Assembly (NCBI GenBank): GCA_024641085.1
Contig: JAHEDT010000003.1
Span: forward strand, 1 to 64,000
Source: Geobacteraceae bacterium
GTDB taxonomy: Bacteria > Desulfobacterota > Desulfuromonadia > Desulfuromonadales > BM103
Reading direction: 5' to 3'
Length of the DNA: 64,000 nucleotides
Below the pieces are notes generated by a model. It was not told where the DNA came from. It ran no database searches and saw only the letters and a list, made by a program, of their open reading frames with translations. How positions within the stretch are numbered: position 1 is the first letter of the stretch; every line of letters begins with the position of its first letter. Shown piece by piece: positions 1-64,000 of this stretch. The translations under genes were made by a program, and so were the position numbers.

Positions 1-411
1 GGCCAGACCGAGACAGGTCCCGAGGGTGGCCTCGTCCAAATCGGCCTCGTCGACCTGGATCACATCCCTCTGACTGATGATCTGGCCGATCGTCACCGGG
101 TCCTGCATTTTGAAGTCGCGCACCATGCCGCTGAAGAGCTGATGATAGGCTGCCGCAAGATCATGGTTGATGGTTGGCACGGCCTGGGCGGCACTCGACA
201 ACTCATAATTGACATACACATCGATCTTGCCGCGCCCCAAAACCTGCCCGACCTGTTTACGTACACCGTTTTCCAAGCTCAAGAAGGTACGTGGTAATTT
301 AATCGAAATATCGGCATACCGGTGGTTCACCGTCTTGATTTCCACCGAGACGGTTATATCGTCCTGCCGGGCTTCGCCCTTGCCGTAGCCGGTCATGCTT
401 TTCAGGGGCAT
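1..411 (-). CDS. yicC: YicC-family endoribonuclease, N-terminal part (gene cut by window edge)
   Basis: The reading frame is open from the window edge to an ATG at 411, giving 137 codons of the N-terminal half. The protein opens MPLKSMTGYGKGEAR and continues with VEIKTVNHRY and RGKIDVYV, the signature of the YicC N-terminal domain. Members of this family are single-strand endoribonucleases of about 290 residues, so roughly half is missing. GGAGGATCA directly before the ATG is a strong ribosome-binding site. It lies downstream of gmhB on the same strand with 265 bases between them; I see no clear terminator or gene in that gap, and the leader is AT-rich around 470-500. In relatives yicC precedes gmk, but that would lie outside the window. 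Confidence 0.9.
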   Translation of the reverse strand, partial: MPLKSMTGYGKGEARQDDITVSVEIKTVNHRYADISIKLPRTFLSLENGVRKQVGQVLGRGKIDVYVNYELSSAAQAVPTINHDLAAAYHQLFSGMVRDFKMQDPVTIGQIISQRDVIQVDEADLDEATLGTCLGLA

Positions 412-676
412 TGATCCTCCAATTTAAATCGGGCGCCCGGTATCAACTGGCACACTTTTGTCTTGTGTAATCACTTTAAAAAAAGTGTCCAGCACTCTAG
501 AACAATTTGTTGTCTGGCAGCAAGAGGACTTTTTATATTTTGTCAGAAAAAACCCGCTTAGCCACCCGGCCTGAATGTTTCGACTCACAACTTCTTCTCG
601 AACTCGAGTTCAAGCCAACTCTCCGGTCAGTTCAGGTGGCTCTTGGACATATCAGAACTTACCCAAGGCCCGCGCA

Positions 677-1267
677 TCAACCGTCCTGAATTTGCATCAA
701 AATCAACCTGGCGGCATCATGCAGGTCAGCGCACACTCTTGCCTTACCTTCAGCCAGTCTTTTACATTCGATAGAACCATAGCCAGTCAAGACCAGGATC
801 GACGAGCACCCGGCTCGTTCCCCTGCCTCCACATCGGCAAGCTTGTCACCGACGATGTATGATTTTGACAAATCGATTTGATAATCTGCCGCAGCCTGTA
901 GCAACATCCCGGGAGCACCCTTGCGGCAGCCACAGCTTTTCCGGTAATTCCCCAACCCCTCCGTTGGATGATGCGGACAGATATAAAAAGCATCGATCCG
1001 GGTTGCGTACCTGGCTAGCTCCTCCTGAATGTGCTCGTGCAGGACATCGACGTCGCGTTCGGTGTAGTAGCCCCTGGCGACCCCTGACTGATTGGTCACA
1101 ACGATCACCAGGAAGCCTGCCTTTTTGAGCGCTTTGATGGCCTCTACCGCGCCAGGGATAAATGTGAAGTCCTCAGCATGATAGAGATACTCTTTCTCTT
1201 CATTAATCGTGCCGTCCCGATCCAGGAAAACGGCCGCCCGCTTTGGTCTTGACAGATCCTTTTTCAA
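677..1267 (-). CDS. gmhB: D-glycero-beta-D-manno-heptose 1,7-bisphosphate 7-phosphatase (HAD family)
   Basis: This 196-residue HAD phosphatase removes the 7-phosphate of heptose bisphosphate in ADP-heptose synthesis in the cytoplasm. Visible motifs are FLDRDGTINE (HAD motif I, nucleophile Asp and acid/base Asp), VVTNQSG (motif II Thr), the zinc loop CPHHPTEG followed by CGCRKG, and VGDKLADVEAG (motif III). These match GmhB rather than histidinol-phosphatase in overall layout. The start is a TTG (1267-1265) with GGAG about 10 bases upstream; no ATG lies between it and motif I. It follows hldE in the same direction with 140 bases between them, completing the set gmhA-hldE-gmhB needed for ADP-heptose. 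Confidence 0.93.
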   Translation of the reverse strand: MKKDLSRPKRAAVFLDRDGTINEEKEYLYHAEDFTFIPGAVEAIKALKKAGFLVIVVTNQSGVARGYYTERDVDVLHEHIQEELARYATRIDAFYICPHHPTEGLGNYRKSCGCRKGAPGMLLQAAADYQIDLSKSYIVGDKLADVEAGERAGCSSILVLTGYGSIECKRLAEGKARVCADLHDAARLILMQIQDG

Positions 1268-1407
1268 GTTCAGAGTGCTCCGTTAATGAACTGAGTCATC
1301 CGGGAAGCTGTCGGGTATATGTACCGAAAGACACATAGGCCCAGACAACCGGCATCGCAATTGAGCCATGGGTTGTCCTGACAGGCTCGTGGGAATCACC
1401 TGACCGG

Positions 1408-2877
1408 TCACTTGGAGTAAGATGTGAGTATCTTGTTGATGATATTGGTGGTTGAACGGCCATCTACGAACTGGATCAACTCGACCCGTCCGCCATAACT
1501 TTCGACCAGTTCGCGCCCGACGACGCCGTCCAAATCGTAATCACCACCTTTGACCAGGATGTCCGGACGCAGTGTACGGATCAGTTCGAGAGGCGTGTCT
1601 TCGTCGAAAACTGTCACGAAATCGACGCAACTCAATGCCGCAAGGATGTGGGAGCGCTCCGTCTGGTCGATCAACGGCCGTTTTTGCCCTTTCAAACGCC
1701 TGATCGAAGCGTCGGTGTTCAGCCCCAGCACCAGCAGGTCGCCAAGCTGCCGGGCGGCCTGAAGATACTTGATGTGACCAACATGCAGCAGATCGAAACA
1801 ACCGTTGGTAAACACGACTTTTCTGCCCTGATCCTGCAGCTCCTGAAGAATGGTCTGTAAAGAGTCCCGGCCCTTGATCTTCCGATCCATTTCCAGGGAC
1901 TGGCCACCGGCCTCGAAGAGGATCTCCTCGCAGCTGACCGTGGACGTGCCGATTTTGCCGACCGCCACACCGGCCGCCAGGTTGGCGAGCTCGGCGGCTG
2001 AGGTAAAATCCAGCCCGGCTCCAAGCGCCGCTCCCAGCACGGCGATCACCGTATCCCCCGCTCCGGAGACATCATAGACTTCCCTGGCATTGGCCCGCAG
2101 ATGCCTGGAGCCATCTTCCAGGAACAAGGTCATACCCTCTTCGCTGCGGGTAATCAGCAGGGCATCAAGAGCCAGCTCCCGACGCATCGACTCTCCCAGG
2201 TCAAGGATATCCTCTGCGTTCTCGAGAACCCGGCCGGTGGCCAGGCTCGCTTCCTTGCGATTTGGAGTAATGATCGAGGCCCCTGAATATTTCTTGAAAT
2301 CAAAGCCCTTCGGATCGACCAGCACCGGCACACCCGCCTGACGGGCCAGGTCGATCAGTCGCCTGAGCAACGGGCTGGTGAGTGTCCCCTTGCCGTAGTC
2401 GGAGAGTATCACCGCCTGCACACCGGCCGACAATAATTGCTCGTAAGATTCAGCGAGCCTGTCCTTAAGTGCATCTTCGATCGCAGCGCGACTTTCACGA
2501 TCAACCCGAATCATCTGCTGACCGGTTGCCACGACCCGTGTCTTACGGGTCGTCACCCGTCCGCTGACGGTGAATACGCCAGACAGTTCGAGGCCCTTGT
2601 CGGCGAGAAGTTGCTTGACCACTGCGCCGTCGGCATCATTGCCCAAGACACTGACGATTCCAACCCGGCAGCCGAGGGCCACAAGGTTATTGATGACATT
2701 GCCCGCGCCGCCAAGTCGCAGTTCCTGGCGAGCCACATCGACCACCGGCACCGGAGCTTCTGGGGACACACGTTCTGCACGCCCCCAGAGATACTCATCC
2801 AGCATAAGGTCGCCGACAACCAGTACAGACACCCCCGGCAGCCGTCTGATCGCCTTTTCGATTGCAAAATGATTCAT
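1408..2877 (-). CDS. hldE: Bifunctional heptose-7-phosphate kinase / heptose-1-phosphate adenylyltransferase
   Basis: HldE (RfaE) makes the heptose bisphosphate that GmhB dephosphorylates and then adenylylates the product to ADP-heptose. The 489-residue protein has both halves. Residues about 1-325 are a ribokinase-like kinase, with [13 protein letters not shown] near the sugar site and the anion-hole motif [13 protein letters not shown]. Residues about 345-489 are a nucleotidyltransferase with [17 protein letters not shown] (HxGH type), [13 protein letters not shown] and GRSTTNII. The length is normal for fused HldE. AGGAAGAAG lies just upstream of the ATG at 2877. It follows gmhA with 32 bases between them, probably in one transcript. 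Confidence 0.96.
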
Positions 2878-2909
2878 GGTCTTCTTCCTGGGCCTGACAG
2901 ACCGACGCT

Positions 2910-3497
2910 CTATGAGCGATTGAGCGGAGCCAGACGTCTTTCGATCAGCTTGCAGAGCAGATGAATGATCGTCAGCTGCGCCTCCTGAATGAACGGGACC
3001 TCTTTTGCGGGAACCACCAGGGCCAGGTCAGCATTGCCCGCCATTGGCCCACCATCGCCCCCCGCCAGACACAAGGTCTGACAGCCGATTGCACGGGCAG
3101 CCGCCATCGCCTGCAGTACGTTGCCCGACAGACCGCTGGTGCTGATGCCAAAGACCAGGTCCCCAGGTCTGGCCAATGCCTCGACTTGCCGGGAGAAGAT
3201 GCGTTCAAAACCGTAATCGTTGCCGACTGAGGTGAGAATCGAGGTGTCGGTAGTCAGAGCAATAGCCGGCAGAGCCCTGCGTTCCATCTGGAAGCGACCG
3301 ACCAGCTCGGCTGCGAAATGCTGGGCATCGGCGGCCGAACCGCCGTTGCCCATGATCAAAAGTTTCCCACCACTTTGCAGAGCGGCAGAGATTTTGTCGA
3401 CCATCCGGAGGATGGTTGCAACATGCTCTTCTGACAGTGCGTTGATCACAGCGACGTGCCCTTGCAGGTATTCGAAAATTTCATCCATGGCCATCAT
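2910..3497 (-). CDS. gmhA: Sedoheptulose-7-phosphate isomerase (phosphoheptose isomerase)
   Basis: GmhA converts sedoheptulose 7-phosphate to D-glycero-D-manno-heptose 7-phosphate, the first step of LPS heptose synthesis. The 195-residue protein is a single SIS domain with [20 protein letters not shown] (sugar-phosphate loop plus catalytic region), [17 protein letters not shown] and the SIS loop [12 protein letters not shown]; length and motif order are typical. Its first ATG (3497) overlaps the stop of the upstream sulfotransferase gene by four bases, which suggests translational coupling. A second ATG follows immediately and a third at 3488, so the exact N-terminus is uncertain by three residues. 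Confidence 0.96.
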
Positions 3498-4195
3498 TCC
3501 CGTGTCTCTTCAGGCGCGGCACTCCCCGGGCCAGCAGCCTCCGGATCGAACCTGTAGCCGAGCAGTTCAATATCCGGCGCAAAATGCCGAGCGACCAGGT
3601 CGGCGGTCGCTGTGTCGTAATATTGCCGATAATCGCCTCGATCGTCAGCCTTGCGACGATGGAGCAGTTGCGGCGGAACAATGCCGATCCGACTGCAGAT
3701 TTCCGTGAAATCATCGTTTAAACGTTCAAACCGCCCGATGAAATCGACGATCACCTTGCCGTGCAAATCAACCAGGTAGTCGGACTGTAACTCGATCGAG
3801 GTATCGATATGATACTGGTAGGGACGGTCCGGGTCCAGCTTGTGACGCAGGAAATCGGCAAATTCACTGTGACCCTGCAGCAGGTGAGGCCGCTCTCTGC
3901 GGATATGATGGAAAGAGCTGACCTGGAGGTCCCAGGGGTTGCGCACAAAGGCGAACTTGAATAACTGGTTGAAAAATTCGCGCGGCAGCATCTCGTAGGC
4001 AGCGATTACTTTGGCATGTCGGGGCAGTTTACTGCCAATCCGATGTCCGGACAAATGGCTGAGCCTGCTGCAAATGAACTGGAGAAAATAGTAAGGATCC
4101 CGCCGGCGATATCGTTCCAGAGTGGAACGCACGCTGGTGCCGGCGGTTTTGGCAATATGCACGAAGAGAAAATTATACTTAACGGATAGAAGCAT
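3494..4195 (-). CDS. PAPS-dependent sulfotransferase (sulfotransferase family 2-like)
   Basis: The 233-residue protein starts with FLFVHIAKTAGTSVRSTLE, the 5'-phosphosulfate-binding loop of carbohydrate sulfotransferases, and carries FAFVRNPWDLQVSSFHH, the 3'-phosphate-binding motif. Proteins of this type transfer sulfate from PAPS to sugar hydroxyls. It sits between a GT4 glycosyltransferase gene (9 bases away) and gmhA (four-base overlap), so it is expressed with LPS genes and its substrate is probably the LPS core or another surface glycan; the exact acceptor cannot be read from sequence. No membrane segment or signal peptide is visible, consistent with cytoplasmic action before export. 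No PAPS synthesis genes are in the window. Confidence 0.85.
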   Translation of the reverse strand: MLLSVKYNFLFVHIAKTAGTSVRSTLERYRRRDPYYFLQFICSRLSHLSGHRIGSKLPRHAKVIAAYEMLPREFFNQLFKFAFVRNPWDLQVSSFHHIRRERPHLLQGHSEFADFLRHKLDPDRPYQYHIDTSIELQSDYLVDLHGKVIVDFIGRFERLNDDFTEICSRIGIVPPQLLHRRKADDRGDYRQYYDTATADLVARHFAPDIELLGYRFDPEAAGPGSAAPEETRE

Positions 4196-4204
4196 GTGAC
4201 TGTT

Positions 4205-5344
4205 TCACTGCGAGCCGCCTTTACCTTCGAGCAGTATATCGAGATATCTGCGGCTGCTGCCGGACATCGTGTAATCGGAGGCGGCCTTGACCAGCAGCCC
4301 AGGTTCCGGAGGATCGTCAAGGACACGGGTTATTGCTGCCGCCAGTGATTTATGGTCGCCGACATCAACCAATGGGGCGATGCGGCCACCATCAAGAATC
4401 TCGCGCGGGCCACTCGGACAATCTGTCGCCACAACAGGCACCCCGAGAGCAAGTGCCTCAGTCAGAGCATTCGGGGATCCTTCCCATGCGGATGATAGCA
4501 CAAAGAGTGCGGCATGTCGTAAATAAGCGTAAGGATTGAGCTTGAAGCCGACCATGTCGAGTCGATCGTCGATTCCTGTGTTAACGGCAAGCTGCTGCAG
4601 TTCATCCCGGTCTTTCCCCTCGCCGATAATCATGAGCCGGCACTCGCGCTCAGCAGCGACAATTGCAAAAGCCTTTAACAGGGTTGGAAAATCCTTCTGT
4701 CGCGTCAGTCTCCCCATACCCACGATCACTGGCGGCTGACCGTCAGCCAACCAGGGGTGCTCAACCGACTCCAAGCTCAACGTCTCCAGATCGGGGGTAA
4801 TGACAGGATTGACGACCACCCGAAATTTTACGCCAGGCAGACCGGTGATCACCTTGACATCGTCGGCAACACCTTGCGAAACACCGACAATGATATCGGC
4901 AAATCGATAGATGAAGCGCATCGGCAGGTACCAGGCCCACCGCCGGGCAGCACTCTTGCCCTCAAGAGCCGCCGACAGCGTTGTGCCTATCCGGAAGACC
5001 ACCCGGCAGTGCACTCCAGACAGCCAGCGTGCCATCACGGCGACCCGGGCAGCGCGATCCTTGGCGGCAAGCAGCGCTGCGGGCCTCTCTCGCTTCAAGT
5101 AACCTGTCAGAGCAAAAATGCTGCCAAAAGTATGGCGTGTTCCGAGATGAACGACCCTGACCGACGCGGGAAGATTCTCCAGGTGCTCGCTCTCTGAGCG
5201 GACCAGCAGTAGATCAACCGGGTGCCCTTGCTCGGCCATGCCACGACAGAGATTGACCAGCATGCGCTCAACCCCTCCCTTGCCGGAGAAGGATGCGAAT
5301 ACGGCTATTTTACGTGTATCTGAAAACATTTTAAGAATGACCAC
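4205..5344 (-). CDS. GT4-family glycosyltransferase (paralogue A)
   Basis: A retaining GT-B glycosyltransferase of 379 residues. The N-terminal donor loop FSGKGGVERMLVNLCRGMA, the inter-domain VIVGMGRLTRQKDFPTLLKAF and the EX7E region WEGSPNALTEALALGVPVVA identify family GT4. The DCPSGPREIL stretch resembles GT4 enzymes that transfer N-acetylhexosamines or galactose, but donor and acceptor cannot be assigned. It resembles the neighbouring gene at 5352-6479 along its whole length (same GVADDV, GRL.RQK.F and GPREIL blocks), indicating tandem duplication. The start is uncertain: GTG at 5344 or ATG at 5329, neither with a strong ribosome-binding site. The gap to the upstream gene is 7 bases. Confidence 0.88.
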   Translation of the reverse strand: MVILKMFSDTRKIAVFASFSGKGGVERMLVNLCRGMAEQGHPVDLLLVRSESEHLENLPASVRVVHLGTRHTFGSIFALTGYLKRERPAALLAAKDRAARVAVMARWLSGVHCRVVFRIGTTLSAALEGKSAARRWAWYLPMRFIYRFADIIVGVSQGVADDVKVITGLPGVKFRVVVNPVITPDLETLSLESVEHPWLADGQPPVIVGMGRLTRQKDFPTLLKAFAIVAAERECRLMIIGEGKDRDELQQLAVNTGIDDRLDMVGFKLNPYAYLRHAALFVLSSAWEGSPNALTEALALGVPVVATDCPSGPREILDGGRIAPLVDVGDHKSLAAAITRVLDDPPEPGLLVKAASDYTMSGSSRRYLDILLEGKGGSQ

Positions 5345-5351
5345 TCAAAAA

Positions 5352-6479
5352 TCAATCGCTCCCTGATACTGGGGCAAATAGTTCGTCAAGATAAAACTGA
5401 GCGCTCAACTTGGCATGATAAGGGATCGCGGCTTCCTTGAGGAGTTCAGGCTGTGGGGGATTCTCAAGAACCTCCAGGATGGCGGCCGCCAGGGCATCGA
5501 CATCGCCCACAGGGACCAGAGGCCCATACTTGCCATGATGAAGAATCTCGCGAGGGCCGCTGTGACAATCTGTCGAAACAACCGGGACACCCAGGGCCAA
5601 AGCCTCAATCAGTGCATTCGGCAACCCCTCCCACTGGGATGAGAGCACAAAGAGATGTGATCTTCGCAGGTACCTGAATGGGTTGACTTCGTAACCTGCC
5701 AATTCGAAGTCTTCGACAACACCGAGTTCTTTTGCCAGTTTATTGAGGCTGTCTTTCTCCTTGCCTGACCCGATAATGATCAGACGGCAGGCCATTCGAC
5801 TTCTGGCTTTTGCAAAAGCCTTAAGAAGATCAGAAAAGCCCTTTTGTCTAACCAAACGCCCCAATCCGATAATAACCGGCGGCTGGCCTTTTTTAAACCA
5901 GGGATGAGCGCAAGGTTCATTCGCCTTGATAAAAATTTCTTCGTTGATTGTCGAATTGCCGATCACACGCAGTTTTTGCTCAGAAACCCCGGTCACTTTG
6001 AGGACATCGTCAGCAACCCCCCTCGAATTGGCGACAATCAAATCGGCTTTTTCATAGCAGTAGCGAACCGAAAGGGTCAGCAGAAGTTTCTTGAGCACGC
6101 CGCGGTTGCGGAGCATTTCTGTTAATGTGTTGCCGATGCGGAACACCAGTCTTCCTGGCCATTCGCTCCTCCTCTTTGCTATTACCGCATCCCGGTTGGC
6201 TCGCTCTCTATGGTTCGTCAGCAAGACCCCGGGATTTTGACTGTCAAGATAGTTTGCAAGAGTCCCGCTTCTTTGGAAAAGGGAACCTTTACCGATCGGG
6301 AAAACCTGCACGTCATGATGTATAGAGGCCAGTTCAGGGATATCCGTTGCATTCAAAACAAGGTCCACCCTGCTCCCCTCAGCGGCCATGGCGTTGATGA
6401 GATTGAGCATGACATGGCTGATCCCACCCGGGCCACCACGAAAACCGTAAAATGCAATATGCTTATTATTTTTCGGCAA
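5352..6479 (-). CDS. GT4-family glycosyltransferase (paralogue B)
   Basis: A 375-residue GT-B enzyme with FRGGPGGISHVMLNLINAM at the N-terminus, VIIGLGRLVRQKGFSDLLKAF before the donor site and WEGLPNALIEALALGVPVVS as the EX7E element. It is a full-length paralogue of the next gene downstream, so the pair probably adds related sugars in successive steps. The start is a TTG at 6479 with AAGAGA about 6 bases upstream. Its codons are visibly more AT-rich than those of the lpx genes, as is the gap before it, which hints at separate acquisition. Donor and acceptor are not determinable from sequence. Confidence 0.87.
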   Translation of the reverse strand: MPKNNKHIAFYGFRGGPGGISHVMLNLINAMAAEGSRVDLVLNATDIPELASIHHDVQVFPIGKGSLFQRSGTLANYLDSQNPGVLLTNHRERANRDAVIAKRRSEWPGRLVFRIGNTLTEMLRNRGVLKKLLLTLSVRYCYEKADLIVANSRGVADDVLKVTGVSEQKLRVIGNSTINEEIFIKANEPCAHPWFKKGQPPVIIGLGRLVRQKGFSDLLKAFAKARSRMACRLIIIGSGKEKDSLNKLAKELGVVEDFELAGYEVNPFRYLRRSHLFVLSSQWEGLPNALIEALALGVPVVSTDCHSGPREILHHGKYGPLVPVGDVDALAAAILEVLENPPQPELLKEAAIPYHAKLSAQFYLDELFAPVSGSD

Positions 6480-6754
6480 CGTAATCTCTTTTGATGCCAG
6501 TAGGGGAAACCGGTCAAGATGTATTTTACTTTAACATCTTTATGTGGGCTACAAGCTATTTAGCGGCCAGTCACTGATATTCAGATCGTCACGTTGCGCT
6601 CGAACTGGAGTCAATCGAACGGTCAGGTCGAAGCGAAAATCACGAGATTATTGGACAGATTCCATCTTACTTGGTGGTTCATAACCACAGCCATGGGTCG
6701 AACGGAGCTGAACTATCTGTTAAATATCGTTACTTTCTAGCGACTTAAGGATAG
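6480..6754 (-). other. Intergenic gap inside the LPS cluster
   Basis: These 275 bases separate a sulfotransferase gene from a GT4 gene, both on the minus strand, and break a run of tightly packed genes. The sequence is more AT-rich than the surrounding genes. I find no convincing ORF, RNA gene or terminator. It may hold a promoter for the 5352-6479 gene, or be a recombination scar. Confidence 0.5.
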
Positions 6755-7582
6755 TCAGAAAGACACCTGGCCAGGTGAGATTGTCGGAGTGTAATTATAG
6801 AATTTGTCCAGCAGACTCACAACTTCGTCAAGATAATGAATCTGATCATCATCAAAATGTTTTATGTATCCACCTGTTTTACCTTCACGGACCTTGTAGG
6901 AATCGGGGTCAGAGATATCACGAGCGGAAAGTATCCGGCTTTGGAACTTGTTGTCACGCTCCATCACCTGCATGTTTTCAAAGTCGGCAAAGGCTACCGC
7001 CTCAGCGCATAAATTCTGATCGTACCCTTTGATACCCACAAAATCCAACAGCCTCTGCAATTCCCCTTGTGGAGAACTCTTCAAGGCCTCATAGCTTAAC
7101 CAAAAACATGATGGATGATTCTGAAGCCTGCCTCGCCAGAGGTTCATGACGCTGACAATATTGGCAATCCCGTTTTTTTTATCCCGAATGAACGTCTTGA
7201 TATCACAGTCGATTTTCTTCCTCGATCGCTTCGTTTTTTGAAAATACAGCGAAACGACCACATCCCTCGGGTCACGATAAAGGAGAACCACTTTTTTCTG
7301 CCTCAGAACGCCGTCCGGAGCAATGTTGCGGCCGACAACCCGTTTGAACCAGGAGGCATCGCAGAAGTGCGACCAGGCTTCATGTTCGTAAAGAATCGAA
7401 GGGATTCTACGGTCAGAGAGGGACAAGTCACCAATCCCAAAGGGTACGTCGAAGTGCAGTGACAGAAACTTGTTGAGCAATACCCGCAGCCAGGTCCTGC
7501 CGCTTTTGCCGATCGACAACACCAGCACATCAGCGCTTTTATAATGATTCAAGTGACGGGTCAGGTTCCATTTTACGAGCAA
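6755..7582 (-). CDS. Sulfotransferase domain protein (second, sulfotransfer_1-like)
   Basis: The 275-residue protein carries VLVLSIGKSGRTWLRVLLNK, the PAPS 5'-phosphosulfate loop, and VVLLYRDPRDVVVSLYFQKT, the 3'-phosphate-binding element, both hallmarks of PAPS sulfotransferases. A basic central stretch (KRSRKKIDCD) and the C-terminal YKVREGKTGGY resemble the PAPS-clamping RxGxxGxW region. It is only distantly like the sulfotransferase at 3494-4195 and belongs to a different subfamily. The start is TTG at 7582, chosen because GGAGGTG lies about 5 bases upstream. AT-rich gaps flank it on both sides (275 and 203 bases) and its own codons are AT-richer than the lpx genes, so it looks like an inserted cassette. 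The acceptor is unknown. Confidence 0.85.
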   Translation of the reverse strand: MLVKWNLTRHLNHYKSADVLVLSIGKSGRTWLRVLLNKFLSLHFDVPFGIGDLSLSDRRIPSILYEHEAWSHFCDASWFKRVVGRNIAPDGVLRQKKVVLLYRDPRDVVVSLYFQKTKRSRKKIDCDIKTFIRDKKNGIANIVSVMNLWRGRLQNHPSCFWLSYEALKSSPQGELQRLLDFVGIKGYDQNLCAEAVAFADFENMQVMERDNKFQSRILSARDISDPDSYKVREGKTGGYIKHFDDDQIHYLDEVVSLLDKFYNYTPTISPGQVSF

Positions 7583-7785
7583 AAAACACCTCCATCATAC
7601 CGGTTGGCTCAAGCGTCTGAAGCGACTATAAGCGAATCGCCGTCCATGGGTCCAGTGGGCCCCATAACTGCGCAGGGTCGCAGTTCTACGGAAGCCTTGT
7701 AGAATTGAGGGCCAGGTAACGGGTATTCTGTCGAACGTCAGTGCGTTACACCTCCAAGATCCACCAAGGACCATCAGGCAGCGAC

Positions 7786-8892
7786 CTATGTTGACGCGTG
7801 ATCGCGCCCATTAGAACCAGCAGTCTTCTCGTATAATCGCAAGTTGTCGCCAACCATGGCCGGGATGACAAAACTATCCAGCACGATTTGCTTGCCGGAA
7901 GTGCCAAAACTGGGTCCTTTTTCAGGATCTTCCAATAGTTCTACACAGAATCGTTCAAGCCCTTCTACAGATCCCGGCTGAACCAGGTAACCATTTTCAC
8001 CATGCCTGACAATCTCTGGTATGCCCCCGGCTCTACTACCGACAATGGGAACCCCGGCAGCGGCCGCCTGCAGAAGCGACACACCAAGACCTTCCATCAG
8101 CGCTGGATGAACCAGCAGGTCAAGGTTCGGCATAATCCTTGGCAGATCATCCCGGAAACCGCTGAAACGCACGAGATGATCGACCGAACGGTCAATGCAA
8201 AGTTGTTTCAGTTCAGGCTCCAAGGGCCCCTTGCCAAGAAACAGGAACCTGGTATCGGGCACTTTCTGCACGATCGCCGGAATCGCTTCGATCAAGAAGC
8301 GATGGCCTTTCCTTTCGATCATCTGGGCAACCACACCAACGGCTTTTTGGCTGCGGCTGATACCAAACTCGCTTTCGAACCAACCCCTGTCCCGAGACAT
8401 CTGCCAGGCGTCGAAATCTACAGCGCTATGAATGCACAACAGCTGTTCTTCGCAAAGCCCCTCCGACAGGAGGACGTTACGAATCCCTTCCGAAATGGTG
8501 ACCACTTTTTTAAAGGGCTGGTACTTGAAGTGAGCCAGCCATTCGGGTTCAGGGTTGTCCACTCGACGGGTCAGAATCGCCGCCTGTCCGGTCAACCTGG
8601 TGGTCAGGCTGCCCCAAAGGTCAGCACCTCGCCGACTATGGATATGCAGAATATCAGGACGTTCCTGTTTGACCAGGCGCCACAGGCGCCAACCGAACAG
8701 GACATCGAGGTCGCCGCGCATGGAAACTTCGCGGATTTGCGCAAAGGGCGCAGCCTCAGTGGCAATGGCACTGCCGACCGGGCAGACCAGCAGGTTCTCG
8801 ACACCTCTCTCGTGCAGTCCACGCAACAGGTAGAAAACCTGCAGCGCACCGCCATAGAGATGACGGCCGGTTTCGACATGCATGATTTTCAT
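7786..8892 (-). CDS. GT4-family glycosyltransferase
   Basis: A GT-B glycosyltransferase of 368 residues starting MKIMHVETGRHLYGGALQV, a common GT4 N-terminus. VGVVAQMIERKGHRFLIEAI and LVHPALMEGLGVSLLQAAAA (the EX7E element) mark the donor-binding domain. The ATG at 8892 was chosen over upstream in-frame codons because it overlaps the stop of the preceding GT9 gene as ATGA and starts exactly at the conserved first strand. This implies translational coupling with the heptosyltransferase-like gene and a role in core sugar addition. Sugar specificity is unknown. Confidence 0.9.
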   Translation of the reverse strand: MKIMHVETGRHLYGGALQVFYLLRGLHERGVENLLVCPVGSAIATEAAPFAQIREVSMRGDLDVLFGWRLWRLVKQERPDILHIHSRRGADLWGSLTTRLTGQAAILTRRVDNPEPEWLAHFKYQPFKKVVTISEGIRNVLLSEGLCEEQLLCIHSAVDFDAWQMSRDRGWFESEFGISRSQKAVGVVAQMIERKGHRFLIEAIPAIVQKVPDTRFLFLGKGPLEPELKQLCIDRSVDHLVRFSGFRDDLPRIMPNLDLLVHPALMEGLGVSLLQAAAAGVPIVGSRAGGIPEIVRHGENGYLVQPGSVEGLERFCVELLEDPEKGPSFGTSGKQIVLDSFVIPAMVGDNLRLYEKTAGSNGRDHAST

Positions 8893-9950
8893 GTCGGCAA
8901 CTCCGGGCTTTGCAAAACATGATGAGCCGCACAAACAACCTCCCCCACAGTGATGTCCTGCATGCAATAATAGGCGCCATCACAGGTCGGTTTGCGCCTG
9001 CAGGGCGAGCAGGTGAGCTTGTGATAGAGAACACGGGTATTGCTGCGCGAGGTATGGAGGTAGGGGCAGGTCGCTCCGAACAGGGCCACAGTCGGCCTTG
9101 CGAAGGCCGGGCCCATGTGGGTCAAGCCGGTATCCACACCGATCACCAGTGCGGCGCGCTTCACGACCGCCATCGAAGCCGACAGCGATAGCCCCCCGGC
9201 CAGGCTGGACACAACGCCTGGCGCCGCGGCACAAATCTCGCCGGCCGCTTCCTGATCAGCCGGGCCGCCGAGCAGGAGCATAGGCCAGCCCAACTCAATG
9301 TGAAGTTGCTTGCCCAGTTCGGACCAGCGTTCTTCGAACCAGTGCTTCTGCGGACGGGTCGTGAAGGGTGCAACCGCCACGAACGGGCCATTTACAGACA
9401 GAGCTTCGAGTGCTTCCGCTGCCTGTTTTTCATCTTCACACCCTACATCCAGGCACTGATGAAAAGGGCCTGTTTCCAAACCGATTTCCTGTAACATGCA
9501 CAGGTATTCCGAGCCCATGCGGTCGCTGTCACCACCGCGTGAAATCACCCGGGTCATCAGGAAGCGCCCAGGCTCCTTAGAATCAAAGCCAATCCTGGTC
9601 GGCGCCCCGCTCAACCAGCTCAGGAAACGGCTGCGGAACAGGCCCTGGGCATCCAGGACCAGATCGAACTTCTCCCGTCTCAGGGTCCGTCTGAAATCGA
9701 CAATCTGCCTGAGAAGTTGAATCCAGCGCCCTTCTTTGGACAGCCTGCGCCACTCCGCCTTTGGCCAGAGCAACAACTGGTCGACACAATCATTTTCCGC
9801 CAGGATGGCCCGCATCGCAGGTTCGAGCAGCCAGGTGATTCTAGCCCCTTGAAAACCCTGGGCAAGGGGCGGCAGCAGCGACGAAGCCATGGCAATGTCG
9901 CCAATGGCACTCGGACGGACAATCAGGATATTTTTCGGGGTCTGGACCAT
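8889..9950 (-). CDS. GT9-family glycosyltransferase (LPS heptosyltransferase)
   Basis: The 353-residue protein opens ILIVRPSAIGDIAMASSLLP, the standard N-terminus of ADP-heptose:LPS heptosyltransferases, and has VAVAPFTTRPQKHWFEERW and GVDTGLTHMGPAFARPTVAL, the C-terminal ADP-heptose-binding signature. GT9 enzymes add L,D-heptose to Kdo (WaaC) or to heptose I (WaaF). It is the only GT9 gene in the window, so a WaaC-like role next to waaA is plausible, but the two cannot be told apart by eye. It starts 2 bases after the stop of the GT4 gene at 9953 and overlaps the following GT4 gene by four bases. Confidence 0.9.
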   Translation of the reverse strand: MVQTPKNILIVRPSAIGDIAMASSLLPPLAQGFQGARITWLLEPAMRAILAENDCVDQLLLWPKAEWRRLSKEGRWIQLLRQIVDFRRTLRREKFDLVLDAQGLFRSRFLSWLSGAPTRIGFDSKEPGRFLMTRVISRGGDSDRMGSEYLCMLQEIGLETGPFHQCLDVGCEDEKQAAEALEALSVNGPFVAVAPFTTRPQKHWFEERWSELGKQLHIELGWPMLLLGGPADQEAAGEICAAAPGVVSSLAGGLSLSASMAVVKRAALVIGVDTGLTHMGPAFARPTVALFGATCPYLHTSRSNTRVLYHKLTCSPCRRKPTCDGAYYCMQDITVGEVVCAAHHVLQSPELPT

Positions 9951-9952
9951 GA

Positions 9953-11035
9953 CTACCCAGCCGACCTGCAGAGCGACGCGTACATATCCAGGTAGGCCCT
10001 GACGATCACCTCGGAAGAGTGGTCGCTTGCCAATGAAGCCTTGCCGGCAGCACCGAGACGGACAAGGAGACCGGACTGATCATTGAGACAGTCCCTGATT
10101 GAGGCCGCCAGAGTTTGATCGTCTTTGCAGGGCACCAGCAGACCATTCCGACCGTCTTCAATCAATTCAAGGGCACCCGGTGTACGTGTGGAAATAACCG
10201 GTAGAGCATACGACCACGCCTCGAGGATAACATTGCCCAGGGTCTCATGGCTGGAAGGGACGACAAACAGGTCAGCCATGTGCATGAATGGCGCCGGATC
10301 CCTGACCCAGCCGGCCCAATGGAACCGCCCGGCCAGATTCAGAGATTCCGCCAGGGCCAGCAGTTCTGCGCGCAAAGGACCATCCCCGGCCAACACAAGG
10401 TGCAGCGGGCGTCCGGCCACGGTCGATTCCAGCCGCGCAAAGGCCTTGAGCAGGTCATCAAACCCCTTGATATCGATGAATCGCCCCAAAGAGAACACAA
10501 CCTGTGCATCATCGGGGACCCCAAGCTGATGCCGCAGTTCGATGACCCTTGATTCGCTGATACATCTGGACGGCTCGACAAAGTTGCTGATGTGGTAGAC
10601 CCTGCTGGCAGGAAGACCTTGCCTGACGAGGTAATCGCACAAGGCCCTGGTGTTGCCGACCCAGGCGTCGGCATGCCGGTAATACCCATCAATTTTGTAA
10701 AAACCGCCGAGCCGGGCAACGTGAGCGGCCCGGACATCTTTTGGCAGCCGAGTCAGGCGTGAGGCGCGTCCCATATAGGTCTGCACGATATCCACCCCGG
10801 CAGAGCGGACCACTCGACGGATGTCGCACACTGAAAACAGGTCCCAGCCATTACGCATGGCGACCTGGTAGACGGAAGTCGCCTCGTCGAATTCCTTGAG
10901 CAATGGGCTCTGCGGTCTCACGACGACAGAGGCACGGTGATCCGCACCATTTAAAGCGTTGACCAGGCGCAGAAAAAAACTTTCCGCGCCGCCCATCTGG
11001 CGGCTGCCGATAATGTGAAGAGAACGCAGCATCAT
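9953..11035 (-). CDS. GT4-family glycosyltransferase
   Basis: A 360-residue GT-B glycosyltransferase. SLHIIGSRQMGGAESFFLRL is a typical GT4 N-terminus (GGAE acceptor loop), VVFSLGRFIDIKGFDDLLKA leads into the donor domain, and VPSSHETLGNVILEAWSYAL contains the EX7E motif. It is unlike the tandem pair at 4205-6479. The start was placed at the ATG pair at 11035/11032, behind GAGGGG and 4 bases after the stop of the deacetylase gene; a GTG at 11050 would add five residues and overlap that gene. Its position between the deacetylase and GT9 genes points to LPS core assembly. Confidence 0.88.
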   Translation of the reverse strand: MMLRSLHIIGSRQMGGAESFFLRLVNALNGADHRASVVVRPQSPLLKEFDEATSVYQVAMRNGWDLFSVCDIRRVVRSAGVDIVQTYMGRASRLTRLPKDVRAAHVARLGGFYKIDGYYRHADAWVGNTRALCDYLVRQGLPASRVYHISNFVEPSRCISESRVIELRHQLGVPDDAQVVFSLGRFIDIKGFDDLLKAFARLESTVAGRPLHLVLAGDGPLRAELLALAESLNLAGRFHWAGWVRDPAPFMHMADLFVVPSSHETLGNVILEAWSYALPVISTRTPGALELIEDGRNGLLVPCKDDQTLAASIRDCLNDQSGLLVRLGAAGKASLASDHSSEVIVRAYLDMYASLCRSAG

Positions 11036-11039
11036 CCCC

Positions 11040-11780
11040 TCAGTAGTCACCTAACGGTGTTTTCTTGCGATTCTTCATATGCAGCTTCCACCAGAATCCG
11101 GCCAGGCTGTCTCCGTAAGAAATGGCTTTGCGAGGAATCTGGAATGGATCTTCGTGCCCCGGATATGCACTCCCCCTGAGACAACTTAACGCCCCCTTGA
11201 ACCCGGCATTTTTGACGATCGCCATGACCCGGTCATCATAATCGCCATACGGGTAGCAGAAAAATTCTGTGGGCCGGCCCAGAATGGCGTCCATCTGCTG
11301 CTTGCTCTCCACAACTTCACGGGAGATCTCATCCTGTTCCAGCTGACTCAGTCTTGGATGAGACAGGGTATGTGGACCGAAAGTGACACCTTGCCGGCTC
11401 AATTCACGAATGGTGCTCGCATCCATGATGGCTGGAGCAGCCCGCCCCTCTCTGGCAAACCACTCGGCTGGTTTTCCAATCAGAGCGCTGACAACAAATA
11501 CGGCCGCTGGAAAACCATACCTCTTCAGAACCGGATAGGCGTGATCTTGGAAGTCCCGGCAGCCATCGTCAAAGGTCAACACGATGCCATGCCCATGAAA
11601 CGGCTTGTCCCCGAAGAGCACGGCAAAGGCATCAGACATGTTCAAAACAGGAATTCCGGAGAGCTTGAGATAACGCATTTGAGCACGAAACCTCCGGATG
11701 TGACAGTACGTCGAACGATGTGCGGAGGGCCTGCTGAAAAGGCCAACCTGGTGATACATGAGAAAAGAAATGCGCGGCAT
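11040..11780 (-). CDS. Polysaccharide deacetylase (NodB-type, carbohydrate esterase family 4)
   Basis: This 246-residue protein has the NodB fold motifs: YHQV near the N-terminus, VLTFDDGCRD (motif 1, catalytic and metal Asp), FGPHTLSHPRLS (motif 2, the two metal-binding His) and FFCYPYGDYDD (motif 3). Family members remove N-acetyl groups from GlcNAc-containing glycans using a divalent metal. There is no signal peptide, so it probably acts in the cytoplasm on a lipid-linked glycan before export. It lies 17 bases after the Trm112-like gene and 4 bases before a GT4 gene. De-N-acetylation of a core or surface sugar is the natural inference. Confidence 0.9.
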   Translation of the reverse strand: MPRISFLMYHQVGLFSRPSAHRSTYCHIRRFRAQMRYLKLSGIPVLNMSDAFAVLFGDKPFHGHGIVLTFDDGCRDFQDHAYPVLKRYGFPAAVFVVSALIGKPAEWFAREGRAAPAIMDASTIRELSRQGVTFGPHTLSHPRLSQLEQDEISREVVESKQQMDAILGRPTEFFCYPYGDYDDRVMAIVKNAGFKGALSCLRGSAYPGHEDPFQIPRKAISYGDSLAGFWWKLHMKNRKKTPLGDY

Positions 11781-11797
11781 GCTGTACGTCGGCCGGC

Positions 11798-11965
11798 CTA
11801 CAGCCGAACGGCCTCATCAATCAGCATGACGGGGATGTCATCGCGAATCGGATAAGCGAGTCGGCAGGCTTTGCAGATGATCTGCCTGTGCTGTTCATCG
11901 GTGACAACGACACCCTTGCACTGCGGACAGGCGAGGATTTCCAGTAACTGTTGCGACAGGGTCAT
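11798..11965 (-). CDS. Trm112-family small zinc-ribbon protein (YcaR-like)
   Basis: A 55-residue ORF, MTLSQQLLEILACPQCKG at the N-terminus with a second pair in ICKACRLAYPIRDDIPVML. The CPxC and CxxC pairs form a zinc ribbon, and the ending PIRDDIPVMLIDEA is typical of bacterial Trm112/UPF0434 proteins, which sit next to lpxK in many Gram-negatives, including E. coli (ycaR). The start overlaps the lpxK stop as ATGA, so it is translationally coupled. Its function in bacteria is not settled; archaeal and eukaryotic Trm112 activates methyltransferases. Confidence 0.9.
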   Translation of the reverse strand: MTLSQQLLEILACPQCKGVVVTDEQHRQIICKACRLAYPIRDDIPVMLIDEAVRL

Positions 11966-13038
11966 TTGCCAGTCTCCATAATGTGATCGAGCAAGCCGTC
12001 GAGAGGGGCGAGGTCATCGAAGACCAATTCGACTCCGACCTGGTAACAAGGCTTTGGGAAATTCGCTGCAGATAATTTGACAGCATCTTTTTCAGTTGTC
12101 ACCAGTAAATCATGATTATGACATGATCTCAGCAGACGGCTCAAGATTTCCCCGGTATAGTCCTGGTGGTCCGCCAAGGCCAGTGGCTCAATTTGACGAA
12201 AGCCAAAACAGCCAAGATCTCTGAAGAATTCCTCTGGCTTGGCGATGCCTGCGAAAGCCAGGCAGCTTTGCCCGACATACTCCTGTTCTGGAACGATTGC
12301 GCCATCAAGGGTCACCAATCTTTTGTTAAGCAGATGGCGACTGTGTATGACGGGGATGCTGGCGGGCAGTGGGAGACTCCGGGCTTGCTCTGAGCGCGTC
12401 ATGATAATCAGGTCGGCACGCTGCAGTGCCGATTTAGGCTCACGCAGGATTCCGGCCGGAAGCAACTGCCCATTCCCAAAGGGTAATTTATCATCCAGCA
12501 ACACGATATCCATGTTTCTGAGCACGGCAAGGTGTTGGAAACCGTCGTCCAGTATGATTATTTGGGCGCCAGCCTGTTCGGCCGCCTGGACTCCAAGCCT
12601 CCTGCGCCGAGCCACGAAGACCGGCACACCGGGATTTCGCCTCGCCAGCAGGAATGGTTCGTCACCGCATTCATACGGCGTCATTAACAAACGCCCTGTG
12701 GTGTCACTGACCCTGCCCACCGGCTGCCGGTAATGACCGCCGTAGCCGCGGCTCACAATGGCGCAACGTACATTACGTGATTTGAGTCGCTTAACCAGGA
12801 AATCGACCATCGGGGTTTTACCGGTCCCGCTTGTGGCGAGGTTGCCGACCGAAATGACCGGCACGCCGGCACGGTAAGAGCTTTTCAGTCCAAGCTGGTA
12901 CAGCTTGCGGCGCAGGCGCATTGACAGACCGTACAAAAAGCTCAAGGGGCAAAGCCCCCAGTACATCAAAAAACTGCCGATTGATTGCGGCCCATGCGTT
13001 GTTAAGCGTAAATATGCAGATTTCCAGGCCCCCCTCAT
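11962..13038 (-). CDS. lpxK: Tetraacyldisaccharide 4'-kinase
   Basis: LpxK phosphorylates the 4' position of the lipid A disaccharide to make lipid IVA at the inner membrane. The 358-residue protein shows PVISVGNLATSGTGKTPMVD, the P-loop characteristic of LpxK, preceded by an N-terminal amphipathic helix (LCPLSFLYGLSMRLRRKLY) that binds the membrane. IIILDDGFQHLAVLRNMDIV is the conserved DDGFQH segment with catalytic and metal residues. The start overlaps the waaA stop by four bases (ATGA) and its end overlaps the Trm112 gene by four, so all three are tightly coupled. Confidence 0.96.
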   Translation of the reverse strand: MRGAWKSAYLRLTTHGPQSIGSFLMYWGLCPLSFLYGLSMRLRRKLYQLGLKSSYRAGVPVISVGNLATSGTGKTPMVDFLVKRLKSRNVRCAIVSRGYGGHYRQPVGRVSDTTGRLLMTPYECGDEPFLLARRNPGVPVFVARRRRLGVQAAEQAGAQIIILDDGFQHLAVLRNMDIVLLDDKLPFGNGQLLPAGILREPKSALQRADLIIMTRSEQARSLPLPASIPVIHSRHLLNKRLVTLDGAIVPEQEYVGQSCLAFAGIAKPEEFFRDLGCFGFRQIEPLALADHQDYTGEILSRLLRSCHNHDLLVTTEKDAVKLSAANFPKPCYQVGVELVFDDLAPLDGLLDHIMETGK

Positions 13039-14330
13039 GACAGAAACCGTCGGTCGATTACGACCAGGGTCCTTTGCGTTGCACCACGATTTTTTTCAAA
13101 CAGGTGGTAGCCATTCTCACCGATACGGTGGAGTTCCTCTGGGTTTTCCAGCAGGAGGCGCATCTGGCGATAAAGATCTTCGGCATTCTTGACCTGGAGC
13201 CCTGCATGAGCGGCGCGCACCAGGCGAGCGATTTCCCTGAAATTCTGCATGTTTGCTCCGTACAAGACCGGTTTTTTCAACAATGAGGCTTCCAGGATAT
13301 TATGGCCGCCGACGTTCACCAGGCTGCCGCCGACGAAGACCACGTCGGCCAGGGAATAGAGCTTAAGAACTTCGCCCACAGTGTCGACGATCAAGACCTC
13401 ACCCGGCTGCAGAGTTCTCGGCGACATGGCCAGAGTGCTGCGCAAGGTTGCGGCGACTCCGAGCTTGGCAAGGTCCTCTTGAACCTGGCGACAGCGCTCA
13501 GGGTGTCTTGGGACCAGCACCAGGAACAGCTCCGGACAGATTTCGCGCAATCTCAGGTAGACTTCCAGCAGTGGGGCTGCTTCCCCGTCATGGGTACTGC
13601 CTGCCACCCAGAGACGACCGTTCTCTGGCAGTTTGAGCTCATGCCTGAACGCCTCGAGGTCCGCCGGGTCAATGCTTGGCTGCTGCATGTCGAATTTGAG
13701 GTTGCCGGTCACCTGAACGCGCCCGGAGGGCGCACCAAGGCGACGGATGCGCCTTGAATCCTGCTCAGACTGCATGCAGTAATCGGCAATGCTGTCGAGA
13801 ATTGGCAACATCACCTTACCGGCCATGCGATAGCGTGGAAAGGAGCGGTCGGAAATCCTGCCGTTGATTAGGATCACCGGTATCTTGCGACGTTTGGCTT
13901 CCAGGACAAAATTCGGCCAGATTTCGGTTTCCACGAGCACGATGACATCCGGTTGAATGATGTCGAAGGCCTTACGGACAATCCAGCGCAGATCAAAAGG
14001 GAAAAAAATGTAATGGTCGACCTCGGCAACACCCGCAGCGATCTCCCGCCCGGTTTCGGTGACATTCGACAACAAGAGGACCGCATCGGGATAGCGTTCG
14101 CGCATCGCCCTGAGCAGCGGAATTGCCGCACGGGTTTCGCCTACCGAGACGGCATGGACCCAGATAACTTTGCGCCCGCGCAGCAAGCTGCAGAAATTCT
14201 GTGCGTAAATCCCGAGTCTTTCACGAAGACCATGCCGCGCCTTACCGTAGCGCAAACCGCGATACAGGTAAAACGGCACCAGGAACAGCACCGAGATATA
14301 CAGGATCAGTTCATACAGCAGATAAACCAT
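13035..14330 (-). CDS. waaA: 3-deoxy-D-manno-octulosonic acid (Kdo) transferase
   Basis: WaaA (KdtA) transfers Kdo to lipid IVA on the cytoplasmic face of the inner membrane. The 431-residue protein starts with a membrane anchor (ELILYISVLFLVPFYLYRGL), followed by VIWVHAVSVGETRAAIPLL (catalytic Glu region), LVETEIWPNF, VTGNLKFD and the CMP-Kdo site FVGGSLVNVGGHNILEA, all diagnostic of GT30. The start overlaps the end of the upstream acyltransferase gene by 20 bases. Whether it adds one or two Kdo residues cannot be told. Confidence 0.96.
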   Translation of the reverse strand: MVYLLYELILYISVLFLVPFYLYRGLRYGKARHGLRERLGIYAQNFCSLLRGRKVIWVHAVSVGETRAAIPLLRAMRERYPDAVLLLSNVTETGREIAAGVAEVDHYIFFPFDLRWIVRKAFDIIQPDVIVLVETEIWPNFVLEAKRRKIPVILINGRISDRSFPRYRMAGKVMLPILDSIADYCMQSEQDSRRIRRLGAPSGRVQVTGNLKFDMQQPSIDPADLEAFRHELKLPENGRLWVAGSTHDGEAAPLLEVYLRLREICPELFLVLVPRHPERCRQVQEDLAKLGVAATLRSTLAMSPRTLQPGEVLIVDTVGEVLKLYSLADVVFVGGSLVNVGGHNILEASLLKKPVLYGANMQNFREIARLVRAAHAGLQVKNAEDLYRQMRLLLENPEELHRIGENGYHLFEKNRGATQRTLVVIDRRFLS

Positions 14331-14979
14331 ATTGACTCAAGTGTTCTCGGGCGCGCCGGGTATTGTCATCCATGGCCGCCTGCAACCGGAGCAGGAACGC
14401 CTCCACGGTTTCTTCATGATCGTACAGAAGCGGCTCACCGAATCTATAAACGGCCCGCCCCCGGGGATAGGGCAACAGGAATCGGTCCCAGGATTGAAAG
14501 CGATGCCCGTGGCTGCAGGCAAACGCCATTGGCACAACCGGACGGGAAGAAACCTTGGCCAGTTGGGCAACCCCGGGCTTGGCGACATGCCGGGGCCCTT
14601 TGGGGCCATCCGGAGTGAACGCCAGGTCGAGTGGTTCCCTGGACAAAGCAATCATCTCCCTGATAGCGGCGCGACCGCCGCGACTGGAGGAACCACGCAC
14701 GGCGCCAATCTTGAAATAGCCCATGGTCCGGGCAATCAGTTCACCATCTTTCGAAGCACTGATCAGGACCTTGGCGCCGGGGCCACGATAACCTTTCACC
14801 ATCAACAGCAGCTGGTCGTGCCAGAACGCCATGATCACCGGCCGACCTTCCACCCAGAGATGCTTGAGCGGCCCGTCACCGATGGTCTCCGGCTGCAGAG
14901 CCCGGTACAATAAGGCGATGATCTTCGCCGCTATCCAGGGCGCGATGCCGAGCAGCAGTTTATCCTGCACAGAGGCCAT
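14311..14979 (-). CDS. DUF374-family lysophospholipid acyltransferase-like protein
   Basis: The 222-residue protein has the DUF374/LPLAT layout: PVIMAFWHDQLLLM (the H-D-type acyltransferase motif I variant), ISASKDGELIARTMGYF, and the substrate region LDLAFTPDGPKGPRHVAKPG. The family lies between msbA and waaA in many proteobacteria and is thought to acylate lipid A or a related lipid, in place of or alongside LpxL/LpxM, which I do not see in the window. AAGGAGG precedes its ATG, which overlaps the msbA stop by one base; its end overlaps waaA by 20 bases. Confidence 0.88.
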   Translation of the reverse strand: MASVQDKLLLGIAPWIAAKIIALLYRALQPETIGDGPLKHLWVEGRPVIMAFWHDQLLLMVKGYRGPGAKVLISASKDGELIARTMGYFKIGAVRGSSSRGGRAAIREMIALSREPLDLAFTPDGPKGPRHVAKPGVAQLAKVSSRPVVPMAFACSHGHRFQSWDRFLLPYPRGRAVYRFGEPLLYDHEETVEAFLLRLQAAMDDNTRRAREHLSQYGLSAV

Positions 14980-16709
14980 CAGGCCTCCTTGAACTGCATG
15001 TCATAAAGCGTGCGGTAGAGGCCATTGCGAGCCAGGAGTTCCTGATGACTGCCGACTTCGACCACCCTGCCCTGTTCGAGAACGATAATCCGGTCGGCGT
15101 GCATGATCGTTGAAAGACGATGGGCGATCACCAGCGTCGTACGGTTTTTCATCAGGTTCGCCAGGGCTCTCTGGACCATGGCCTCGCTTTCCGTGTCCAG
15201 GGCACTGGTCGCTTCATCGAGGATCAGTATGGGCGCATCCTTGAGGAGCGCTCGCGCAACGCAGAGGCGTTGCCGTTGTCCTCCTGATAGCCGGACCCCC
15301 CGCTCGCCGATCGAGCTATCGTAACCTTCGGGGAGCTTGTTGATGAATTCATCGGCATAGGCCTGGCGGGCGGCGTCGACAACCGCCGGTTCATCAGCAT
15401 CCAGCAGGCCGTATCGTATATTGTCACGAATCGACCCGTTAAAGAGAAACGTCTCCTGGTCGACAAAGGCAAGATTTTTCTTCAGGCTTTCCTGGGAAAC
15501 GTCACGAATGTCATAGCCATCAATCTTCACAGCACCCTGCTGCGGATCGTAAAAACGGGCCAACAAACCGGCGACAGTCGACTTCCCGGCACCGCTGGGC
15601 CCAACCAGGGCAATCACTTCACCTGGGTTGGCAAGGAAACTGACTTCTTTCAAGACCGGCTCATCCCCGTAACTGAAGGTCACATTTTCAAAAGCAACTG
15701 CGCCATGTGCCCGCGGCATTTCCACCGCGTTTTGCTTGTCCACGACATCCCGCGGCTGATCCAATAAATTGAAGATGCCTTCAGCAGCGCCAATCGACTG
15801 CTGGATATCGTTGCTGACCTTGGTCAACCGTTTGACCGGTGTAAACGTCATCATGATCGCCGCCACGATGGAAAACAGCTGTCCCTGGGTCATTTCTCCG
15901 GTCAGGACCCGGTTGACTCCATACCAGACCACTCCGGCGCCACCCAAGGCGGCCAGGATTTCTACCGCAGGTGCAGTCAGTGAATTGTACTTGATTGCTT
16001 TACGCAGGAACCGGTAATACAGCTTGTTTTCTCCTTGGAATTTCTGAATATGGCTGTCTTCGCGACCGAACGCCTTAACGACTTTAATGCCCCCAAAAGA
16101 CTCCTGCAGTGTCCCGGTGAGGAAACCGACCCTTTCCAGGCTGCGTTTCGTATTCTGCTTGATTCTTAGGCCGAGTTGCCGTGCCGGGACCACACAGAGC
16201 GGCAGCACGGCAAAAGCGACCGCCGCCATTTTCCAGTCTTTATAGAAAGCCAGGATGATCAATCCAACCAGAGTGAAACTCTCGCGCAAACCATCTACCA
16301 GTGCATCGGCGGCAGCCCTTTGCATGGTTCCGACATCGTTCAGAACCCTGGAAGTCAGCCGGCCGGCCTTTTGGCGGAGATGGAAGCCCATCGACAGCAG
16401 CATAGACTGTTTGAACAAGTCATTGCGCAGGTCCTGGATAACCAGCTGCCCCGCTGTCTTGACATAATATTCCTGCAGGTAGCGCCCGATGCCCTTGGCC
16501 AAAGCCAAGCCGATGATAACCATTGGAACCAGGTAAACCAGGTCGCGGTTGCCTGCGGAGATGATCTTGTCGACCAATGGCTCGATCAGGTTGACATATG
16601 AGACATCCGTACCTGCCACGACCAGTGAAAAAATCATCGACAGGACAATACGCCATAAGTATGGCCGTGAATAACCGAGTAATCTTATGTATATCTGTTT
16701 GTTAGTCAT
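14979..16709 (-). CDS. msbA: Lipid A / LPS-core flippase, ABC transporter
   Basis: MsbA flips core-lipid A from the inner to the outer leaflet of the inner membrane. The 576-residue half-transporter has six membrane segments in residues about 20-300 and a nucleotide-binding domain with GPSGAGKSTVAGLLARFYDP (Walker A), RLSGGQRQRLCVARAL (signature) and ILILDEATSALD (Walker B), then the switch His in VIAHRLSTI. The ATG at 16709 (MTNKQIYIRLL) was preferred to upstream codons because it lies 14 bases after the lpxB stop and matches the usual MsbA N-terminus. Placement between lpxB and waaA fits lipid A export. Confidence 0.95.
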   Translation of the reverse strand: MTNKQIYIRLLGYSRPYLWRIVLSMIFSLVVAGTDVSYVNLIEPLVDKIISAGNRDLVYLVPMVIIGLALAKGIGRYLQEYYVKTAGQLVIQDLRNDLFKQSMLLSMGFHLRQKAGRLTSRVLNDVGTMQRAAADALVDGLRESFTLVGLIILAFYKDWKMAAVAFAVLPLCVVPARQLGLRIKQNTKRSLERVGFLTGTLQESFGGIKVVKAFGREDSHIQKFQGENKLYYRFLRKAIKYNSLTAPAVEILAALGGAGVVWYGVNRVLTGEMTQGQLFSIVAAIMMTFTPVKRLTKVSNDIQQSIGAAEGIFNLLDQPRDVVDKQNAVEMPRAHGAVAFENVTFSYGDEPVLKEVSFLANPGEVIALVGPSGAGKSTVAGLLARFYDPQQGAVKIDGYDIRDVSQESLKKNLAFVDQETFLFNGSIRDNIRYGLLDADEPAVVDAARQAYADEFINKLPEGYDSSIGERGVRLSGGQRQRLCVARALLKDAPILILDEATSALDTESEAMVQRALANLMKNRTTLVIAHRLSTIMHADRIIVLEQGRVVEVGSHQELLARNGLYRTLYDMQFKEA

Positions 16710-16722
16710 TGATTTCCAGACG

Positions 16723-17889
16723 TCAGAAGGCGTGCTGCGGCTGAACCAGGTCGAGCAGCATCTCTGCAACTCGGGTCGCACAACCAGGGGCACCGAGCCT
16801 GCCCTGCAATCTATGCAAAGCCTCTCTCATGCTTTCGGCATAATTGTCATCGTTCAGGATACGCAGAACTTCGCCCGCCAAGGCATGCGGCGTCGCCTTG
16901 TCCTGAATGAATTCCGGGACAATTCGACTTCCGGCGACAATATTGGGCAGGCCGATATGTGCGACCCGGACCAGGCGTTTAGCAATGGCATATGAGAAAG
17001 GGGCCATTTTGTAAAGTATCGCCATGGGTGTTCCAGCCAGCGCAATCTGCAAGGTGACGGTACCGGAAACAGAGAGAATGGCATCGCAGCTTCCGGCGAC
17101 ATCATAGATGCTGGCATCTCCCGCTTCAACAAAAGATATCGGCAAAGCGGGTGGAAATTTTGCCTGGACCTCCTCTTTCTTCAAGGTATCGGCAATCGGC
17201 ACCAGAAAATGCGCTCCCGGCTTATCTTCATGAATAAGTTTGGCCGTTGCCACCAGGGTTTCCAGCATAAAATGCAATTCATTCCTGCGGCTGCCCGGGA
17301 ACAAGCCGACCAATTTATCGCCTGCCTTGACCTGCAGCCTTTGGCGCAGGTCATCATGAGTTGTATGGGCGGCAAATTCATCCAGCAGGGGGTGACCGAC
17401 ATATTTGACCTGGATACCCAGGTTATCGTAGTAAGCGGGCTCGAAGGGGAAGATGGCCGCCAGGGAATCGACGACTCGGGCAATCTTTTTGACCCTGCCC
17501 CGGCGCCAGGCCCAGACCTGGGGGCTCACATAGTAAAGGACCGGGACTCCGGCATTTTTTGCCTGTCGTGCAAGTCTCAGGTTGAAGTCAGGGAAGTCGA
17601 TCAACACCAGAGCGTCAGGCTTCCGCTGGCTTCTCAACTCGCACTTAAGTCGTTGGAAGGAACGCCATATGAACGGAAAGTGGCCGACAATTTCAGCGAT
17701 CCCCATGACCGACAGCTCTTCGCCGGGGATAAGGATCTCGCAACCTGCCGCGGCCATCTGTCGTCCCCCCACACCGAAAAAATTCATATCGGGAGACAAT
17801 TTTTTTGCCGCTTTGATCAGATTTGCGCCATGCAGGTCTCCGGACGCTTCGCCGGTCACGATCATGATGCGCTTGGCTGACGTAGTCAC
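16723..17889 (-). CDS. lpxB: Lipid-A-disaccharide synthase
   Basis: LpxB (GT19) condenses UDP-diacyl-GlcN with lipid X to form the lipid A disaccharide. The protein starts KRIMIVTGEASGDLHGANLI, the invariant LpxB N-terminus, and continues with VLIDFPDFNLRLARQAKNAG, YYVSPQVWAWRRGRVKKI and PGSRRNEL. The start is chosen at GTG 17889 behind the purine run AGAAAGAAAGA; a TTG at 17919 would add ten residues without a clear ribosome-binding site. It is separated from lpxA by about 240 non-coding bases, unusual in this tightly packed operon. Confidence 0.95.
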   Translation of the reverse strand: MTTSAKRIMIVTGEASGDLHGANLIKAAKKLSPDMNFFGVGGRQMAAAGCEILIPGEELSVMGIAEIVGHFPFIWRSFQRLKCELRSQRKPDALVLIDFPDFNLRLARQAKNAGVPVLYYVSPQVWAWRRGRVKKIARVVDSLAAIFPFEPAYYDNLGIQVKYVGHPLLDEFAAHTTHDDLRQRLQVKAGDKLVGLFPGSRRNELHFMLETLVATAKLIHEDKPGAHFLVPIADTLKKEEVQAKFPPALPISFVEAGDASIYDVAGSCDAILSVSGTVTLQIALAGTPMAILYKMAPFSYAIAKRLVRVAHIGLPNIVAGSRIVPEFIQDKATPHALAGEVLRILNDDNYAESMREALHRLQGRLGAPGCATRVAEMLLDLVQPQHAF

Positions 17890-18031
17890 TGAAAGGTCTT
17901 TCTTTCTATTACCGTGCAATCAACCATCGCTTCTCATGGGCCTGGTGATCACAGGGCGAGAGACTCACCTTTGAGATAAATCCGGTAAAATTAACGGCCC
18001 GCATATTTGCAGTTGAAGATCAAAGAAGCGT

Positions 18032-18123
18032 TCAGGCGGGTCTGGCAAGTTGCCTGACTCGCCTGAGAATATGCTTGCCTGACAGGAGCCAATCTGATGA
18101 TGCGTGTCACAATTGTACAATTG
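18032..18123. repeat. Long hairpin and 14-bp palindrome in the lpxA-lpxB gap
   Basis: Between lpxA and lpxB the bases 18032-18048 can pair with 18050-18066: 17 positions, 15 Watson-Crick, with the turn at the centre. A separate perfect palindrome, CAATTGTACAATTG, occupies 18110-18123, nine bases from the lpxA stop. Neither is followed by a T-run on either strand, so an ordinary intrinsic terminator is unlikely. They may be an mRNA-stabilising or processing structure within the operon, an operator, or a deletion scar. Confidence 0.6.
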
Positions 18124-18131
18124 CGGTTATG

Positions 18132-18902
18132 TCATCGAGCAATGCCACGTTGGCTGTTCTTGATAAAGTCAATAAAATGATCCAGCTCAGGTGTCGTTTG
18201 AATCTCTTCGGAGGCTTTCAGAAGGGCTTCCTCCAAACGCAGGCCGGAGCGGAATATCAAGCGGTAAGCTTTCTTGATACCGCGGATGGTCTCCTCGGAG
18301 AAGTCGCGCCGCTTGAGTCCAATCAGGTTAAGTCCCACGGTTTTTGCACGGTCGCCCTGGGCGACTGTGTAGGGGGGGATATCCTGGTTCACCATCGACC
18401 CGCCACTGATCATCGCGTGACAGCCGATGCGGGTGAACTGGTGAACAGCCGACAGGCCCCCTAGGATGGTCGCAGACTCGATTTCAACATGACCGGCGAG
18501 GGTTGCGCCATTGGCCAGGATCACGTGATCATTGATGATGCAGTCGTGGGCAACGTGAGAGTAAGCCATGAACAGATTGTCATTGCCGACGCGTGTCACC
18601 CCACCACCCTCGGCCGTGCCTCTATTCAAAGTAGTGAACTCCCTGATCCGGTTGCGATCGCCGATTTTCAAATAAGTTTTCTGGCCGGAGTACTTCAGGT
18701 CCTGAGGCGCCGCCCCGATGGAGGAGAACTGGAAGACCTGGTTGTCGCAACCGATTTCGGTCCAACCTTCTATGACAACGTGGCTGGCAACCACAGTCCC
18801 GGCACCGATGACGACATGTTCACCGACCACGCTGTAAGGACCGATCGTGACGTTGTCGGCGAGCTTGGCGCCGGGATGTATAATCGATGTTGGGTGGATC
18901 AT
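18132..18902 (-). CDS. lpxA: UDP-N-acetylglucosamine acyltransferase
   Basis: LpxA adds the first 3-hydroxyacyl chain to UDP-GlcNAc, starting lipid A synthesis. The 256-residue protein is a left-handed beta-helix of hexapeptide repeats from MIHPTSIIHPGAKLADNVTI onward. The catalytic His lies in FMAYSHVAHDCIINDHVI, and an alpha-helical C-terminus follows GLKRRDFSEETI. The ATG at 18902, with AGGAA 7 bases upstream, is preferred to the preceding TTG. It follows fabZ by 9 bases. Acyl-chain length cannot be deduced by eye. Confidence 0.97.
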   Translation of the reverse strand: MIHPTSIIHPGAKLADNVTIGPYSVVGEHVVIGAGTVVASHVVIEGWTEIGCDNQVFQFSSIGAAPQDLKYSGQKTYLKIGDRNRIREFTTLNRGTAEGGGVTRVGNDNLFMAYSHVAHDCIINDHVILANGATLAGHVEIESATILGGLSAVHQFTRIGCHAMISGGSMVNQDIPPYTVAQGDRAKTVGLNLIGLKRRDFSEETIRGIKKAYRLIFRSGLRLEEALLKASEEIQTTPELDHFIDFIKNSQRGIAR

Positions 18903-18911
18903 CAACGATTC

Positions 18912-19346
18912 CTATTTGTCAGCAAAAGTTGCTTTCAGTTCAGCTTCGGCAACCAGTTTACCATCGACCATGGCCTTACCGCTGAAATGATAGATCCCTC
19001 TTCTCACCTTGAGAAGTGTCAGTTCCAGGTTCAGGACGTCTCCCGGCAGAACCGGTTTACGAAATTTGGCATTATCTATACCGACAAAGTACGGCACCTG
19101 ATTTTCACCGACCTCCTTGGCGAGCAGCGCATAAACCCCGCCGACCTGTGCCATTGCCTCGAGGATCAGAACACCCGGCATAATGGGATGATCAGGGAAA
19201 TGCCCCTCGAAAAAAGGTTCATTGATCGTCACATTCTTGACGCCGGAAATCCCTGTACCTGCTTCAAATCTGATTATTTTGTCCACCAGAAGGAATGGAT
19301 AGCGGTGAGGCAACAGTTTCATGATATCCAGAGTGTTCAATTCCAT
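18912..19346 (-). CDS. fabZ: 3-hydroxyacyl-ACP dehydratase
   Basis: FabZ dehydrates 3-hydroxyacyl-ACP in fatty acid elongation and competes with LpxA/LpxD for the same substrates. The 144-residue hot-dog fold protein has LLPHRYPFLLVDKI and the active-site helix GHFPDHPIMPGVLILEAMAQ, with catalytic His and Glu present. It lies 2 bases after lpxD and 9 before lpxA, the classical lpxD-fabZ-lpxA order. Confidence 0.97.
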   Translation of the reverse strand: MELNTLDIMKLLPHRYPFLLVDKIIRFEAGTGISGVKNVTINEPFFEGHFPDHPIMPGVLILEAMAQVGGVYALLAKEVGENQVPYFVGIDNAKFRKPVLPGDVLNLELTLLKVRRGIYHFSGKAMVDGKLVAEAELKATFADK

Positions 19347-19348
19347 GA

Positions 19349-20410
19349 TCAGCTTTCTTCCTCCGTCGGTTTGCTCCTCAGCTCAGCGACCTGCTTCCTG
19401 AGACGGTTCAATTCACGCCGCATTTCAGGCAAATGTGTCAGGGCCATAGTGGCTTTAAGCCACTCGCGATGCGGCATGGCCGGCAGGCCCGCGAGCGACT
19501 GGTTGCTCTCAACGTTATTCGTTATTCCCCCTCGTCCAGCCAAGGTCACATTGTCACCGATGCTGATGTGCCCGGCTGTGGCCGCTTGCCCACCGAAGGT
19601 GCAATGCCTGCCGATCACCACACTCCCGGAAATTCCGACCTGGGAGACAAGCAGGGAATCTTCACCGATCTGCACGTTGTGCCCGATCTGTACAAGATTA
19701 TCGATTTTCACCCCACAGGCAATACGTGTCACCCCCAAGGTGCCGCGATCAATACAGCTGCATGCACCAATCTCGACATCGTCGCCGATGACGACATGAC
19801 CGACCTGGGGTATTTTGTAATAACCGTCACCATCGGGCGCAAAACCGAAACCGTCAGAGCCAATCACCGCGCCCGGCTGGACAATGACCCGGCTGCCGAG
19901 CACACAATTCTCGCGCACGGTAACGTTGGCGTGCAGGAGGCAACCTTCACCGATCACTGCGTCAGATCCAATGACAACGTTCGGATGCAAATACGTCCCC
20001 TTGCCCACCTGCGCGCCTGCAGAAACCACACAACCGGGAGCTATTGTGACATTCTCGCCGATGGTGGCATCCGGATGAACATGGGCTCCTTCCTGGATGC
20101 CCAGACCGACATGAGGTGGCATGGTAAAGAAGGTCAGGATTTTGGCAAAGGCCAGATAGGGATTATCCACCAGAAGCAGCGGTGTGTCGACAGCCCCCTG
20201 TAGGGACGGGTGAACAATAATAGCGGCGGCTCGACAACCAGCCAGATGCACTTGATACTTGGGATTTGCCAGGAACGAAATCTGTTCCGGTCCAGCAGTA
20301 TCAAGCGGGGCCACTCCGGAAATAACAGTAGAGGGGTCGCCAGAAACGCCCCCCCCTACCAGATCAGCCAGATCAGCCAGGGAAGTTACCTCCCTGCGCA
20401 CCGCATGCAT
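19349..20410 (-). CDS. lpxD: UDP-3-O-(3-hydroxyacyl)glucosamine N-acyltransferase
   Basis: LpxD adds the N-linked 3-hydroxyacyl chain to UDP-3-O-acyl-GlcN. The 353-residue protein has an N-terminal uridine-binding domain (residues about 1-100, ISFLANPKYQVHLAGCRAAA), a hexapeptide beta-helix with catalytic His in VQIGHNVQIGEDSLL, and a C-terminal helix (LNRLRKQVAEL). Length and order are typical. The ATG is 5 bases after the skp stop, so it belongs to the bamA transcript. Confidence 0.97.
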   Translation of the reverse strand: MHAVRREVTSLADLADLVGGGVSGDPSTVISGVAPLDTAGPEQISFLANPKYQVHLAGCRAAAIIVHPSLQGAVDTPLLLVDNPYLAFAKILTFFTMPPHVGLGIQEGAHVHPDATIGENVTIAPGCVVSAGAQVGKGTYLHPNVVIGSDAVIGEGCLLHANVTVRENCVLGSRVIVQPGAVIGSDGFGFAPDGDGYYKIPQVGHVVIGDDVEIGACSCIDRGTLGVTRIACGVKIDNLVQIGHNVQIGEDSLLVSQVGISGSVVIGRHCTFGGQAATAGHISIGDNVTLAGRGGITNNVESNQSLAGLPAMPHREWLKATMALTHLPEMRRELNRLRKQVAELRSKPTEEES

Positions 20411-20415
20411 GATGA

Positions 20416-20937
20416 CTATTTTCCCTGTTTATCAAAAGTCTTGATAACTTCATTCGTCATATCGATACTGTCATCCGCATAGACCAGAGAGCTTTCGGTC
20501 TTTTCTAGAATCAGCGTATAACCGTCACGCTTGCCAACCTCCTGAACGACTTTGAGGAGGCTCTCGACGATCTTTCGCGTGTAATCGGCATCTGTCTGCT
20601 GCAGGGTTTCCTGGATATCCTTGGCGAAACGCTGGTAATCCTTGACCTTCTGCTGGTAATCGCGTTCCTTGGCATTGCGGGCCTCTTCAGAAAGCAGCAT
20701 GGCCTGTTTTTCAAGGTCTTCCTTGAGTTTCTTCAGTTCCTCCTGACGCGACTTCACTTCGGTGTCATAACTCTGCACCTTTTCTTTAATCTTTTCCTTG
20801 GCGGCTTTACCGGCAGCGGACAGGTTCAATGCCTTCTGCATATCGATATAGCCTATCTTCTGGGCAGTCTGTGCCGCCAGCACAGGGGACGCAATCAGAC
20901 CCAAACAAACGAACAGGAATACCACATACTTCTTCAT
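20416..20937 (-). CDS. skp: OmpH/Skp-family periplasmic chaperone
   Basis: The 173-residue protein has a signal peptide (MKKYVVFLFVCLGLIASPVL, cleavage near AAQ), then IGYIDMQKALNLSAAGKAA, a long charged coiled-coil (residues about 50-120) and a conserved C-terminus VYADDSIDMTNEVIKTFDKQ. Skp trimers hold unfolded outer-membrane proteins in the periplasm and deliver them to the BAM complex. It follows bamA by 36 bases, its standard neighbour. Confidence 0.94.
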   Translation of the reverse strand: MKKYVVFLFVCLGLIASPVLAAQTAQKIGYIDMQKALNLSAAGKAAKEKIKEKVQSYDTEVKSRQEELKKLKEDLEKQAMLLSEEARNAKERDYQQKVKDYQRFAKDIQETLQQTDADYTRKIVESLLKVVQEVGKRDGYTLILEKTESSLVYADDSIDMTNEVIKTFDKQGK

Positions 20938-20973
20938 ACAAAATCTCCTTGCAAAGATACTTTCGAAAACTTC

Positions 20974-23229
20974 TTAAAAGAAACGACCGATCATGAAATC
21001 GAACTGGCCATTAGACTCATAATCCCGCGGATCCAGGTTAAAGCCGTACTCAAAACGCAGCGGCCCCAGTGGGCTCAACCAGCGGACACCGAATCCGGCG
21101 CTGTAGCGCCAGGACCCGAACACCTTGTCATCTTCTCCCCAGTAATCGTCCCCCCAGGTGTTGCCGACATCGAAAAAGGTCACGCCCTTGAGATTGAGAT
21201 CTTTATACAGCGGGAAGATATATTCAAAATTGAAAAAAGTCTCTGTGTCGCCACCGATGAAATCCCCATTGACGTCTCTCGGTCCGACTTCGCGAGAATT
21301 AAAGCCACGCAGTGTGTATATGCCGCCGAGGAAGAACCGCTCGTCAATCGGCACATCATCGCTGTTAAGTGAATGCACGTAGCCGAGCTGGCCACGAACG
21401 GAAAAGGCGGTGTCCCATTTCCACGGCCAGAAATGACGGGCATCGACGATATACTTGCTGTACTTTTGCGTCCCTCCCAACCCGGCAAGTTCCCAGCTTG
21501 CTTCCAGGTCCGTACCGGAAGAGGGATCCAGGCGGTTGTCAGTCGTGTTATAGGAATACGTCGTGGTGATGGAGCTGAGCGTCGATTTCCCCTCCTGGTC
21601 GAGGATGGTACTTGAAGAACCTGGGCTCACATCATAGATATCCTTTTTTTCGAAACGATACGTGACCAGGACTCTGGAATATTCGCCCACCGGGTGCCCT
21701 GCCTTGATAGCGAAACCCTGAGCTCTTTTACTGTAGTCGTCCCAGTCTCTTTCCGTGTGGTAGATTTCGCCGCCCACCGTCCAGCGTGTGTCAAGGAAAT
21801 ACGGATCGGTCACCCCAAGCTGATAAGTTGTACTCGAGCTACCAAGAGAAGCGGCCAGGTTCAGTCTTAACCCCCGACCCAGGAAATTTTCCTGGGTGAT
21901 TGAGCCTTGGCCGACAAAACCGTCCACCGATGAATAGCCTGCACCGATGCTGAACGTGCCGGTGGCGCGTTCCTTGACATTGACATCGACATTCATGAGG
22001 CTCTTTTCCGAACCCGCACTGTTGCTGATGTTAACCGCCTCGAAAAAACCGAGATTGTTGATGCGCGCCTTGCTTCTCTTCAGGTTGGTCGCATTGAACA
22101 GGTCGCCTTCCACCAGTTTCATCTCGCGGCGGATGACCTTATCGCGCGTCTTGGTATTCCCGGTGATATTGATCCGCTCCACGTAAACCTGAGGCCCCTG
22201 TTCAATGTCCAGCATCACGTTGATCACGCGTGACTCGTCATCCGTGCGGGTCAGCGGCGAGACGTTGGCATAAGCATAGCCCTGATCTGCATAGACATCG
22301 GTCAGTTTGTTGATCCCCTCACGCAGTTTGGCGCGGGAGAAGACGGCGCCGGGGACAAGAGTCACCTTGGCAAGCAGGTCTTCTTTTGTCTGGATCAGAT
22401 CTCCCTGAACGTCGAGCGTACCGACAGAGTATTGCGGTCCTTCATCAACATGAATCAGCAGCAGCATGTGCTTGTTGTCGTCAACCAGGCTGATGACCGG
22501 TTCACGCACTTTCACCTTGACGTATCCCTGGTTGAAATAAAGATCGGCGATCCTCTGAAGATCCTGCTGAAGGAGCGTTTCGTTGTAGTTGCCGCGCCCG
22601 GTGATCCAGGAGAATATCCATTTTTTCTTGGTGTCCATGGCATCCTGAATCTCGCCATCGTCAAAGACCGTGTTGCCTTCGAAACGAATCTCTTTGATGC
22701 GGACGAGATCCCCTTCCTTGATGCGAAAAGTCACCAGTGTTTCGTTGTCGGCATTGACATGGCTGTCGGCAGTCACCTGGGCAGCGTAATAGCCTTCCTT
22801 GGTGTATTCCGCTTTGACCATCTCGACACTCTTGGCGACCTCGAACGGGTCATAGATCGTGGGTACGTGGATGGTAATAACCTCTTGTAATTTCTCCGTT
22901 TTTAGCTCGTCATTTCCCTCAAAGCGGATTTTGCGCACCAAGGGCCGTTCCACCACTTTGAATGTCAGTACTTTTGCTCCGGCTTCATCTGATAGTTCCG
23001 AGGTTATATCAGAGAAACGCTCCATGCGGTAGATATCCGCCATGGCGGCGTCGATATCTGCAGCCGTCACGGTCTGCCCAGGCTTGAGCTTTATGACATG
23101 CAACACATCGGTCGCCGGTACACGCTTATTGCCGGCAATCAGGATGTCTGCAATCTGGAATTCCTGGGCAGCCCATGCGGGAACGACCATAGACAGGCAT
23201 ATCAGCAGCAAAAGAGCCCTCTTCAACAT
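20974..23229 (-). CDS. bamA: Outer membrane protein assembly factor BamA (Omp85)
   Basis: BamA folds beta-barrel proteins into the outer membrane. The 751-residue precursor has a signal peptide ending PAWAAQ, five POTRA domains (about 25-420; the first starts FQIADILIAGNKRVPATDVL) and a C-terminal 16-strand barrel (about 430-751) that includes the loop-6-type motif YTLRGFNSREVGP and ends with the aromatic terminus FDFMIGRFF. It is the first gene of the lpx block, behind a strong promoter, and lies after a 176-base gap from lolD. Confidence 0.97.
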   Translation of the reverse strand: MLKRALLLLICLSMVVPAWAAQEFQIADILIAGNKRVPATDVLHVIKLKPGQTVTAADIDAAMADIYRMERFSDITSELSDEAGAKVLTFKVVERPLVRKIRFEGNDELKTEKLQEVITIHVPTIYDPFEVAKSVEMVKAEYTKEGYYAAQVTADSHVNADNETLVTFRIKEGDLVRIKEIRFEGNTVFDDGEIQDAMDTKKKWIFSWITGRGNYNETLLQQDLQRIADLYFNQGYVKVKVREPVISLVDDNKHMLLLIHVDEGPQYSVGTLDVQGDLIQTKEDLLAKVTLVPGAVFSRAKLREGINKLTDVYADQGYAYANVSPLTRTDDESRVINVMLDIEQGPQVYVERINITGNTKTRDKVIRREMKLVEGDLFNATNLKRSKARINNLGFFEAVNISNSAGSEKSLMNVDVNVKERATGTFSIGAGYSSVDGFVGQGSITQENFLGRGLRLNLAASLGSSSTTYQLGVTDPYFLDTRWTVGGEIYHTERDWDDYSKRAQGFAIKAGHPVGEYSRVLVTYRFEKKDIYDVSPGSSSTILDQEGKSTLSSITTTYSYNTTDNRLDPSSGTDLEASWELAGLGGTQKYSKYIVDARHFWPWKWDTAFSVRGQLGYVHSLNSDDVPIDERFFLGGIYTLRGFNSREVGPRDVNGDFIGGDTETFFNFEYIFPLYKDLNLKGVTFFDVGNTWGDDYWGEDDKVFGSWRYSAGFGVRWLSPLGPLRFEYGFNLDPRDYESNGQFDFMIGRFF

Positions 23230-23273
23230 ATCAACAACACTCCAAAATCATATTAACAACTAAAAATCAGATT

Positions 23274-23302
23274 ATTATATGGGATAGCCGCCAGCAGGTA
23301 AA
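23274..23302 (-). promoter_or_regulatory. Sigma-70-type promoter for bamA and the lpx operon
   Basis: On the minus strand TTTACC and a consensus TATAAT are separated by exactly 17 bases (-35 at 23302-23297, -10 at 23279-23274), about 45 bases upstream of the bamA ATG in an AT-rich leader. This is the best match to the housekeeping promoter consensus in the envelope block and probably drives bamA-skp-lpxD-fabZ-lpxA and genes beyond. Confidence 0.65.
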
Positions 23303-23405
23303 CCATAAATTAGGCAGCAATGCCGCAGGCTAAAACGCCACGGACCTTTATATTTTGCCCTTCCTGACAGTCACGTCCGGCTGTGGCATGGCAACGACAG
23401 GCGGC

Positions 23406-24071
23406 TCATTTTTCCAGAAAGCCGTCAACCATGTGTACGATACGGTCCATCTGACCGGCAACCTTTTCGCTGTGAGTCACAACCACGATGGTCAGATCAC
23501 GTTCCGCGTGCAGTCGGTCTAAAAGAGCCAGAATTTCATCGGACGTTACACTGTCAAGATTCCCGGTCGGCTCATCGGCAAGCAGCAATTTCGGTGACAT
23601 GATCAGCGAACGTGCAATGGCGACTCGCTGCTGTTCCCCTCCTGAAAGTTGGCCGGGCTTATGATCAAGACGATGTGCCAAACCAACCGCGGAGAGAATC
23701 TCACTGGCCCTGCTTCTGGCTTCCTTTTCGTGACAGCGGCCAATCAGCGCCGGCATCATCACATTTTCCAACGCGCTGAATTCAGGCAGGAGTTGATGAA
23801 ACTGGAATACGAAGCCGATCGAACGGTTGCGGAACACATCCAGCTCCTGCGCTGAAAAGCGAGAGATATTCTTATCAGCGAAGAACACTGAACCGCTGGA
23901 TGGCCGATCGAGCCCACCGAGCAGGTGCATCAAGGTCGTCTTGCCGGCACCCGAGGCCCCTACAATGGCAATGCGTTCGCCAGCCTCGATGTCAAGATTG
24001 ACATCCTTGAGGACCTCGACCCGGCCACGGTCAGTGGTGAAACTTTTTGATAAAGCACGAACTGCAATCAT
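23406..24071 (-). CDS. lolD: Lipoprotein-releasing ABC transporter ATPase
   Basis: LolD powers release of lipoproteins from the inner membrane to LolA. The 221-residue ATPase has [20 protein letters not shown] (Walker A), [16 protein letters not shown] (signature), [13 protein letters not shown] (Walker B) and [10 protein letters not shown] (switch His). MacB-type ATPases share these motifs, but the adjacent LolC/E-type permease settles the role. It starts 9 bases after the permease gene. The 176 bases beyond its stop hold the bamA promoter and no clear terminator. Confidence 0.95.
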
Positions 24072-24080
24072 CTCGCGAAC

Positions 24081-25334
24081 CTATTCGTAACGCAGTGCTT
24101 CAGCAGGATCCATTCTGGCAGCACGCCAGGCCGGGTAAATCGTCGCCAGCAGTGAGATGGACATGGAGACGATGACCACAGCCAGGACATCGCCCGAGTT
24201 GACCACCGAGGGGAAATGGTCCATGCCGTAAACGGTCTGGTCAAAAATCTTGACATTGAGCAACCCTTCCAGCCCCTTGATCAGCGGGTCGGCATTTTTG
24301 GCCAGGACCAGGCCAAGGCCTGTCCCCAGCAGGGTCCCCAGAACCCCTATAATCAGCCCCTCGAGAATAAAAATCTGCATGATGCTGCGCGAGGTGGCCC
24401 CCATGGAACGCAGGATGGCGATGTCGCGATGTTTTTCCATGACGACCATGATCAGCGTTGTGGCGATATTGAAGGCTGCCACCAGGACAATAATCCCCAA
24501 AACGATGAACAGACCGAGCTTCTCCAGCTTAAGTGCCGAGAGGAAGGACCCGAACATATCCTCCCAGGAGCGGACGGCATAGGGGAACAGGTACTCCTGG
24601 CGTAAGTTGGCCGCAACAGGGGCCGCCTGATCGAAGCTGTCGACCTCCACTTCAACTCCGCTCACTTGATCACCCAGGTCGAAGAAACGTTGTGCCTGCT
24701 TGAGATCTATATATGCATAATAGGCATCGATGAAACCGCCGCGATGCTTGAAAATCCCGACAATCTTGAAGGGCTTCATCTTCGGGATCATGCCGAAGGG
24801 AGTGATCGTGAACATCGGCGGAATGACATTGATCGAATCCCCCAAGGCCACCCCAAGGGTGGTCGCAGTATCCAGGCCGATCAAAATGCCCGGTTCGGCC
24901 ATTTCCGGATCATAGAGAAGCTCTTCAACGTCTGCACTGCCTTCGGTCAGAAAGTCCTGGCGAAAAATCTTGTTATGACGCTCGATGCCCTTGACGTTGA
25001 CCGCCGCGACATTGCGCCGCGAAAGAAGCATCGCTTCCTTGCTGACAAATGGCGAAGCATTGAGAACGTGGGGAGAGACAGCCTTGGCCTTGGCAGCAAC
25101 CGCATCCGGTTCGTTCAGGTCTTCACCATGCTTCTGGACCAGGACATGAGGAATGTTGCCAAGGATCTGCTGTCTGACACCGTCGTGAAAACCGGTCATG
25201 ACGGCGAGAACGACGATCAGCGCAGCAACACCAAGGGTAATTCCGGTTATGGAGATAAACGAAATCACCGAGATGAACGTCTGTTTGCGCTTGGCCCGGA
25301 GGTAGCGCAGGCTGACAAAGAGTTCGTAGTTCAT
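24081..25334 (-). CDS. lolC: Lipoprotein-releasing system transmembrane protein LolC/LolE family
   Basis: The 417-residue permease has one N-terminal membrane helix (about residues 22-48, VISFISITGITLGVAALIVV), a large periplasmic domain (about 50-270) and three C-terminal helices, the MacB/FtsX-like plan of LolC/E. A single gene is present, so the complex is probably a homodimer (LolF-like). The ATG at 25334 (MNYELFVSLRYLRAKRKQ) matches the family N-terminus. Upstream in-frame codons lie in a tandem repeat and are rejected. Confidence 0.94.
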   Translation of the reverse strand: MNYELFVSLRYLRAKRKQTFISVISFISITGITLGVAALIVVLAVMTGFHDGVRQQILGNIPHVLVQKHGEDLNEPDAVAAKAKAVSPHVLNASPFVSKEAMLLSRRNVAAVNVKGIERHNKIFRQDFLTEGSADVEELLYDPEMAEPGILIGLDTATTLGVALGDSINVIPPMFTITPFGMIPKMKPFKIVGIFKHRGGFIDAYYAYIDLKQAQRFFDLGDQVSGVEVEVDSFDQAAPVAANLRQEYLFPYAVRSWEDMFGSFLSALKLEKLGLFIVLGIIVLVAAFNIATTLIMVVMEKHRDIAILRSMGATSRSIMQIFILEGLIIGVLGTLLGTGLGLVLAKNADPLIKGLEGLLNVKIFDQTVYGMDHFPSVVNSGDVLAVVIVSMSISLLATIYPAWRAARMDPAEALRYE

Positions 25335-25340
25335 AAAACC

Positions 25341-25368
25341 GCGCTGTGCGATGCGCGCTGTGCGATGC
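25341..25368. repeat. Perfect 14-bp tandem direct repeat
   Basis: GCGCTGTGCGATGC occurs twice in immediate succession (25341-25354 and 25355-25368) just upstream of the lolC start, in a 99-base gap after lysS. The rest of the gap contains degenerate CACGTCCCACG/ACGTCTCAC words similar to other spacers in the window. No function is evident. Confidence 0.8.
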
Positions 25369-25433
25369 ACGCAAAACACCCCAGAATCAAGCAAGCCTCA
25401 ATAATCATTTTCTCACGTCCCACGGTTGACGTC

Positions 25434-26924
25434 TCACTTCGTTTCAGGACGCAGCTGCGGGAAGAGGATCACGTCTCGAATCGACTGGGAATTGGTCAAC
25501 AGCATGACCAGGCGGTCGATGCCGATCCCCTCTCCGGCTGTGGGCGGCAGGCCGTACTCCAAGGCGCGGATGTAATCGTCATCCATGGCATGAGCCTCTT
25601 CATCACCGGCCTCTTTCTCGGCCAGCTGTTTGACAAATCGCTCATGCTGGTCCTCCGGATCGTTCAGTTCGGAGAAAGCATTGGCCAGCTCCCGGCCAAC
25701 AATAAACAACTCGAAACGATCGACGACATCGGGATTCAGATCATTTTTGCGCGACAGTGGCGAGACTTCGGTCGGGTATTGGGTGATAAAGGTCGGCTGC
25801 CATAATTCCGGCTCTGCCACCGCATCGAACACTTCCGTCAACAGTTTGCCGTAGCCGATTTTGTTGTCCAGCTCGAGCCCCAGTTGGTTGGCATACACGA
25901 GCAGCTTGTTGCGGTCATCGATATCGCCCTCGCTGATCCGGCCATACTTGAGGACCGCTTCACGAACCGTCAAGCGCTGCCAAGGACGGCTCAGGTCAAC
26001 GTCACGTTGGCCATATTTGAACTGCAGGCTGCCGACGACCTGCTGTGCCACATGGCAGATCAGCTCTTCGGTAAGGTCCATCAGGTCTTCGTACGTTGCG
26101 AAAGCCTGGTAGAACTCCATCATGGTGAATTCCGGGTTATGCTGGATGGAGATTCCCTCGTTACGGAAGTTGCGGTTGATTTCGAACACCCGCTCGAAAC
26201 CGCCAACGACCAGGCGCTTGAGATAGAGCTCAGGAGCGATGCGCAGGAACAGGTCCATCTTTAAAGTGTTATGATGCGTGACGAACGGTTTGGCTGTCGC
26301 ACCGCCGGCGATTGGCTGCATCATCGGTGTTTCAACTTCCAGGTAATCCTTCGACACCATATATTCGCGGATCAGGGCAACGATCTGACTGCGTTTGCGG
26401 AAGACGTCACGCACTTCCGGGTTCACCATTAGGTCCAGATAGCGCTGGCGGTAACGAGTCTCCACATCGGTCAGCCCGTGCCATTTTTCTGGTAGTGGCA
26501 GCAGCGACTTGGTCAGGAGCTGAATCGATTCGGCACGCAGGGAGAGCTCGCCGGTCTTGGTCCGGAAAGGCCGTCCCACCAGACCGACGATGTCGCCAAG
26601 ATCGAACTTGCGAAACTGTTCGAAAAGCTCATCCCCGACCAGGTTCTTGGCCACATACACCTGCAACCGGCCGGTGCGGTCTTGAATCTGAATAAAAGCG
26701 GCCTTGCCGAAATCGCGCTTCGCCATGATGCGGCCTGCGACACGGTAGAGATCGTCCATGGTGTCCAGGGCTGCCGCGTCATGCTCGACGTGCGCGCTTG
26801 TCACGTCCTGCGCCGTGGTATCGGCAGAGAACCCGTTGGCAAATGGATTGAGCCCCTGGGCACGCAACTCATCCAGTTTGGCACGCCGCTGTGCGACAAT
26901 GTCGCTGTGGCTTTCTACAGACAT
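25434..26924 (-). CDS. lysS: Lysyl-tRNA synthetase, class II
   Basis: LysS charges tRNA-Lys. The 496-residue protein has an N-terminal OB-fold anticodon-binding domain (about 60-170, [20 protein letters not shown]) and a class II catalytic core with motif 2 in [20 protein letters not shown] and motif 3 in [16 protein letters not shown]. Length is normal. It follows prfB by 178 bases, an AT-rich stretch without a recognised gene. Confidence 0.97.
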
Positions 26925-27102
26925 AACCTTTATCCTTCATGTATAACGTGAAGATCTAAGTTGTAACATTCTACTTATAAAGAAAATCCGTACAACTCTT
27001 TGTTTCAAGTTTTAGCCGGCGGGGCCGACATCCCACGTCAGTTTGAAAAGTGTTTTTTCATGCTTAAAGCTCAGGAACTTGAAGCCTAAATTTAAAATTG
27101 CT

Positions 27103-28192
27103 TCATTTTAAAAGATACGCTTCGATAAAGCCGTCAAGATCGCCGTCGAGCACAGCGTCCGCATTGCCGACCTCATGTCCGGTACGGTGGTCCTTGACCA
27201 TGCGGTACGGGTGGAGTACATACGAACGAATCTGGCTGCCCCAGGCTATCTCCTTCTTTTCACCGGCCAAAGCTTCGGCGGCGTTCTCCTTCTTTTCCAG
27301 CTCCATTTCGTAGAGCCGTGCCTTGAGTTGTTTCATGGCTGTTGCACGGTTCTTGTGCTGGGAACGCTCGTTCTGGCAACTGACCACGATACCGGAGGGG
27401 ATATGGGTGATGCGGATTGCCGAGTCGGTCTTATTGACATGCTGACCACCGGCGCCACTGGCCCGGTAAGTGTCTACCTTAAGGTCTTTGTCAAGGATTT
27501 CGACATCAACATCGTCAGACAGTTCCGGGAACACGAACACCGAGCAGAAAGAGGTATGCCGGCGGGCATTGGAGTCGAAGGGCGAGATGCGCACCAGTCG
27601 ATGGATCCCCTTTTCGGCTTTCAGGTACCCATAGGCATAGGCACCGTCGACCGTGAAGGTCACTCCCTTGGCGCCAGCCTCGTCTCCAGGCTGATATTCG
27701 GTGATTTCGGCCTTGAAGCCCTTGCGCTCGCACCACCGCAGATACATCCTCAAAAGCATTTCGGCCCAGTCCTGGGCCTCGGTGCCACCGGCACCGGCAT
27801 TGATGCTGACGATGGCACTGTTGGCATCATGTTCGCCTGAAAGCATGCGGGCAAACTCCATCTGCCCGATTCTTTTTTCCAGATCGTGCAGCAAGCCGCG
27901 AACTTCCACCAGTGTCTCTTGGTCCTCGCTCTCTTCGCCGAGTTCGATCAGAACCTGGACATCCTCCAGGTCATGGTCGGCTGCCGCCCAGTCCGTCACC
28001 AGCTTCTGCAGCAGGGTCCTTTCTTTCAGGACCTCCTGGGCACGCTCGTTATTATTCCAGAAATCGGGCCTGGCAACCTCAGCTTCCAGCTCTGCGACCC
28101 GCTCACGCTTGCTGTCGATGTCAAAGATACCTCCTCAGCTCAGCGAGCTTGTCCCGGAGGCTTTTCATCAGTTCTATTTCTTCGCGAAACAT
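27103..28192 (-). CDS. prfB: Peptide chain release factor 2, with programmed +1 frameshift
   Basis: RF2 ends translation at UGA and UAA. The gene is in two frames: ATG at 28192 to the CTT codon at 28126-28124 (23 codons), then, after skipping one T at 28123, GAC at 28122-28120 and on to the stop at 27103, giving 362 residues, the usual RF2 length. The protein carries SPF (RISPFDSNARRHTSF), the stop-codon recognition motif of RF2, and GAGGQHVNKTDSAIRITH with the catalytic GGQ. Reading only the downstream frame would give a falsely short protein starting inside the N-terminal domain. It lies between lnt and lysS. Confidence 0.97.
28120..28135 (-). promoter_or_regulatory. RF2 autoregulatory frameshift site
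   Basis: On the minus strand the sequence reads AGG AGG TAT CTT TGA C: an internal Shine-Dalgarno element (28135-28130), a slippery CTT and an in-frame UGA (28123-28121) followed by C. This is the classical prfB recoding signal; slow UGA decoding when RF2 is scarce lets the ribosome slip +1 and make full-length RF2. Confidence 0.95.
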
Positions 28193-28375
28193 CAAGGACT
28201 CCCAAAGTGGATATTCGAACGGCGAATTATAACCGCAGACAGCGTACGTAACAAGGAAACTTCATGGATGAAAAGATTTTTCCTTAAATCCAGCGCCCTG
28301 CGGGCTCGCAACGCGGAACCATGAAGAGTAGGGTCGGGGGCAGGCACCGGCAAGAGCCGCCTGCTCCCGGGAATC

Positions 28376-29896
28376 TCACAAGAACCGTCGGCGCGTCTGC
28401 AGCAGCCAGATCAGACTGATCAGTAAGAACGCTCCCGGGATCAGGTCCCCCATGTGAGAATAGAGCCCCGGCCGGGCACCCAGCCCGACCTTGCCGACCA
28501 GAAAGGTTTTCTCGAAAAGCTGGCTCTGCTCGACGATCCTCCCGGACGGTGCAATAAAAGCTGAAATCCCGGTATTCGCCGCCCGGGCCAGCCAGACCCG
28601 ATTCTCAACGGCTCGGAAGCGGGCCATCGCCAGATGCTGCCATGGTGCCGACGACTTGCCGAACCAGGCATCGTTGGTGATATTGATCAGGAGGTCGCTT
28701 CCCTGGCGGACAGACTCGCGGGCCAGTTCCGGGAAAATGACTTCGTAGCAGACCAGGACTCCCAGTTGATGGCCCTTCAATGGCAGGGGGTTGATCTCTC
28801 CGGGCGAATAATCGCCGATGCCGGCAACCAGTTTATTGACGAAGGGCAGGAAGCTGCCGAGCGGGACGTACTCTCCGAATGGGACCAGGTGGATCTTGTC
28901 GCTGCGTCCCAGCAGTTGTGCGTCGGGTGAAAGGAGGAATGCACTGTTGAGATAACGCATTCCGCCCGGATCTCTGAGATAAGCCGGGCTGCCGAACAGC
29001 AGGGCTGCGGCAGTTTCCCTTGGCAGCTCTGAGACCAATTTCACCAGCGGCCCCCCGTCCTGGAAATAAAACGGCATGGCGGCTTCAGGCCAGATGAGCA
29101 GGTCGCGCGCTCCGGCGCGTTCAGCCCGCAGTGAGAGGTCACGATAGATTTTTACCGTGTTGACCTGATTTTGCGGACGCCATTTGAGTTCCTGGGGGAT
29201 GTTCCCCTGAATAACGGCCGTTTGCAGGGAATCGGTGCGCCATTCGAGGTTTTGTTGCAGACACCAATAGCCGTAGCCGTAATTGAGCAGCAGCAGGAGG
29301 GCTGTGACCACCAGGGCTTTGCCAGGAAGCTTTCGAGAAAATCCGCGTTGCCGGGTCAACAGGACCTCGCCAATGGCAGCATTGCATAACAGGAGCAGGA
29401 AGCTCAGGCCATAGACACCGAACAGGTCGGCCGACTGGATTACCGGCAGCCAGGCGTGCTGGGAATAACCAAGCGTGGCCCACGGGAAACCGGTCAACAG
29501 AAATTCGCGCAGAAATTCCAGGGCCACCCAGAGAACCGGCAAGGTCAATGCATAGGGATAGTTCCGAAACTCTTTGAGACGACAGGCCGCCCAGGTTGCC
29601 GACCCCCAGTAAAGGGCCAGGTAGCCGGCAAGAGCCAGGTAGAGCAGGAAAGAGCCCACCCACGGCAGATGGCCATAGGTGGTCATGACGATATTGACCC
29701 AGTACAGGCTTGCCGCGAAAAAAACCACTCCGGCAACAAATCCACTCTTGAACGGCCGGCTCTGCATCACCAGCACCAGCGGGACCAGACCGAACCAAGC
29801 CAGGAAACCGTAGTCCGGGCGAGGGAGAGAACATGCCAGCAAAAGACCGGACAGGGCGCTGGCCCAGGTTACTTTGTCAGGCAGAAAACGACGCAT
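28376..29896 (-). CDS. lnt: Apolipoprotein N-acyltransferase
   Basis: Lnt adds the third acyl chain to the N-terminal Cys of lipoproteins in the inner membrane. The 506-residue protein has about six N-terminal membrane helices (to about residue 200) and a C-terminal nitrilase-like domain with the catalytic Glu in LLIWPEAAMPF, Lys in KIHLVPFGEYVPL and Cys in VLVCYEVIFPELAR. The ATG at 29896 (MRRFLPDKVTWASALSGLLL) lies 1 base past the corC stop and fits the family start; upstream in-frame codons overlap corC. A GC-rich hairpin follows the stop (about 28333-28370) without a T-run, in a 183-base gap before prfB. Confidence 0.95.
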   Translation of the reverse strand: MRRFLPDKVTWASALSGLLLACSLPRPDYGFLAWFGLVPLVLVMQSRPFKSGFVAGVVFFAASLYWVNIVMTTYGHLPWVGSFLLYLALAGYLALYWGSATWAACRLKEFRNYPYALTLPVLWVALEFLREFLLTGFPWATLGYSQHAWLPVIQSADLFGVYGLSFLLLLCNAAIGEVLLTRQRGFSRKLPGKALVVTALLLLLNYGYGYWCLQQNLEWRTDSLQTAVIQGNIPQELKWRPQNQVNTVKIYRDLSLRAERAGARDLLIWPEAAMPFYFQDGGPLVKLVSELPRETAAALLFGSPAYLRDPGGMRYLNSAFLLSPDAQLLGRSDKIHLVPFGEYVPLGSFLPFVNKLVAGIGDYSPGEINPLPLKGHQLGVLVCYEVIFPELARESVRQGSDLLINITNDAWFGKSSAPWQHLAMARFRAVENRVWLARAANTGISAFIAPSGRIVEQSQLFEKTFLVGKVGLGARPGLYSHMGDLIPGAFLLISLIWLLQTRRRFL

Positions 29897-29897
29897 G

Positions 29898-30749
29898 CTA
29901 TTCTTCAGCCGTGGCATCCGTCTCACGCCAGATACGGACCATGCCGATCTTGCGCTCGTCGGACTCTTCAACCATCATAACCAGGCCGTTGTCGACGATT
30001 TTTTCACCCGCCGTCGGCACGCTGCCCAACAGGTGGAAGAGGTAGCCGCCGACCGTATCGAATTTCTCCCGCGGGATGACGATATTGTAATATTCCTCCA
30101 GCTCTTCCACGTTGGCCCGTCCATCCACCAGGAGAGTGCCGTCCTCCTGCAGCTGGACCAAAGGGACTTCGAGATCGTATTCATCCTGGATGTCACCCAC
30201 AATCTCTTCAAGCAGGTCTTCAATCGTGATCAGTCCGGAGGTCCCGCCATACTCGTCGACAGCTATTGCCATGTGGACCCGCCGGGTGCGAAAATCCATC
30301 AACAGATCTTCGATCCGCTTGGTCTCTGGAATAAAATAGGGTGTGCGCATCACATCGCTGAGCTTCAGGGCGTCATCGCTGGCCCCCCAGTTGCGCAACA
30401 GATCCTTGGCATACACAACCCCGACAATCTGGTCCATCGATCCCTCGTAAAGGGGAACCCGGGAATGGCCGGAACGGATGATCAACTCGAGAAACGTGCT
30501 GAGCCTTGCATCCGCCGGGCAGCAGACCATGTCGGTACGCGGCACCATGACTTCACGCACGATGGTATCGCCAAACTCGAAGATCGACTGCAGCATGTCT
30601 CCCTCGGACTCGTTGAGGATACCTTCTTCTTCTGAGCTGTTAATCGCTTCCTGCAGCTCCTTTTCAGTCAAGGCGCGGGTCCGCCCGCGAATAATTCGGC
30701 TCAATGCCGAAGTCCACGAACCGCGACCGGGGTGATTACCCTTTTCCAC
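29898..30749 (-). CDS. corC: CBS-pair CorC/HlyC-family protein
   Basis: The 283-residue soluble protein has VREVMVPRTDMVCCPADARL starting a CBS pair (residues about 65-190, including GHSRVPLYEGSMDQIVGVVY) and a C-terminal CorC_HlyC domain (about 205-280, KFDTVGGYLFHLLGSVPTAG). In E. coli CorC/YbeX modulates Mg/Co efflux and lies in ybeZ-ybeY-ybeX-lnt; the same order occurs here (phoH, ybeY, corC, lnt), which supports the name. No membrane domain is present. The start is GTG at 30749 with GGGAG about 9 bases upstream. Confidence 0.92.
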   Translation of the reverse strand: MEKGNHPGRGSWTSALSRIIRGRTRALTEKELQEAINSSEEEGILNESEGDMLQSIFEFGDTIVREVMVPRTDMVCCPADARLSTFLELIIRSGHSRVPLYEGSMDQIVGVVYAKDLLRNWGASDDALKLSDVMRTPYFIPETKRIEDLLMDFRTRRVHMAIAVDEYGGTSGLITIEDLLEEIVGDIQDEYDLEVPLVQLQEDGTLLVDGRANVEELEEYYNIVIPREKFDTVGGYLFHLLGSVPTAGEKIVDNGLVMMVEESDERKIGMVRIWRETDATAEE

Positions 30750-30806
30750 CAGAATACACTCCCTTCAGACAGCTGTTCTCAAGCCGGCGACCGGAATGGC
30801 CACGGC

Positions 30807-31520
30807 TTAATGAAAAACCATGTGTATAAACAAAGTTGTCAGGATGCCGAGCAAACTGCCGGCAAAAATTTCCGCAAAGTTATGAACGCCGAGCAAAACC
30901 CTACTTTGTGCCACCAGCGCAGCCAGCAACCAGGCCAGGAGGATGACCAATAGCCCGACATTGGCAAACGCAAGCGATGTCGCAATCGAAAAGGCGACAC
31001 CGGCATGACCGCTCGGCATCCCTCCTTGCAGCGGCGTACCCCGGCCGATTCGTGCCTTGACCAAGATCACCAGGAGCACGACAACGACGACCGAGATAAC
31101 GGCCAGGTCTCCGGTTGACTTCATGAAATCCTGGCTACCGTCGATCTCCGCGGCAAAAATATGCCTGGATACGGCCAGGTAACCGAGTATCAGGGCACCG
31201 CTGCTGGCCAGGAGCACTGCACCGGCAGCAACATCTTTGGCGCGTTGGGCAAGGGGGTGGAAATCGGGGGTGACCAGGTCGACGACCACTTCGATGGCGG
31301 TATTCACAAGTTCAGCGAACAGGACCAGAATAATGGCGAGGGCCAGCAGGGCAAATTCGTGCAGGGAGATATCCATGGCCAGCGCCCCGATCAGGACGAC
31401 GATAGCCGCGACCAGATGAAAAAGCATGTGGCGCTGGGTGTTGACCGCCCAGAGAATCCCCTCGATCGCGCAATTCAGGCTGCCGATAAATCCACCGGGT
31501 CTGACAGGCTCGCCTTTCAT
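30807..31520 (-). CDS. Diacylglycerol kinase - PAP2 phosphatase fusion
   Basis: This 237-residue membrane protein joins two domains. Residues about 5-110 match prokaryotic DgkA/UdpK kinase: GSLNCAIEGILWAVNTQRH, and FAELVNTAIEVVVDLVTPD with the conserved ELxNTAIE catalytic motif. Residues about 130-237 match PAP2 phosphatase: GGMPSGHAGVAFSIATSLAF (PSGH motif) and SRVLLGVHNFAEIFAGSLLG (third motif with the catalytic His, but Glu where Asp is usual). The kinase likely phosphorylates undecaprenol or diacylglycerol; the phosphatase may act on the matching lipid phosphates. The ATG at 31520 overlaps the ybeY stop as ATGA. Confidence 0.92.
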   Translation of the reverse strand: MKGEPVRPGGFIGSLNCAIEGILWAVNTQRHMLFHLVAAIVVLIGALAMDISLHEFALLALAIILVLFAELVNTAIEVVVDLVTPDFHPLAQRAKDVAAGAVLLASSGALILGYLAVSRHIFAAEIDGSQDFMKSTGDLAVISVVVVVLLVILVKARIGRGTPLQGGMPSGHAGVAFSIATSLAFANVGLLVILLAWLLAALVAQSRVLLGVHNFAEIFAGSLLGILTTLFIHMVFH

Positions 31521-31972
31521 CCGGGCAGGAACTCCTCGCAAATCAGTGCGAATATCTCTCGTTCTTTGGCTTCCATACGCTCAGCATCGTCTGGCGTTCC
31601 ACGCTCGTGGTCATAGCCTAGCAGGTGGAGAATGCCATGCAGCAGGAGGAAATACAACTCGCTCTCGAAGGAGGTTTGAGCCTCGCAGGCATCACGGGCC
31701 GCCGTCTCCGCCGAAATCACCACGTCGCCGAGCAGTTCCGGTTGCACGCCTCCCCCCTCGCCTTCCTGCATGGCAAAGGAGATCACGTTGGTCGGACGGT
31801 TTTTCCCCAGGTAGTCACGGTTGATCTCCTGAATCGTTGCGTCATCGACGATTAGAATCGACAATAGGCCATCAGGACATGCCGAGGCGCTTAAGATCTT
31901 CCGTGCTACTTTTCGCAGGAGGATTTTGTTGATCTTTTGCCCGGTCTGACGATTTTCGATCGCGATCTTCAT
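31517..31972 (-). CDS. ybeY: Endoribonuclease YbeY (rRNA maturation factor)
   Basis: YbeY is a zinc-dependent endoribonuclease for 16S rRNA 3'-end maturation and ribosome quality control. The 151-residue protein ends with the zinc motif LLHGILHLLGYDHERGTPDD (HGxLHLxGYDH) and has the conserved INRDYLGKNRPTNVISFAM. The ATG at 31972, with AGGAG 5 bases upstream, fits the family N-terminus (MKIAIENRQTGQ). It lies about 100 bases inside the 3' end of the PgpH-type gene, read in another frame. The downstream DgkA-PAP2 gene overlaps by four bases. Confidence 0.95.
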   Translation of the reverse strand: MKIAIENRQTGQKINKILLRKVARKILSASACPDGLLSILIVDDATIQEINRDYLGKNRPTNVISFAMQEGEGGGVQPELLGDVVISAETAARDACEAQTSFESELYFLLLHGILHLLGYDHERGTPDDAERMEAKEREIFALICEEFLPG

Positions 31973-34247
31973 CTCTGCTCCTGGAACTCTTTTCACTGGT
32001 GCGTTCCTTGCTGACCGGTTCAGGATAATCGACCCGGTAGTGGAAGATGCCGCCCAGTACAAGGTTGAAACTTTTGGCAATATTGTGGATATCCTTGAGA
32101 GTCAGCTCGCACTCATCGAGTTGGCCGTCGATAAAAATATTATTGATGATCTTCTGTACCATCCCCTGGATGCGGGCCGGGGTGGGGTCCGCCAGGGTCC
32201 GGCTTGCGGCTTCAATCACATCAGCGAGCATGATCAAGGCAGCTTCACGGGTCTGCGGCTTGGGCCCGGGATAGCGGTAGTCCCGTTCATTGATCTGCTC
32301 AACCTCCGGATCAGCCTTGCTCTTCGCCCGATCGTAGAAAAACTTCATCAGGCTGGTACCGTGATGTTGACGGATAATATCGGTCAGGGCCTTGCCAAGT
32401 CGGTTCTCACGAGCCATTTCGGCGCCGTCTTTGACATGGGCCATGAGGATCAGGGCACTCATCGACGGAGCCAGCTTGTCGTGCCGATTTTCCTGGCCAC
32501 CAATGTTTTCGATGAAATAAAGCGGCTTTTTGATCTTGCCAATATCATGATAATAGGCGGCAACCCTGACCATCAGAGGGTTCACGCCGATATTCTCGGC
32601 AGCGGCTTCAGCAAGGTTGCCGACAATGATGGAATGGTGGTAGGTCCCCGGCGCCTGCACCATCAGATCACGCAGGACCGGGTTGTTCATGTTGGCCAGT
32701 TCCAGCAGCTTGATATTGGTCGTATAACGGAAGATCGACTCCACCAGAGGGACGATCCCGGTCACCATGACAGCGGCCACCAGGCCCCCGGCAAAACCGA
32801 AACTCAGCTTGTAGATCAGCTGCAGGTCGAATGGCCGTGTGGTCATGAGATGCAGAGCGAAAATCAGCATGAAATTGAACATGCCGAGACGCAGTCCGGC
32901 ACGGAACAGTGAGGACCGCTCGGTGACATGGCGAACCCACTGGGCCCCGGCAAGGCTGCTCATAAAGACAAAAACCATGATCGCAAAGCTGTTGCCGAAC
33001 AGACTGCCAGTAACAATCGCCGCGAGGATAGCGAAGACCAGGCAAATTTCCGAATTTAGAACGATGCGCACCAGCATGGTGCCGACGGCGACCGGGAATA
33101 TATAGTAGTAGGAATTCTGTTCGACATAAGGGAACGCACTGCCCAGGGCCGCGGAGATGAAGATACAGATCTTCAGGGCCAGGATGTGAGTGACGAAGAC
33201 CGTCGCCAGAAACAACAGGTCGCGGTTTTCCGGATGATACTTGCGAATGTTACGGCGGGCAAAACTGTGGGCAAAATAGATCAGCAGAAAACAGCTGAGC
33301 AGCATTCCCGAGGCGTTGCGCCAGAGCGAAACGATATTGCTCTCGTCGTGCAGTGCCTCAAAACGCTTGAGCTGATCAGGGGTTATGCGATCCCCCTCCC
33401 GCACGATCATCTCCCCCTTCTTGACCTGGATCAGGACCGGCTTGACGTCCTCCCGAGCCGATTGCCTGCGCGCCTCGGTCTCGTTCTGGTTGAAAGAGAT
33501 GTTCGGCCGCAGCAAAGGCAACAGCAGCTCCCGCAAGGCCGTCTGTTGATTGGCCGGCAAGTCTGACTCGCCAACAACCTTCTTCAGCAGGTCCTGAAGC
33601 TGCCCGAGTCCAATGACCTCTTCGCGATCGCTGTCAACGACTTCGTCCTGCGAATTGAGACTGCGAAAGATCACACCCTTGGCGCGGTCCGACTCAAACA
33701 GGTTGAGATTACCGGCAATCTTCTGGCGGTAGATTTTCGTCATGACCAGCGCAACGCGCGACTTGATATCGCCCCGAACGGCAAGTTCCCGTAAAGCCCT
33801 GAAGCCCTTGGGGTCTGTTTTGATGCCGAACCCGGACTCCAGCCCGGCGATCTTCTGGGCTTCAGTGGACTCCTGGTCGTAAGTACTGCGTAACGAGGCA
33901 AGAATCTGTTCCACCTGCCCCGCAATCAGCGTACCGGCAACCGGGTCGTAGTCATAAAGATTGGCAACGGCCTTTTCCGCTTCGGCGCGTTTCTGTGCCG
34001 ACAGGTCATCGTCCGGGATCAGGATGTCGCGCGGGGCCTTGATGTCGCGCGGCGAGATGTCGCCTGGGGAGAATGTGGTGGGCGTCAACGCGCCTTTCGG
34101 CACAATGATAAACGTCAGCGCTACCACCAGAAGGAACAGCAGCAGATACCGCTGGAATTTTTCGTCACCACCCTGGCGCTGCGGTCTCGTCAACCGGGAC
34201 AACGGCTTAGGTGGTGCGGGCTCAGGTTTACGTTCACTTTTAGGCAT
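31872..34247 (-). CDS. PgpH-type 7TM HD-domain hydrolase (probable c-di-AMP phosphodiesterase family)
   Basis: The 791-residue membrane protein has one N-terminal helix (about 31-50), an extracytoplasmic 7TMR-HDED-like domain (about 55-315), about seven membrane helices (about 320-520) and a cytoplasmic HD domain with APGTYHHSIIVGNLAEAAA, VRVAAYYHDIGKIKKPLYF and IRQHHGTSLMKFFY. In Listeria PgpH this architecture hydrolyses c-di-AMP; whether this bacterium makes c-di-AMP is not shown by the window. The last 45 or so residues are a charged disordered tail, mostly encoded where the gene overlaps ybeY. It lies between phoH and ybeY, as in Geobacter-like genomes. Confidence 0.92.
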   Translation of the reverse strand: MPKSERKPEPAPPKPLSRLTRPQRQGGDEKFQRYLLLFLLVVALTFIIVPKGALTPTTFSPGDISPRDIKAPRDILIPDDDLSAQKRAEAEKAVANLYDYDPVAGTLIAGQVEQILASLRSTYDQESTEAQKIAGLESGFGIKTDPKGFRALRELAVRGDIKSRVALVMTKIYRQKIAGNLNLFESDRAKGVIFRSLNSQDEVVDSDREEVIGLGQLQDLLKKVVGESDLPANQQTALRELLLPLLRPNISFNQNETEARRQSAREDVKPVLIQVKKGEMIVREGDRITPDQLKRFEALHDESNIVSLWRNASGMLLSCFLLIYFAHSFARRNIRKYHPENRDLLFLATVFVTHILALKICIFISAALGSAFPYVEQNSYYYIFPVAVGTMLVRIVLNSEICLVFAILAAIVTGSLFGNSFAIMVFVFMSSLAGAQWVRHVTERSSLFRAGLRLGMFNFMLIFALHLMTTRPFDLQLIYKLSFGFAGGLVAAVMVTGIVPLVESIFRYTTNIKLLELANMNNPVLRDLMVQAPGTYHHSIIVGNLAEAAAENIGVNPLMVRVAAYYHDIGKIKKPLYFIENIGGQENRHDKLAPSMSALILMAHVKDGAEMARENRLGKALTDIIRQHHGTSLMKFFYDRAKSKADPEVEQINERDYRYPGPKPQTREAALIMLADVIEAASRTLADPTPARIQGMVQKIINNIFIDGQLDECELTLKDIHNIAKSFNLVLGGIFHYRVDYPEPVSKERTSEKSSRSRDEDRDRKSSDRAKDQQNPPAKSSTEDLKRLGMS

Positions 34248-34276
34248 AGCTCTATCCTGTTGCCCTGGCAGTCCGA

Positions 34277-35242
34277 CTAGCCCGGCTTGTGGGCATCATA
34301 AGCCCTGACAATCGCCTGGACAATCGGATGCCTGACCACATCCATATCGGTAAAGCGCACAAAGCGAACGCCATCGACATGCCCCAGGACATCCATCGCC
34401 TGAACCAGCCCGGAGATACGGCCTCCAGGCAGGTCGATCTGGGTAACGTCGCCGGTGATCACGGCCCGGCTGCCGAAGCCGAGTCGCGTCAGGAACATTT
34501 TCATCTGTTCCGTGGTGGTATTTTGAGCTTCATCGAGAATCACGAAGGCGTCATTGAGCGTCCGCCCGCGCATGAAGGCCAGAGGAGCGACCTCGATCAC
34601 CCCGTGATCAATCAGCGCCTGACCACGATCGAAATCCATCAGGTCGTACAGCGCATCGTAGAGAGGACGTAGATACGGATTGACCTTTTCGGCGATATCA
34701 CCCGGCAGGAAACCAAGTTTTTCACCGGCTTCTACCGCCGGACGCACCAGGACGATCCGGCTGATTTCCTTCTTTTTCAGCTGAGAGACCGCCATGGCCA
34801 TGGCCAGGTAAGTCTTGCCGGTCCCGGCCGGCCCGATACCGAAAACCACATCGTTGCGGCGCATGGCATCCAGGTAGGCTTTCTGGGCCAGTGATTTGGG
34901 GGCGATGGCCTTGTTGCGTGATGAAACGGTTACGGTATCGAGGAAGATATCAGCAAGACTTGCCGTGCGATCCATACTCAGGATACGTTCGGCATACTCG
35001 ATATCAGGGGGCCTGAGCGGAAAACCCTTCTCCAGTAAACCGGCCAGCTCTTCCAGCATGCGAACCGCAAGGGCCAGCTTCTCACCGGCACCTTCCAGCA
35101 GTGCTGTGGTGCCTTTTGAACTGAGGCGGACTCCGGTGAGTCGCTCGATTTGCTGCAGATGCCGATTCTGCTGGCCGAACAGGGCATGGGCCAGCTTAGG
35201 GTCAGTCGGCTCGTAACTTTGCCGTTGTATGTTATCGTCCAA
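34277..35242 (-). CDS. phoH: PhoH-like ATPase
   Basis: A cytoplasmic P-loop ATPase of 321 residues with GIGPAGTGKTYLAMAMAVSQ (Walker A), DAFVILDEAQNTTTEQMKMF (Walker B) and LTRLGFGSRAVITGDVTQID (sensor region). The N-terminal 100 residues include a KH-like nucleic-acid-binding region (LSSKGTTALLEGAG). YbeZ/PhoH proteins are encoded with ybeY and are thought to help it in RNA processing. The start is TTG at 35242. It is divergent from eno, with 195 bases between the two starts. Confidence 0.92.
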   Translation of the reverse strand: MDDNIQRQSYEPTDPKLAHALFGQQNRHLQQIERLTGVRLSSKGTTALLEGAGEKLALAVRMLEELAGLLEKGFPLRPPDIEYAERILSMDRTASLADIFLDTVTVSSRNKAIAPKSLAQKAYLDAMRRNDVVFGIGPAGTGKTYLAMAMAVSQLKKKEISRIVLVRPAVEAGEKLGFLPGDIAEKVNPYLRPLYDALYDLMDFDRGQALIDHGVIEVAPLAFMRGRTLNDAFVILDEAQNTTTEQMKMFLTRLGFGSRAVITGDVTQIDLPGGRISGLVQAMDVLGHVDGVRFVRFTDMDVVRHPIVQAIVRAYDAHKPG

Positions 35243-35287
35243 GGAGACAGCCTTTTGTGTTTTTGGAATTCAAGCTGTTTAAAATAG

Positions 35288-36724
<1,437 letters not shown>

Positions 36725-36751
36725 TGGTGGATTTGTATAACTGGAACAAAC

Positions 36752-36788
36752 ACGGGAGTGCCCCAAAAGGGCACTCCCGTTTATATTT
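36752..36788 (+). terminator. Intrinsic terminator after eno
   Basis: A perfect 12-bp stem (36752-36763 with 36769-36780, ACGGGAGTGCCC and its complement) encloses a 5-base loop and is followed by TTATATTTA. It lies 28 bases after the eno stop. The opposite strand has only a weak T-run (GTTTGTT), so it acts mainly on the plus strand. Confidence 0.9.
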
Positions 36789-36907
36789 ACGCATGCAAGA
36801 TCAAGGCAGCAGGACCGGCCTGAAGCCGTCTTTTTATTTTCCCAGTACCCCTGGGCAGGAAGATCTCAGGCTTCCCCCGGTCGCTCGTGCCACAACCGGC
36901 ATCCTGT

Positions 36908-37861
36908 TTATTGCGGGGCGGTAAGTGTCAGGCTGTATTCCTGGGCCCCTTCCGCACCGTCAGGATCCGTGACCACAATGGCGATTCTGTAGGGACCTGG
37001 CGGCACACCGACCAACGACCACCGGATCAAACCTTTGACGGTATCGATGGTCATCCCTGTGGGCGCTTCAGGCAGTCGATAGGTGAACGTGCTGTCATCC
37101 GGATCGCTCACCGCAACCTGATATTGATAATCCAGTGCAGTAATCTCCTGCGGTGGTTCGGACGTTATACGAGGGGCCGCATTAGGAACCGTCGTCACGT
37201 AGCTCTCATAAGTCGGACCTTCCCCGAATGAATCATATGGGACAATCAGCACTTGTAATTGATCCCCTTTGGTAAACCTGTCTCCGGGCAGCTTTGATTC
37301 CGTCAATAATGGGTCAGCATCGCCATTGATCAACCACTGGTAAGTAAAACCAACAACGTCACCATCTGCGTCATCCGCCGCTGGCTCGACGACAACATCC
37401 GTACCGGAAAAAATTTCTCCGGGCGTCGACGAAATACCGACAATTCGTGGCGGACTGTTCGCTATTGTAACTGAGGCTTGTGCGCCCTGGTCGACGGTGC
37501 CAACTTGAACTGAGACAAGGTCGTCACGTTTGTAGTGGTCATTGCACAATTGTGTGCCGGCTCCTGTGGGAACAGCCTCATTATTTACTGTCCAAACCAC
37601 GTTACTGTTGCCGGGAAGGCCTTCAATGGCAGCGCGGAGGCAACCGGTTGACGTGGGGTTCTCCGGCATAATCTTTACCTTCACGCCCCCGACACTCTGA
37701 GTTGTGGGAGCAGGCTGCGGATTCGTAACAGACTGGCCCTGGGGGTTTGAGGCTTTCTGACCAGAAATTGGACCTGGCGCCTGTTGTGCGGGGGGATCCT
37801 TTTCACAAGCAGTGAGTAAAATCCCCAGGAGACTAATCAAAAACAGTCGTGTGACAAACAT
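36908..37861 (-). CDS. Lipoprotein with Ig-like/cadherin-type repeats, downstream of pilY1
   Basis: The 317-residue protein has a lipoprotein signal (FLISLLGILLTACEKD, lipobox LTAC), a proline/glutamine-rich linker (about 24-55) and repeated beta-sandwich-like modules. Recognisable pieces are VVEPAADDADGDVVGFTYQW (about 150-170, PKD-like), VAVSDPDDSTFTYRLPEAPTG and PGPYRIAIVVTDPDGAEGAQ (putative Ig / cadherin-like). It is probably anchored in the outer membrane. It starts about 100 bases beyond the terminator of pilY1 on the same strand, so any link to the pilus is positional only. GGAGGG precedes the ATG. Function unknown. Confidence 0.8.
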   Translation of the reverse strand: MFVTRLFLISLLGILLTACEKDPPAQQAPGPISGQKASNPQGQSVTNPQPAPTTQSVGGVKVKIMPENPTSTGCLRAAIEGLPGNSNVVWTVNNEAVPTGAGTQLCNDHYKRDDLVSVQVGTVDQGAQASVTIANSPPRIVGISSTPGEIFSGTDVVVEPAADDADGDVVGFTYQWLINGDADPLLTESKLPGDRFTKGDQLQVLIVPYDSFGEGPTYESYVTTVPNAAPRITSEPPQEITALDYQYQVAVSDPDDSTFTYRLPEAPTGMTIDTVKGLIRWSLVGVPPGPYRIAIVVTDPDGAEGAQEYSLTLTAPQ

Positions 37862-37966
37862 AGACCCTCCAAAACCGCGAACCGGAAAACTGACAACAGG
37901 TCTTTTTAGCTCCCATAGGAATGAGGGGCTAACTCCGACGATAACTTCCGCCGCTCAAAATGACAA

Positions 37967-37995
37967 ACCCGGCCGGTTGTGTCAACCAGCCGGGT
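37967..37995 (-). terminator. Intrinsic terminator after pilY1
   Basis: Bases 37967-37979 pair with 37983-37995 over 13 positions with one mismatch and a 3-base loop, 22 bases after the pilY1 stop. On the minus strand the stem is followed by TTTGTCATTTTG, a broken T-run, so termination may be partial and allow read-through into the lipoprotein gene. Confidence 0.7.
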
Positions 37996-38017
37996 CTGCC
38001 CTTGAACCAGCGTCACG

Positions 38018-41000
38018 CTACCACTGCATCCAGTAAACAGGCGCAATCAGCCTGATATCCGGCGCATTATAGGTACCAACCCGGTTACTCGAGCTGATCA
38101 TCATGGTGACGCGTCCAGAAGCATCGATCAGGGTCACTATCCCTGACGGGATGCCTTCACCGAGTTCACGGACACGGTCAGAGCGCACCAGGACTTTGCC
38201 GTCAGCATTGATGGCCCGTTGGTTCTCTGGCATGCTCCCGGGATTGTCGTTGCCTGTATCGTAGTTAAAAACCGCCTCGGCAGTCAGAGCCCCCAGATGA
38301 TAGAGGCGCGAGGTGCCGAGGTTGCCGACAGCACAGGGGTCATCCGCATTCGGATTTACATCCGGCGTATAGGTGGTGAAATAGGCTGCATTATTGAACA
38401 TGACCGGCGCGGCCAAAACCTTCTCCCCGATCGCTGTCGCAGAGACATTATTCTCAAAATCCCAGTTCATCTTGATGAACCAGCCATGGTACGGGAAGTT
38501 ATCATCATTATCAAAAATACCATTGGTATTATTGTTTGTCAGCTTGTTGAGCGTCAAGGTGACCGTGTCCACAGACCCCGTCTGCAGCGGGTCGTCGGTC
38601 AGGTCGACCAGGCGCGCCTCGTCGATGCCGCTGGCGGTCTCCTGGCCCATGTCGACGAGGTGGTACATGCGGTCGATCACGGCATGGTTCAGCGGATGGG
38701 CACGGTCGCCGGTACCAAGCCAGAGGTGGACCTTGCCGCCGATAATGGCCGCGGCAGGACGGTAGAAAATCTTGCGGCCGACATCGCTCCCAGTACCTCT
38801 ATTGGAATCGAAGATGATCTCCCCGCCCCACTCGTTCTTATTGGAACCGGAGACATCGAAACGCCACATCCGCCCGCCGGTGTCGCCGACATAGAAGGCC
38901 TCGGCAAAGTTGCCGGCTCCGGAAATCAGCGTGATATCGGAGGGGAACGCGTAGGTCATGTCGGTATTGTCGTCAACATCATAAGCCCAGGTCACAGCGC
39001 CACTGCTGCTGAAATCCGGCGAATAGACGCCGGCAGTAGGGACTAATGTAGCGACTTCGATGGCGTAGACGGCGTTGCCCCGCATCTTGTATTGGACACT
39101 GGAGCCTGGAGAGGTCTTACCGGCTCCGCCGGACAGTCCGCCATCATCGAGCTGAACCGGCACAACTGCCGAACCGTTGGCAACGTCATCGTTGGTCGTA
39201 TCCGGGAAGCTCTGGGTCTGCCCGTAGCGCAGGTCCTCGTTCTTGTCGTAGCCCCCGGTGATGAAGGCGACCACCTTGGTGGCACTGCCGTCTCTGACCT
39301 TGCTCAGGCGTGGCTGACTCCAGCTCTGCCCCATTCTTTCAAGTCCGGGAACGGTATTGTCAAGCTCCCAGAGCAGAACAGGTGCGGTAGGCGTACTGAC
39401 ATCGAGAGCATAGTAAGCCCCCCAGGGGTTATCGTTATTGATGTCGTTGCTGGCACCGCCGCGGCGCAGACCGAAAATCAGCACGATCTTGTCGCCGGTT
39501 TCGATATTGCCGTTATTGTTCACATCGTGGACATAGGCCACCGGCGGGGAGTCAACAAAGTACTGGTGGGCGCCGGTCGGGTACTCCTTGATGTCTGCGA
39601 GCAGTTTGGGCGGGATGAAGGCCCAGAGTTCACTGCCGTCACAGTCGCGAAAAGCATGCAGCATGCCGTCATTGGCGCCGACGAAGATCACCGAAGAGTT
39701 ATAGGGTTCGCCGGGCCCGACATCTTCGGCACAGGTATTCTCCGCGCTGTTCGTATACCCGGCATAGTTGAACACCAGCGGCCGCGAGTGCAGGATGTCG
39801 CCGAGAATCCAGTTGCGCTTAACGGTGTCATCAGCTCCATAGGCATTGAAACCGTGCATGTACTTGATGAGTTTGTTTTTTTCCTCGTCGTCAGTCACAT
39901 TCAGCAGTACTTCGGTGAGCTGGTTATTTCCCGTGGAGAAGGCATTGGCGCTGCTGGTCAGCACGCGCAGGACATCGTCTGGATCCAGATCCTGCGGTTT
40001 TGTATCGGACACATATGTGTAGATGTTCCGCGCGGTGGTGCGGCCGAGCAGGGCGCCGCCAACCCCGCCGCAACCAGCCAGTCCACCGTCGCCGGCACTT
40101 ATTGGGCGATTGCCATCGAAACAGTAGAAGATGTCATTGCCAACTGCATCCTGCCCGGTCCCCCAGTAGGATTGCGAGGCTTCCACAAACTTGCCATCTA
40201 AATTGGGATCCGAATTCGATTGGGTCGCCGCATTCCCGTTTCTGTCGATCAGCTGGTCTCCAGTGCCGACCCGGTACTTCTTGACATTGCCCAGCCAGGG
40301 ATCGCTTCCATCCTGTGGTTTGAACAGGCCGAGGTAGACCCGGTCACTGCTGATCGTGCGGTTGGTGGCACTCGCCGGGACCACGGGTGCGACAAAGGCC
40401 GTGTCTTCTTCGAGGATTGAGGCCAGCATTTTGGTGAGCGCAATGGACAGCTGCTGGGCGTTGAAGACGTTTTTATAGATGCCACCGCCATCGTAAGCAG
40501 TGTTCTGGACCAGCACGTCACTCGCCTGGAAGGCCAGCACCGTATGGGTGGTAATCCCCTTTTTATCCTTCAGGTAAGCGGCGACATCGTCCATGTAATG
40601 GCTGCCTGAGCCGTAGGAGGCCAGGTTGTCCACTCCCTCATTGTGATAGTGGTCGCCATCGTAGTCGCCGATGTTGTCTTTCAACTTGCTTGAGGCAGTG
40701 TCGTTGGTCAGACCGTTGGTGATGAAGATGATGTGGTTGTTGCCACAAGGGTTGACCGATGACAGAGGGATTCTGGTCATCGAATTGTTGATTGAGTCAT
40801 AATCGGCGCCATAGTAGTAGCCGGCATCGTAAAGGGCTTGCGATTGTGGGCGCACGGATTCACTCGTTTGCGCTCTGGGGCCATCGTCCGGACCCGGGCC
40901 GGGGATATCGGCCAGAAAAGCCGTGAAGTCACCGTCCAAAGAGAGATCGGCCATGTCGTGGGCGACGTTGGCTCCCTGTTGGTTAGAGCCGTAGACCAGT

Positions 41001-41620
41001 GCGCCGAAATTGATCACCTTACGCGCTCCGCCGACCACAAGTTTGAGGGCGTTGTAGATGACTTCCCGCTGGGTCGTGGTCTCCTCCCCTGCTGGCACAC
41101 TATTCACGTAGTTAAGGTAATTACCGAGGGCGTAGACGGCCCCTCTTTGATTATTAGTTATGTTGCAGGTCCTTTGATTACTGATGTTCGGCGCATTGGC
41201 CGAGCCGGAGCCGGTGTAAGTTCCCGATTCGAGCAGGGTGTCGCGGATGATGTCCGAGCAACCGGCTGGGTTTCTTGAGCCGTCAATTAGGCGTTCCAAA
41301 AACTCAGTTTCGTTTTCCACGATAGGGTTACCGGTGAAATCGCCCTGCTGGCCAGCCAAGTAGATATCCCAGGTGCCATAGCCAGCATCATCGTATTCCT
41401 TACTCGGGTCATAAGCCTCGCCTGCAGCAGGGTTCATGGTCGCCTTGCTGTTGTCGACAATGAAAAGGACGTTAGTTCTGGGCTTGTTTGTGTCCGAGAG
41501 TGACCCGACATAAATGGCGGCGTCGCCGAGGAAATCATCCGAGCCGGCAAAAGCGGCCAGAGGAAGGCCGGGGCCGAAAGCTATCGTCAAAGACATAATA
41601 CAAATGATGAAACGTTTCAT
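38018..41620 (-). CDS. pilY1: Type IV pilus tip/assembly protein PilY1
   Basis: A 1200-residue secreted protein with a signal peptide ending AAFAGS. Residues about 40-400 are a von Willebrand A-like domain that starts TNVLFIVDNSKATMN and has NHIIFITNGLTND. Residues about 560-1190 are the PilC/PilY beta-propeller, with SSVIFVGANDGMLHAFRDCD and a calcium-loop-like DVNNNGNIETGDK. PilY1 proteins sit at the pilus tip with minor pilins and affect adhesion and retraction. The MIDAS-type motif DxSxS is degenerate here (DNSKA). The ATG at 41620 with GGAGG 7 bases upstream is preferred to a TTG at 41626 that overlaps pilX. Confidence 0.93.
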   Translation of the reverse strand: MKRFIICIMSLTIAFGPGLPLAAFAGSDDFLGDAAIYVGSLSDTNKPRTNVLFIVDNSKATMNPAAGEAYDPSKEYDDAGYGTWDIYLAGQQGDFTGNPIVENETEFLERLIDGSRNPAGCSDIIRDTLLESGTYTGSGSANAPNISNQRTCNITNNQRGAVYALGNYLNYVNSVPAGEETTTQREVIYNALKLVVGGARKVINFGALVYGSNQQGANVAHDMADLSLDGDFTAFLADIPGPGPDDGPRAQTSESVRPQSQALYDAGYYYGADYDSINNSMTRIPLSSVNPCGNNHIIFITNGLTNDTASSKLKDNIGDYDGDHYHNEGVDNLASYGSGSHYMDDVAAYLKDKKGITTHTVLAFQASDVLVQNTAYDGGGIYKNVFNAQQLSIALTKMLASILEEDTAFVAPVVPASATNRTISSDRVYLGLFKPQDGSDPWLGNVKKYRVGTGDQLIDRNGNAATQSNSDPNLDGKFVEASQSYWGTGQDAVGNDIFYCFDGNRPISAGDGGLAGCGGVGGALLGRTTARNIYTYVSDTKPQDLDPDDVLRVLTSSANAFSTGNNQLTEVLLNVTDDEEKNKLIKYMHGFNAYGADDTVKRNWILGDILHSRPLVFNYAGYTNSAENTCAEDVGPGEPYNSSVIFVGANDGMLHAFRDCDGSELWAFIPPKLLADIKEYPTGAHQYFVDSPPVAYVHDVNNNGNIETGDKIVLIFGLRRGGASNDINNDNPWGAYYALDVSTPTAPVLLWELDNTVPGLERMGQSWSQPRLSKVRDGSATKVVAFITGGYDKNEDLRYGQTQSFPDTTNDDVANGSAVVPVQLDDGGLSGGAGKTSPGSSVQYKMRGNAVYAIEVATLVPTAGVYSPDFSSSGAVTWAYDVDDNTDMTYAFPSDITLISGAGNFAEAFYVGDTGGRMWRFDVSGSNKNEWGGEIIFDSNRGTGSDVGRKIFYRPAAAIIGGKVHLWLGTGDRAHPLNHAVIDRMYHLVDMGQETASGIDEARLVDLTDDPLQTGSVDTVTLTLNKLTNNNTNGIFDNDDNFPYHGWFIKMNWDFENNVSATAIGEKVLAAPVMFNNAAYFTTYTPDVNPNADDPCAVGNLGTSRLYHLGALTAEAVFNYDTGNDNPGSMPENQRAINADGKVLVRSDRVRELGEGIPSGIVTLIDASGRVTMMISSSNRVGTYNAPDIRLIAPVYWMQW

Positions 41621-41622
41621 GA

Positions 41623-42162
41623 TCAACCTCCTCCCGAGGTGCGGAATATCTGATCATCGTCCAGCTTGAAAAGCCGCACGATACTGGCATCGACATTAAC
41701 CTTCTTGCCTAAAGGCGCAGACGTTTCAACATTGACGTGGTACATGTTGGCGCCGAACTCGCTGCCGTGAATGGCCGCCATATACGGCGGCAAGCTACCG
41801 GGGCCAACATCACTTACGGCCCCCGCAAGCAGGGTCCCAGGTCCCAGGCCGTCAATCACCTGCTTATGGGTTACGTCCAGCGTGGTCCCCGTTGCAGAGA
41901 TGACATCGTCCGTTGCTAAATCAAGCGAACCCATGACCGGCAAATTAATAATAATGTCACGGTTCATGGAGTACTCGATGCTGCGGTCAGCGGCGTACAG
42001 TGCGCGTTGGTTCGGCAGGGTCACCGCAGTTTCCGACAGGTCCCGCGTAGCGACATTCATGAGCACCGCTCCGAGAATACTGAGGACGGCCAGTAAACCG
42101 ATCGCCAGGATGAGCGCCATCCCTGCTTGCCGGTTGGTCTTTTTTAGTGTCGTAAAATTCAT
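41623..42162 (-). CDS. pilX: PilX-like minor pilin assembly protein
   Basis: The 179-residue protein begins MNFTTLKKTNRQAG, then a type IV pilin-like hydrophobic helix (MALILAIGLLAVLSILGAVL) with the prepilin cleavage Gly and no Glu at mature position 5. That pattern, and VATRDLSETAVTLPNQRALY, fit PilX N-terminal domains. It lies between pilW and pilY1, the usual order. The ATG at 42162 marks the conserved start; the in-frame stretch upstream lies within pilW and is a shadow. Confidence 0.88.
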   Translation of the reverse strand: MNFTTLKKTNRQAGMALILAIGLLAVLSILGAVLMNVATRDLSETAVTLPNQRALYAADRSIEYSMNRDIIINLPVMGSLDLATDDVISATGTTLDVTHKQVIDGLGPGTLLAGAVSDVGPGSLPPYMAAIHGSEFGANMYHVNVETSAPLGKKVNVDASIVRLFKLDDDQIFRTSGGG

Positions 42163-42184
42163 GGCAGGCCCTTGCTGGTTCAGA

Positions 42185-43057
42185 TTAGTTGATGTTGCGT
42201 AGATTGACCGAGGTCTCGATCTCCCGGGATTTCTCCCCTGCGATGGCATCGTTGTTCTTGAGAGCCCTGGTCTTCCCGGTGAGCTTGATATCGACCCGGT
42301 TGACTCGCCCCTCGGCAGTGAAGCCGTAGCTGAAACTGCTGTCGGCGGCATCTACGTTACGGGCCAGAATCTGTACAGAACCGTTCACTATCCTTTCCAG
42401 GGCGCCATTATTGAGCCTGTAGCGAATCGTCTGAACCGGGGGTTGCGTATTGTCGCGCACCCGCACCATGACCGTTTCTTTAACGACATCGTTGGCATTC
42501 AGGTTTCCATTGGGATCGTTGATCTCCAATTTTGACGTGACGTTGTTTGGGTTGAGCACCTGGTAAACCCTCTTGTCATCATCAGGGACGTCGACAAGAT
42601 TAATCTCTTCGGCAGAGAGGGGTTCAAACAACCGGACCAACGAGTTGGCGGGGAAATGGTCGAGCATAGCGGCGCTTGACACCTCTACCGCGTCGAGGTC
42701 AGTGGTGTCCTTGAGAACCCGAGCAAAATCATTGCCGACGATTCGCGTCCGGATCGTGAAATCATTCGGGTCCGGGTTGTCAGCCGTATCCGGCGTTGCA
42801 CTTGCCTGAAAAACGACAGGGTTGGCCGGAACCAGGAAACCGGCAAGCAGCAGATCCCGCGTCATGGTTTTCAACGCCAGGCGGAGGTTGCTCTGTACAT
42901 CGGTGACTTGCGTCTGCACCACTGTCGACTGTTGCATCGGTATAAAAAGACTCATTACGGCCATCATGACAACGGACAGGATCACCAGAACCAGCAGCAG
43001 TTCCACCAGGGTCATTCCGCGACTGTCATGCCGCTTTGCTACAACAGACTTGCGCAT
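42185..43057 (-). CDS. pilW: PilW-like minor pilin
   Basis: The 290-residue prepilin has a short basic leader and the cleavage/methylation motif DSRGMTLVELLLVLVILSVV (Gly-1, Glu+5 after Met). The remainder is a globular pilin domain including NLRLALKTMTRDLLLAGFL, typical of PilW. AGGAGG lies 7 bases before the ATG. It follows pilV by 10 bases and precedes pilX by 22, so the four genes form one operon. Confidence 0.9.
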   Translation of the reverse strand: MRKSVVAKRHDSRGMTLVELLLVLVILSVVMMAVMSLFIPMQQSTVVQTQVTDVQSNLRLALKTMTRDLLLAGFLVPANPVVFQASATPDTADNPDPNDFTIRTRIVGNDFARVLKDTTDLDAVEVSSAAMLDHFPANSLVRLFEPLSAEEINLVDVPDDDKRVYQVLNPNNVTSKLEINDPNGNLNANDVVKETVMVRVRDNTQPPVQTIRYRLNNGALERIVNGSVQILARNVDAADSSFSYGFTAEGRVNRVDIKLTGKTRALKNNDAIAGEKSREIETSVNLRNIN

Positions 43058-43067
43058 GATCTGCCTC

Positions 43068-43514
43068 CTAGATGGCCCGCTTGAGAGTAAATGCCTTGGC
43101 TTCACGTGTCTGGTTGCCGAGCACATGCATGACGTCGGACGTACTGGTGACCGTTATTTCAATCCTGCGTACATTGGTCACGTCGACTCCGGCAGCCTGA
43201 ACCTGGGTAACGTCGTAGGTTATGACATAGGTCCCGGCGCCCGCTACAGTTACCGGGCTTCCAGTTACAGGGCTCGCCCAGGTACCGCTGCCGGGCCCGT
43301 CAAACATCGGGTCATCACCGTTCATGGCCGCGATTTCTTCGACCACCTTCTGGGCAAGTGCCGTAGCCGCGGTGGAGGTAGCACTCTGGGAATTGGTCTT
43401 CATGGCAGTAATTTGCAATTGCGCCAACCCGAGCAGACCCACAGCCAAGATCAACACGGCAACCAATAATTCAACGAGACTGAATCCGGATTGAGGATTT
43501 TTTGACACGTTCAT
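43068..43514 (-). CDS. pilV: PilV-like minor pilin
   Basis: The 148-residue prepilin has the motif NPQSGFSLVELLVAVLILAV (Gly-1/Phe+1, Glu+5), followed by GLLGLAQLQITAMKTNSQSA, characteristic of PilV. GGAGGAGATA before the ATG at 43514 is a strong ribosome-binding site. It is the first gene of the minor-pilin operon; no fimT/fimU or pilE gene precedes it in the window. Confidence 0.9.
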   Translation of the reverse strand: MNVSKNPQSGFSLVELLVAVLILAVGLLGLAQLQITAMKTNSQSATSTAATALAQKVVEEIAAMNGDDPMFDGPGSGTWASPVTGSPVTVAGAGTYVITYDVTQVQAAGVDVTNVRRIEITVTSTSDVMHVLGNQTREAKAFTLKRAI

Positions 43515-43829
43515 TATCTCCTCCACATATCACGATTAACTTGACATTCAGTGTTGGAGCAAAAGACGTACCAACGAACAGGGCCAGGAACAACGCTTTA
43601 TCTTATTGATATTATGGAATTTTATTCGAGGCTTCTTTTGCACGCAGCCGAACATGATGCAAATTTTGCACGGCACTGCGCAATAAAGTCGGGGAAGGGA
43701 TTGATGAGCGGGGTGGGCTAATGACCTTTTTGATGGGGCCCTTCTGCCTTGATCAGACCAACATACTGGTTTTGCTCGTCGGCACAGCGCGTTCTTGCTG
43801 TATTAAAGGGAGCACTTCCGGACCTGTAC
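43515..43829 (-). other. Leader region of the minor-pilin operon
   Basis: These 315 bases lie between the response regulator gene and pilV, both on the minus strand. The part near pilV is AT-rich. No ORF, terminator or c-di-GMP (GEMM) riboswitch core was recognised, and scanning for the sigma-54 GG-N10-GC signature gave only a poor match at about 43743-43762. The promoter for pilV probably lies here but cannot be fixed by eye. Confidence 0.5.
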
Positions 43830-45191
43830 CTAAAGGCCATAATCCTTGATCTTGTAGATCAGTGAACGCAGGCTGATTTCGAGAATTTTCGCCGCCTGGG
43901 TCCGGTTGCCGCCGGTGACCTCCAGGGCCTTGCCGATGTAGTCCCGTTCAAGCTCGACAATGGCCTGTTTGAGAGAGAGAGTGCTTGCATCGATCGGCGC
44001 TTTGGGATGGTCGTGCAGGACCAGGTCGTGTTCTCCGATCGTCTCTTCGCGGCAGAGCACCAGGGTTTTCTCAAGCACGTTGAGCAACTCGCGGATATTG
44101 CCGGGCCAAGGCTGTTTCTCCAATCGGGTCAGGGCAGCAGGACTCATCTCCGGAACCGGTCGTTTCAGGCGGGCGGCGATTCTCGACAGGTAGCAGTCGA
44201 CCAGCGGGGCGATATCCTCCGGGCGCTCGGCAAGTGCCGGCAGCTCGATCGCTACGACCGCCAGGCGATAGAAAAGGTCTTCTCGAAATGAGCCGTCGGC
44301 GACCGCCTGCCGCAGGTTCTTGGCGGTGGCGGCGACCACGCGCACATCGACCGGGGTCGACTGGCTTTCTCCGACCCGACGCACTTCACGTTCCTGCAGG
44401 ACCCGCAAAAGCTTCGGCTGCAGTTCCAGCGGGAAATCGCCGATTTCATCGAGCAGCAGGGTGCCGCCCCCCGCGGCACCGAACAGGCCGGTACGGGACC
44501 GGTCAGCACCGGTGAACGCTCCCTTGGCGTGACCGAACAGTTCGCTCTCGAGCAGGCCGGCCGGGATGGCGCTGCAGTTGACTGCCAGGAAAGGCCGCTC
44601 GGCGCGGTCACTCTCCGCGTGCAGGGCCCTTGCAATAAGTTCCTTGCCAGTCCCGGTCGGGCCGGTGATCAACACGGGAGCATTGGCCGCGGCCGCCTTT
44701 TGCACCGTCTCCAGCACGCCGCGCATGAGGGCGCTGCGATGCACGACCGCCGCCACACCCTGGGGACGACTGCCACGCTGCATGTTCTTCTTAAGCTGGA
44801 CATTCTCCTGGCGCAGTTGCAGGCGCTCTTCGGCCTTGCGGACGGTCAAGAGGATCTCATCGGGACGAAACGGCTTGGATATGTAGTCGTAGGCCCCTTG
44901 CTTCATGCATTCGACCGCCGTATCGACGCTGCCATAGGCACTCATCATGATCACCGTGCCGCCAAGCTGCCGCGCCTGCTTCTCCTTGAGGAAAGCCAGG
45001 CCTTCCATTTCCGGCATACGGATGTCGCAGAGAACCATGGCATAATGCCCGGCCTGCAGGCAATCAAGGCCCTGACGGCCGTTGGCGGCCTCGGCCACCG
45101 AGTAGCCGTCGCGCTCCAGGACCATGCGCAGCATGTGCCGCATCGGCGCTTCATCATCGACAATCAGTATTTTTCGTTCTGCTGCTTTCAT
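43830..45191 (-). CDS. Sigma-54-dependent response regulator (NtrC family)
   Basis: The 453-residue regulator has a receiver domain (1-120; phospho-acceptor Asp56 in VLCDIRMP, Lys in ISKPFRP) and an AAA+ sigma-54 activation domain (about 145-370) with LITGPTGTGKELIARALHAE (Walker A), ELFGHAKGAFTGADRSRTGL (GAFTGA loop for sigma-54 contact) and GGGTLLLDEIGDFPLELQPK (Walker B). A Fis-type helix-turn-helix lies at the C-terminus (GGNRTQAAKILEISLRSLIY). It overlaps the upstream kinase gene by four bases, so the two form a two-component pair. Its targets are not visible; the pilVWXY1 operon directly downstream is one candidate. Confidence 0.94.
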   Translation of the reverse strand: MKAAERKILIVDDEAPMRHMLRMVLERDGYSVAEAANGRQGLDCLQAGHYAMVLCDIRMPEMEGLAFLKEKQARQLGGTVIMMSAYGSVDTAVECMKQGAYDYISKPFRPDEILLTVRKAEERLQLRQENVQLKKNMQRGSRPQGVAAVVHRSALMRGVLETVQKAAAANAPVLITGPTGTGKELIARALHAESDRAERPFLAVNCSAIPAGLLESELFGHAKGAFTGADRSRTGLFGAAGGGTLLLDEIGDFPLELQPKLLRVLQEREVRRVGESQSTPVDVRVVAATAKNLRQAVADGSFREDLFYRLAVVAIELPALAERPEDIAPLVDCYLSRIAARLKRPVPEMSPAALTRLEKQPWPGNIRELLNVLEKTLVLCREETIGEHDLVLHDHPKAPIDASTLSLKQAIVELERDYIGKALEVTGGNRTQAAKILEISLRSLIYKIKDYGL

Positions 45192-46699
45192 TGCTTCTCC
45201 GGGGCCCTGGGCAAAGAGACAGTGAAACAGCTGCCGTGGCCGACCGCCGATTCAACCGTTATGCGCCCGCCGTTCTCATCGATAATCCGCTGGCAGACGG
45301 CAAGCCCCAGGCCGTAACCGCGGCCGGGAGCCTTGGTGGTGAAGAAGGGTTCAAAGATGCGCTGGGTTGTTTCTGGTGCCAAACCGCCACCCGCGTCACA
45401 AATCGAGAGGCTGATCGAGCGATCGTCATGGAACGACGAGACATCAATCCGCCCCCCGTTCGGCATGGCGTCCCTGGCATTCAGGAGCAGGTTAATCCAG
45501 ACCTGCATCAAGCGTCCCCGGTCCATGCTGACCGTCAGACCATCCTCAGAACAGTGGTCTTCGACCTCGATGCCGTCAAACTGTCCCTGATGACGTAGCA
45601 TATCAACGGTTTCCTGCAGCAGGCTGACCGGGCAGAAGGAGTCCACCTGGCGATCGCCCGGAGCTGCGAACTGGAGCAGCTCGCGAACCAGTCGGTCAAT
45701 CCTGCCGGCTTCGACCAGGGAACGCTCCGCCAGGTCGCGATTATCGCCCGACAGGTCATTCTTGAGAATGTTCAGGTAACCAACCACCGCTCCCAGCGGG
45801 TTGCCGATCTCATGGGCCATGCCGGCGGCAAGATGGCCGACGGTAGCAAGTTTTTCCGAGCGGACCAGGTCGTCGCGCGCCCTTGCCAGCGCCAGGTTGG
45901 TCTCCTCGAGGGAGGCGATATGCTCTTCGGTCTCGGCGCGGCTCGCCGCCAGCGCAGCGACCATCTGGTTAAAACTGTCGGCCAGTTCGTGGATTTCGCC
46001 GGGGCCGGATTGGATGTTCACAGCAGTCAGAGCCCCGCCGGCCACCGCCGTGGTCGCCTGATGCAGCTGGCGTACCGGCTTGACGACGTTGCGATTGAGC
46101 AGATAGACACCGAAGAGAGCCAGCACAATGCCGTAGACGATCACATATATCAGAGTCAGTCTCTGGGCGCCCTGCACCCTGCGATTCAGTTCCTCGAGGT
46201 TGAAGCTGACCTGCAGCAGTCCGTAGGGCTCATTGCCCACCCAGAGGGAGGCGGACAGATCAAGAAAGTTCAGGACATCGGCGCTGCGCGGGAAACGCCA
46301 GGATTCATAGACCAGGTCCTCGTAGAGTTCACCTTTTTCCAACGTCGATGGTGAGAGAGGGGAAAATTCGTGTCCCGCAGCGTACACAGTGCTGGCCAGA
46401 ACCTGCAGCTTGGTATCGAGCATACGCCAGGCAATCACGTCAGGCAGCTTGTCGAGCAGCGCCTGCAGACGCGACAGGCTGGCAGCTGCGTGGTCCAGCT
46501 CGCTGTTGACGGTGGTGTCCCGGGTCGAGTCATCAATCCCGGCGACGACCAGTCGCATGATCGCCCCGGCATGGACGCGCTGTTGTTCCAGCAGGTTGCG
46601 TTCCGTCAGCTTGATCAGCAGAAAGCCGGCAAAAAGCAATGCCGCCGCCAGCAGCAGGGAGATACTCAGAATGATTTCAGTACGCAGACCAGTTCGCAT
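45188..46699 (-). CDS. Membrane sensor histidine kinase, partner of the NtrC-type regulator
   Basis: The 503-residue kinase has an N-terminal membrane helix (ILSISLLLAAALLFAGFLLI), a periplasmic sensor region (about 35-180), a second helix (LIYVIVYGIVLALFGVYLL), a HAMP linker (about 205-255), HisKA with GMAHEIGNPLGAVVGY (His at about 291) and HATPase with N box INLLLNARDAMPNGG and G boxes CDAGGGL and GRGYGLGLAV. It should autophosphorylate and pass phosphate to the coupled regulator (ATGA overlap). The signal is unknown; the sensor region matches no ligand domain I can name. Confidence 0.93.
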   Translation of the reverse strand: MRTGLRTEIILSISLLLAAALLFAGFLLIKLTERNLLEQQRVHAGAIMRLVVAGIDDSTRDTTVNSELDHAAASLSRLQALLDKLPDVIAWRMLDTKLQVLASTVYAAGHEFSPLSPSTLEKGELYEDLVYESWRFPRSADVLNFLDLSASLWVGNEPYGLLQVSFNLEELNRRVQGAQRLTLIYVIVYGIVLALFGVYLLNRNVVKPVRQLHQATTAVAGGALTAVNIQSGPGEIHELADSFNQMVAALAASRAETEEHIASLEETNLALARARDDLVRSEKLATVGHLAAGMAHEIGNPLGAVVGYLNILKNDLSGDNRDLAERSLVEAGRIDRLVRELLQFAAPGDRQVDSFCPVSLLQETVDMLRHQGQFDGIEVEDHCSEDGLTVSMDRGRLMQVWINLLLNARDAMPNGGRIDVSSFHDDRSISLSICDAGGGLAPETTQRIFEPFFTTKAPGRGYGLGLAVCQRIIDENGGRITVESAVGHGSCFTVSLPRAPEKQ

Positions 46700-47006
46700 G
46701 GACTATTGACCGTCGAGATGAAAAGCGAGCAGAACAAGCTCTGTAACCTGAGCCTGGACAAATTCCAATGCAAAACCGCAAGGTGCTCAGAGCGGGGCGC
46801 AATGAAAATCTCAAGATGCGCATAACGTCTGTATGAGGTTGCCAGCGTCTTTGCCTGGGACCTGGTCGGCTCCATAACAGGAGTTATCAACGAACTTCGG
46901 ACAAGTATAAGGATTCAAGATACTTCTGGCAAACCGAAAGAACATCTGGTCAAAAAGCGAACCGCTTGATAAGATATTCGGTATAATAATCATCAGGAGT
47001 ATTCTC
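46700..47006. other. Divergent intergenic region (kinase / ferredoxin), with candidate ferredoxin -10
   Basis: These 307 bases separate divergent genes. TATAAT at 46982-46987 lies close upstream of the ferredoxin ATG, followed by AGGAG at 46995-46999; a good -35 is not seen at 16-18 bases. The resulting leader would be very short. I see no RNA gene, repeat or terminator in the rest. Confidence 0.4.
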
Positions 47007-47213
47007 ATGGCACGCATACCTGCAATCGACCCCGAGTGCTGCATCGGCTGTGAAGCCTGCGCTCAGGTCTGTCCAGAAGTTTTTCACATGGAAGACAGCA
47101 ACAACGGTCACGCTCACGAAAAGGCTGTGGTCCATAACCCCACCGGAGCTCCACAGGCAAAGATTGAAGCTGCCATGGACAACTGCCCGTCAGCCTGCAT
47201 TTATTGGGCATGA
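47007..47213 (+). CDS. Small [4Fe-4S] ferredoxin
   Basis: The 68-residue protein has CCIGCEACAQVCPEVF near the N-terminus and DNCPSACIYW at the C-terminus. The spacing C-x2-C-x2-C and a distant CP fit a single [4Fe-4S] cluster, and the two remaining cysteines could form a disulfide as in Desulfovibrio ferredoxin I. Acidic composition is typical of electron-carrier ferredoxins. AGGAG precedes the ATG by 7 bases. No redox enzyme gene adjoins it, so its partner is unknown. Confidence 0.93.
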   Translation: MARIPAIDPECCIGCEACAQVCPEVFHMEDSNNGHAHEKAVVHNPTGAPQAKIEAAMDNCPSACIYWA

Positions 47214-47222
47214 TCACCAGAG

Positions 47223-48491
47223 GTGCGAGGCGCGAGCCGTGACGTGATAAAAAGCATTTTCGCGCGTCCCGCATCCCACATCCCGCGTTCCGATTTCTCG
47301 AGCAACATCCCCCTCCTCAACATCTTCGCCGCGCTGAAGATGGCCTTGTTGCCGATGGCCATCATCACCCTGTTTTGGAAAGACCAGATCGGCCTGAGTC
47401 TTGCCGAGATTCTCCTGCTGCAGGCGATCTTTTCCCTGGCGACGTTGCTCATGGAGTTTCCTTCCGGCTACCTGAGTGACCGCCTTGGCTATCGTTTCGC
47501 CCTTAACCTCGCCTGCCTGTTCGGCATCACCGGCTGGACGACCTATACCCTGGCAGGTTCCTTTGCCGGCGTCCTCGCAGCAGAAATTCAGCTCGGCATC
47601 TCCTATGCGTTCATAAGTGGCGCGGACAGTGCACTGCTCTACGAAACACTGCATCATGCCGGCCGGGAGGAAGAGTACGCACGATATGACGGCCGCATGA
47701 CGGCTTGGGCCCAGGTCGGCGAGGCGGGCGGAGCCATCGGTGCCGGAGCCATGTACGCGTGGTTCCCTCTTTTGCCGTTCTTTCTGCAGATCGGCATCTG
47801 GGCTCTGGCCCTGGTGATCTGCCGCAGGCTTAAGGAGATCCCCTTTGCGCCGCGGCAAACCAGTTCACATCTGCGTGAAGCACTGAATATTGCCCGCAAG
47901 GCCTTGCTGCAGCGTCCTGGCCTGCGTTACAGCATACTCCTGGCGGCCCTGCTCGGGCTCGCGTCCTTCTACCCCGTCTGGTTGATCCAGCCGTTCATGC
48001 AGTCGCTTAATGTTCCCCTCGCCTGGTTCGGGCCGATCTGGGCAGCGGCCAACCTGTGCGTCTCCTTCGGTTCGATCCTCAGCCACCGCATCCAGTATCA
48101 TCTCGGGGCTCGCGGTACGGCCCTGCTGTTGCTGGTCCTGATTTGCGCCGGTTACGCAGGACTGGCGTTCAGTCAGGTGGTTTGGGGGTTCGTTTTTTAC
48201 TTTCTGCTGACCGTGATGCGGGGCATCCAGGGTCCATTTCTGCGTCTGGCCCTGCAGAAACAGAGCGAGCGTCACGAGCGGGCCAGCATACTCTCCCTGA
48301 AATCACTGGTGTTTCGTCTCGGGTTTGTGATCACCGGGCCACTGGTCGGCCTCATGGCGGACCGTGCCGGATTGAGCCTCTGTTTTCTGATGCTGCTGAT
48401 CGTCCAGTGCCTGTTGATCGCAATCACCATCAGACCATTTCTGACCAGTACGGCAGTTGTCTGGGAGTTCCGGGCAAACCAGCCAAGGTGA
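47223..48491 (+). CDS. Major facilitator superfamily transporter
   Basis: An integral membrane protein of up to 422 residues with about 12 helices. The loop 2-3 motif EFPSGYLSDRLGYR is the MFS signature (GxLaDrxGrk). It has an N-terminal half to about residue 210, then a soluble loop (RRLKEIPFAPRQ) and a second half. The substrate is unknown. The start is uncertain: GTG at 47223, GTG at 47244, or ATG at 47340, which would trim the first helix. The first 25 or so codons read through a low-complexity CGTCCCGC/ATCCCAC spacer-like sequence and may not be true coding. It follows the ferredoxin gene by 9 bases if the first GTG is used. Confidence 0.88.
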   Translation: MRGASRDVIKSIFARPASHIPRSDFSSNIPLLNIFAALKMALLPMAIITLFWKDQIGLSLAEILLLQAIFSLATLLMEFPSGYLSDRLGYRFALNLACLFGITGWTTYTLAGSFAGVLAAEIQLGISYAFISGADSALLYETLHHAGREEEYARYDGRMTAWAQVGEAGGAIGAGAMYAWFPLLPFFLQIGIWALALVICRRLKEIPFAPRQTSSHLREALNIARKALLQRPGLRYSILLAALLGLASFYPVWLIQPFMQSLNVPLAWFGPIWAAANLCVSFGSILSHRIQYHLGARGTALLLLVLICAGYAGLAFSQVVWGFVFYFLLTVMRGIQGPFLRLALQKQSERHERASILSLKSLVFRLGFVITGPLVGLMADRAGLSLCFLMLLIVQCLLIAITIRPFLTSTAVVWEFRANQPR

Positions 48492-48606
48492 TTCTCCAAA
48501 GATCCTCCGGGATGTGTATACTTGGAATAATAAGGGACAGGCCTGCAGCTGTTAGAATCCTTTGCAGCGAACAATACCCTCTGCTAGACCTGGTTTTGGT
48601 GATGCC

Positions 48607-49143
48607 GTGATACGTTTGCTGCCAAAATTTTGTTCGATCCTTTTCGTGCTGATCAGCAGCGGTGTTTTCCTTCAGGCTTGCGCGACCAGCGGCCAGCCCG
48701 ATGCAGGAGAGAAGATCGGCATGCACATTGATGCCGTCCTCGAATTTGCCATCGAATATCCCCTGTCATGGAAGAAGACCCGGCGTGTCACATACGGCAG
48801 CAGACAGGGTGAAGTTCGCTGGACAGACCCCGACCATCCTGGCACACTTTTGAAGGCCAGATCGACCTTGACGAAACAACCGGCAAGCAACCCGGATCAA
48901 CTGATCGATCTGATTTTACAGGAATACAGCGGCCTTGAGATATCCCTCAAAGAGAAGGTCACGCTCTCTTCCGGCGAGGCCTGGCACGTCACAGGACATA
49001 CGCTCCAATTTGACCTGGAAATTTACCTGATAGCCCATGAACAGCGCAACTACCTGATAGCCCTCACGGTCACACGCGGGGATATTGACGATTACCAAGA
49101 CATCGCCAGCAGAGTAATGGACTCATTCCAGGCCCTACCATAG
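48607..49143 (+). CDS. Putative lipoprotein of unknown function
   Basis: A 178-residue protein from GTG at 48607, MIRLLPKFCSILFVLISSGV followed by the lipobox LQAC. The mature part contains FAIEYPLSWKKTRRVTYGS and ends ASRVMDSFQALP, resembling the PsbP/MOG1-like fold often seen in small bacterial lipoproteins (YPxxW then a terminal SF), but I do not recognise a named family. The start is chosen because it gives a compact signal peptide; a TTG at 48562 is the alternative. It lies 115 bases after the MFS gene and 44 before the HD-domain gene. Confidence 0.72.
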   Translation: MIRLLPKFCSILFVLISSGVFLQACATSGQPDAGEKIGMHIDAVLEFAIEYPLSWKKTRRVTYGSRQGEVRWTDPDHPGTLLKARSTLTKQPASNPDQLIDLILQEYSGLEISLKEKVTLSSGEAWHVTGHTLQFDLEIYLIAHEQRNYLIALTVTRGDIDDYQDIASRVMDSFQALP

Positions 49144-49187
49144 AGACGGCCTGGGAAGCTCCCCGTTCCAAGCAACAAGGCAAAGGA

Positions 49188-49727
49188 ATGCAGCCCCTGG
49201 AACTAATCGACAGATACTATGCCGGACACGTGCAAGCCAGAAAGATCCTGATCGCTCACAGCCGCCAGGTCGCTAAACTTGCCGTTGCCGTAGCGGAGCA
49301 GGTCGGCCGAAGCATGCAGGTTGACCGGGATTTCGTTGAGCAGGCGGGCCTGTTGCACGATATCGGCATGATCTATACCGATGCACCAATGCTCGGATGC
49401 CATGGTAAGCGTCCCTACATAACCCACGGCATCATCGGCGCGGAACTCCTTGGCAACGAGGGGCTGCCCAGCCACGCCCTGGTCAGCGAACGCCACATCG
49501 GTGTCGGTCTGAGTGTCGAGGACATAAAGTCTCAGGGCTTACCACTGCCCTTGCGAGACATGTGCCCCCAATCACTTGAGGAAGAGATCGTTGCCTACGC
49601 CGACCTGTTCTTTTCAAAAACCCAGCACGGCCAGCGCACACCAGAGATGGTCCGTGCATCATTGGCCCGTTATGGCCAATACAAGGTCGCCATTTTCGAC
49701 ACGTGGCATAACCGATTCAAACACTGA
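49188..49727 (+). CDS. HD-domain phosphohydrolase, small
   Basis: The 179-residue protein has the HD metal site order H (LIAHSRQVAKLAVAVA), HD (AGLLHDIGMIYTD), H (ITHGIIGAELL) and a distal D (VAYADLFFSKT). It resembles stand-alone HD hydrolases (YqeK/HDIG-like) acting on nucleotides or phosphorylated metabolites. The substrate is not known. Purine-rich AAGGCAAAGGA precedes the ATG. A palindromic repeat begins 13 bases after its stop. Confidence 0.88.
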   Translation: MQPLELIDRYYAGHVQARKILIAHSRQVAKLAVAVAEQVGRSMQVDRDFVEQAGLLHDIGMIYTDAPMLGCHGKRPYITHGIIGAELLGNEGLPSHALVSERHIGVGLSVEDIKSQGLPLPLRDMCPQSLEEEIVAYADLFFSKTQHGQRTPEMVRASLARYGQYKVAIFDTWHNRFKH

Positions 49728-49739
49728 ATTCCAGGCAAT

Positions 49740-49810
49740 GGGGTCAGGTCTACACATTTCAGATTTTTTGCACACATTGCTTTTTTTGTGAAATGTGTAG
49801 ACCTGACCCC
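49740..49810. repeat. Perfect 22-bp inverted repeat, REP/RAYT-like palindromic element
   Basis: Bases 49740-49761 (starting GGGGTCAGGTCTACA) are exactly complementary to 49789-49810 (ending GTAGACCTGACCCC), with a 27-base AT-rich loop. The core GGGGTCAGGTCTnnA resembles palindromes that flank REP-associated tyrosine transposase (RAYT, IS200-like) genes in many bacteria, from recall. There is no transposase gene here and no T-run after the right arm, so it is likely a solo mobile palindrome between the HD gene and dedA. Confidence 0.85.
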
Positions 49811-49825
49811 TAAAGCACGTAAATT

Positions 49826-50440
49826 ATGATGGAACAGTGGCTGCAAGACATATTCAATCTCTTGCCGGGCGGGATGATTTTCATTGCCGCGGTATTTGTG
49901 ATTGCTTTTTTCGAGGCGTTGGTCGGCATCGGTTTGATCATGCCGGGCAGCGTGCTGACGGTTTTCAGCGGCTGGCTGGCCTTTCACGGCAAGGCTCCAA
50001 TGACTGAGGTCATGGCCGCAGCAGCTCTCGGGGCTGTGTTTGGCGACCTGCTCAGCTACTGGTTGGGGGCACGCCTCGGCGGCTATCTCTGGCAGTGGCC
50101 TTTGCTGAAGAAGCGCCAGAATCTGCTGCGCCTGGCAGAAGTTTTTTTCCTGGAACATGGTGGAAAAGGGGTTTTTTTCGGCCGTTTCCTGGGTCCGATA
50201 CGCGGATTGGTACCGTTTGTAGCTGGTGCCAGTCAGATGCGTCCGGCAGCTTTCTGCGGCTACGCGATCATTAGCGGCATTCTCTGGGGGATCAGCTACC
50301 CTGGGCTCGGGTACCTCGGTGGCACCAGTTGGCAGCGCGCGGAGACCCTGGCTGGTCGGCTGGGTTTGCTGATGCTGTTGGCATTCCTTGTCACCCTGCT
50401 GGTGACCTGGCTGCGCCGCAGCTTGATGCCGAAGCGATGA
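49826..50440 (+). CDS. DedA-family membrane protein
   Basis: A 204-residue membrane protein with the DedA (SNARE-associated) domain: FFEALVGIGLIMPGSVLTVF (E..G....PG), GDLLSYWLGARLGGYLW, and GVFFGRFLGPIRGLVPFVAG (F.GRF.P..R...P..AG). Recent work on the family points to undecaprenyl-phosphate or phospholipid translocation, with the conserved Glu and Arg involved. About five helices are seen. The ATG at 49826 is doubled; the spacing to the inverted repeat upstream is 15 bases. Confidence 0.93.
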   Translation: MMEQWLQDIFNLLPGGMIFIAAVFVIAFFEALVGIGLIMPGSVLTVFSGWLAFHGKAPMTEVMAAAALGAVFGDLLSYWLGARLGGYLWQWPLLKKRQNLLRLAEVFFLEHGGKGVFFGRFLGPIRGLVPFVAGASQMRPAAFCGYAIISGILWGISYPGLGYLGGTSWQRAETLAGRLGLLMLLAFLVTLLVTWLRRSLMPKR

Positions 50441-50499
50441 TTGCGTGACGTGAGGCGATAAGCAGCCGTCATCACCGAAAACCCAGGCTTTCTGACAAC

Positions 50500-50578
50500 T
50501 TGTCCAGGGTATGCATTTCCGCTAGGATGACGAATCATATGCAACCACGTCAACCACAGGGGTTACATGCTGGGTTGC
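50500..50578 (+). promoter_or_regulatory. Candidate bioA promoter with nested dyads
   Basis: TTGTCC (50500-50505), a 17-base spacer and TAGGAT (50523-50528) make a moderate sigma-70-type promoter 110 bases before the bioA start. Downstream, GCAACC (50541-50546) and GGTTGC (50573-50578) form an outer dyad, and CAACC/GGTTAC an inner one (50551-50566). The position fits an operator, possibly a BirA-type biotin operator, but the match to the BirA consensus is poor. Confidence 0.35.
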
Positions 50579-50637
50579 AAAACAGGCACGTCCAGTGAGT
50601 CCCGAAAAGTTTAACCCAAAAGCATGAATTGAATTTT

Positions 50638-51942
50638 ATGACCAATCTCCTCCATGACAGCAGTTGGCTAGACTTTGAAAAAATGCACGTGTGGCACCCC
50701 TATGCACCGATGGAGGGAGCATTGCACTCCTATCCCGTCAAACACGCTCGCGGTGTGCAGCTGACGCTTGAGGATGGGCGCGCGTTGATCGACGGCATGT
50801 CCTCCTGGTGGTCGGCGATTCACGGCTACAACCATCCGGTACTCAACCGTGCGGCAAGTGAGCAGTTGGATAAAATGGCTCACGTCATGTTTGGTGGTCT
50901 GACCCACCGTCCCGCGGCGGAACTGGCGGCGCGCCTGGTCAGATTGACCCCGGAACCGCTCGAGCGCGTATTCCTTTGTGATTCCGGTTCGGTCAGTGTC
51001 GAGGTCGCCATCAAGATGGCCATCCAGTACTGGCAGGCCCAGGGCCATGCCAGCAAGCAGCGTTTGCTGACGATCCGCCGGGGCTATCACGGTGACACCT
51101 GCGGCGCCATGGCGGCATGCGACCCTGATACCGGCATGCACCACATCTTCAATCGCGTTCTTGCCAAGCATTTTTTTGCCGAGGCGCCGACAGTCGTCAA
51201 CGATGCCGAATGGCAGGACAGCGAGATTGCCGGTTTTCGCGAACTGATCGAAGTTCATCATACCGAGATCGCAGCGGTCATCCTCGAGCCGATCGTTCAG
51301 GGGGCCGGAGGTATGCGTTTCTACGCGCCCGAATACCTGCGCCAGGTGCGTGCTTTGTGCGATGCCCACGAGGTTCTGCTGATTGCCGACGAAATCGCGA
51401 CCGGTTTCGGTCGTACCGGCACTCTGTTCGCCTGCGAACAGGCCGGGATCGTTCCTGATATCATGTGCCTTGGCAAAGCCCTCACCGGCGGCTACATGAC
51501 CCTGGCCGCTGTCCTGACCACAGCTGAGATCAGCCGCACGATCTCGACCAGGACTCCACACGCCTTCATGCATGGCCCGACCTTCATGGCCAACCCGCTG
51601 GCCTGTGCGGTTGCCAACGCCAGCATCGACCTGCTGCTCGACAGCCCATGGCAGGAGCGCATCGCTGCCATGTCCGGAGCTTTTGCCCGCCAGCTTGCTC
51701 CTTGCCGGGACTGGCAGGGCGTAACCGATGTGCGCATCAAGGGAGGGATCGGAGTCGTGGAACTCGAGCGGCCGGTCAACATGGCCAGGATCACCGAGCG
51801 CTTCGTCGACAAGGGGGTCTGGATCCGCCCCTTCGGCAAACTGGTGTACGTCATGCCGCCCTATATCATCAGCGCACCGGACCTCGATACGCTGCTGACG
51901 GCTTTAACCGAGTCCGTTGCCGAGGAACTGGCCGCGGGATAA
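50638..51942 (+). CDS. bioA: Adenosylmethionine-8-amino-7-oxononanoate aminotransferase
   Basis: BioA makes 7,8-diaminopelargonate in biotin synthesis using SAM as amino donor and PLP as cofactor. The 434-residue protein has KMHVWHPYAPMEGALHSYPV (W/Y substrate region), GMSSWWSAIHGYNHPVL, CDSGSVSVEVAIKMAIQYW (GSxxVE), RRGYHGDTCGAMAACDP, LLIADEIATGFGRTGTLFAC (PLP Asp) and CLGKALTGGYMTLAAV (Schiff-base Lys). These are specific to BioA rather than other class III aminotransferases. No other bio genes are nearby. The ATG at 50638 is preferred to a TTG three codons upstream. Confidence 0.95.
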   Translation: MTNLLHDSSWLDFEKMHVWHPYAPMEGALHSYPVKHARGVQLTLEDGRALIDGMSSWWSAIHGYNHPVLNRAASEQLDKMAHVMFGGLTHRPAAELAARLVRLTPEPLERVFLCDSGSVSVEVAIKMAIQYWQAQGHASKQRLLTIRRGYHGDTCGAMAACDPDTGMHHIFNRVLAKHFFAEAPTVVNDAEWQDSEIAGFRELIEVHHTEIAAVILEPIVQGAGGMRFYAPEYLRQVRALCDAHEVLLIADEIATGFGRTGTLFACEQAGIVPDIMCLGKALTGGYMTLAAVLTTAEISRTISTRTPHAFMHGPTFMANPLACAVANASIDLLLDSPWQERIAAMSGAFARQLAPCRDWQGVTDVRIKGGIGVVELERPVNMARITERFVDKGVWIRPFGKLVYVMPPYIISAPDLDTLLTALTESVAEELAAG

Positions 51943-52047
51943 CAAGAGCTTGGGTGTGGAAATTTTTATCGATTCGTCCTGCTAATTTCTGTATCTTGTA
52001 TTTTTACTCTGCATTTTGACTCCTCAAAACACTCAAGGATTCTCTCC

Positions 52048-52971
52048 ATGTCCGACTCATTGAAGTTTCTCGCCATGCCCAATGCGCCGCTGGATGAAGC
52101 GGACATCCTGCTCCTGCCAATCCCCCTGGAAAGGACTGTATCATTCAAGCCGGGCACGGCCGAGGCTCCCAGGGCGATCGTGGACACTACTGACCAGCTC
52201 GAGTTTTACGAAGAGGACGCAGGCTGGTCGCCCTTTAAGCATATGAAAATCAGCGTCCTGACCGAGTTCGCCGACGACAAAAACGAGGCCGACGCCGAAT
52301 TGCATGCCAGGCTTGCCGAACACGTTGCCTCGCTACCCGCCGACAACTTGTTTATCGGCGTCGGCGGAGAACATTCTCTGACCCCCGCACTGGTCAAGGC
52401 GCGCATGCCGGAACCGGGCACGGTCCTGTTTCTCGATGCCCACGGCGACATGCGGACCAGTTACGAAGGGAGCAAATACAGCCACGCCTGCCCGGTCACC
52501 CGCCTTCTGGGACAGGGGCACAAGATCGTCATGGCCGGTATCCGTTCGGTTTATGAAAGTGAAGTGGAACTGGTTGAGAAAGAATCGCGCATCACCCTGT
52601 TTCTTGACTGGGACCTGCGCGGCAAGGGTCAGTGGGAGTCTTTCCTGCAGAAAGTCAATTCGCTGGAGGGGCCTGTCTATCTGTCGATAGATATGGATGT
52701 ATTCAACCCGGCGGTTGTTCCCGGAGTCGGCACTCCACAGCCTGGAGGTTTCTTCTGGTACCAGATGATCGAGGTGCTTGAGGCACTTTTTTCACGGAAA
52801 AAAATTGATTTGCGCGGTGTCGACGTTGTTGAACTGGTGCCGGAACCGAGCCGTGTTTCGGAGATGACCGCTGCCAAGCTCCTGTTGAAAATCATTTCCT
52901 TCTGGGGGTCCGCGAACGGTTACAAGAGTCAACCCCAGACCGGCAGCCAGACGCAGATTGACTACGAATAA
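52048..52971 (+). CDS. speB: Ureohydrolase, agmatinase family
   Basis: The 307-residue protein has the binuclear manganese motifs of the arginase/agmatinase family: VGGEHSLTPAL (His), FLDAHGDMRTSYEG (Asp-His-Asp) and SIDMDVFNPAVVPGVGTPQPGG (Asp-x-Asp), all six ligands present. The VPGxGTPxPGG ending of that motif and the overall length fit agmatinase (agmatine to putrescine and urea), but formiminoglutamase-type substrates cannot be ruled out by eye. AAGGA precedes the ATG. It is 105 bases after bioA in an AT-rich leader and is followed convergently by a lipoprotein gene. Confidence 0.88.
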   Translation: MSDSLKFLAMPNAPLDEADILLLPIPLERTVSFKPGTAEAPRAIVDTTDQLEFYEEDAGWSPFKHMKISVLTEFADDKNEADAELHARLAEHVASLPADNLFIGVGGEHSLTPALVKARMPEPGTVLFLDAHGDMRTSYEGSKYSHACPVTRLLGQGHKIVMAGIRSVYESEVELVEKESRITLFLDWDLRGKGQWESFLQKVNSLEGPVYLSIDMDVFNPAVVPGVGTPQPGGFFWYQMIEVLEALFSRKKIDLRGVDVVELVPEPSRVSEMTAAKLLLKIISFWGSANGYKSQPQTGSQTQIDYE

Positions 52972-53009
52972 CCGCCTGTGGACAGTTCGCTAAACAAACC
53001 GCTCTCCAG

Positions 53010-53744
53010 CTACATCCCCATTGGCAGAAACACAACATTCTTGATGACGCTGTTGAACCCTCGCTCCCACTTGCCAACCACCGCGAAAGCCATCATGTCC
53101 TGAATGGCGATCATCTTGCCAAACGTTCTTTCGTAGCTCAGGTCCTCTTTTTCGCCTTGCTGGCTGTTGGACAGCAGGAGCCTTTTTCCGTCAGCGCCCC
53201 GCGCATTACTCAACCGCGCAGCAAGCACTTCGATATTGCGCGCTGAATTGAACAGCGACTGGCCATCAAGGGAGTCGAACATGAACTGTTCGCTCTGCCA
53301 GTTGTAGGCGCAGCGCACCATCCCCACCAGTCCCGCCATCAGGGCAAAAACGCGATCCCCTTTGTATCCCGGATCGAAGGCCAGGTCCAGGGCCGCCGTA
53401 CCCTGCAGCTGCTGCAATTCCTTGTAGACCAGTCGCCCGGGCGTGTCGAAAATCTGGTTCTGGCGCTGTCCGATCGACATGCCGTTGACTTTGTCCAGTT
53501 CGTGCGGGTTGCGTTTATATAGCTTGACCAGCAACTCCTCCATAAGCATGTTCATCTCGCGCAGGCTGGTATCGGCAATCATGTCGACATCGGATTTGGC
53601 GAGGGAGTTGAGTGCCGAAGTGTCTATCGGGTTGCGGCACGCGGATAAACCCACCAGCGAAATCAGCAGACAGAGCATCAACATCCACCGGAGGATGCTT
53701 CGCGAAGCACTCCGATTCGAACCTTTAGCGCAGTAAATGGACAC
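53010..53744 (-). CDS. Putative lipoprotein of unknown function, coupled to the CBS-DUF294 gene
   Basis: A 244-residue protein with an extended basic leader, a hydrophobic core (MLMLCLLISLVGLSAC) and the lipobox LSAC. The mature part is largely helical and polar (MNMLMEELLVKLYKRNPHEL; FDSLDGQSLFNSARNIEVLA) and matches no family I can name. The start is GTG at 53744 with GAGGG about 9 bases upstream; it overlaps the stop of the CBS-DUF294 gene by 20 bases, so the two are probably co-translated and may share a pathway. Confidence 0.75.
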   Translation of the reverse strand: MSIYCAKGSNRSASRSILRWMLMLCLLISLVGLSACRNPIDTSALNSLAKSDVDMIADTSLREMNMLMEELLVKLYKRNPHELDKVNGMSIGQRQNQIFDTPGRLVYKELQQLQGTAALDLAFDPGYKGDRVFALMAGLVGMVRCAYNWQSEQFMFDSLDGQSLFNSARNIEVLAARLSNARGADGKRLLLSNSQQGEKEDLSYERTFGKMIAIQDMMAFAVVGKWERGFNSVIKNVVFLPMGM

Positions 53745-55164
53745 GGAAGTGGACCCTCAGGAACTCGTGGAATTCGTTGATCTCTTCGAAAGCAAGCTTC
53801 AAACGACCTTTTTCCATATGATTGAGCTTGGCCAGGGTGATGAAATTGCTCGGTACCTTGCCAGCCTTGATATTCTCCACCTGGCAGCGTAGGCGGAGAA
53901 AAACCAGGAAATTATAACTGGCTTCGAGGTTCTCGGCCAGTTTGCGTTTCAACACGCCCTTCTCGGACAGGGCCTCGATCCGCTCACGGGTGCCTCCGGT
54001 CATGATTCCAGCCTCCATGGCCAGGGCCTTGACCCCCTCGGTGATGGCAAAAATGCCGGCCTTTTTGACATCGAGTTGGCCACGATGCTGATCACTGTGT
54101 TTCACCTTGATGGCGCCGAACAGGCCAAGCGGCGGCCTGAAGCGGTTGACATTGGCAGCCGAGCGCGTCAGGAACATTTTTTCCCGGCTGAAATGTGCGG
54201 CGAGCATTTCCTTGAGACCTTCCTCCAGGCCCGGGTCGCCGGAAATGGTGCGCAGGTCGAAGAACATGCTGCCATTGAGAATATTTTCCGGCCGCGGGTT
54301 GGTCAGCCAATCGTTCAGGGTCTCCTGCCATGCACTGAAACTTCGCCTCCAGAAGGGACTTTTCGCCATGATGCCGCCGGGACAGGCCGGCACGCCAATC
54401 TGGATAAGCCCATCAATTAACTTTTCTGAAAAGGCCTCGATTCTGGATATTTCGTCAGCAGAGAGGTCATCGGCATAAATAATGGCATTATCCTGATCGG
54501 TGGTCAACGTCTGCTCCCGCCGGCCCTCGCTACCGAGAACAATGAAGGCAAAACGTTCAGTCAGGTCAGAGAACTGTTGCACCCGCAACAGAGTGATCCA
54601 GCGCATGAGCAGCTGATCGTTCAAAAGAGCAATCATTGTCACCAGGACGCGCGTGGGGACTCCTGTCCCGACCAGGTGAAGAACCAGCGCCTGGATCTGT
54701 TTGTGCTGCTCCTGCAATTCACTGATCGTCTGAGCTTCTTCTATGTCACGAATAAGCTTTTGGGGAGAATTGGTCCGCAACCGCAGGATATCAGAATCAG
54801 TAATGATACCCGTCAACTTTTGGTTGCCATCAATGACACAGACACGGTGGATATTGTTCTTGGATATGAGATAAAGGGCCTCGAAAATAAAATCATCCTC
54901 ACCGATAGTAATCAAGGGTGTATTCATGATGTCTGCAGCCGTGATGGTCGCGGGATCTATGCCTCTGGCTACAACCTTGTTGCGCAGATCCCGGTCAGTA
55001 ACAATACCGACCGGCTGCGGCCCTTCACAGACCACCATGCTGGATATGCCCTGAGCACTCATCTCTGCCGCAACTTTCAAGATGGGATCTTTCAAGGCAC
55101 ATGTTGCAACAGATTTCCGGCAGTAGTTCTTGACGGGTTGAAACAGGAGATTGATTTCAGGCAT
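53725..55164 (-). CDS. CBS-pair and DUF294 nucleotidyltransferase-like protein
   Basis: The 479-residue cytoplasmic protein has two CBS domains (about 12-125; SMVVCEGPQPVGIVTDRDLR and HRVCVIDGNQKLTGIITDSD), a DUF294 nucleotidyltransferase-like domain (about 140-290) with LGSEGRREQTLTTDQDNAII, which keeps the GlnD-like GSxGRxE...D.D pattern, and a DUF294 C-terminal substrate-binding domain (about 320-475). Such proteins are thought to be nucleotide- or metabolite-sensing signal transducers and in some genomes adjoin an exonuclease or an acetate/solute symporter; neither is here. The ATG at 55164 has AAGGA 7 bases upstream; a TTG at 55179 is the alternative. Confidence 0.9.
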   Translation of the reverse strand: MPEINLLFQPVKNYCRKSVATCALKDPILKVAAEMSAQGISSMVVCEGPQPVGIVTDRDLRNKVVARGIDPATITAADIMNTPLITIGEDDFIFEALYLISKNNIHRVCVIDGNQKLTGIITDSDILRLRTNSPQKLIRDIEEAQTISELQEQHKQIQALVLHLVGTGVPTRVLVTMIALLNDQLLMRWITLLRVQQFSDLTERFAFIVLGSEGRREQTLTTDQDNAIIYADDLSADEISRIEAFSEKLIDGLIQIGVPACPGGIMAKSPFWRRSFSAWQETLNDWLTNPRPENILNGSMFFDLRTISGDPGLEEGLKEMLAAHFSREKMFLTRSAANVNRFRPPLGLFGAIKVKHSDQHRGQLDVKKAGIFAITEGVKALAMEAGIMTGGTRERIEALSEKGVLKRKLAENLEASYNFLVFLRLRCQVENIKAGKVPSNFITLAKLNHMEKGRLKLAFEEINEFHEFLRVHFRVHLLR

Positions 55165-55297
55165 CAGAAAATCCTTCAATGTTGAAGCAGTGTTCAGTAC
55201 CCTCCGGCAAAATTAATATACGCGGCTGTTTGAACAAACTATCGAAATCTATAAGTTTAACATTGTAAGAATTGGCGCCAATTTTTGTAAGACTCAT
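55157..55297 (-). CDS. 46-residue ORF coupled to the CBS-DUF294 gene
   Basis: MSLTKIGANSYNVKLIDF and onward to GFSDA, 46 residues, no membrane helix, one Cys. It has AAGGAG about 11 bases before its ATG and its stop lies 8 bases inside the next gene (TCTGATGCCTGA holds the downstream ATG and this stop), a layout typical of translational coupling. The codons are AT-rich. It matches nothing I recognise. It may be a small protein or a leader ORF whose translation controls the CBS-DUF294 gene. Confidence 0.45.
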   Translation of the reverse strand: MSLTKIGANSYNVKLIDFDSLFKQPRILILPEGTEHCFNIEGFSDA

Positions 55298-55589
55298 CAA
55301 AGGTTTCTTCTCCTTAACGAGGAAGAACCACCAACGGCGATTTTGCAAAACCGGATGTCTTCTGATAATTTTTTTAACTTCTGAAGCAGAGTATTCGGTA
55401 ATTTTAAATCAAGCAAATACGACAGAACTTTATCACATTCCTCTCAGCGATTAACAATGAGATAAATTCTTTTCCACCGAGTACGACATTGATCGCATCA
55501 GTAAGATTTCGTTTCGAAAACGTTTTTAGTTAAAACCTCGTCTACAGAATTTAAGTGATCGGGGCCGTCCGCGCCGGCCGCCGTCCCGC
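55298..55589. other. AT-rich non-coding stretch
   Basis: About 290 strikingly AT-rich bases between the small ORF and the gene remnants. No ORF, RNA gene or terminator recognised. The promoter of the 55157-53010 gene group must lie here. The composition changes abruptly to GC-rich at about 55560. Confidence 0.5.
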
Positions 55590-55800
55590 CTAGCCCCCGC
55601 CGCCCCGGTGCTCGTCGAGCGTCTCCTCGGCGCCGGCCCAGCCGGCCGCCAGCGCCGGGTTCTTCGCCAGCCAGCGCCGCACTACATCGGGCGGTTGCCG
55701 GTTCCAGACGCAGGAAAAGTGCAGGCAGTGGTGGCAGTGGCTGGTGCGCAGGTACCGCACGAAAGTGACCGCCGCCACTGCCTGCCACACCCCCAGCCCG
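55590..55800 (-). pseudogene. 3' remnant of a GC-rich gene for a Cys-rich membrane protein
   Basis: The frame closing at 55590 encodes VWQAVAAVTFVRYLRTSHC, then HCHHCLHFSCVWNRQPPDVV and WLAKNPALAAGWAG. Nearly every third codon base is G or C, a sign of real coding in a high-GC background, unlike the neighbours. It looks like the last helix and cytosolic Cys-rich tail (CxxCxxxxC) of a membrane protein. The 5' part is gone: the frame runs straight into transposase-derived sequence at about 55800. I cannot name the family. Confidence 0.55.
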
Positions 55801-56116
55801 GCCACCAGCAGCTGCAAATGTGGAGGCCAGCCGCCGTAATCGCCGAACGGCTGGACGGCGATGACAGCGGCAAGCTGTCCTGCTTTGGCATCGAGCGCTC
55901 TTTTGAAATAATTAACGAGATGGCGTATTGGCAAAGCTTGCTGAGCAGCTTGCGGTTGTATCTGAAATAGATGCGCAGAGTATCTGACAGGGTGAATACA
56001 TACTATCGGTGCGGGACGGGCGAAAGGATGCAGTTGCGCAGCAACTCACCGAACTGGATGCCCTTCTTGGCGTGACCGCTCGGGCAGATGCAGTGCCCTT
56101 CCAGCTTAAAGGTAGA
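55800..56116 (-). mobile_element. Decayed IS91-type transposase fragment
   Basis: The minus strand encodes CICPSGHAKKGIQFGELLRN and ILSPVPHR, an in-frame TAG (56005-56003), then YVFTLSDTLRIYFRYNRKLL SKLCQ, and after a frame change AAVIAVQPFGDYGG and PPHLQLLVAG. In order and spacing this follows the zinc-finger/Y2 transposases of IS91-like elements as I recall them (CPSCHxKR..FGEWL, VPHRQYVFT.PK.LR.YFRYDRKLL, V.IQTFGD...HPHLHALV). The stop is one C-to-T change from the expected Gln codon. The N-terminus, the catalytic C-terminus and both ends are missing, so it is dead. Confidence 0.75.
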
Positions 56117-56132
56117 TTATCATGCGGCCCAC

Positions 56133-56174
56133 TTGCAAAAATAATCAGGGCTGCCTCTTGCGAGACAGCCCTGA
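56133..56174 (-). terminator. Intrinsic terminator after acnB
   Basis: TCAGGGCTG (56145-56153) pairs with CAGCCCTGA (56166-56174), extended inward by CTC/GAG, with a short loop. On the minus strand it is followed by TTATTTTTG. It lies about 50 bases after the acnB stop and is a clear Rho-independent terminator. Confidence 0.88.
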
Positions 56175-56223
56175 CGACCTGCTGTATTTAACCTGGTAAT
56201 CAGCCTGTTAATGCTGATGTCAA

Positions 56224-58755
56224 TTACTTGTAACCGGCCATCTCATCAAACTGCAGGTACTGGTAGATGGCGTCCTTCTTCGGTGCAACCTTCTCCTTGT
56301 AGACCGCCAGGTATTCTGCCGGGGTCGGCAGCTTGCCGAGGTTGGTGGTCACCGCACCGAGTTCTGCGGAACCGAGATAGACTCTGGCACCGTTGCCGAT
56401 GCGGTCGTCGAAGTTGCGGGTCGAGGTTGAGAACATGTTGACACCGTCGGGCACGCGGGCCTGGTTACCCATGCACAGCGAGCAGCCGGCAATCTCGAGA
56501 CGGGCGCCCATGGCGCTGTAGACCGAGAAGACCGCTTCATCCTTGAGCTTGTCCTGGTCCATGCGGGTCGGCGGGCAGATCCAAGTGCGCACAGCCGGAT
56601 TGAACTTCTGACCACGCCAGATTTCTGCCGCGGCGCGGAAGTGACCGATGTTGGTCATGCACGAACCGAGGAAGACATCCTGGATCGGCGTGCCGGCCAC
56701 CTCGCTGAGCAGTTTGACATCGTCAGGATCGTTCGGACAAGCGAGGATCGGCTCAGTGATCTCGGCCAGGTCGATCTCGATCACTGCGGCATACTCTGCG
56801 TTGCTGTCGGCTTTGAGAAGCTTGGGAGCCTTCAGCCACTCTTTGACCGCGTCGATACGGGTGCGCAGCGTCTGCGGGTCCTGGTAGCCCTCTGCGATCA
56901 TCTTCTCCATCAGGGCGATGTTGGAGCGCAGGTAGATACAAACGCTCTCTTCGGAGAGCTGGATGCAGCCGGCGGCCGCCGAGCGCTCGGCGGCCGCGTC
57001 GGTCAATTCAAAAGCCTGCTCGACCGAGAGGGCCGGTAGTCCTTCCATCTCGAGGATACGGCCGTTGAAGATATTGACCTTGTTCTTTTTCGGCACGGTC
57101 AGGTGGCCCTGCTTGATCGCCCAGTAGGGAATGGCATTGACCGCATCGCGCAGGGTGATCCCTTCGTTGAACTCGCCCTTGAAGCGCACCAGAACCGATT
57201 CGGGCATATCGAGCGGCATAAAGCCCATGGCGCCGGCAAAGGCGACCAGCCCCGAACCGGCCGGGAAGCTGATGCCAATCGGGAAACGGGTATGAGAATC
57301 GCCGCCGGTGCCGACCGTGTCGGGGAGCAGCAGGCGATTCAGCCACGAATGGATGACACCGTCACCGGGGCGCAGGGCAACCCCGCCGCGTTCGGCGATG
57401 AAGCCGGGCAGGTTCTTGTGCATCTTGACGTCGGCCGGCTTCGGATAGGCAGCGGTATGACAGAAGGATTGCATGAACATCGGCGAGAGGAACTTGAGAC
57501 AGGCCAATTCCTTGAGCTCGTCGGCGGTCATCGGCCCGGTGGTGTCCTGGGAACCAACGGTGGTCATCTTCGGCTCGCAGGCGGTGCCGGGCAGGATACC
57601 ATCGACGCCGCAGGCCCTGCCGACCATCTTCTGTGCCAGTGAGTAGTGCTGGCCAGCTTCCGGTACCGGGTTGACCGGCAGGGTGAAGATTTCGGTGGCT
57701 GGCAGTCCGAGGGCGGCGCGGGCCTTGTCGGTCAGAGCGCGGCCGATGATCAGCGGGATGCGGCCACCGGCTCGGAACTCGTCGGGGACGGTGTTCGGGC
57801 TGATGCCGAAGGTGGTCAGCAGCTTGCCGGCTTCGTCAGTGACTTCGCCCTTCTTGGTGTTGATGACGATCACGTCGCCGGTATTGAACGCGGTAACGTC
57901 CATCTTTAGGGGCAGGGCACCTGAATCCTGGGCCGTATTGAAGAAGATCGGGGCGATGACGCCGCCGATGATCACGCCGCCGGTCTTCTTGTTGGGAACG
58001 GCCGGAATCTCGTTGCCGATGTGCCAGAGCACCGAGTTGCAGGCCGACTTGCGGCTTGAACCGGTGCCGACCACGTCGCCGACAAAGGCGACCTGGTAGC
58101 CGTCGGCGCGGAACTTGGCGATGTCTGTGTTGCCAGCTGGGAAGCGGGTCTTGCCCATGGCCAGAGCGTGCAGTGGGATGTCGGGGCGGCTCCAGGCGTC
58201 GCCAGCCGGGGAGAAGTCGTCGGTATTGATCTCGCCGTCCACCTTGTAGACCTTGACCTTGATGGCTTCGGGTATCGCCGGCTTGTCGGTGAACCATTCG
58301 GCATCGGCCCACGATTTGATCACCTGCTTGGCAGCGGCGTTGCTCTTGGAGAGAGCCAGGACCTCATCAAAGCCATCGTAAACCAGTGTGATGCCGGACA
58401 GCGCGCGCGCAGCATCGTCGGCCAGGTCAGCAACCTTGAGAGCCTCGATCAGGGGCTTGACGTTGTAGCCACCAATCATGGTCCCGAGAATTTGCACGGC
58501 TTTCTTCTTGTCGATCAGCGGCGACTGCTTGCTACCCTTGAGAATCTCCGCCAGGAATCCGGCCTTGACTTCGGCTGCCGGGTCGACACCAGGTGAAACC
58601 CGCTCGGTAAAGAGGTTGACCAGGAATTTTTCCTTGCCGGCAGGCGGGTCCTGCAGCAGTCCGCAAAGCCCTGCCGTCTGCTCTGGGCTAAGTGGCAGGG
58701 CTGGGATCCCTTGGGAATTCCGCTCTTTTTCATGCATCAGATAAGTTTCGATCAT
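56224..58755 (-). CDS. acnB: Aconitate hydratase B (bifunctional with 2-methylisocitrate dehydratase)
   Basis: AcnB isomerises citrate and isocitrate in the TCA cycle and can act on 2-methylisocitrate. The 843-residue protein has the AcnB-specific N-terminal HEAT-like domain (about 1-160, ending in GGYNVKPLIEAL), the swivel domain (about 165-380, VYKVDGEINTDDFSPAGDAW; GTGSSRKSACNSVLW) and the catalytic core. The [4Fe-4S] cysteines lie in FLGSCMTNIGHF and AGCSLCMGNQARV. GGAGGAGAG directly before the ATG is a strong ribosome-binding site. It is monocistronic, with its own promoter and terminator. Confidence 0.97.
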   Translation of the reverse strand: MIETYLMHEKERNSQGIPALPLSPEQTAGLCGLLQDPPAGKEKFLVNLFTERVSPGVDPAAEVKAGFLAEILKGSKQSPLIDKKKAVQILGTMIGGYNVKPLIEALKVADLADDAARALSGITLVYDGFDEVLALSKSNAAAKQVIKSWADAEWFTDKPAIPEAIKVKVYKVDGEINTDDFSPAGDAWSRPDIPLHALAMGKTRFPAGNTDIAKFRADGYQVAFVGDVVGTGSSRKSACNSVLWHIGNEIPAVPNKKTGGVIIGGVIAPIFFNTAQDSGALPLKMDVTAFNTGDVIVINTKKGEVTDEAGKLLTTFGISPNTVPDEFRAGGRIPLIIGRALTDKARAALGLPATEIFTLPVNPVPEAGQHYSLAQKMVGRACGVDGILPGTACEPKMTTVGSQDTTGPMTADELKELACLKFLSPMFMQSFCHTAAYPKPADVKMHKNLPGFIAERGGVALRPGDGVIHSWLNRLLLPDTVGTGGDSHTRFPIGISFPAGSGLVAFAGAMGFMPLDMPESVLVRFKGEFNEGITLRDAVNAIPYWAIKQGHLTVPKKNKVNIFNGRILEMEGLPALSVEQAFELTDAAAERSAAAGCIQLSEESVCIYLRSNIALMEKMIAEGYQDPQTLRTRIDAVKEWLKAPKLLKADSNAEYAAVIEIDLAEITEPILACPNDPDDVKLLSEVAGTPIQDVFLGSCMTNIGHFRAAAEIWRGQKFNPAVRTWICPPTRMDQDKLKDEAVFSVYSAMGARLEIAGCSLCMGNQARVPDGVNMFSTSTRNFDDRIGNGARVYLGSAELGAVTTNLGKLPTPAEYLAVYKEKVAPKKDAIYQYLQFDEMAGYK

Positions 58756-58836
58756 CTCTCTCCTCCATCCAAGTTGTTGGCAGGCGATAAGATTCCGCCG
58801 CAGATTACAGTCTGTTTGTTCTCACGAATCACAGGT

Positions 58837-58853
58837 GGTTTCGTGCTGAAACC
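58837..58853. promoter_or_regulatory. Operator-like dyad at the acnB transcription start
   Basis: GGTTTCGTGCTGAAACC is a 6-bp dyad with a 5-base centre, placed just downstream of the predicted acnB -10, where transcription should begin. A neighbouring symmetric ATACTGTAT overlaps the -10 itself. A repressor of a TCA gene could bind here, or the dyad may form a 5'-end hairpin. Confidence 0.4.
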
Positions 58854-58858
58854 TGCAT

Positions 58859-58887
58859 ACTGTATACGATTTAAAGGCCTTCGTCAA
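58859..58887 (-). promoter_or_regulatory. Sigma-70-type promoter of acnB
   Basis: On the minus strand TTGACG (58887-58882) and TACAGT (58864-58859) are separated by 17 bases, about 104 bases upstream of the acnB ATG. The -35 matches consensus at five of six positions and the -10 at four. Confidence 0.6.
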
Positions 58888-59046
58888 CGTTCATGCCAGG
58901 CAAATCTGAGAGCATTTAAAACGTTATTTTTGGTCAGCCAGGAAGGTCTTTTCACTTCAAAACAAGGCCTGCCCCGGACTATTTACCGTGACATATTGTG
59001 ACACAGGACGGGGCTTTACTGGATGTCATCATCCAAGGAGGAGAAC

Positions 59047-59265
59047 ATGTTTGAGATTGTGATGTTGTTTGCTTTCGTGTACGCAGTCACCTGCCCATTC
59101 TTACCCGCCAAGCCTCCTGAAGAAAGGCTTCCGGCGGAAGGGGCCGACTCTCCGGACCACAAGGGGACCAATCGTTCACTGCTGGTGGGATCAGCACATC
59201 GAGACAGAACACAGCCCCGGGGAAAACTGACAAGTCGAAGCTTTAAACGTGCTCATGCGGCCTAG
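59047..59265 (+). CDS. Small ORF, possible single-helix membrane protein
   Basis: A 72-residue ORF with an excellent ribosome-binding site (AAGGAGGAGAAC before the ATG). MFEIVMLFAFVYAVTCPFLP could be a short membrane helix or signal; the rest is polar and low in structure (HRDRTQPRGKLTSRSFKRAH). It matches nothing I know. Its stop lies across the stop of the convergent sensor kinase gene (CTAG shared at 59262-59265). The strong ribosome-binding site argues for translation; the composition of the tail argues caution. Confidence 0.45.
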   Translation: MFEIVMLFAFVYAVTCPFLPAKPPEERLPAEGADSPDHKGTNRSLLVGSAHRDRTQPRGKLTSRSFKRAHAA

Positions 59266-62219
59266 GTTGATCCGTCAAGCGGCAGCCACATTAGGACAGT
59301 TGTGCCCACGCCGACTTCGCTGTGATACTTGACACCGCCGCCATGCCCCTCCAGAACGTTCTTAATGATTGGCACGCCGAGGCCGACACCGAAGGTCTTG
59401 GTACTGAACATTGGTTCAAAAATGCGCGCCAGGGTCTCTTTGCTCATGCCCGGCCCATTGTCACTGACGGTGATCTCGTAGCGTTCATCACCTGTCCGGC
59501 TGAGAATTTCCAATGTTCCAACCCTGCCGGGGACCTCATCAAATGCCTGCAAGGCATTTGTAATCACATTGATCATGACCCTGCGCAAACGCTCGGGATC
59601 CGCCGGGACGACGGTATGCGAGTCTAGCTCCCAATGGAGCTGGACCTCGTCCGGGATGGAAAATTCGCCGAGTAGTTCTGCCAGCCAGGGGCCGATATCG
59701 AGCGGCTCTTTCTGAATCGTGCGCTGTCTGGAAAAATCGAGCAGTTCGCTGATGATATTGTCACAGCGTTCAACATTCCGCTCGGCAAGTTTCAGAGGCC
59801 TTGCAAGGTGGACATGCTCTTCACCCTTCAACGACTCCTTGAGGAGATAGAGAGAGTTCGCGACCGTACCGAGCGGATTGCGGATTTCGTGACTGACCGT
59901 GGCGGTCAACTGACCGAGCACCGCAAGCCTTTCCTTCTGTACGAGTTCCTGCTGGGCGGCCTGCAACTGCTCAGTACGCTCCCGAACAAGCTCCTCAAGT
60001 TGAGCACGGTATTTTGCCAGCTCGCTCTCCGCAATTTTGCGGGCAGATATGTCCTGAACCATGGAGATGACCCCGATGGTCTCTCCGGAGAGATCATGCA
60101 CCGGGGTATTATACCATTCGCAGGTGATCAGCTTGCCACCCTTGGTCATGTTGTCATTCATACCGTGAGCAGATTTATCTCCCGCCTTCAGCTTGGCCCA
60201 GACCGGGTCGAACTCCCCCCGGGCCAGTTCGGGAACAATCGTGTCGTATGGCCCCTGGCCAAGCATTTCGGCCTCGGTGAAACCGAAGATGGCCTCGGCT
60301 GCCGGATTCCACATATTGACAGTGAACTCAGGTGACCAGAAGATACACCCCAGCGGCATGCGGTCGATCAGCAAGGTCAACCTTTCGTTGGCCTCGCGGA
60401 TTTTCTCCGCGGCATTCCTGCGCTCGGAGATGTCTCTGACTGCAGCAAGAATTCGCTGCTGGTTGCCGACCATTGCGCTACGCAGTTTGACTTCTGCCCA
60501 GAAAAGATCGCCGTTCGCCTTGCGCGCTCGCCATTCGTAAGAAGCTCCTCCGGTTTCTTGCGCCTCCTTGAACTTAAGCAAGACCTTCTCCCGGGTCGTG
60601 GAATCATGTCCCGGACTGAATTGCACGAGTCCTCCGGATAAGGCTTGCTCGTAAGTACATGCAAACATTTTCAACGTTGCCTGGTTGACATCGATGACAC
60701 GCCCACTCACCGCGTCATGGATCAAGAGGGCGTCGCTGGTGGCATTGAAAATTTCCCGGTAATTCTGTTCACTGCGGCTCAATTCGTTGAGCAGCTCCTT
60801 CTGCACGGTCACGTCAAGCATAACCCCGAGCAGACGCACCGGTCGATCATTCTCAACCACGACAGTGACCAGGTTGTGCATCCAGACAATTCGTCCGTCT
60901 GCGGTAAGCATTCGGTACTCGAAGTCGTGGTCTTGATGCTTTTCCGACATCATCCGGCAATAAGCCTCGGCTTGCTGTATATCTTCCGGATGCGTCTTAT
61001 GCTCCCAGAAACCAGCATCCGTATACCAGTCATGGATAGGAAAACCGAGCAGGATCTCAGCCTGCCTGCTGACGAACATGAAACGGAGCGAGGGATACTC
61101 CATCTCCCAGACAATCCCGTCGATAGAATTGACCAGGTCGCGGAACCGTTGTTCATTAGTGATAATTGACTCTTCGCGAACCTTGATAGCGTGGGACATA
61201 TTGGTAATCTGGTTGGCCAGGGCGTCGATTTCCGAAAAACCGGAAGGTCGCAAGGCAAATTCGTAGTGACCGCCAGCAATCTGCCCGGCACGATGACCAA
61301 GGACGGTCAGCGGTTGGATCAGTCGACGGACGTTCAGAATGGCAATAATGGCGCCCAGTAGAATCGCCATGATCATGACCCCGATCAGGAGATGGCGCAT
61401 GTTATCGATCGGCGCAAGCATATTGCTCATATTGAGACCGACCCAGACGACCCACTCAGAGTTGGGAATATGGGCCACACTTTCAAGATAGTACTTTGCC
61501 CCCTCAATGAACTCCTGGGTTGTCTCCTGGCCTTCAAGGGCCAGGGTAAAGGCGGGGTGGTCAGAGAAATTGACATGCTGAATCTCTTCCGAAACATTCG
61601 AGGCGACCAACACCCCTGCGGAGTCGAGAATCGTTGCTTCGACACCACCGTAAAGGGCGGACCGCTGGAGGATTCTGCCAAGACTTCTAACGCGGACATC
61701 CGCCAAAAGGTAACCCTGCTGCACAGGCACGCCAACGGCAATTGACGATTCCCCCGTGCCCGTGGACAAGAAAGTGCTGCTCCAGGTTGACTGCTGAATC
61801 TTGCCGCCTTCATAAAACAACCGATAGCCAGGAAGGTCCAGCCTGGACTGTGCCCGACGATTGTCCATGAGACTGCTGTGCATGACCTTGCGATCAGCAT
61901 CAAGATGATAAATCGCTTCAATAAAGAGCGAGTTTTTCACCACGCCGGCGAGATAGGTATCCACGCTGGCAGACCGCAACACCTCAGCGGCCGAGATCGT
62001 CTCTTCGACCAGCTGCAGATCAACATACACTTCGTCAAGAAAGGCTTTGACCTCCTCGGCGATACTCTTGGCCCGCATCATGTTGCGTTCGCGGACGCCA
62101 TCGAGCTGGTAATTGAATATCAACTGAATGTTGAGCAGGCCCAGGAACAGGACAGGAACAGAGGCGACCAGAAGGAAGTTGAAGGTCAAGGCGCGTTTAA
62201 GGGAAGAGAGCAAAGGCAT
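59262..62219 (-). CDS. Cache-HAMP-triple PAS sensor histidine kinase
   Basis: A 985-residue membrane kinase. A first helix (NFLLVASVPVLFLGLLNIQL), a large extracytoplasmic Cache-like sensor domain (about 40-275), a second helix (LLIGVMIMAILLGAIIAIL) and HAMP (about 298-350) lead into three PAS/PAC domains (about 360-485, 490-605, 625-740), a coiled coil, HisKA with ATVSHEIRNPLGTVANS and HATPase with INVITNALQAFDEVPG, VSDNGPGMSKETLARIFEPM and FGVGLGVPIIKNVLEGHGG. It lies 75 bases after a single-domain response regulator gene on the same strand, its likely partner. The stimulus is unknown; Cache domains often bind small organic ligands. Confidence 0.92.
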   Translation of the reverse strand: MPLLSSLKRALTFNFLLVASVPVLFLGLLNIQLIFNYQLDGVRERNMMRAKSIAEEVKAFLDEVYVDLQLVEETISAAEVLRSASVDTYLAGVVKNSLFIEAIYHLDADRKVMHSSLMDNRRAQSRLDLPGYRLFYEGGKIQQSTWSSTFLSTGTGESSIAVGVPVQQGYLLADVRVRSLGRILQRSALYGGVEATILDSAGVLVASNVSEEIQHVNFSDHPAFTLALEGQETTQEFIEGAKYYLESVAHIPNSEWVVWVGLNMSNMLAPIDNMRHLLIGVMIMAILLGAIIAILNVRRLIQPLTVLGHRAGQIAGGHYEFALRPSGFSEIDALANQITNMSHAIKVREESIITNEQRFRDLVNSIDGIVWEMEYPSLRFMFVSRQAEILLGFPIHDWYTDAGFWEHKTHPEDIQQAEAYCRMMSEKHQDHDFEYRMLTADGRIVWMHNLVTVVVENDRPVRLLGVMLDVTVQKELLNELSRSEQNYREIFNATSDALLIHDAVSGRVIDVNQATLKMFACTYEQALSGGLVQFSPGHDSTTREKVLLKFKEAQETGGASYEWRARKANGDLFWAEVKLRSAMVGNQQRILAAVRDISERRNAAEKIREANERLTLLIDRMPLGCIFWSPEFTVNMWNPAAEAIFGFTEAEMLGQGPYDTIVPELARGEFDPVWAKLKAGDKSAHGMNDNMTKGGKLITCEWYNTPVHDLSGETIGVISMVQDISARKIAESELAKYRAQLEELVRERTEQLQAAQQELVQKERLAVLGQLTATVSHEIRNPLGTVANSLYLLKESLKGEEHVHLARPLKLAERNVERCDNIISELLDFSRQRTIQKEPLDIGPWLAELLGEFSIPDEVQLHWELDSHTVVPADPERLRRVMINVITNALQAFDEVPGRVGTLEILSRTGDERYEITVSDNGPGMSKETLARIFEPMFSTKTFGVGLGVPIIKNVLEGHGGGVKYHSEVGVGTTVLMWLPLDGST

Positions 62220-62294
62220 GGCAGTCGATCAACCCGTCTATCATTACAAGTAAAACAATCGAGATAGGCCCTGCAGAAGCTGCGGCTCAAAAAT

Positions 62295-62687
62295 TCAGTA
62301 TTTGTCAGTAGCGGAAGAGGTTTTTGAGAGACGATCTATGATATTGAACATCTCTTTGAGCCGAAACGGTTTACGCAGGATATCGACGGCACCTGCCTGG
62401 CGAGCCTGATCAAGCAAGGCCGATTCACTAAAGCCGGTCATCATTACGACCTGAGCGCCTGGGCAGAATCCGCGGATTTCGGCCAGGCTCTCGACGCCGT
62501 TTTTACCGGGCAGCTTGATGTCCATGAAGGCAATGTCGTAACAGATGCTCTGGAATTTCCTGATCGCCTCCTCACCGGTACGTGCAATGTCCACCTCACA
62601 GTCATGCACCCCCAGAGCTATCATGAGGCTCTCGGCAAAATCCGGATCGTCCTCGACGACCAGTACCTTGGTTGTTTCTTTAGCCAT
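62295..62687 (-). CDS. Single-domain response regulator (CheY-like receiver)
   Basis: The 130-residue protein is a lone receiver: VLVVEDDPDFAES (acid pair), phospho-acceptor Asp56 in IAFMDIKLPGKNG, the Thr in VVMMTGFSES and Lys in ILRKPFRLKEM. With no output domain it probably works in a phosphorelay or by protein contact, as a partner of the kinase downstream. The ATG at 62687 has GGGAGTGG close upstream; longer in-frame starts lie in non-coding leader. Confidence 0.9.
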   Translation of the reverse strand: MAKETTKVLVVEDDPDFAESLMIALGVHDCEVDIARTGEEAIRKFQSICYDIAFMDIKLPGKNGVESLAEIRGFCPGAQVVMMTGFSESALLDQARQAGAVDILRKPFRLKEMFNIIDRLSKTSSATDKY

Positions 62688-63116
62688 CGGCCACTCCCGG
62701 CAGACGTGAAGAACTGGCAATATATATATCACAGAAGAGCGCATGCAGCCACATTAATGCTTTGCAATGCGGCCTGCAGAAAGGCAACCGCCTTTCATTT
62801 TACGGGGGACTCAAACGTTTCATAAGAATACGATGAGTTATCCAACACACAATCGGGCTGCTGACTTTGCAGGTGAGATCTGCTGTGGTAAGGTAATCCC
62901 ATGTTATGTCATCCATTGACTGTACCGAGGAGGGCTGCCTGCATGCAACGTCATCACACCATTCAAATCGTCAATCACCATAGCCAGCCGATCAGCTTAC
63001 ATCCCGCGCCGGTGTTATCAAGCTGCGCCACCTCATTGAACCGGCGAGACCGGATCATGAGCCGAGTCACTGTTCTGTCAATATTTACAGCAGTCTCTGA
63101 CCTCGAGCTGTAAGCT
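62688..63116. other. Divergent intergenic region before comEC
   Basis: About 430 bases between the response regulator and comEC, transcribed divergently. A 7-bp hairpin GAAAGGC-AACC-GCCTTTC lies at 62779-62796, followed on plus by ATTTTAC, possibly a weak terminator. Short ORFs here (for example 62901-63113) lack coding character. No RNA gene or repeat recognised. Confidence 0.5.
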
Positions 63117-64000
63117 TTGCTCCCAGTCATACTGCTGGCCGCACATGCGACCGGCATTGCCTTGGTGCTTTTCGTTGCACCTTGGAGTCTGGCCGGTTAT
63201 GGCATGGCCATCGGATTGCTGCTGATGGTCTGGTTTTTTTTGCGCCATTCGAGTTGGGGCTGGCTGCCGTTTCTATGCCTGCTGCTGATGGCAGGCTTCC
63301 TGAATGCATCCCGCGATCTGCGACCACCCGCAGCGGTTCTTCATATCAGTCATTTTGCAGACGGGGCACCCCTGATCCTCGAAGGGCGAATCCTGGTGAT
63401 GGAAAGCAGGGGGTCCGGTGGCTATCGCCTCCGGGTTGAGATGCGCCAGGTCCATACGCCGCAAGGAAAAACACACGTTTCCGGGGAGATCCTGCTTTAC
63501 ATCAAGGAAGGGACACTCGAGGCTCACCCCGGGCAGGTTATCCGCTGGCGCTCAACTCTCAAGCGACCACTCAGTTTCGGCAACCCGGGTGAATTTGACT
63601 ATCCACTTTATCTCGCTGCACACGGTATCCATGTGACGGCTTTCATCGCTCAGGCGACGCAGGCCGCGATCCTGGTCAACCAATTCCGGGAGCCGTCAGC
63701 ACTCCTTGAGGAGTGGCGGCACTTGCTCGCCACTCATATCGCGCAAACCGTACCGGACGAGACGGCCGGACTGCTCCAATCGCTATTGCTCGGCATGCGT
63801 GGCGGCATCAGCAATGATCAGCGCGAGCTTCTTTCCGCGAGTGGCGTTGCCCATCTCTTCGCAATTTCCGGGCTGCATTTCGGCCTTCTGGCACTCCTGC
63901 TTTACCAGGTAAGCAGATGGGGCTATTCCCTGAGCACGCGCTTGCTGCTCTGGTGCCCGCCGCAGAAGGTTTTGCCGATTCTGCTCCTCTTCCCTTTGGC
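63117..64000 (+). CDS. comEC: ComEC/Rec2 DNA-uptake channel, N-terminal part (cut by window end)
   Basis: ComEC forms the inner-membrane channel for single-stranded DNA during natural transformation. The open frame of 294 codons starts at TTG 63117, directly after an in-frame TAA, and runs off the window. It shows N-terminal helices (IALVLFVAPW; MAIGLLLMVWFFL; LPFLCLLLMAGFL), an OB-fold-like DUF4131 domain (about 60-170), FGNPGEFDYPLYLAAHGIHV, and the Competence domain start LLLGMRGGISNDQRELLSAS followed by GVAHLFAISGLHFGLLA, the ComEC signature. About 60 percent of a normal ComEC is missing beyond the edge. Confidence 0.92.
   Translation, partial: MLPVILLAAHATGIALVLFVAPWSLAGYGMAIGLLLMVWFFLRHSSWGWLPFLCLLLMAGFLNASRDLRPPAAVLHISHFADGAPLILEGRILVMESRGSGGYRLRVEMRQVHTPQGKTHVSGEILLYIKEGTLEAHPGQVIRWRSTLKRPLSFGNPGEFDYPLYLAAHGIHVTAFIAQATQAAILVNQFREPSALLEEWRHLLATHIAQTVPDETAGLLQSLLLGMRGGISNDQRELLSASGVAHLFAISGLHFGLLALLLYQVSRWGYSLSTRLLLWCPPQKVLPILLLFPL

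Follow-up and report, generated by a model that had tools for sequence, protein, structure and literature searches.

The stretch between the acnB-like gene and the CBS-domain/DUF294 gene in the window (the whole 64,000 nucleotides of Geobacteraceae DNA that were analysed) very probably holds a pseudogene scar, made of foreign pieces that were acquired behind the acnB terminator and joined by a deletion. The lineage would have acquired at least two such pieces, one an IS91-family insertion sequence and the other DNA that carried the gene of a cysteine-rich membrane protein and came from an organism whose genes are GC-rich; they may have been separate or neighbouring before the deletion. Illegitimate recombination would then have deleted both ends of the insertion sequence together with approximately the first 70% of the membrane-protein gene, leaving a 0.3 kb internal piece of the transposase gene fused to a 0.2 kb gene tail. 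That the transposase frame runs stop-free into the tail would be a one-in-three coincidence. The same joint was found in no other genome examined, so the events can be neither dated nor polarised, and the order given here, like deletion as the joining step, is the one that we infer. The coordinates of all features are given in Table 1.

Table 1. Features of the scar and its flanks (window positions) and of related loci in other genomes.
Feature	Position	Strand	Remarks
CBS-domain/DUF294 nucleotidyltransferase-like gene	53725..55179	-	Flanking; PF00571, PF03445, PF10335
AT-rich stretch	55185..55559		GC 0.36
Whole GC-rich block	55560..55798	-	Tail plus ~30 bp behind its stop; sharp edge at 55559/55560
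Stop codon of tail	55590..55592	-	Near where relatives end; ORF 55590-55934
C-terminal fragment of Cys-rich membrane protein, ~65-68 codons	55593..55798	-	Profile hits with the window excluded; codon-position GC
IS91-family transposase gene, internal fragment	55799..56111	-	~Residues 81-189 of a 427-residue relative
Frame change in transposase fragment	55913..55925	-	Two protein matches overlap in different frames; DNA-alignment gaps nearby
In-frame stop in transposase fragment	56003..56005	-	Translation VPHR*YVFT
Terminator-like hairpin behind acnB	56144..56175	-	Intact; 14-pair stem, T-rich tail
acnB-like aconitate hydratase gene	56224..58755	-	Flanking; 843-aa ORF
Members of Cys-rich membrane protein family	L048 1848-2369; L049 ORF; L051-L069	- (L049)
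DUF6713 genes near Cys-rich membrane gene, two genomes	L077 826-1200; L078 4363-4740

The upstream flanking ORF is presumably acnB, judging from its sequence, and its 3' part shows 69-87% DNA identity to 33 of the 39 other genomes searched. The terminator-like hairpin behind it (read 56175-56144) forms the upstream limit of the scar. Measured between the acnB stop codon and the ATG adjoining the CBS start, the spacer is 1,059 bp long. The loci of 15 relatives were compared: six could be measured by script (171, 176, 195, 227, 287 and 857 bp) and nine had no CBS start in the bases examined, two of which (G014 and G019) gave acnB-CBS distances of 306 and 293 bp from DNA matches. The spacer of the window lineage is thus ~0.8-0.9 kb longer than in most of the relatives measured. 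The 857 bp spacer belongs to a genome of another genus (G008, L016); its content is unrelated, with matches of only 9-17 bp to the window spacer. As this spacer is also long, expansion at the window locus is not unique, and the site behind acnB may be one that collects insertions. Within the window spacer, clear resemblance to relatives is limited to the bases immediately preceding the CBS start (AAGGATTTTC). The extra DNA consists of the transposase piece, the GC-rich tail and an AT-rich stretch without a match. An abrupt AT-rich stretch had been noted in the first-pass annotation of this DNA and was confirmed, at 55185-55560. It matched nothing, either as DNA or as protein: neither 39 other genomes nor plasmids gave a match, and three of its frames gave none in Pfam. 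It is possibly a third piece of debris.

The first-pass annotation had read the minus strand here as a dead IS91-type transposase joined in frame to the tail of a GC-rich, Cys-rich gene. Translation reproduced the motifs that it had named, in the same order, with CPSGHAKK...RKLL in one frame and VQPFGDYGG and PPHLQLLVAG in another. The in-frame joint therefore stands for the second transposase piece, which shares a stop-to-stop frame with the tail (55593-56045, 151 codons), and falls for the first piece, which is in the other frame. The identification as a dead transposase was upheld by the stop and the frame change, and by DNA, protein and model matches, as follows. At the DNA level the fragment shares 71% identity with intact transposase genes from two genomes that belong to the window's own family (G012:C39, 228/319; G004:C75, 227/318); these genes score above cut-off for both PF14319 (Zn_Tnp_IS91) and PF04986 (Y2_Tnp). 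With the G004 protein (427 residues) as query, 55913-56116 matched residues 81-148 (E = 7.1e-21) and 55797-55925 matched residues 147-189 in another frame (E = 1.3e-9); the protein match thus extends to 56116. The fragment covers the end of the zinc-binding domain and the start of the Y2_Tnp domain. The first piece scored on NCBIfam NF033538 (E = 8.1e-4, 18.5 bits), whose curated full-length cut-off is 125 bits, a score that a fragment is not expected to reach; neither piece matched on its own in a Pfam scan.

Two motifs are altered in the fragment: CPSCHAKK of G004 (CSSCHAKK in G012) reads CPSGHAKK, and PHLHLLVAD of the intact relatives reads PHLQLLVAG. We take the lost cysteine to be a zinc ligand and PHLH to be the HUH motif, replaced by PHLQ in the fragment; the gene region that would follow this motif, with the catalytic tyrosine(s), is absent. 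On either side homology ends within the gene, whose front and back portions are missing and with them the oriIS and terIS ends, and no long repeat pair framing the piece was found. The intact IS91-like copies whose search had been proposed exist in G012 and G004. In the genome of the window itself, a search with the G004 transposase (E up to 1e-5) gave three matches, all of them fragments. A second decayed IS91-type piece in this genome (L085, G000:C136:7929-8222) corresponds to the C-terminal residues 331-427 (69%) with one stop, so that such elements were once present in the genome. The intact G012 gene is framed by two similar imperfect palindromes (L041 2631-2657 and 4116-4143; GGGGACACGT...ACATGTCCCC); the sequence GGGGACANGT was found neither in L042 nor in the window.

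The switch to GC3-biased sequence, expected at about 55800, was placed at ~55798. The tail has a GC content of 0.74/0.54/0.91 at the three codon positions; over the 41 long ORFs of the window, third-position GC has a mean of 0.66 and a maximum of 0.79. The tail comprises part of a last helix, a CxxCxxxxC cluster and a PxxAxxW end, and profile comparison shows it to be the C-terminal part of a protein of a Cys-rich, probably four-helix membrane family. Using a profile built from six relatives with the window excluded, the tail was the sole match among 1,721 six-frame segments of the window (20 residues or more), with E = 1.8e-8 and alignment to positions 166-217 of 221. A profile of two rows (L048 and L049) gave E = 3.0e-3 on the tail. 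The tail scored 32.4 bits, against at most 5.8 bits in 2,000 shuffled tails, shuffles without any reportable match being counted as lower scores. With the Cys motif masked, it scored 3.5 bits against at most 2.4 bits in 2,000 rough shuffles (1,450 reported), a small margin of ~1 bit; the two flanks were drawn independently in this control, so composition was only roughly kept. The match is to the C-terminal part of the family alone: the second Cys cluster (three cysteines) and the C-terminal PxxAxxW are present in the alignments, and the part of the gene that encodes the first helix pair with its CxHCPHY cluster is missing. The three cysteines of the tail are intact and its 68 codons carry no lesion; its decay is read from the truncation alone.

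The tail is foreign within its class, as the first-pass annotation had suspected: profile A3, run over 277 genomes of the class, matched this tail alone (E = 1.1e-6). Since the matches in the class are limited to the tail, horizontal transfer is the simplest explanation and loss in all other members is less parsimonious; judged by this distribution, the tail was most likely acquired horizontally. A full-length Cys-rich gene, which had been suggested as a check, was found as a family elsewhere in the phylum, and in the 277 class genomes the tail stands alone. The nearest relative found by shuffle score (L055) is identical at just 18 of 57 positions, and for this reason no donor is named. Direct searches with the tail gave no convincing relative, nor did a peptide scan of the genome contigs give any. 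The tail alone matched 139 of 194 class genomes at E up to 1 (its own included; best non-self match 1.3e-4); nine of these matches were translated, showed stops or no likeness by eye and were dropped. No convincing match to the tail or to its family emerged from plasmids (two records at E = 0.2-0.3), phages (two records at E = 0.8) or viral contigs. CbsA as an identity for the tail was non-significant in a library scan (E = 0.12-0.17).

To define the family, a looser DNA pattern (C-x2-C-x-H-F-x-C-x2-N-R-x-P) was run on genome contigs and gave five stretches. Two of the five are in plausible genes (L048, Desulfobacterales bacterium; L049, Desulfovibrio sp.); the frames that hold the other three (L046, L047 and L050) are 21-36 residues long, and these stretches were set aside as chance matches. 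A protein profile of L048 and L049, run over a sample of 395 genomes of the phylum, matched 19 places in 16 of them. These seeds were chosen with a motif derived from the tail, which biases the first step; the six proteins obtained from the full-length profile are free of this bias. The six family proteins L054-L059 share the P-x2-A-x2-W end with the tail, an end that is absent from the search pattern, and L054, L055 and L059 have NP there. The phylum of the Vibrio record L050 gave matches in none of 398 genomes, in a search that had no positive control. In the class of G278 the family occurs in one of three genomes, G278 itself.

In alignment A3 each of two helix hairpins is followed by a Cys cluster (CxHCPHY...C after the first, CxxCxxxxC after the second). 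The predicted structure has four long helices at low confidence (mean pLDDT of 50, two sequences) and its outline alone was used; the members are probably four-helix membrane proteins. From the cysteines a metal or redox role might be guessed. No significant Pfam or NCBIfam model was found for the members scanned and no PDB relative was found by sequence, and the family appears to be uncatalogued. Matches of members to DUF2244 (E = 0.75), to TonB-like and two other models (E = 0.04-0.14) and to a coronavirus NS7B model (E = 0.07) were weak and non-significant. Inspection by eye of the ORF lists of ten loci showed no recurring neighbour of the membrane gene, save in one family of genomes. There, its neighbours include a DUF6713 gene (in G316 and G253) and an ORF for which Pfam gave no match; a similar-looking ORF was seen in G216 (L079 8962-9375).

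Three other explanations of the scar were weighed. The first-pass annotation had proposed rolling-circle (one-ended) transposition, in which an IS91-like element brought the foreign gene along and later decayed. An IS91-type transposase does adjoin DNA foreign to the class, and the related ISCR elements are credited with mobilising the genes next to them (PMC13393415), which counts in favour of such carriage; we nevertheless consider it unlikely. The transposase gene is interrupted by the joint at approximately residue 189 of 427, the scar has neither element end, and the two genomes with intact transposase relatives (G004 and G012) gave no match to the Cys-rich family. In the IS91-type arrangement, terIS is upstream of the transposase (PMC13393415). 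On that arrangement, the DNA picked up when termination fails would presumably be that past terIS, at the 5' end, whereas the tail is on the 3' (oriIS) side. Given a joint inside the gene and on the side away from terIS, an illegitimate-recombination deletion fits better than rolling-circle carriage.

A chimera of assembly or binning is distinctly less probable still. The genome is in 151 contigs and composition changes abruptly at the scar, but the window sits in a contig of 179,908 bases, the flanking order acnB-CBS/DUF294 is that of the relatives, and a misjoin of intact contigs would not be expected to leave such short, decayed pieces. We give least credence, and very little, to the frame 55593-56045 being a working chimeric gene (a domesticated fusion), that is, a new small gene of 114-151 codons in which a defunct HUH part and a membrane-anchored Cys cluster were retained as useful: the frame is free of stops and keeps the three cysteines, but no more than one genome was found to contain the tail, the opening part of the frame runs through transposase DNA in the wrong register, residues important to the transposase have changed, and the sole promoter-like site found on the minus strand (55291-55262) does not lie upstream of the frame.

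Intergenic debris of insertion-sequence fragments and gene tails is common. The scar, read as foreign pieces joined by a deletion, is an ordinary relic without evidence of function and presumably has none. The part worth keeping is the apparently uncatalogued membrane family: through the tail, a small group of Cys-rich proteins with a sparse distribution in the phylum came to light, without a significant model in the libraries scanned, and the tail suggests past transfer of this family into a class that yielded no intact copy.

Compared with known systems, the scar resembles the products of one-ended ISCR/IS91 transposition in that a transposase of a related family adjoins foreign DNA. It differs from them in having neither terIS nor oriIS at the joint, which falls inside the transposase gene and not at an element end, and in having the foreign DNA on the other side from that expected. 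To IS91-family transposases (NF033538; PF14319 with PF04986) it is linked by its NF033538 score and by 71% DNA identity to two intact members, and it differs in that no more than roughly a quarter of the gene is left, which has lost both ends and carries a stop, a change of frame and altered zinc and HUH residues. With respect to the Cys-rich family (L048, L049 and L051-L069), the tail lacks approximately the first 70%, has 18 of 57 residues identical to the nearest member found, and has a third-position GC of 0.91 compared with 0.31-0.72 in the six member genes measured; it matches the last ~52-65 residues of the family, including CxxCxxxxC and PxxAxxW, and ends at the same place.
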